DNA from: Candidatus Thorarchaeota archaeon
GTDB lineage: Archaea; Asgardarchaeota; Thorarchaeia; Thorarchaeales; Thorarchaeaceae
Reading direction: 5' to 3'
DNA length: 18,035 nucleotides
NCBI GenBank assembly: GCA_004524595.1
Contig: SDOA01000083.1
Coordinates: forward strand, 1-18,035
Below, in pieces: positions 1 to 18,035 of this stretch. Every line of letters begins with the position of its first letter. The first letter of the stretch is position 1. A program made the translations under genes and the position numbers. The notes under the pieces were generated by a model. It made no database searches. It was not told the origin of the DNA and saw only the letters and a list, made by a program, of their open reading frames with translations.

Positions 1-285
1 GGATTTTGCATAAAGCATGAGGGGAAAGTTGTGAGTATAGCATCCACATTCACTCCTTTCATTGATGAGTTTGAGATCCAAGTCATGACAAATGATGATT
101 CGCGTTATAGACGTAAAGGTCTTGCCACTGTCGTTTCTGCTGCTCTTTTAGTCTATGCACTAGAACACGGTCTTGTGCCACAATGGGATGCTGCAAATGA
201 GTCATCTGTAAAATTGGCCAAAAAATTAGGGTATACCAATCCCATAAAGTGGAATTCCTTTTACTTGAGACCACCTCAGAAATAA
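1..285 (+). CDS. GNAT-family N-acetyltransferase, 3' fragment
   Basis: The frame is open from base 1, so the gene begins before the window; an internal GTG at 31 is not needed as a start. The visible 94 residues are the C-terminal half of a GNAT acetyltransferase. The acetyl-CoA pyrophosphate-binding loop is seen as YRRKGLATVVSAALLVYAL, followed by the late helix and strand WDAANESSVKLAKKLGY, in which an Asn and the terminal 'KLGY' are typical of the fold. The pattern is closest to the GNAT_acetyltran-type group. The acceptor substrate cannot be told. The next gene on the other strand converges on it, with 122 bases between the two stop codons. Confidence 0.8.
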   Translation, partial: GFCIKHEGKVVSIASTFTPFIDEFEIQVMTNDDSRYRRKGLATVVSAALLVYALEHGLVPQWDAANESSVKLAKKLGYTNPIKWNSFYLRPPQK

Positions 286-349
286 GCAAATGATTGAACT
301 TGAAACATCAACATTTCTTCAAAATAAGCTCAATTTCCTTGTCTTCGAT

Positions 350-388
350 TAGAAAAATATGAACTGGAGATCATCAACAATGATCTCC
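350..388 (-). terminator. Hairpin plus T-tract terminator of the tldD-tldE operon
   Basis: Positions 366-374 (GGAGATCAT) and 380-388 (ATGATCTCC) form a perfect 9-bp stem around a 5-base loop. Read on the minus strand the stem is followed by AGTTCATATTTTTCT, a T-rich run. It lies 20 bases past the tldE stop codon at 408. The plus-strand side has no comparable T run, so it probably serves the minus-strand operon. Confidence 0.55.
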
Positions 389-407
389 GATTCACATATA
401 CTTGCTC

Positions 408-1802
408 TTAACCAACAACTGAGAAGTCATCAAATACAAGTGTTGGCACCATGACGCCATATGGAATCATGAGCTGATTGTTTGCTATATCTGTTAGATT
501 CTTCAATCCATTGTAATAGTTGCCTGCAATTGACACGGGCTGAACTGGTCCCTTCACCTCACCATCTTCTACAAGATATGCTGAACCTGCAACACATGAG
601 AATTCTCCAGTCTCAACACTTGAATGGAAGATACCTAACGGGAAATCTCGAATCATGATTGCTTTGCCATCAATCGACGATATGATATCCTCCTCGGTCT
701 TCTTTCCCGAATGAACTTCTAAGAACTTTGATGATGCACCTGGTCTATTTTCGTAGGGCATTGACCCACCAAATATACCACTTCCACGTGCGCAATTACC
801 TGTTGAATCTAATCCAAAGGCTTTGCCAAAGTAACTATCGAAAAGGAAATTCTTCAATACTCCTCTCTCAATTATTGGATTGATTTGCTGTGGAAGACCC
901 TCTGCGTCTATGGATTGAGTTTCTAAGGAATTAGGATTCTGTCCATTATCTATCAAAGTGAAATCTTTGTTAGCAATTGTGTCACCAATTTTGTCACACA
1001 ATGGCGAGACCCCATCAACTACTGGTCGTCCAACCGCTGATTGAGCCAAACTAGAAAGGATGTAAAGACCAGCTGGAATCTGCGTCCATATTGTGGGTAA
1101 TTTTGCGGTCATATCTAATTTCTTTGCACCAAGTAGATTAACAGCATATTCTGCAGCTCGTCTACCCACTCCCTCAGTATTAAAAAGACGTTCTCGTGAA
1201 ACATCAAAATCGAATGAACCTCTACGTTCCTCACCATCGATTGCATACACTCGTGCATCGCAGCCATTTCCACAGCTTCTTGTTCCCTGCAAGATACCTT
1301 GCGTGTTTCCTACAGCATAACCTCCCCAACCTGCTTCTGCTGATGCGGAAATTACCTTCACTCGTGGATCAACAACACGTGCTTCTTCTATCATGACCTC
1401 GCAACTCTTTATGAGATCATCAGTGTGAAGTGCAAGAATATCGTCAGAATAATATCCTTCCTTACTTGGCGGTTTAGGTTCTGCAAAACTCTTGAATCTA
1501 TTATCTTCGACCTTGACTGTCTGGATTATTGACAAAGCTTCTTTTACTGCAAATCTGACTCTATCTGTTGTTACTCCACTAGCAACTGCAAATCCAATTC
1601 TCTTGTCCTTGGCTGCTCGAACTGCCGTACCCGCCAAAGCGCCATCGGAAGCACTAACAATACCTTGATCGATTTCAGCTTTCACCTTATTCTGAAAGAA
1701 GAGATATATTTCGAAGTCTGTACTACTGTCTAGTGATTTTGCATACTTCAAACCCGAATCGGTCACTGAGAGTAATTCGTCTTTAATATCATCAAAATTC
1801 AT
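408..1802 (-). CDS. tldE: TldE/PmbA, non-metal subunit of TldD/TldE protease
   Basis: The product is 464 residues, the normal length for PmbA/TldE. It has the family's C-terminal beta-rich domain, for example GNCARGSGIFGG and the closing part VQPVSIAGNYYNGLKNL, and it lacks the HExxxH zinc motif found in its partner. In characterised systems TldE pairs with TldD as a heterodimer that degrades unfolded or modified peptides and matures some peptide natural products; in archaea its substrates are largely unknown. The ATG is preceded by AGGAG (1813-1817) ten bases upstream. The gene lies 18 bases after the tldD stop, so the two are surely co-transcribed, tldD first. There is no sign of truncation. 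Confidence 0.92.
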   Translation of the reverse strand: MNFDDIKDELLSVTDSGLKYAKSLDSSTDFEIYLFFQNKVKAEIDQGIVSASDGALAGTAVRAAKDKRIGFAVASGVTTDRVRFAVKEALSIIQTVKVEDNRFKSFAEPKPPSKEGYYSDDILALHTDDLIKSCEVMIEEARVVDPRVKVISASAEAGWGGYAVGNTQGILQGTRSCGNGCDARVYAIDGEERRGSFDFDVSRERLFNTEGVGRRAAEYAVNLLGAKKLDMTAKLPTIWTQIPAGLYILSSLAQSAVGRPVVDGVSPLCDKIGDTIANKDFTLIDNGQNPNSLETQSIDAEGLPQQINPIIERGVLKNFLFDSYFGKAFGLDSTGNCARGSGIFGGSMPYENRPGASSKFLEVHSGKKTEEDIISSIDGKAIMIRDFPLGIFHSSVETGEFSCVAGSAYLVEDGEVKGPVQPVSIAGNYYNGLKNLTDIANNQLMIPYGVMVPTLVFDDFSVVG

Positions 1803-1820
1803 ATTTCATCAACTCCTATT

Positions 1821-3245
1821 TTATGCCTCTCCTCCAAACGTTACTTCATTGATGAGTAATTTAGGTCCGCCATCACCAACAGGTAGCGGAAATTGTTCAC
1901 CTTTACCACAGCCACCAAAATAACCTGCTGATAGTTTGATCTCTCTCGTTGCTCCCTCAACTTGTGATAGTAATTTCAATATATTACCAGAGAGAGCAAC
2001 TTCTCTTATTGGATATTGAATCTCTCCATTTTCAACCCAATATCCTCGGATAGCTTTAAACAAGAAACTTCCATCACCTTCAACTTGTCCCCCTGATGAT
2101 TGTATTGCAAACACTCCAGTGCCTAAATCAGCAATAGCTTCTTCCTCTGTTAAATCTCCTGCTGCAAAGAATGTATTTGTCATTCTTGGAATTGGTGGAA
2201 AGACGAAGTTTACCGCTCGTGCATTTCCTGTAGGTTCTTGACCTAATTTCTTTGCTGTACCTCGGTTATGTAGGAAATGTCGAAAAACTCCCTTATCGAG
2301 AATAGTGGTCAAATTGGAAGGAGTTCCTTGATCATCATATGGAAGCCAGAGGCCACCAAATTTCTTTATCTCCGGAACTCCACCATCTATTATGGATGCA
2401 TGTTGTGTTCCCAAAGTTTCACCTAATTTCTCTGAAAGTGGAGATCCTCCTGTAACTGCAAAATCCGCCTCGCTCAGATGACCAAACGACTCATGAGCAA
2501 GTACTCCTACGAGTTCTTCTTCTACAAGTGCTCTGAACTTGCCAGCAGGGCATGCCTTTGCTTGTAATTGTTCTTTAGCATTCTTCCCTGCTTTTTCTCC
2601 CATCGCCTCTGGAGTATGTTCTCCTTGTTCAAAAGCTTCTAAGCCAACGGTACCACCATAGCCTTCAGCTCCATTAACCATTGCTCCAGAGTCGGTCTTC
2701 GAAGTTACAAGCACTCTTAAATCCGTGACAAGCAGATTCCAATCAATCTCAGAACCATCACTATTTACAAACATCTTTGGTCCGTAGAGTTCTCCCCAAA
2801 GGGCTCTGATGCTCCTGATATTGTCTCCATGTTCTCGCGCTGAATCGACTTCTCTGTTTACCATATCGATTTTATAAGCAAGTTCTCTCTCTCGAGGGTG
2901 AATCTTTACTTGCAGAGTATCTGATATTTTACTTTTCACCGCATCTCTTCTATCAAAAGGCAGTTTGAGTTTTGCTGCACGTGATGATGCTTTTGCCATT
3001 CGGTAAGCTTTCTCTGTAGCTAAACGGATATCTTTCATCTCAGTACTAGGTGTAAACGAGAAACCAGATATCCCATCTACATACGCTGTGATGGCAAATC
3101 CCATACGTGATTTGACTTGAATATCTTGCCAGATATCGTTAATCCGTTGGAGTGTTCTCAATGTGAGATCCTCATATCTAGCTTCAATGAAATCCGCACC
3201 AAGGTCTTCACCGACGTGAACACTTTCTTGTAATTTATCTAACAT
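1821..3245 (-). CDS. tldD: TldD, zinc metalloprotease subunit of TldD/TldE
   Basis: This 474-residue protein matches TldD. It carries the zinc-binding HExxxH motif as HESFGH at residues 251-256, inside VLAHESFGHLSEADF. The conserved C-terminal cysteine that completes zinc binding in E. coli TldD is present near residue 446 in GYFGGCGKGEQFP, so the active site looks intact. The family forms a heterodimer with TldE, encoded immediately downstream, and the complex encloses the active site so that only unfolded or short peptides enter. The ATG has GAGAGG (3256-3261) ten bases upstream. It is the first gene of a two-gene operon; repeated TGACCA-like elements upstream may be regulatory. Confidence 0.95.
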   Translation of the reverse strand: MLDKLQESVHVGEDLGADFIEARYEDLTLRTLQRINDIWQDIQVKSRMGFAITAYVDGISGFSFTPSTEMKDIRLATEKAYRMAKASSRAAKLKLPFDRRDAVKSKISDTLQVKIHPRERELAYKIDMVNREVDSAREHGDNIRSIRALWGELYGPKMFVNSDGSEIDWNLLVTDLRVLVTSKTDSGAMVNGAEGYGGTVGLEAFEQGEHTPEAMGEKAGKNAKEQLQAKACPAGKFRALVEEELVGVLAHESFGHLSEADFAVTGGSPLSEKLGETLGTQHASIIDGGVPEIKKFGGLWLPYDDQGTPSNLTTILDKGVFRHFLHNRGTAKKLGQEPTGNARAVNFVFPPIPRMTNTFFAAGDLTEEEAIADLGTGVFAIQSSGGQVEGDGSFLFKAIRGYWVENGEIQYPIREVALSGNILKLLSQVEGATREIKLSAGYFGGCGKGEQFPLPVGDGGPKLLINEVTFGGEA

Positions 3246-3287
3246 TAGTATGAAACCTCTCTTCTCATTTAGTAGGATGCAGTTGGG

Positions 3288-3346
3288 TGGTCACTAACTA
3301 TTGAGATTCTGGTTATTTTTGACCAGCTATATGACCATTATATTAC
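3288..3346 (-). promoter_or_regulatory. Probable tldDE promoter/operator with repeated TGGTCA
   Basis: The 202-base gap upstream of tldD has no gene. It contains the hexamer TGGTCA (3288-3293), its complement TGACCA at 3320-3325 and again at 3332-3337 (exactly 12 bases apart), and a dyad CTGGT (3309-3313) / ACCAG (3322-3326). On the minus strand an AT-rich stretch, GTAATATAATGG, overlaps the distal copy and could be the TATA box. The repeats around it suggest an operator, but this is inferred from sequence only. Confidence 0.3.
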
Positions 3347-3447
3347 TTGAATCTTAATTACCTCTTTGAGCATCCTTGCTTCAATATCAAATTCTCCAAT
3401 TACTTTAAAGGATGACTCTTTACGCGAGTACTCATCTTGATACTACA

Positions 3448-4242
3448 TCATTTCATTTCTAATATTCGGTACCAATAGGTGTACATTGTTTCAAAACCCA
3501 GTGACCCGTAAAGTTCTAGAGCTGGAAAGTTTTTTGATTCCACTTGTAAGAATATCCGTGTTGCATTATTCTCTTCACCCCATATTCCTAGAGCACAGTT
3601 TATTGACCGTGCAACACCTCTGTGTCTGTACTCTTCTAAAGTCCTGATTGAGAAGAGGGCTAACCAGTCTTCTTTCACTACCCCTAATCCAATGCCAGCT
3701 ATTTTCCCGTCTATCATAACACGTGCAATAATCTTTTCACCTTCAATTCTTTTTATGATACTTCTCCTTGCTTGTTGTACGGTCTCATCAAATCCCGCAC
3801 TTTGAAAGAGTGCATTAATTGATTTATCTGACACTTTTAGAAGATCTACAGGAAACTCAGGATCTAAGCATGATAACTGATTGACTGGGAGTGTCTGCAC
3901 AAATGTTTTCATACGTTTCTCAAAACCCATATCTATAAGAGTTTCATCAAGTCCCTCAGGTTCACTTGCCTCCGTAATTTTAAAAGCTGGCACTGTATCT
4001 CTCTGTTCGTAGAATGATATTACATATTCGATAGCCTCTTCAAGTGCTTCATCATTGACTGGTTCAAGTGGATATACGCTATTGGCTCTCCAAGTTATAC
4101 CATCGTTCCATTGAATTATCCATCCTCTGTATCTCTCAACCTCTCTCCCTGGCCAACAGAGCAATGAGATATACTCCAAATCTGAGATGGCCTTTTTAGA
4201 TGCCATGTCTTCATATCTTACATTCCTGCATATAATATTCAT
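3448..4242 (-). CDS. GNAT-family N-acetyltransferase
   Basis: The frame stays open up to 4581, but only the part from ATG 4240-4242 looks like protein of this family, giving 264 residues. It begins with a typical GNAT first strand and helix (IICRNVRYEDMASKK). The catalytic GNAT domain is at the C terminus: the acetyl-CoA loop is seen in EYRHRGVARSINCALG, and the last part, LQVESKNFPALELYGSLGFE, is the standard motif B/C region. The N-terminal half is probably a second, degenerate GNAT-like domain. No Shine-Dalgarno lies before the ATG; a TATA-like CTATAT about 28 bases upstream suggests a leaderless transcript. The acceptor is unknown. It is divergent from the adenine methyltransferase gene. 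Confidence 0.85.
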   Translation of the reverse strand: MNIICRNVRYEDMASKKAISDLEYISLLCWPGREVERYRGWIIQWNDGITWRANSVYPLEPVNDEALEEAIEYVISFYEQRDTVPAFKITEASEPEGLDETLIDMGFEKRMKTFVQTLPVNQLSCLDPEFPVDLLKVSDKSINALFQSAGFDETVQQARRSIIKRIEGEKIIARVMIDGKIAGIGLGVVKEDWLALFSIRTLEEYRHRGVARSINCALGIWGEENNATRIFLQVESKNFPALELYGSLGFETMYTYWYRILEMK

Positions 4243-4312
4243 TGTCAGTATTGAATCTGTACAACTGATATAGAAAAGGAGAGATACTGCATCAAAACAT
4301 CTTTTTTGTGGA
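4243..4312. promoter_or_regulatory. Divergent promoter interval between acetyltransferase and adenine methyltransferase
   Basis: The interval is 70 bases. On the minus strand TTTTCTATATC (4267-4277) sits where a TATA box for a leaderless acetyltransferase mRNA would lie. On the plus strand the same region reads TGATATAGAAAAGGAGAG. The AGGAGA at 4277-4282 looks like a strong ribosome binding site, but no ATG, GTG or TTG in the methyltransferase frame follows it at normal spacing; the first is TTG 4313, 30 bases on. Confidence 0.4.
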
Positions 4313-6556
4313 TTGAGTATCAAACTTCGAGGTCCAATTTTGGAACAACAACTAGGATCTTTAGCATGGTCATTAGTCAGTGATATCCATGGTTGCATTA
4401 GCGTGGAGCGGTACAAACAAAAACGATTTGCAATTGAAGTGACACGTCTAGCTGCTTTGAATCTTCTCTTGAAATCTCGATTTGAATCTGAATATCTTGG
4501 TGTTGATAACAATGAATTATTACTCAACCATCTCTCTTTCGAAGGCGAACGAGCTGGATTCAACTCGTCTGAAGTGAACAATGAAGTATATTCTGTATTG
4601 GACTCTTACATGTTTGAATCTATGAAAAAAATACGACGAATGGATATTCATGAATTCATCGAGTTTTTTGGACAGATACACTCGGTTGCTTCGTATCATC
4701 TGCCTTTATCACTAAATCATAAGTCAAGACAGAGGTCTCTTGGTGCATATTACACACCTAAACCAATTGCTGACCATATCACAAATATCACATTATCCCC
4801 CATTCTCGAAAAAAAGATTAATGATTCTATTAAAGATGAAACATTTGATATGGATAACTTGTTCAATTTTCATTTAGTAGATCCTGCCTGTGGTACAGGA
4901 GTCTTCTTGACTTCCGTCTTTGAATTGATACAGCATTATTCGAAATTAGCAAGAAAGAAAGCCTTGGAAACTGGTATCTCAAAAAAACAATTAGAATGCA
5001 ACTATCAGAGTACCCTTCCTTATCTCTATGGTGTTGATTTGGACCTTGGAGTGCTTGAGGTTGCAGACTTTTCTTTACGTCTTCTCGAAAGTGTTCATAC
5101 TACACACATCTCAAAATCGCATCTCAATCATACTCTCAAAAGAGGTAATTCTTTATTCTCATTAAATGGACTCAGTGGTGAGAAAGATTATCGAAGTTTC
5201 TTCAACTCTATTGAAGATATGTTTCCTTTCGAGTGGTCTCAAGAATTTCCAAACATTATGAATAGAGAAAACGGTGGCTTTGATTTTGTTCTCATGAACC
5301 CTCCTTACGAGCGATTGAAGCCCAATCTCGCAGAGTTTATCAGAAACCGTTTGTTACGCGGTGATAGTCAAATACATTTGAATGCCTATAATTCTCACAA
5401 AGAACATATCAAGGAAGCAACAAAATACTATAGGAAATCTGGAGAATATTCCTATGCAACCAGCTATGCACTGAACACATATCTATTATTCATTGAACGT
5501 GCTTTGCAGCTGACACGGCAAGGTGGATTTGTGGGTTGCATTGTACCATCCACAATTCTCTGCGATGTATCTGCTCAGAATTTAAGGAATGAACTGCTTC
5601 TCAACAATACTGTTCACGCTATTGATAATTTCCCTGAGACCTCGCGAATCTTTCCTAACGTGACTCAAGCAGTCACCATTCTGACATTTTCTAAAGGAGG
5701 AACTACAAGTACTTTCAGTCTAGGACTTAAAAGAAAAAACCTTGCTGAGGCTCTAAATAAGAAAAGAATGGCTTTGGACCTGCATCTAATTACGAGAATT
5801 ATGGGTCAATCCTTAGTAATCCCGCAAGTAGATGGGAAGGGATATGCAATTCTTGAATCGATCCATCAACATCCTCCTCTATCATCTCATTCTGACATTA
5901 AAATTAATAGAGGTGAATTGGATCTCACAATAAATCGCAATCTCTATTCTATTAAGAAAACCATGATCCCTTTGATCAGAGGGTCGCAGATATCACGTTA
6001 TGGTCTAACTGACGCAGATCAAAAAACCAGATACGTGGATATGGATTTGCTACGAAGTTCGCTTGCAACATCAGGTCGCTTAGGACACATTGCAATGAAG
6101 AGAATCGCATGTCAACAGATATCTAATATGAATCAACGATGGCGTCTAAAATTTGCTCCTATTATGCCTAATTCCGTCTTAGCAAATTCTTGCAATTATA
6201 TAGTCCATACTCATTCCAAATCTCATAATCTGTATAATTATCTCTTAGGTATTTTAAATTCAGAACTTATGAATTGGAGATTTCAAATAACCAATTCGAA
6301 TAATCATGTCTCCATCAGAGAACTGCAGGCTCTACCACTGATACCTTTCAATGAGGGAGATAAAATCGTACAAGAACTATGTAAGGCCGTGAAAGAGTAC
6401 CGTGAATCCAAGTCTACATCAACTACTCTAATTGATGCTTATGTATTTACACTTTACAAGTTTGATAAAAGAGATGTGCTTTCTCTTCTTAATATGAGAA
6501 ACTGCCCCTCTGATGAACAAAAAGAAATTCTTACACACTTCAACGAATTATCTTAG
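4313..6556 (+). CDS. N6-adenine DNA methyltransferase, Eco57I/TaqI type
   Basis: This 747-residue protein is a gamma-type amino-methyltransferase. In order it shows the motif X signature GAYYTP (144-149), the AdoMet-binding motif I DPACGTG (190-196), a GVDLD turn (240-244), and the catalytic NPPY (329-332). The C-terminal 530-690 region resembles the target-recognition domain of Eco57I/TaqI-like enzymes (RGELDLTINRNL, IPLIRGSQISRYG, RIACQQISN). The 140-residue helical N terminus has no PD-(D/E)xK nuclease motif that I can see, so it looks like a methyltransferase only, shorter than type IIG fusions of about 1000 residues. The TTG start is weak; the frame is closed by a TAG at 4271. It is followed 56 bases later by a cytosine methyltransferase, and the two probably form one modification unit. 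Confidence 0.88.
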   Translation: MSIKLRGPILEQQLGSLAWSLVSDIHGCISVERYKQKRFAIEVTRLAALNLLLKSRFESEYLGVDNNELLLNHLSFEGERAGFNSSEVNNEVYSVLDSYMFESMKKIRRMDIHEFIEFFGQIHSVASYHLPLSLNHKSRQRSLGAYYTPKPIADHITNITLSPILEKKINDSIKDETFDMDNLFNFHLVDPACGTGVFLTSVFELIQHYSKLARKKALETGISKKQLECNYQSTLPYLYGVDLDLGVLEVADFSLRLLESVHTTHISKSHLNHTLKRGNSLFSLNGLSGEKDYRSFFNSIEDMFPFEWSQEFPNIMNRENGGFDFVLMNPPYERLKPNLAEFIRNRLLRGDSQIHLNAYNSHKEHIKEATKYYRKSGEYSYATSYALNTYLLFIERALQLTRQGGFVGCIVPSTILCDVSAQNLRNELLLNNTVHAIDNFPETSRIFPNVTQAVTILTFSKGGTTSTFSLGLKRKNLAEALNKKRMALDLHLITRIMGQSLVIPQVDGKGYAILESIHQHPPLSSHSDIKINRGELDLTINRNLYSIKKTMIPLIRGSQISRYGLTDADQKTRYVDMDLLRSSLATSGRLGHIAMKRIACQQISNMNQRWRLKFAPIMPNSVLANSCNYIVHTHSKSHNLYNYLLGILNSELMNWRFQITNSNNHVSIRELQALPLIPFNEGDKIVQELCKAVKEYRESKSTSTTLIDAYVFTLYKFDKRDVLSLLNMRNCPSDEQKEILTHFNELS

Positions 6557-6612
6557 TCAATTCACATTAAGAAATTAGAAAGACTTTCAAAGTGAAGAGG
6601 CGTACTTAACAT

Positions 6613-7842
6613 GTGAACATTATTACTTCTCAAACAATAGATTGGAAAAACAACGCTGATAAATTGCTATACAATCATGTATGTGCTTCACTCAGTGAAT
6701 TCGATATGGAAGTAGTGAGGTCTGTCCCTTCTGGCGGAAATTGGCAAGACATTCCTGATTATATAATCGCAAAGTCTGCAAGATTAACACAAATTAAAAA
6801 ATCAGGAGGGAGAACAACATATTATGGAAGATTAAGTGGTGAGTATCCTAGCTACACAATCAACACCTACTTTAATCGACCTGGTAATGGTACTTTTATT
6901 CATCCTGTTCAACATCGTTTAATCTCATTGAGAGAGGCTGCACGGCTGCAATCATTTCCTGATGAGTATATATTCGGAGGTAGTATGACCTCCCAATTCA
7001 AACAAATCGGAAATGCTGTACCGCCATTACTTGCAAAAATGATTGGCAAATCTATAAAGAAAGGACGAAGCGTCGATTTATTTTGTGGGGCTGGTGGATT
7101 ATCTGAGGGTTTAGTTCAGGCTGGCCACAAAATTTTGATCGCTTGCGATTGGAATGCCAATATGTGTGAATCTTATGTTAGAAATCATCAACATACAAAG
7201 GTCATTCAAGTTAATATGAATGATTCAGAACATATAGTCGATCTCATCGATTTAGTCGAATCAGAATTGAGGGGAAGAACTCTCAATTTGCTTGCAGGTG
7301 GTCCTCCCTGTCAGGGATTCTCCACAGCTGGGAAGTGGCAACCATCTGATATAAGGAATTCTTTATTATTTCAGACTCTAGATATCATTCAGCATTTTAG
7401 ACCTAACACAGTACTATTAGAGAATGTTCCAGGAATTAGATCATTACAGAAAGGACTAATCCTTGAAAAATTTGTTAATGCTCTCCAAAGTTATGGGTAT
7501 TTCACTGACATTATACTCCTGAAAGCTGAAGAGTATGGTGTTCCTCAGCTACGGAGAAGAGTCTTTATCATAGCTAACACAGACGGCTATCACTTCAGTA
7601 AGCCGACTGGATTACTCGCTCCAGTAATGCAAGGTAGAAAGAAGCATGAGTCAGATCTTAGGAAGATCGAACAGCCACCTCCCATATCAGTAAATGAAGC
7701 AATCTCCGATATGCCACCAATATCGTCAGGTCAGGGTGATGATGTAATTGATTATGATGCATCATGGATAGAGACTGATTATCAACGACTAATGCGAGGA
7801 ATTATTTCCGTTGATGAATTCTTTAAGAATAGAGCTGAATAA
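6613..7842 (+). CDS. Circularly permuted C5-cytosine DNA methyltransferase
   Basis: All key C5-methyltransferase motifs are present but rotated. The motifs that normally close the protein come first: IX as REAARLQSFPD (107-117) and X as QIGNAVPP (131-138). Next come motif I DLFCGAGG (155-162), motif IV GGPPCQGFS with catalytic Cys233, motif VI ENV (270-272) and motif VIII QLRRR (312-316). The C terminus (EAISDMPPI ... YQRLMRG) is the pre-recognition segment, and the N terminus (LLYNHVCASLSEFD, then PSGGNWQDIP) is what normally follows it, so the two ends fit together. The order recalls M.BssHII. The enzyme should make 5-methylcytosine. GTG 6613 is the only start after an in-frame TAA; AAGAGG lies 12 bases upstream. 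No cognate nuclease is seen. Confidence 0.9.
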   Translation: MNIITSQTIDWKNNADKLLYNHVCASLSEFDMEVVRSVPSGGNWQDIPDYIIAKSARLTQIKKSGGRTTYYGRLSGEYPSYTINTYFNRPGNGTFIHPVQHRLISLREAARLQSFPDEYIFGGSMTSQFKQIGNAVPPLLAKMIGKSIKKGRSVDLFCGAGGLSEGLVQAGHKILIACDWNANMCESYVRNHQHTKVIQVNMNDSEHIVDLIDLVESELRGRTLNLLAGGPPCQGFSTAGKWQPSDIRNSLLFQTLDIIQHFRPNTVLLENVPGIRSLQKGLILEKFVNALQSYGYFTDIILLKAEEYGVPQLRRRVFIIANTDGYHFSKPTGLLAPVMQGRKKHESDLRKIEQPPPISVNEAISDMPPISSGQGDDVIDYDASWIETDYQRLMRGIISVDEFFKNRAE

Positions 7843-7897
7843 GGTTGATTAGTGAAATGATACTCTCTCCTATTCAACAATAAAAATTTGCAGTGTT

Positions 7898-9613
7898 TTG
7901 GGTGGTTCAAAAGATTTGATAGCTGGTGCAATACTATATGACCTTCTAGGCTCCAAAGTACTTGCATCTCTTAGTTTCACTCAAACTGAATATACTAATG
8001 AATTCCTACAGGCTATTGCTACTGAATACTATGTATTGCTTGAGGAGGATGCTGCAAAGAACTTTGTCAGCACTAAGATATCCGAACATGCAATCACAAT
8101 ATCAAGAATTGGTGATGTAACCCTGATTATCACCATTAGTGATACTGACTCATTTACAGACGATGAGATAGTGCGAATACGAAAACTTCAGTGGCTTGCA
8201 TCTGAAGAAGTTGATACGTCCTCGGTACGTAATTTCAAAGAGCATTTCGTAGATTTGGTTGATGAACACCTGAGGATTCACTTGTCTATCTGTTTTGTCA
8301 TTCCTAGAGACCTCCCTCCAGAAGACGTATCTGGAGCTACTATTGAAGCACTGGTTCGAAGAACAGGGGACAACCGTCTAGCTCTAAGTAATCCTGTGTT
8401 GATTGGACCCTACTCGGTAAAATCCATGCAAGTCTATTATGACGAAATTATAGGAGATAGATTGCCAGACAATATCTCGCATATTCATATCTTTGCAATG
8501 GTGTCTTCAAAACATCAATCAGAACTGAATATGATTGAAGAAGCTGTTCTTAAGATACGATCATTAGGCGAATCGCTAGTTATCGTGATTCCTAGTTCTG
8601 ACAATGAATTGGAATACACACGCAACTTGGAGTATACACTTAGAGTTGACCTCTGCGATTCAGTCTCTCCAAAGCCATCTTACCTATTACTTGCTGTCCT
8701 CGCTACCTCTGGATACAGTGATATGCACCCTGAGTTGGCAAGAGAAAAATGGTTAATCGATATGGCTATTGATACACCAAAAGAACAATCTCAAGAAGAT
8801 GATGAAGAAGAATTAGGACATCAAGCCTTTTTCGTTGTTGACAGAAGAACTGGTGAAGCCATTTACAGTTACTATTACGAGGAGCGGTCTCGGATTCTTG
8901 AGATGGCTCCAAATATTGTTGCAGCTATAACCTCCTTTAAGATAGATCAGAGCAAATCTGCAGAGACCTCGGTCTTTAGGACAGGTGAGTTGAGCTATAT
9001 CACAATAGAACGGAATGAATACATCTTTACTCTCATAACAGGGAAAAATGCCGATGTTGAAAAGCTCCGGAATAGATTCTCGTTTCTACCAGACCTGTTT
9101 CAGGATGAGGTGCCTGAACTCATTGATGATCCAATAGATTTGTTCAGGTCACCTTTATTTACAATCAAACTTCTAGCAACATTGCCTCCAGAGGACCTTC
9201 CAGGACGTGTGGCACCAAAGCAAAAAAAGGCGCTTATATGGGAACGATTTGAGCATCCATCCGTTCGTGATTTCTTGCAAGCCGTGTGGCAGAAACTTGA
9301 CGGTGCCTTTACGGTGTCACGACTAGTCCCCAGCCAAGGTCCTGAACTTGTTTTGGGAGCCATTCACCTGCTGAAGAGATTAGATGCCATCATATTTCAT
9401 ATCAAAATAACACAAGAAGATGCTCCAATACTTCGTACTACTCCAGATGCTGAAACTTTGGCGCTTTATGCTCAGCTGGATAATATTCTTGAATTTGTGA
9501 ACGGAATACATACGATTCAGAATATTGCAATGGCAATGAAGATGCAACCAAGTGTGCTTGTGACAGTATTCACTGAGTTACATAGGAGAGGAGTTGTAAC
9601 ATTCAATGAATGA
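7898..9613 (+). CDS. Multi-longin, pseudo-GTPase-like protein with C-terminal winged helices
   Basis: I do not recognise a named family. The 571 residues divide into a probable longin-like domain (about 1-105), an alpha/beta domain (about 126-295), an acidic linker (296-307, QSQEDDEEELG), a clear longin/roadblock-like domain (308-400, FFVVDRRTGEAIYSYYYEE then GELSYITIERNEYIFTLITG), and two winged-helix-like segments (about 455-505 and 520-571). The order parallels the next protein, whose middle domain is a GTPase. Here the middle domain keeps the strand-helix-strand pattern (HIHIFAMVSS ... LVIVIPSSDNE) but has no P-loop, DxxG or NKxD, so it may be a pseudo-GTPase. The TTG start is poor: no Shine-Dalgarno, and the open frame extends to 7856 with no ATG or GTG. 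It lies 55 bases after the methyltransferase gene. Confidence 0.7.
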   Translation: MGGSKDLIAGAILYDLLGSKVLASLSFTQTEYTNEFLQAIATEYYVLLEEDAAKNFVSTKISEHAITISRIGDVTLIITISDTDSFTDDEIVRIRKLQWLASEEVDTSSVRNFKEHFVDLVDEHLRIHLSICFVIPRDLPPEDVSGATIEALVRRTGDNRLALSNPVLIGPYSVKSMQVYYDEIIGDRLPDNISHIHIFAMVSSKHQSELNMIEEAVLKIRSLGESLVIVIPSSDNELEYTRNLEYTLRVDLCDSVSPKPSYLLLAVLATSGYSDMHPELAREKWLIDMAIDTPKEQSQEDDEEELGHQAFFVVDRRTGEAIYSYYYEERSRILEMAPNIVAAITSFKIDQSKSAETSVFRTGELSYITIERNEYIFTLITGKNADVEKLRNRFSFLPDLFQDEVPELIDDPIDLFRSPLFTIKLLATLPPEDLPGRVAPKQKKALIWERFEHPSVRDFLQAVWQKLDGAFTVSRLVPSQGPELVLGAIHLLKRLDAIIFHIKITQEDAPILRTTPDAETLALYAQLDNILEFVNGIHTIQNIAMAMKMQPSVLVTVFTELHRRGVVTFNE

Positions 9614-9669
9614 TGACATCATAGTAAGCTTCAATTGGTTGAGAAAAATAGATAACACCTAAGAACTGA

Positions 9670-9706
9670 CCTATATTAGAATAGATGCACAAGTAGTGAT
9701 GACTCA
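9670..9706 (+). promoter_or_regulatory. TATA-like element before the longin-GTPase gene
   Basis: CCTATATTAG at 9670-9679 lies 28 bases before the ATG at 9707, which fits an archaeal TATA box driving an almost leaderless transcript. A weak GTGAT (9696-9700) could serve as a ribosome binding site. The upstream gene ends at 9613, so this gene may have its own promoter. Confidence 0.35.
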
Positions 9707-11656
9707 ATGATACACAACGTTCTTCTCATCAGGAAAGATACGGGGGACGTTGTAGTCCGAACAAGGTTTTGGAAGATTGATTTTCTGGAAGGCGATATTA
9801 AAGAGTTCCTTGCTGGGCATAGGGACCTCCAGAATACAGAGGGTCTCTCACCAGATACCCCTGTCTTTGTTGCTGAGAAGCATAAAGTATTCCATTCTGA
9901 AGTTGATGGTGAGATGCTTCTTCTCTTCGTGACTGATGGACGTGATGAAGATCGAGCAATTCAGTACCGTGTACGCGAGGGTGCATCACGTATTTCGACT
10001 GCCCTCCGTGGAAATAGTATGGGGTATATCCGCGATAATCTCGACGACATACTCGGTGAGCTAATCTTCACGAGGTTCAAAGTATCATTTGTTGGGTCGG
10101 GTGGTGTCGGTAAATCAACGCTCCTCAGGCTTCTCTTTGGGAAGGAACCTGCACCTGGAGGCTATACACCTACAATCAACGTTGCGGTCGATTCGTCCGA
10201 AACAATTCAGTTCGGAACTTTCCTTGTCACAGTGTGGGATTTTGCAGGACAGGCGGTCTTTCAAGATCTCTGGAGTTTCTACTTTTCAGGCACCGATGTT
10301 ATCTTTCTCGTGACTGATTCGAGCTTCAGAAATGTCATGCAGACCAAGTCTCTTCTACGAACTATCCGCAAAGAGGCTCCCGCAGTTCCACTTTTTATCA
10401 TTGCAAACAAGCAGGACCTTCCAGAATCGATGAAGGCTGAGAAGATCAAGAGACTTCTAGGTGCACCGACATTTCATATGATTGCAACTGACAAATCACG
10501 ACGAGAGGAGTTCATTCGTCTAATGCTCGAAGTCGCAGCAAAGACTGTGGGTGTTACACTTCCAGACTTACCAATATCTGAGATGATCACAGTTCGACGA
10601 GGTCCTGAGGAAATAGATCAACCAGGGTCCACAGCAGCAAAAGAAAGAAGTACAGCTCAAGGCTCTGGATTTGAAACAGTCCCGTATGAAGTTCAGACTG
10701 ATATTCAAGAAATATCTGGATCCAAGCAGACAGATACACAGACCACTCAACAAATTACCACAACAAAACAGATTGAAACAACAACAGAGGTTATCGCCTC
10801 AGTTCCTGAACACAGTCAGGTCCTCCACCTCTTGTTTATATTGCCTAGTGACGGTATGCCTGATGTAATTTATCATCTCAATTATGTTGATGAGGAAATT
10901 GATAAGAACGCAGTTGCATCATTGATTTCTGCTCTTGATTCATTCGGAGGAATTGATAGTAGTTCTGCTGATGATGGTTCTGGTACAACTAATGCACTTG
11001 AAACCATCGAACATGAAGGTAACCTTGTTATGGTAGAGAAGTCGAAACATTTTGTAATGGCTCTCATCGTAAGTAATGATAGTGAAGAGAAAGAGCAGAG
11101 ACGAATCCTGAATTCCCTTCTGATTACCATTGAACAGAAATATCATGATATCTGGAACACGTGGAAAGGCGATCTTACAGTCTTCGAATCCTCAGTCTTT
11201 GAAGTCCTTACGGAGATTCCTCTTCGTGCTGTTAGTTTCGATTACATTGTTCGAGCAAGAGAGGCTGGACGACCACTACCCTTTAGCAGTCGAGATGTTG
11301 GTTTTGCAATTGTCGAAGTACAGTCCGCTATTGAGAGTAATGAGACCGTTGGGGGACTAGTACGAAGCTTAGATATTCCACGCGAGACCGTTCTAGGCAG
11401 TCTTCAGATTTTGAGTAAATATGGTTGGATTGACTTCAAAGTAGAGCTTGGTCCCACAAACCACCTTAAGAAACGAGGTGTAGTTGATGAGAATACTGAG
11501 AAGGCATATGGTGCTGTGGTTGTAAAATTTGTCGATTTATGTGATGGAACAATTTCCCTCGAAGACGTTGTACGAAAACTCAACGTGAGTCTTCCAGCAA
11601 TGAAATTCGTGGCCACCAAGCTAGTCCTTGATGGCGTTCTTGAGATTGTTGCATAA
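9707..11656 (+). CDS. Longin-Arf-like GTPase-longin-winged helix protein
   Basis: The 649-residue protein has several domains in series. Residues 1-110 look like a longin domain (MIHNVLLIRKDTGDVV). Residues 122-285 are a small GTPase with P-loop GSGGVGKS (130-137), switch I Thr near 156 (YTPT), G3 WDFAGQ (177-182), G4 NKQD (234-237) and a G5-like IATD (259-262); the Trp-Asp form resembles Arf, Rag and other Asgard GTPases. Residues 300-370 are a Gln/Thr-rich linker. Residues 371-480 form a second longin/roadblock-like domain, and 495-580 and 600-649 are winged-helix-like. All GTP-binding motifs are intact. A GTPase followed by a longin-fold domain recalls Rag GTPases. It is the co-linear partner of the preceding gene and probably acts with it as a heterodimer. 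No transmembrane segment or C-terminal lipid-acceptor cysteine is seen. Confidence 0.82.
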   Translation: MIHNVLLIRKDTGDVVVRTRFWKIDFLEGDIKEFLAGHRDLQNTEGLSPDTPVFVAEKHKVFHSEVDGEMLLLFVTDGRDEDRAIQYRVREGASRISTALRGNSMGYIRDNLDDILGELIFTRFKVSFVGSGGVGKSTLLRLLFGKEPAPGGYTPTINVAVDSSETIQFGTFLVTVWDFAGQAVFQDLWSFYFSGTDVIFLVTDSSFRNVMQTKSLLRTIRKEAPAVPLFIIANKQDLPESMKAEKIKRLLGAPTFHMIATDKSRREEFIRLMLEVAAKTVGVTLPDLPISEMITVRRGPEEIDQPGSTAAKERSTAQGSGFETVPYEVQTDIQEISGSKQTDTQTTQQITTTKQIETTTEVIASVPEHSQVLHLLFILPSDGMPDVIYHLNYVDEEIDKNAVASLISALDSFGGIDSSSADDGSGTTNALETIEHEGNLVMVEKSKHFVMALIVSNDSEEKEQRRILNSLLITIEQKYHDIWNTWKGDLTVFESSVFEVLTEIPLRAVSFDYIVRAREAGRPLPFSSRDVGFAIVEVQSAIESNETVGGLVRSLDIPRETVLGSLQILSKYGWIDFKVELGPTNHLKKRGVVDENTEKAYGAVVVKFVDLCDGTISLEDVVRKLNVSLPAMKFVATKLVLDGVLEIVA

Positions 11657-13786
11657 CTAGGTCTTGATTATTATTCTTTGTTTATAACTTGGAATCATAA
11701 CACCTTTTGGTTCTGCATAGACTGGAGTATGGACCATTATACGTTTGCCTTTACATGAATTGACATAATTTTCGAGATTCGTAGATGATGAGTGTGCACT
11801 CAACCGAGCATACTCTACATGACACTCATGAGGTTCATATCCATGGAGGAGGTTCCATCCTGGTGTTCTTGGGGCAAGATAACCGCAGAGTATCACTGCT
11901 GCATTAGGATTACCTCTCTGTTCATTAAAATGATGTCGCGCCAGTCCACCAGCCATCATTCCTCCACCTGCGACCAACACATCATCTTCTTGCAAATTTA
12001 TTCTATTCTTTTTCATGCTATCCCAATGACCAGTGACACCTACGATTTTTGTGACTCGTTCGGCCATTCCAGTAACCATGACATTCTTGTTCCTTGTGAT
12101 ACCAAGTTCTTCTAGTATGAGTAATATTTCCTGGGAACGTCCTACAGCAAAACTTGGAATTATAATAGGACCAAAATCTGAAATGGTCTTACTAATTTGC
12201 TGCTTGACTTTTTCTCTATCAAAATCCTCTCTTCCCCAGTATGTGCCATCAAAAATTGTGTAGTCTGCATCTGTTGGTAAGTTTGCTCCGGGGAAGAGTA
12301 CAGATGCATCCATGTTGAAATCACCTGTGTAGAGTATCTTCACACCTTCAATATCTATCGAGTAAATAGCGCTTCCAGGAATATGGCATGCATCAATTGG
12401 TGTTACTACGATTCCTGGACCTACTTCATTACTTACACCATATTCCAATTGAACATGATTCTTTGTTACCTTTTCAATGTTAGATTCATTGTAACGAGAG
12501 ATTAAATCCAGAGGATCATACTTGCGTGGTGGAAAAGGAGTGCCTACTTTGAGAGCATCATCAAGTAGGATTTTTGTGATTGCTCCACTTGGACCAACTG
12601 AACACCACTTGCCTGTGAACTCCTGGAACAATACAGGAAGTCCACCAACATGATCTAAGTGTGAATGACTTACAAGAACTGTGTCTATCATATCAATTTC
12701 AGGAACCCATTCAGGAATCCTATGATTTGCAACTGAAAGTCCATAGTCAAGTAATATACCTCCAGTATCAGTCTTGATAAGAACACCACTCCTGCCTATT
12801 CTATGTCCTCCGAGGAAGATGATTTCGATAATCTTTGTTTTCGTAGAATACGCAACTGCTGGTAGTAGGCTAACGCGAAGTTTTTGCGGGATGAGTTCGA
12901 ATATGACAGGGTCGATTGCATCTCCGGGTGTTGGAGATTTCAACTCTTGAAGTTTTACTGGTAAGTTTGAGTCGCGATTTGTCTTGAATCCCTCTTTAAC
13001 GAAGACCTGTTGCATTAAATCGACAGATTTCTCAACAGTCATGTTTGAGGTTATTTTCTTCTGGGCGACCTCATAGACATCTCTCTTCTTGATTCTCGTA
13101 AGATTAAGAAGAACTACGTCTGGAGCCCAATCCTTTAGTACCTCATAACTCTCTAATAATGAAAGCTCCTGTACAGCTTCTTGCAAATACTGCGGATGCC
13201 GCATCACAGCATCAACAAGACGAAATTGATTGGTTTCTAATGCAGATTTGATATCGATGCCCAATTCAGTAGCAGGTTCGATAAACAAAGACGGCTCGAA
13301 TAATGGTGCTCCTAGGAACTGAATCCAGTAACGAACCTCCTTTAAGATTTCAGCTTCAGATTCATTATTAATAGCTGATAGATATAGTAAGGCTTTCCTT
13401 AGCCATCTTTCAATTGGTGTTTGATTACGAATATATCTCAGTGAATATCGATATAGATATCTAAAATCCTCTTCATTATAATTACCCATTATAAGTCCAT
13501 GGATACAGAGAGTCATTGCGTTGATGATGTCCTGAACAGTCGTATCATCTCGTGCATCAAGGAAAATCTGCATAAGTACATCATTGACTGATGATGCAAT
13601 AGAGAGGTTCTCTGTACTTATGTTTGAAGTCTGAGCGAGCTCAAAGACAATTAACTCTCGTGACTCTCCTAACAGTCCCTCCCCTTCTGGTATCTTTTTT
13701 CCTCTCTGAATCGATTTCAAATCATTCTCTGCTTGTTCGAATGTCTGTTTGATTTTCTTATGTTTAGTCTTTAGGAGGGTTTTCAC
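11657..13786 (-). CDS. Beta-CASP metallo-beta-lactamase RNase (CPSF-like) with novel N-terminal domain
   Basis: The C-terminal 390 residues are a beta-CASP nuclease of the CPSF73/aCPSF kind. Counted from GTG 13795, they show HSHLDH (377-382), His471 in ACHIPGS, GDF (491-493), motif A FDGTYWG (515-521), PSFAVGRSQE (547-556), motif B His621/622 and motif C His668 in LSAHSS. The zinc ligands are therefore complete, and it should cleave RNA endo- or exonucleolytically. The first 320 residues are mostly helical and match no family I know; the KH domains of aCPSF1 are absent. Two starts are possible. I prefer GTG 13784-13786 because GGAG (13795-13798) lies 8 bases upstream; GTG 13793-13795 would add three residues. 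It follows the NAD-kinase-like gene by about 40 bases and abuts the GTPase gene tail to tail. Confidence 0.85.
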   Translation of the reverse strand: MKTLLKTKHKKIKQTFEQAENDLKSIQRGKKIPEGEGLLGESRELIVFELAQTSNISTENLSIASSVNDVLMQIFLDARDDTTVQDIINAMTLCIHGLIMGNYNEEDFRYLYRYSLRYIRNQTPIERWLRKALLYLSAINNESEAEILKEVRYWIQFLGAPLFEPSLFIEPATELGIDIKSALETNQFRLVDAVMRHPQYLQEAVQELSLLESYEVLKDWAPDVVLLNLTRIKKRDVYEVAQKKITSNMTVEKSVDLMQQVFVKEGFKTNRDSNLPVKLQELKSPTPGDAIDPVIFELIPQKLRVSLLPAVAYSTKTKIIEIIFLGGHRIGRSGVLIKTDTGGILLDYGLSVANHRIPEWVPEIDMIDTVLVSHSHLDHVGGLPVLFQEFTGKWCSVGPSGAITKILLDDALKVGTPFPPRKYDPLDLISRYNESNIEKVTKNHVQLEYGVSNEVGPGIVVTPIDACHIPGSAIYSIDIEGVKILYTGDFNMDASVLFPGANLPTDADYTIFDGTYWGREDFDREKVKQQISKTISDFGPIIIPSFAVGRSQEILLILEELGITRNKNVMVTGMAERVTKIVGVTGHWDSMKKNRINLQEDDVLVAGGGMMAGGLARHHFNEQRGNPNAAVILCGYLAPRTPGWNLLHGYEPHECHVEYARLSAHSSSTNLENYVNSCKGKRIMVHTPVYAEPKGVMIPSYKQRIIIKT

Positions 13787-13794
13787 TTTAGTCA

Positions 13795-13798
13795 CTCC
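13795..13798 (-). promoter_or_regulatory. Ribosome binding site deciding the beta-CASP start
   Basis: On the minus strand GGAG is followed, after eight bases, by GTG at 13784-13786. The same GGAG abuts or overlaps the alternative GTG at 13793-13795, which would leave that start without a usable site. An ATG at 13798-13800 is out of frame. Confidence 0.45.
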
Positions 13799-13827
13799 AT
13801 AAATCTAGCTGGGCTCCTTTTTGAACA

Positions 13828-14877
13828 TCATGTTGTTTCATTTACCTTGTATATACCTTGCCTGCTATCTCTTAGTGATAGATGTTTCATGACCAGTCCT
13901 TCACTCATTAATAAAGACAGAGCGTACCGAACTGTTCGGGGAGGTAATTTTGTCTCCTCTATTATTTCCTTCTGACTCAGCTGTCCCTGATATTCTAATA
14001 CCTTCAGAACCAGTTTAGCGCTGGGAGGAAGCTCATGCGCCAGATCTTCTGAGGTCTCTGCTTTCTTGAGTAACTTACCCCTCAGCTCTGCTACTCGTTC
14101 AATATCGAATTTGACGAAGACTGCATTCTGTTTGGCTTTTCTAATTCTGAGTGGTTTAGTGTCTATTTTTCTTCTAATCTGCCCATCGAGTACAGCCTCT
14201 ATAGCTACCGAACTCGTCAGATCCTGAATAGTAATCTCCAAGTCATCTGAGAGAACGAGTGGTCTACGTGATGGATTTACGCTATTTACAGGAATGATTG
14301 AAAAGACCTTGGCCGAGTTCAAAATAACAGGTCCTCCAATACTCAATGAATATGCTGTACTCCCTGTTGGAGTTGCAATAATCAAACCATCGCTCCCGTC
14401 TTTCCAAAAATGTTCACCATCAACCAATAAAGAATATCGGATTAGAGTAGCACTCCTCTTTGCAAAAATGCCAATCTCATTCAGTAATGGAGGTGTTTCT
14501 CTGCCTGAGATATCTGCAACAAGTCTTGTCTTTTCTTCTTTTGACCATCTAGATGCAATAAGGTCATCAACTACAGCTTCGAAATTAGTTACAAGGACAT
14601 CAAATAAGAAGTCAGGTTGCCCCATGGATGCAATAGGCAAGATTGGTGCATTTGTATGTCCTAGGTCCAGAAGAGATCTCAGGAGAAATCTGTCAGACCC
14701 AATAATGGCAAGGACATCCACATCCATTTTCTTCAATGGAATCCCCTTCGCCTTAAAAGACTCAGCAAGTTTCTCTTCCAGAACAAAATCGACACCACTC
14801 TCTTTCAGAATATTAATAACATTCCTTGAATCCTCTACCATTCCCGATTCAGGTCCTGAAACAACACCGATTTTCAT
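13828..14877 (-). CDS. NAD kinase-like protein fused to a winged-helix DNA-binding domain
   Basis: The first 270 of 349 residues are NAD-kinase fold (NadK/PpnK), and 280-349 form an archaeal winged helix (LPPSAKLVLKVLEYQGQLS, then LPPRTVRYALSLLMSEGLV). NAD-side motifs are kept: NE (133-134), SDGLIIATPTGSTAYSLS (162-179) with GGP (181-183), and LDGQ (230-233). The ATP-side GGDGT is changed to GSDRF (60-64), keeping only the first Gly and the Asp, and the usual GxLGFL is MGQPDFL (85-91). It may be a divergent kinase that converts NAD to NADP, or a sensor that has lost activity. The ATG has GGAGG (14886-14890) eight bases upstream, so the open frame to 14985 is not used. It is the first gene before the beta-CASP gene and is divergent from nadA. 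Confidence 0.85.
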   Translation of the reverse strand: MKIGVVSGPESGMVEDSRNVINILKESGVDFVLEEKLAESFKAKGIPLKKMDVDVLAIIGSDRFLLRSLLDLGHTNAPILPIASMGQPDFLFDVLVTNFEAVVDDLIASRWSKEEKTRLVADISGRETPPLLNEIGIFAKRSATLIRYSLLVDGEHFWKDGSDGLIIATPTGSTAYSLSIGGPVILNSAKVFSIIPVNSVNPSRRPLVLSDDLEITIQDLTSSVAIEAVLDGQIRRKIDTKPLRIRKAKQNAVFVKFDIERVAELRGKLLKKAETSEDLAHELPPSAKLVLKVLEYQGQLSQKEIIEETKLPPRTVRYALSLLMSEGLVMKHLSLRDSRQGIYKVNETT

Positions 14878-14946
14878 TGAGTATTCCTCCACTCTGTTCT
14901 CATCGTTTATTTTTGATTCATTACTCTCCTTAAATGACCTTCTGAT

Positions 14947-14969
14947 GAACTGGCAAATGTTGCCGGTTC
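14947..14969. promoter_or_regulatory. Candidate operator: 10+10 bp palindrome between the NAD-kinase-like gene and nadA
   Basis: GAACTGGCAA (14947-14956), a three-base spacer ATG, and TTGCCGGTTC (14960-14969) form an inverted repeat with one mismatch in ten pairs. Its centre, 14958, is about 80 bases from the NAD-kinase-like start and 90 from the nadA start. Half-sites of this size suit a dimeric winged-helix protein. No T-tract follows it on either strand at terminator distance, and it lies between two divergent starts, so an operator is more likely than a terminator. Confidence 0.5.
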
Positions 14970-15047
14970 TTTTTCCACAGTCCACTCTTTGCCTTTTAAG
15001 ATTCCATTAAAAGCCAAATTAAAAATGAAAAACATGGTGCACGCTTC

Positions 15048-16016
15048 ATGAACCATGATTTCAACGACCTTCAGAAAAAAATCCTCAAACTTAAGAAAGA
15101 AAAGAAAGCACTCATTCTTGCTCATAATTATCAGACCCTGGATATTCAAGAGATTGCAGACTTCGTTGGAGACTCATTACAATTAGCACGAAAATCCGCT
15201 GAGCCAAATGGTTACAACATGATAATTTTTGCTGGGGTCAAATTCATGGCTGAGATGGCTGCAGTGCTCTCGCCGGGCGTACCTGTCTTCATTCCTGATC
15301 CGAGAGCTCTTTGTCCTCTTGCTGCTTACCTAGATGCTGAAAAGATCAAGCAAAAAAAGAGGGAATATCCTGGTGTTCCTGTAGTTGTGTATGTTAACAC
15401 TACCGCAGAAGCAAAATCTGAAGCTGACTATATCTGCACCTCTGGTAGTGCAGTTGAAGTCGTTGAATCCTTGGGCGTAGATAGGGTGATCTTTGGTCCT
15501 GATGCAAACTTAGCTGATTATGTTCGTGATCACACAGATGTCGAGATTATTGATCTTGATGAGGAGGGTCACTGTTATGTTCATGACAAGTTTGAACTTT
15601 ATATGTTGGAAGACCTGAAGAAGAGGTATCCCGACTCACTAGCAATTGCCCATCCAGAATGTCCTGTTGAAGTCCAACGAGCAGCAGATATGATTGGTTC
15701 TACAGGAATGATGGCAAATACTGTGGCTGAGACTGATGCAAAGATAATCCTTATCGCCACAGAGATGGGAATGGTACAGCAATTACAGAAGGCACATCCT
15801 GAGAAGACGATCATTCCTTTCTTTGATGCTGCAGTATGTCGACAGATGAAAAAACACACTCTTGAGAAAATTCTCAATGTTCTAGAAAATAGACCAGAAG
15901 AGAATCTTGTTACTGTGCCTGAAGAATATGTTCCTCATATTCGGGAAATTCTTGAGAGGATGAATAAGGTACGCGGCCAAGGACCTGCTACAGCAGTAGC
16001 TGTTGAAACGATGTGA
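15048..16016 (+). CDS. nadA: Quinolinate synthase NadA
   Basis: The 322-residue product is NadA, which condenses iminoaspartate with dihydroxyacetone phosphate to quinolinate in de novo NAD synthesis, using a [4Fe-4S] cluster. The three cluster cysteines are Cys89 (DPRALCPLAA), Cys176 (EEGHCYVHDKF) and Cys264 (AAVCRQMKKH); the conserved HPEC (202-205) and the N-terminal LAHNYQ (25-29 region) are also present, so the enzyme looks complete. The ATG is preceded by GGTG (15036-15039) at eight bases. It is divergent from the NAD-kinase-like winged-helix gene, and a palindrome lies between them. No nadB or nadC partner is in the window. It converges with the HAD gene, 14 bases between stops. Confidence 0.96.
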   Translation: MNHDFNDLQKKILKLKKEKKALILAHNYQTLDIQEIADFVGDSLQLARKSAEPNGYNMIIFAGVKFMAEMAAVLSPGVPVFIPDPRALCPLAAYLDAEKIKQKKREYPGVPVVVYVNTTAEAKSEADYICTSGSAVEVVESLGVDRVIFGPDANLADYVRDHTDVEIIDLDEEGHCYVHDKFELYMLEDLKKRYPDSLAIAHPECPVEVQRAADMIGSTGMMANTVAETDAKIILIATEMGMVQQLQKAHPEKTIIPFFDAAVCRQMKKHTLEKILNVLENRPEENLVTVPEEYVPHIREILERMNKVRGQGPATAVAVETM

Positions 16017-16030
16017 TAGGTATCTCTCTT

Positions 16031-16684
16031 TCATAGATTTGTGATATAGACCAAAATCTCATGACGGTTGGTGATAATTGGACCAGAATGACCTGCTCTT
16101 CGAAAGTCATCGTAGGTGAACATGTCTTCCAGTGCAATGAACTGGCAAAAGTTCTTTGACCGTTCATAGTCTTTTATCGAGTCGCCAACAAAGACCATCT
16201 CATCAAATGGAATATTGAACTTACTATGAAGATAGTTAAAGTGATCTGCTCCTTTTTCAAAACCTGGTCTATATCCTAAGATGGCTGTGAATAAATCCAA
16301 GATTCCTCTTCTTCTAAAATACTCCTCAATTGTTGACTGAAATGTCGAAGAAGAAACAACAACATTGAATCCTCTCTTCTGTAGTTCTCTTACGGTTTCC
16401 TCTGAATCAGGAAAGAGCTCTTGTTCAAAAATCCGGTCTATCTTCATCCTCTCGAATTCTTCAATGGCAATCTCATTCTTCGGATGTTCTGGAAAATTCA
16501 TCTTTATTTGATGTTCATACGGCAGACCTGTTGTGCTTCTATAACGTTTGATGGCTTCATTCTCTGGAACACCAAAGTATTTCATCATGATTTTAACGCC
16601 TATGCTCTCTAAGAATGGCATGGAATTTGCTAATGTCCCATCAAAATCGAATATCACCGTGCTACGCACAATTTTTTCATTCAT
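16031..16684 (-). CDS. HAD-family phosphatase (phosphoglycolate phosphatase-like)
   Basis: A 217-residue HAD hydrolase of the subfamily IA kind. Motif I is DFDGT, with both Asp residues, near the N terminus, followed by a helical cap of about 75 residues. Motif II is VVSSS, motif III the Lys in GFEKGADHF, and motif IV VGDSIKDYE. It should be a cytosolic Mg-dependent phosphatase for a small phosphorylated compound; the substrate cannot be named. TTG 16691-16693 and GTG 16685-16687 would extend it by up to three residues. I chose ATG 16682-16684 because GAG lies nine bases upstream. It lies downstream of the pyrophosphatase gene on the same strand, 82 bases apart, with a weak hairpin between them. 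Confidence 0.88.
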   Translation of the reverse strand: MNEKIVRSTVIFDFDGTLANSMPFLESIGVKIMMKYFGVPENEAIKRYRSTTGLPYEHQIKMNFPEHPKNEIAIEEFERMKIDRIFEQELFPDSEETVRELQKRGFNVVVSSSTFQSTIEEYFRRRGILDLFTAILGYRPGFEKGADHFNYLHSKFNIPFDEMVFVGDSIKDYERSKNFCQFIALEDMFTYDDFRRAGHSGPIITNRHEILVYITNL

Positions 16685-16734
16685 CACAAGCAACTCGTTT
16701 TTGGTGTTTTTCGAACTCTAAATTGATGCTCTTT

Positions 16735-16749
16735 AGACCGTTTTGGTCT
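16735..16749 (-). other. Short hairpin after the pyrophosphatase gene
   Basis: AGACC and GGTCT form a 5-bp stem around a 5-base loop, 17 bases beyond the pyrophosphatase stop. There is no strong T-tract directly after it on the minus strand, so a terminator role is uncertain. Confidence 0.25.
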
Positions 16750-16766
16750 GTCGAGCTATTGAATTA

Positions 16767-17288
16767 TTATTGGTTTTTCTTGTAGTCTTCGATACATCTC
16801 TTAATAGTCAAATATGCATCAGCTAACTCTCTGAAATCTTTGATTTCGGTATGACCCCCCTCTTGTATCTTATAAGTTGCATAGAAATGCTTGAGTTCGT
16901 CGACACGGCTTTTTGGAAGATCCAATAGAGTGTTGACATCTCGATAATATGGTTCATTCATAGGCACGGCAATAATCTTGTCATCAATATGACCCGCATC
17001 GTCCATTTCCATCACACCAATTGGTTTCGCTTTAACTAGACATCCTGTGAATGTTGGGTCTGAAATCAACAAAATCACATCAAGTGGATCGCCATCCTGA
17101 TCCAAGGTCTGAGGAATGAATCCATAATCAAAGGGAGCAAATGTATAGAGAACTCTGTCTAATTTGAAGACGTTCTTTTCGTGGTCATATTCATACTTGT
17201 TTTTACTAGCTCGTGTCAGCTCCACAACAACAAAAATCTCACTGGGTGGATTTGGTCCAGCTGGAAGGTCATGAAGATAATTCGTCAT
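16767..17288 (-). CDS. ppa: Inorganic pyrophosphatase, family I
   Basis: The 173-residue product is a soluble family I pyrophosphatase, at the usual prokaryotic length. It hydrolyses pyrophosphate to phosphate, pulling nucleotide, tRNA-charging and NAD-synthesis reactions forward. Active-site signatures are all present: SKNKYEYD near residue 28, the DYGFIPQT loop, the metal-binding DGDPLDV, and DDKIIAVP. The ATG has no clear Shine-Dalgarno; a TATA-like TTCTTTAG about 25-30 bases upstream suggests a leaderless transcript. It is divergent from the membrane protein gene. Confidence 0.96.
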   Translation of the reverse strand: MTNYLHDLPAGPNPPSEIFVVVELTRASKNKYEYDHEKNVFKLDRVLYTFAPFDYGFIPQTLDQDGDPLDVILLISDPTFTGCLVKAKPIGVMEMDDAGHIDDKIIAVPMNEPYYRDVNTLLDLPKSRVDELKHFYATYKIQEGGHTEIKDFRELADAYLTIKRCIEDYKKNQ

Positions 17289-17403
17289 TTGTATCCATAT
17301 TTCTAGAGTCTAAAGAACGATTTGAGTCTTATTGACCAACAAAATGATTACACACAAGCCTTTATGTATCGAATTTCATTCAATATAACAATCATTAACT
17401 CTC

Positions 17404-17408
17404 GGAGG
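17404..17408 (+). promoter_or_regulatory. Strong ribosome binding site of the membrane protein gene
   Basis: GGAGG lies seven bases before GTG 17416, which selects this GTG over the overlapping out-of-frame GTG triplets at 17412 and 17414. Confidence 0.6.
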
Positions 17409-17415
17409 TACGTGT

Positions 17416-17979
17416 GTGACTGATTCTAGACCTGACGATGAAACTGAGATGCTTGATGTTGGTTCTTTATTTAGAGGAACAGCCACAATCACACTTGTTG
17501 CGGAGATAATTGCAGCGATAATGTTACTAGGTTCTGGTACTGCATTCATCGTTAGTCGTTCAGGTCTAATAGAGGCCCTTGAATTCGACGTGGCTGTATT
17601 TCTTCTGCTATTGGGTTCAATGATTACACTCTTCATCTTTCTTGGTGCAATTGGTTTCTTCGTTCGATTCAATAGAAAGATTGGTGGAGTTGTGATTGGC
17701 GAAGGAATTGGTGAGGTTGATCTAAAAAGACCTGGCGTGAAGACAGTTGTCATAATCTACGGGTTAGCAGTAGGTCTCATTCTTATCATGGGTGTATACG
17801 GGTATTATCTTATCTACAAATATTTCTTTGCAGACTTAGCTCAAACTTCACTAAGCTTTCTTGGAATCTCAATCTCTGTTGGTATCTTGGTTATGGCATT
17901 CTTAGTACAAGTAGTCATAATAACACTTGGTCGGACTGCAACAACGATTATTCGAAAAGTTCTTGCGGAAGATGATTAG
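17416..17979 (+). CDS. Four-helix integral membrane protein of unknown function
   Basis: I do not recognise this 187-residue protein. It has a short acidic N-terminal tail (DSRPDDETEMLD), then four hydrophobic spans at about 24-46, 58-83, 110-136 and 147-171, and a short charged end (RKVLAEDD). A positively charged loop (RFNRKIGG and DLKRPGVK) between spans 2 and 3 probably faces the cytoplasm. There are no catalytic, transporter or metal-binding motifs that I can see, and no cleavable signal peptide. It begins with GTG and has a good GGAGG. Its 128-base upstream region is shared with the divergent pyrophosphatase gene; the region after it, 17980-18035, shows no gene. Confidence 0.75.
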   Translation: MTDSRPDDETEMLDVGSLFRGTATITLVAEIIAAIMLLGSGTAFIVSRSGLIEALEFDVAVFLLLLGSMITLFIFLGAIGFFVRFNRKIGGVVIGEGIGEVDLKRPGVKTVVIIYGLAVGLILIMGVYGYYLIYKYFFADLAQTSLSFLGISISVGILVMAFLVQVVIITLGRTATTIIRKVLAEDD

Positions 17980-18035
17980 ACTCTTCTCGAGGACATTAGA
18001 GATTGATTTAATTAAGGCTTCGAATGTCGACAGAC

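Follow-up and report, generated by a model that had tools for sequence, protein, structure and literature searches.

A predicted Rag-like pair of active and dead GTPase chains behind a nuclease-less DNA methyltransferase pair in an Asgard lineage

In the Asgard archaeon MK-D1, Rag-like GTPases are fused between longin and roadblock domains, and one such pair, encoded in an operon, is predicted to form a heterodimer via its roadblock domains (available text of PMC10933270). As described there, these proteins are the closest known kind to two neighboring genes that we analyze here under the newly coined names ARM1 and ARM2, and that lie in an 18,035-nucleotide stretch of DNA from a Candidatus Thorarchaeota archaeon (this whole stretch is referred to below as the window). 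The longin-GTPase-roadblock order and a pair sharing an operon, a probable one in our case, are common to both. Unlike what we find for ARM1, no dead partner is mentioned in the available MK-D1 account, and the words 'winged' and 'methyl' are absent from its main text, whereas the ARM locus combines predicted winged helices with methyltransferases. A previous sequence-only reading of the window had suggested that the pair could be an undescribed GTPase switch; with the fusions and one operon pair known from MK-D1, the architecture is not entirely without precedent.

ARM1 (7916-9613, plus strand, 565 aa; its ORF began at 7898 in the sequence-only reading) comprises a longin domain (residues 1-121, 7916-8278), a pseudoGTPase domain (residues 119-269, 8270-8722), a roadblock/longin domain (residues 299-402, 8810-9121) and two winged helices (9248-9613), the latter predicted from the secondary structure of an AF2 model and from homology to the ARM2 C-terminus. 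ARM2 (9707-11656, plus strand, 649 aa) follows the same plan: a first longin domain (residues 1-121, 9707-10069), an Arf/Rag-like GTPase domain (10070-10561, with the G1 motif GSGGVGKS at 10094-10117), a poorly conserved, low-confidence linker (10592-10807; pLDDT below 50 at residues 296-367), a second longin domain (residues 369-507, 10811-11227) and two winged helices (11264-11656) predicted from secondary structure. In ARM1, structure identifies the middle domain as a GTPase fold; in ARM2, motifs do so, and there the domain matches the Pfam families Arf (E 1.4e-18), Roc (E 1.2e-16) and Gtr1_RagA (E 2e-5). Domain and fold comparison thus bears out the matching architecture first read from the letters, with a longin platform on each chain.

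As judged from their sequences, ARM1 and ARM2 are full-length paralogues: they align over 535 columns with 18% identity (E 1.1e-7), as expected from the common descent proposed earlier, and the ARM1 profile cross-matches ARM2 and longin-GTPases; the alignments behind this comparison are shallow (Neff 2.6 and 2.1). The claim that only the second protein carries GTP-binding motifs also extends to the family: G1, G3 and G4 are kept in all 58 aligned ARM2 homologues, while G1 and G3 are kept in none of 67 ARM1 homologues. At the NKxD position, ARM1 instead carries a conserved patch (8591-8632, plus strand; family consensus PGSDxxLExARxxE), in which P226, R236 and E239 are found in 67/67 homologues, D229, L232 and E233 in 66, A235 in 64, and G227 and S228 in 62; in the window, S replaces G and T replaces A. 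Separate adjacent gene pairs in the same lineage encode a longin-GTPase (L130) and a longin-winged helix-winged helix protein (L031), and ARM1 and ARM2 each look like a fusion of these two modules.

The eukaryotic Rag/Gtr heterodimer likewise consists of two paralogous chains with a GTPase domain followed by a roadblock, and ARM1 has Foldseek matches to Rag/Gtr chains 8fw5_D, 3r7w_A and 6s6a_A. In both ARM chains a roadblock/longin domain comes after a Ras-superfamily GTPase domain, the latter recognized by fold in ARM1 and by Pfam in ARM2. However, both Rag chains bind nucleotide, which the motifs of ARM1 do not predict, and the ARM chains add an N-terminal longin and predicted C-terminal winged helices; because ARM1 lacks G1 and G3, we class the pair as Rag-like and not as Rag. 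We read ARM1 and ARM2 as duplicated Rag-like proteins whose roadblock/longin domains most likely join them in a heterodimer, a pairing that paralogy and adjacency favor indirectly. ARM2 may act as the GTP-hydrolysing switch, cycling between nucleotide states, and ARM1 as a constrained pseudoGTPase serving as fixed partner, scaffold or regulator.

The sequence-only reading had also proposed a link to DNA through the winged helices, which finds no support: the C-terminal net charge has a median of -3 over the last 136 residues of ARM1 and of -2 over the last 150 residues of ARM2. No winged helix stands among the VIA-align matches listed for either protein. A viral origin was rejected as well, as a scan of viral contigs with the ARM2 profile returned 23 pattern-matching stretches, none confirmed as a relative. 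A different link to DNA, absent from that reading, lies directly upstream in the form of two DNA methyltransferase genes.

The first of these, MTase6A (4313-6556, plus strand), encodes a probable N6-adenine DNA methyltransferase of the Alw26I/Eco31I/Esp3I type with no cognate nuclease nearby; it matches TIGR02987 with 284 bits (E 2e-84), under the 353.5-bit cut-off. The second, DCM5C (6613-7842, plus strand; PF00145, E 1.6e-62), encodes a C5-cytosine DNA methyltransferase that is circularly permuted, with motif X ahead of motif I, and is thus the permuted C5 companion that belongs to this type. All 25 MTase6A relatives have NPPY and all 31 DCM5C relatives have motif X ahead of motif IV (two nuclease-linked in each set), and the PADLOC entry PDLC03237 matches the two genes in tandem. 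The gene order, all on the plus strand, is MTase6A, DCM5C, ARM1 and ARM2, and the four genes probably form a co-transcribed operon.

Enzymes of the Alw26I/Eco31I/Esp3I type target GTCTC, with m5C on the top strand. M.Alw26I, M2.Eco31I and M.Esp3I, whose C5 enzymes are circularly permuted according to the available text of PMC5944983, share with our pair the combination of an N6-adenine and a permuted C5-cytosine enzyme, and the footprint described below falls at GTCTC. Here, in contrast, the pair is kept through the lineage and no cognate endonuclease was found for it among 227 genomes of the phylum. The Alw26I-family endonuclease model TIGR02986 matches in only two of these genomes, G190 and G201 (401 and 278 bits, cut-off 443.85), in each case beside a methyltransferase pair separate from the orphan one. 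Persistent orphan methyltransferases, a label that requires five or more genomes of a taxon and occurrence in 75% of them or more, have been surveyed in archaea (PMC10609329) and are likewise methylases without a nuclease kept throughout a taxon. In the available text of that survey, the 20 type II orphans listed are single genes, not a pair, with sites of four to five bases, all but one palindromic; a single Asgard genome is included, with no m5C gene. What is new here is a nuclease-less pair of the Alw26I/Eco31I/Esp3I kind upstream of ARM1-ARM2, together with a GTCTC footprint.

We examined this footprint as the ratio of observed to expected counts (O/E). In all 12 sampled genomes with the pair, GTCTC is depleted (O/E 0.44-0.83) and GTTTC, the deamination product of methylated GTCTC, is enriched (1.13-1.36). 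Six genomes without the pair, including three relatives from which the C5 gene or the pair has disappeared, show 0.83-1.14 for GTCTC and 0.92-1.09 for GTTTC. Depletion alone leaves the groups unseparated, since G186, which has the pair, and G219, which does not, both stand at 0.83; the GTTTC ratio of G219 is 1.01, and neither it nor G218 shows enrichment. In G199, DCM5C is the sole C5 enzyme and the footprint is present; in G002, DCM5C is lost, another C5 enzyme (330 aa) is kept and the footprint is absent. This absence in natural losses is shown by computation, as are domain make-up, paralogy, motif loss and synteny. Against a codon-shuffle null, the plain GTCTC/GTTTC signal fails in G186 (0.92/0.90) and is weak in G001 (0.88/1.22) and G189 (0.96/1.22), with 0.76/1.15 in the control G219; full separation is reached only with GGTCTC left out, an exclusion chosen post hoc. 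GGTCTC is undepleted in the 12 pair genomes (O/E 0.85-2.02), which sets them apart from the M.Alw26I, M2.Eco31I and M.Esp3I systems. High ratios of GTCTG and GTCTA probably arise from the Markov expectation itself, because these words share the prefix GTCT with GTCTC; GTTTC does not have that prefix. Judged by these word counts, the sampled genomes seem to carry a mutation footprint of the methyltransferase pair at its expected site, and this type IIS pair may methylate, or may lately have methylated, (H)GTCTC to GTm5CTC. Titles and abstract openings of the openly licensed literature searched report no such mark in Asgard archaea.

Counting against this reading, the signature also occurs in six genomes where no intact pair was found: among eight with a broken or unassembled locus, seven of them scored, it is seen in G203, G210, G212, G214, G215 and G223, and not in G195. 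In G210 the contig breaks within the neighboring MBL/beta-CASP gene, and in G214 a run of N covers the ARM2 start. In G195, G203, G212, G215, G220 and G223, neither an ARM gene nor this MBL gene was found (E up to 1e-40), which suggests that the locus is unassembled; with the MBL gene missing too, these genomes say little on loss. G200 has no ARM2 match in the 655 bp between ARM1 and the contig end, which counts against the ARM pairing.

Overall, we give a probability of about 0.6 to the whole reading of a Rag-like ARM heterodimer, with one active and one dead chain, behind a nuclease-less methyltransferase pair. The two chains might instead be a longin-based GEF or GAP, comparable to NPRL2-NPRL3 or Mon1-Ccz1, that regulates other small GTPases; the GTPase domain of ARM2 itself would then be secondary. 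Their best Foldseek matches point that way, with a SEA-complex chain for ARM1 (8adl_S, E 1.6e-6) and a KICSTOR-GATOR1 chain for ARM2 (9o5a_H, E 4.9e-5), both chains of complexes that contain NPRL2-NPRL3; both proteins also match Mon1-Ccz1 and Fuzzy-Inturned/CPLANE, and ARM1 matches BLOC-3. However, these multi-domain matches have query TM-scores of 0.12-0.20 and rmsd values of about 12-32 Å, and are therefore carried by single domains. NPRL2-NPRL3 is a longin heterodimer with winged helices and is not known to carry a GTPase-fold domain, and tri-longin exchange factors such as Mon1-Ccz1 have three longin domains per chain, whereas the middle domain of both ARM chains is a GTPase fold. TRAPP subunits, whose single longin chains match the ARM2 longin domains in structure comparison, are single-domain longin or TRAPP-domain proteins, and the ARM proteins are multidomain. 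Together with the invariant G motifs of ARM2, this makes the GEF/GAP reading quite unlikely; among the analogues proposed earlier, a Rag-like heterodimer fits better than the Mon1-Ccz1 and TRAPP exchange factors.

Whether the Rag-like switch and the methylases work together is a separate matter. The neighborhood has been stable, with the conserved adjacency that the earlier reading named as supporting it: the two ARM genes adjoin in 33 of the 36 genomes carrying both. Of 33 readable loci (retention being counted over ARM1-bearing loci only), 30 have the C5 gene directly upstream of ARM1 on the same strand, 64-280 bp away, and the N6 gene precedes it in 27 of these 30. Such closeness argues against mere neighbors, that is, a stable chromosome stretch in which a housekeeping DNA mark and an unrelated switch, acting at membranes or in signalling, do separate jobs. 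So does the lesser retention of TldD-TldE, upstream of the N6 gene, which are missing in six loci reaching at least 5.6 kb past that gene (TldD is present in eight loci); nor was a complete pair seen away from ARM1 except for nuclease-linked pairs, the contigs of G187 and G216 ending within the C5 gene. Yet the order of the flanking MBL/beta-CASP, NAD kinase and NadA genes is mostly kept too, and the convergent MBL/beta-CASP gene downstream of the ARM pair holds its position about as well as the methylases, so that synteny alone is no proof of coupling. ARM1-ARM2 outlast the methylases in G218 and G219, where neither methylase was found, and no full-length methylase relative occurs at seven loci around ARM2-like or longin-GTPase paralogues (L128-L134). 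In G002 only the C5 gene of the four is lost, and G190 has ARM2 but neither ARM1 nor the orphan pair. We rate mere neighborhood at slightly less than even odds and functional coupling as tentative, with the odds against it; the specific proposal of a GTP-switched epigenetic module, in which the ARM heterodimer would control, place or read a lineage-wide (H)GTCTC mark, appears unlikely. Restriction-like defence, with ARM1-ARM2 substituting for a lost nuclease and acting on DNA without the mark, is suggested by the ARM pair sitting where the nuclease sits in the nuclease-linked relatives G190 and G201. However, the ARM pair is present in G218 and G219, where no copy of either methylase was found and GTTTC is not enriched, so that unmethylated GTCTC seems tolerated and the ARM proteins are probably no restriction effector. 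Domain searches and PADLOC found no nuclease domain in either protein, PADLOC returning nothing for ARM1 and, for ARM2, a single weak LeoBC match (E 0.0067), and we regard this explanation as highly improbable.

The Rag-like reading describes an Asgard lineage with a clear pair of active and dead GTPases, built from modules that survive as separate gene pairs, so that the origin of Rag-type heterodimers becomes testable by simple biochemistry. Sequence alone predicts m5C at (H)GTCTC in these archaea, and their enzyme-less relatives are natural knock-outs. The joint working of a GTPase switch and a methylation mark is now a concrete question; if true, the epigenetic-module reading would tie DNA methylation to a Rag-like signalling switch in the archaeal relatives of eukaryotes.

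The longin/pseudoGTPase gene ARM1 (7916-9613, + strand; 565 aa from a TTG at 7916, with the reading frame of the sequence-only reading starting at 7898) is followed after a gap of 93 bp by the longin/GTPase gene ARM2 (9707-11656, + strand; 649 aa). No match to ARM1 was found in Pfam, NCBIfam or PADLOC. Profiles built from 67 ARM1 and 58 ARM2 homologues (chosen among the 120 matches listed out of 181 and the 120 listed out of 243, respectively) align with each other from residue 1 through to the final winged helix, over 535 columns with 18% identity (E 1.1e-7, Prob 94). Short matched segments had earlier suggested common descent of the two neighbours; these segments reappear in the profile alignment, which extends the relationship to full-length paralogy. 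As judged from sequence, the pair is real and paralogous. Searched against whole genomes, the ARM1 profile by itself picks up the C-terminal region of ARM2, with E values as low as 2.6e-10. In a small sequence set, it also detects stand-alone longin-GTPase proteins co-linearly, over ARM1 residues 1-232 (E 8e-7) and 1-246 (E 1.5e-6), which indicates a GTPase descent for the middle domain of ARM1.

That GTP-binding motifs are restricted to the second protein holds across both families: G1, G3 and G4 are found in 58/58 ARM2 homologues, while G1 and G3 are found in none of the 67 ARM1 homologues, a single one of which has an NKxD-like string. Where NKxD would sit, the ARM1 family has the consensus PGSDxxLExARxxE (in the window's copy, S replaces G and T replaces A). 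P226, R236 and E239 are present in 67/67 homologues, and further invariant positions are G164, L246, D248 and S251. This conserved patch and these invariant residues argue that ARM1 is a pseudoGTPase under constraint, with a retained job, more than a product of mere decay.

Both proteins look like fusions of a longin-GTPase module and a longin-wH-wH module (wH, winged helix). Genome G001 of the phylum holds two adjacent longin-GTPases (307 and 297 aa; locus L130) and two adjacent free-standing longin-wH-wH proteins (299 and 281 aa; locus L031, 1045-2771), the latter being homologues of the ARM2 C-terminal half (E 2e-30 and 1.5e-23). Similar adjacent longin-GTPase pairs, judged from coordinates, occur in G201 and G207. 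Two genomes without ARM genes, G074 (locus L132) and G071 (L131), each have two longin-GTPases on the same strand, separated by one or several genes; at these two loci, the conserved genes between the ~300-aa longin-GTPases include proteins beginning with a PRGL...WD.K.GL motif. GTP motifs are intact in all ten longin-GTPases checked. That each module also occurs as adjacent duplicates favors dimerization, short of showing it.

The ARM1 profile matched 38 of the 227 genomes of the phylum (E up to 1e-5), or 37 once G214, a cross-match to ARM2, is removed. ARM2 orthologues, defined by a best match of E 1.7e-118 or lower with weaker ones taken as paralogues, occur in 39 of the 227. Both genes are present in 36 genomes and adjacent in 33 of them, in agreement with the conserved linkage expected of the pair; they lie on separate contigs in G191, G200 and G213. 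Homologues are named mostly as Thorarchaeota in their sources, with a few other Asgard labels, and Thorarchaeota is in the title of 21 of 23 loci from one locus set. A record titled Lokiarchaeota (L018) shares the Thorarchaeota locus, and clusters with L021 in the trees of both methyltransferases; its label may be wrong.

Directly upstream of ARM1, on the same strand, are an N6-adenine methyltransferase (MTase6A, 4313-6556), matching TIGR02987 at E 2e-84 with a score under the family cut-off, and a C5-cytosine methyltransferase (DCM5C, 6613-7842). The C5 enzyme is circularly permuted, motif X preceding motif IV in 31/31 relatives (two of them nuclease-linked). M.Alw26I, M2.Eco31I and M.Esp3I are described as permuted in this way too (PMC5944983), a feature that they share with DCM5C. 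Motifs IV, VI, VIII and X are present in all 31 sequences, and the strict motif I pattern in 25, the other six having close variants. The N6 enzymes have NPPY in 25/25 cases and the motif I pattern in 23, the exceptions being DPCCGPG and DPAAGPG. The ARM1 locus is readable in 33 of the 37 genomes, the contigs of G185, G194, G208 and G216 ending too early. ARM1 has the C5 gene as its direct neighbor in 30 of these 33; the C5 gene is missing in G002, and both methylases are missing in G218 and G219. Of the 30 loci, 27 have the N6 gene upstream of the C5 gene (at 220 bp or less in 26, at 1260 bp in G192); it was not found on the ARM1/C5 contig in G191, G209 and G224.

The nuclease family TIGR02986 was matched in 2 of the 227 genomes, G190 (full-length, 401 bits) and G201 (278 bits, truncated where the contig stops); neither score reaches the cut-off of 443.85. 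There the nuclease faces a separate methylase pair, away from the ARM genes. These loci (L114 and L115) are Alw26I-family restriction-modification loci, with two methyltransferases facing a TIGR02986-family nuclease. In unrooted trees, a branch with SH-aLRT 100 splits off the nuclease-linked copies (2 versus 29 C5 sequences; 2 versus 23 N6 sequences, three of the 23, L104, L112 and L117, being from contigs without a visible ARM link).

The Alw26I-type core is GTCTC; were the pair to methylate it as GTm5CTC, deamination would be expected to convert GTCTC to GTTTC. In 307,775 bases pooled from pair loci, GTCTC is the most depleted 5-mer (408 observed, 609 expected) and GTTTC the most enriched, among words with an expectation above 50. 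We then sampled 40-100 kb from each of 12 genomes, out of the 30 in which ARM1 and the C5 gene are neighbors. Observed/expected (O/E) ratios are 0.44-0.83 for GTCTC and 1.13-1.36 for GTTTC, and GTCTC>GTTTC comes 1st to 9th of 1280 C>T pairs. In six no-pair genomes (G002, G218, G219, G071, G145, G100), the ratios are 0.83-1.14 and 0.92-1.09 and the ranks 95 to 1099 (Mann-Whitney p 2.2e-4 for GTCTC and 1.1e-4 for GTTTC, 12 versus 6, with no correction for relatedness); a single loss probably accounts for both G218 and G219. With ten controls (these six, G195, and three more of 20 kb each), the sole word of 512 that fully separates the two sets is GTTTC; GTCTC has the lowest t, yet overlaps (0.79-1.20 in the ten controls). 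G190, with the nuclease-linked pair only, also has the signature, as expected, and G195 has neither signature nor locus. Six genomes (G203, G210, G212, G214, G215, G223) carry the signature although no intact pair was found; their pair loci seem unassembled or broken, and four of the six (G212, G214, G215, G223) carry other C5 genes. The footprint is a sign of past methylation, and the enzyme may be gone before it fades.

A synonymous-codon-shuffle null weakens this plain test: there is no signal in G186 (0.92 for GTCTC, 0.90 for GTTTC) and little in G001 and G189, and G219, which lacks the pair, has values of 0.76 and 1.15. GGTCTC is not depleted in the 12 pair genomes (O/E 0.85-2.02). Counting HGTCTC only (H, not G), a restriction chosen after the data were seen, the GTTTC-to-GTCTC ratio is 1.84-6.75 in these 12 versus 0.91-1.72 in nine others (1.41 when recomputed for G219). 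The probability of C after GGTCT is 0.16-0.18 in G190, G212 and G214, below most pair genomes, as if GGTCTC were targeted too; the codon-shuffle O/E is 0.93, 0.80 and 0.62, respectively, clear in G214 only. Another 5-mer, CCAGG, likewise ranks with the most depleted ones in many sampled genomes (L135-L229; z -8.3 in G186, -4.7 in G218). It is not among the lowest in G002, and its depletion in G218 occurs where no C5 gene was found.

Most of the 12 pair genomes (G001-G222 range) carry a second, canonical C5 gene of ~330 aa. G002 keeps such a ~330-aa gene and has no footprint, and G199, where DCM5C is the only PF00145 gene, has one; together, these genomes point to DCM5C as the enzyme behind the footprint. 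In G145, G123 and G183, other C5 enzymes are present and the footprint is absent. No gene matching PF00145 was found in G218, G219 or G195, so these three by themselves are uninformative on which enzyme matters.

Downstream, ARM2 and a convergent MBL/beta-CASP gene abut tail to tail at 11656-11657, with no base between. The encoded protein (712 aa) has ~320 residues ahead of its MBL domain. This order is kept in most relatives, G190 having a two-component gene pair inserted. A NAD kinase with a C-terminal winged helix (13828-15047; HTH_24 E 7.8e-6) is divergent from NadA, 62 bp apart; the winged helix is covered by the match in relatives having the gene, and the protein could be a NAD-sensing regulator of nadA. 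Since the order of MBL, NAD kinase and NadA is largely kept in the same stretch, neighborhood alone is weak evidence for a link between ARM genes and methylases.

For MK-D1, PMC10933270 reports longin-GTPase-roadblock fusions and a single operon encoding a Rag-like pair, for which a heterodimer through roadblock domains is predicted. Archaea are also known to carry persistent orphan methyltransferases; the survey that describes them included one Asgard genome (PMC10609329). We found no report combining a GTPase/pseudoGTPase pair with methylases in the titles and abstract beginnings of the openly licensed papers searched. A toxic effector held off by the methyl mark is unlikely, since ARM1-ARM2 persist in G218 and G219, where neither methylases nor GTTTC enrichment are found. 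The relation of the ARM genes to the methylases, which would be a domesticated pair, may then lie in co-regulation, in controlling or reading the mark, or in nothing more than neighborhood. Most likely, ARM2 would act as the GTP switch of a heterodimer in which ARM1 is the dead partner; we class the pair as Rag-like rather than Rag, because the dead chain fails a Rag-defining feature.
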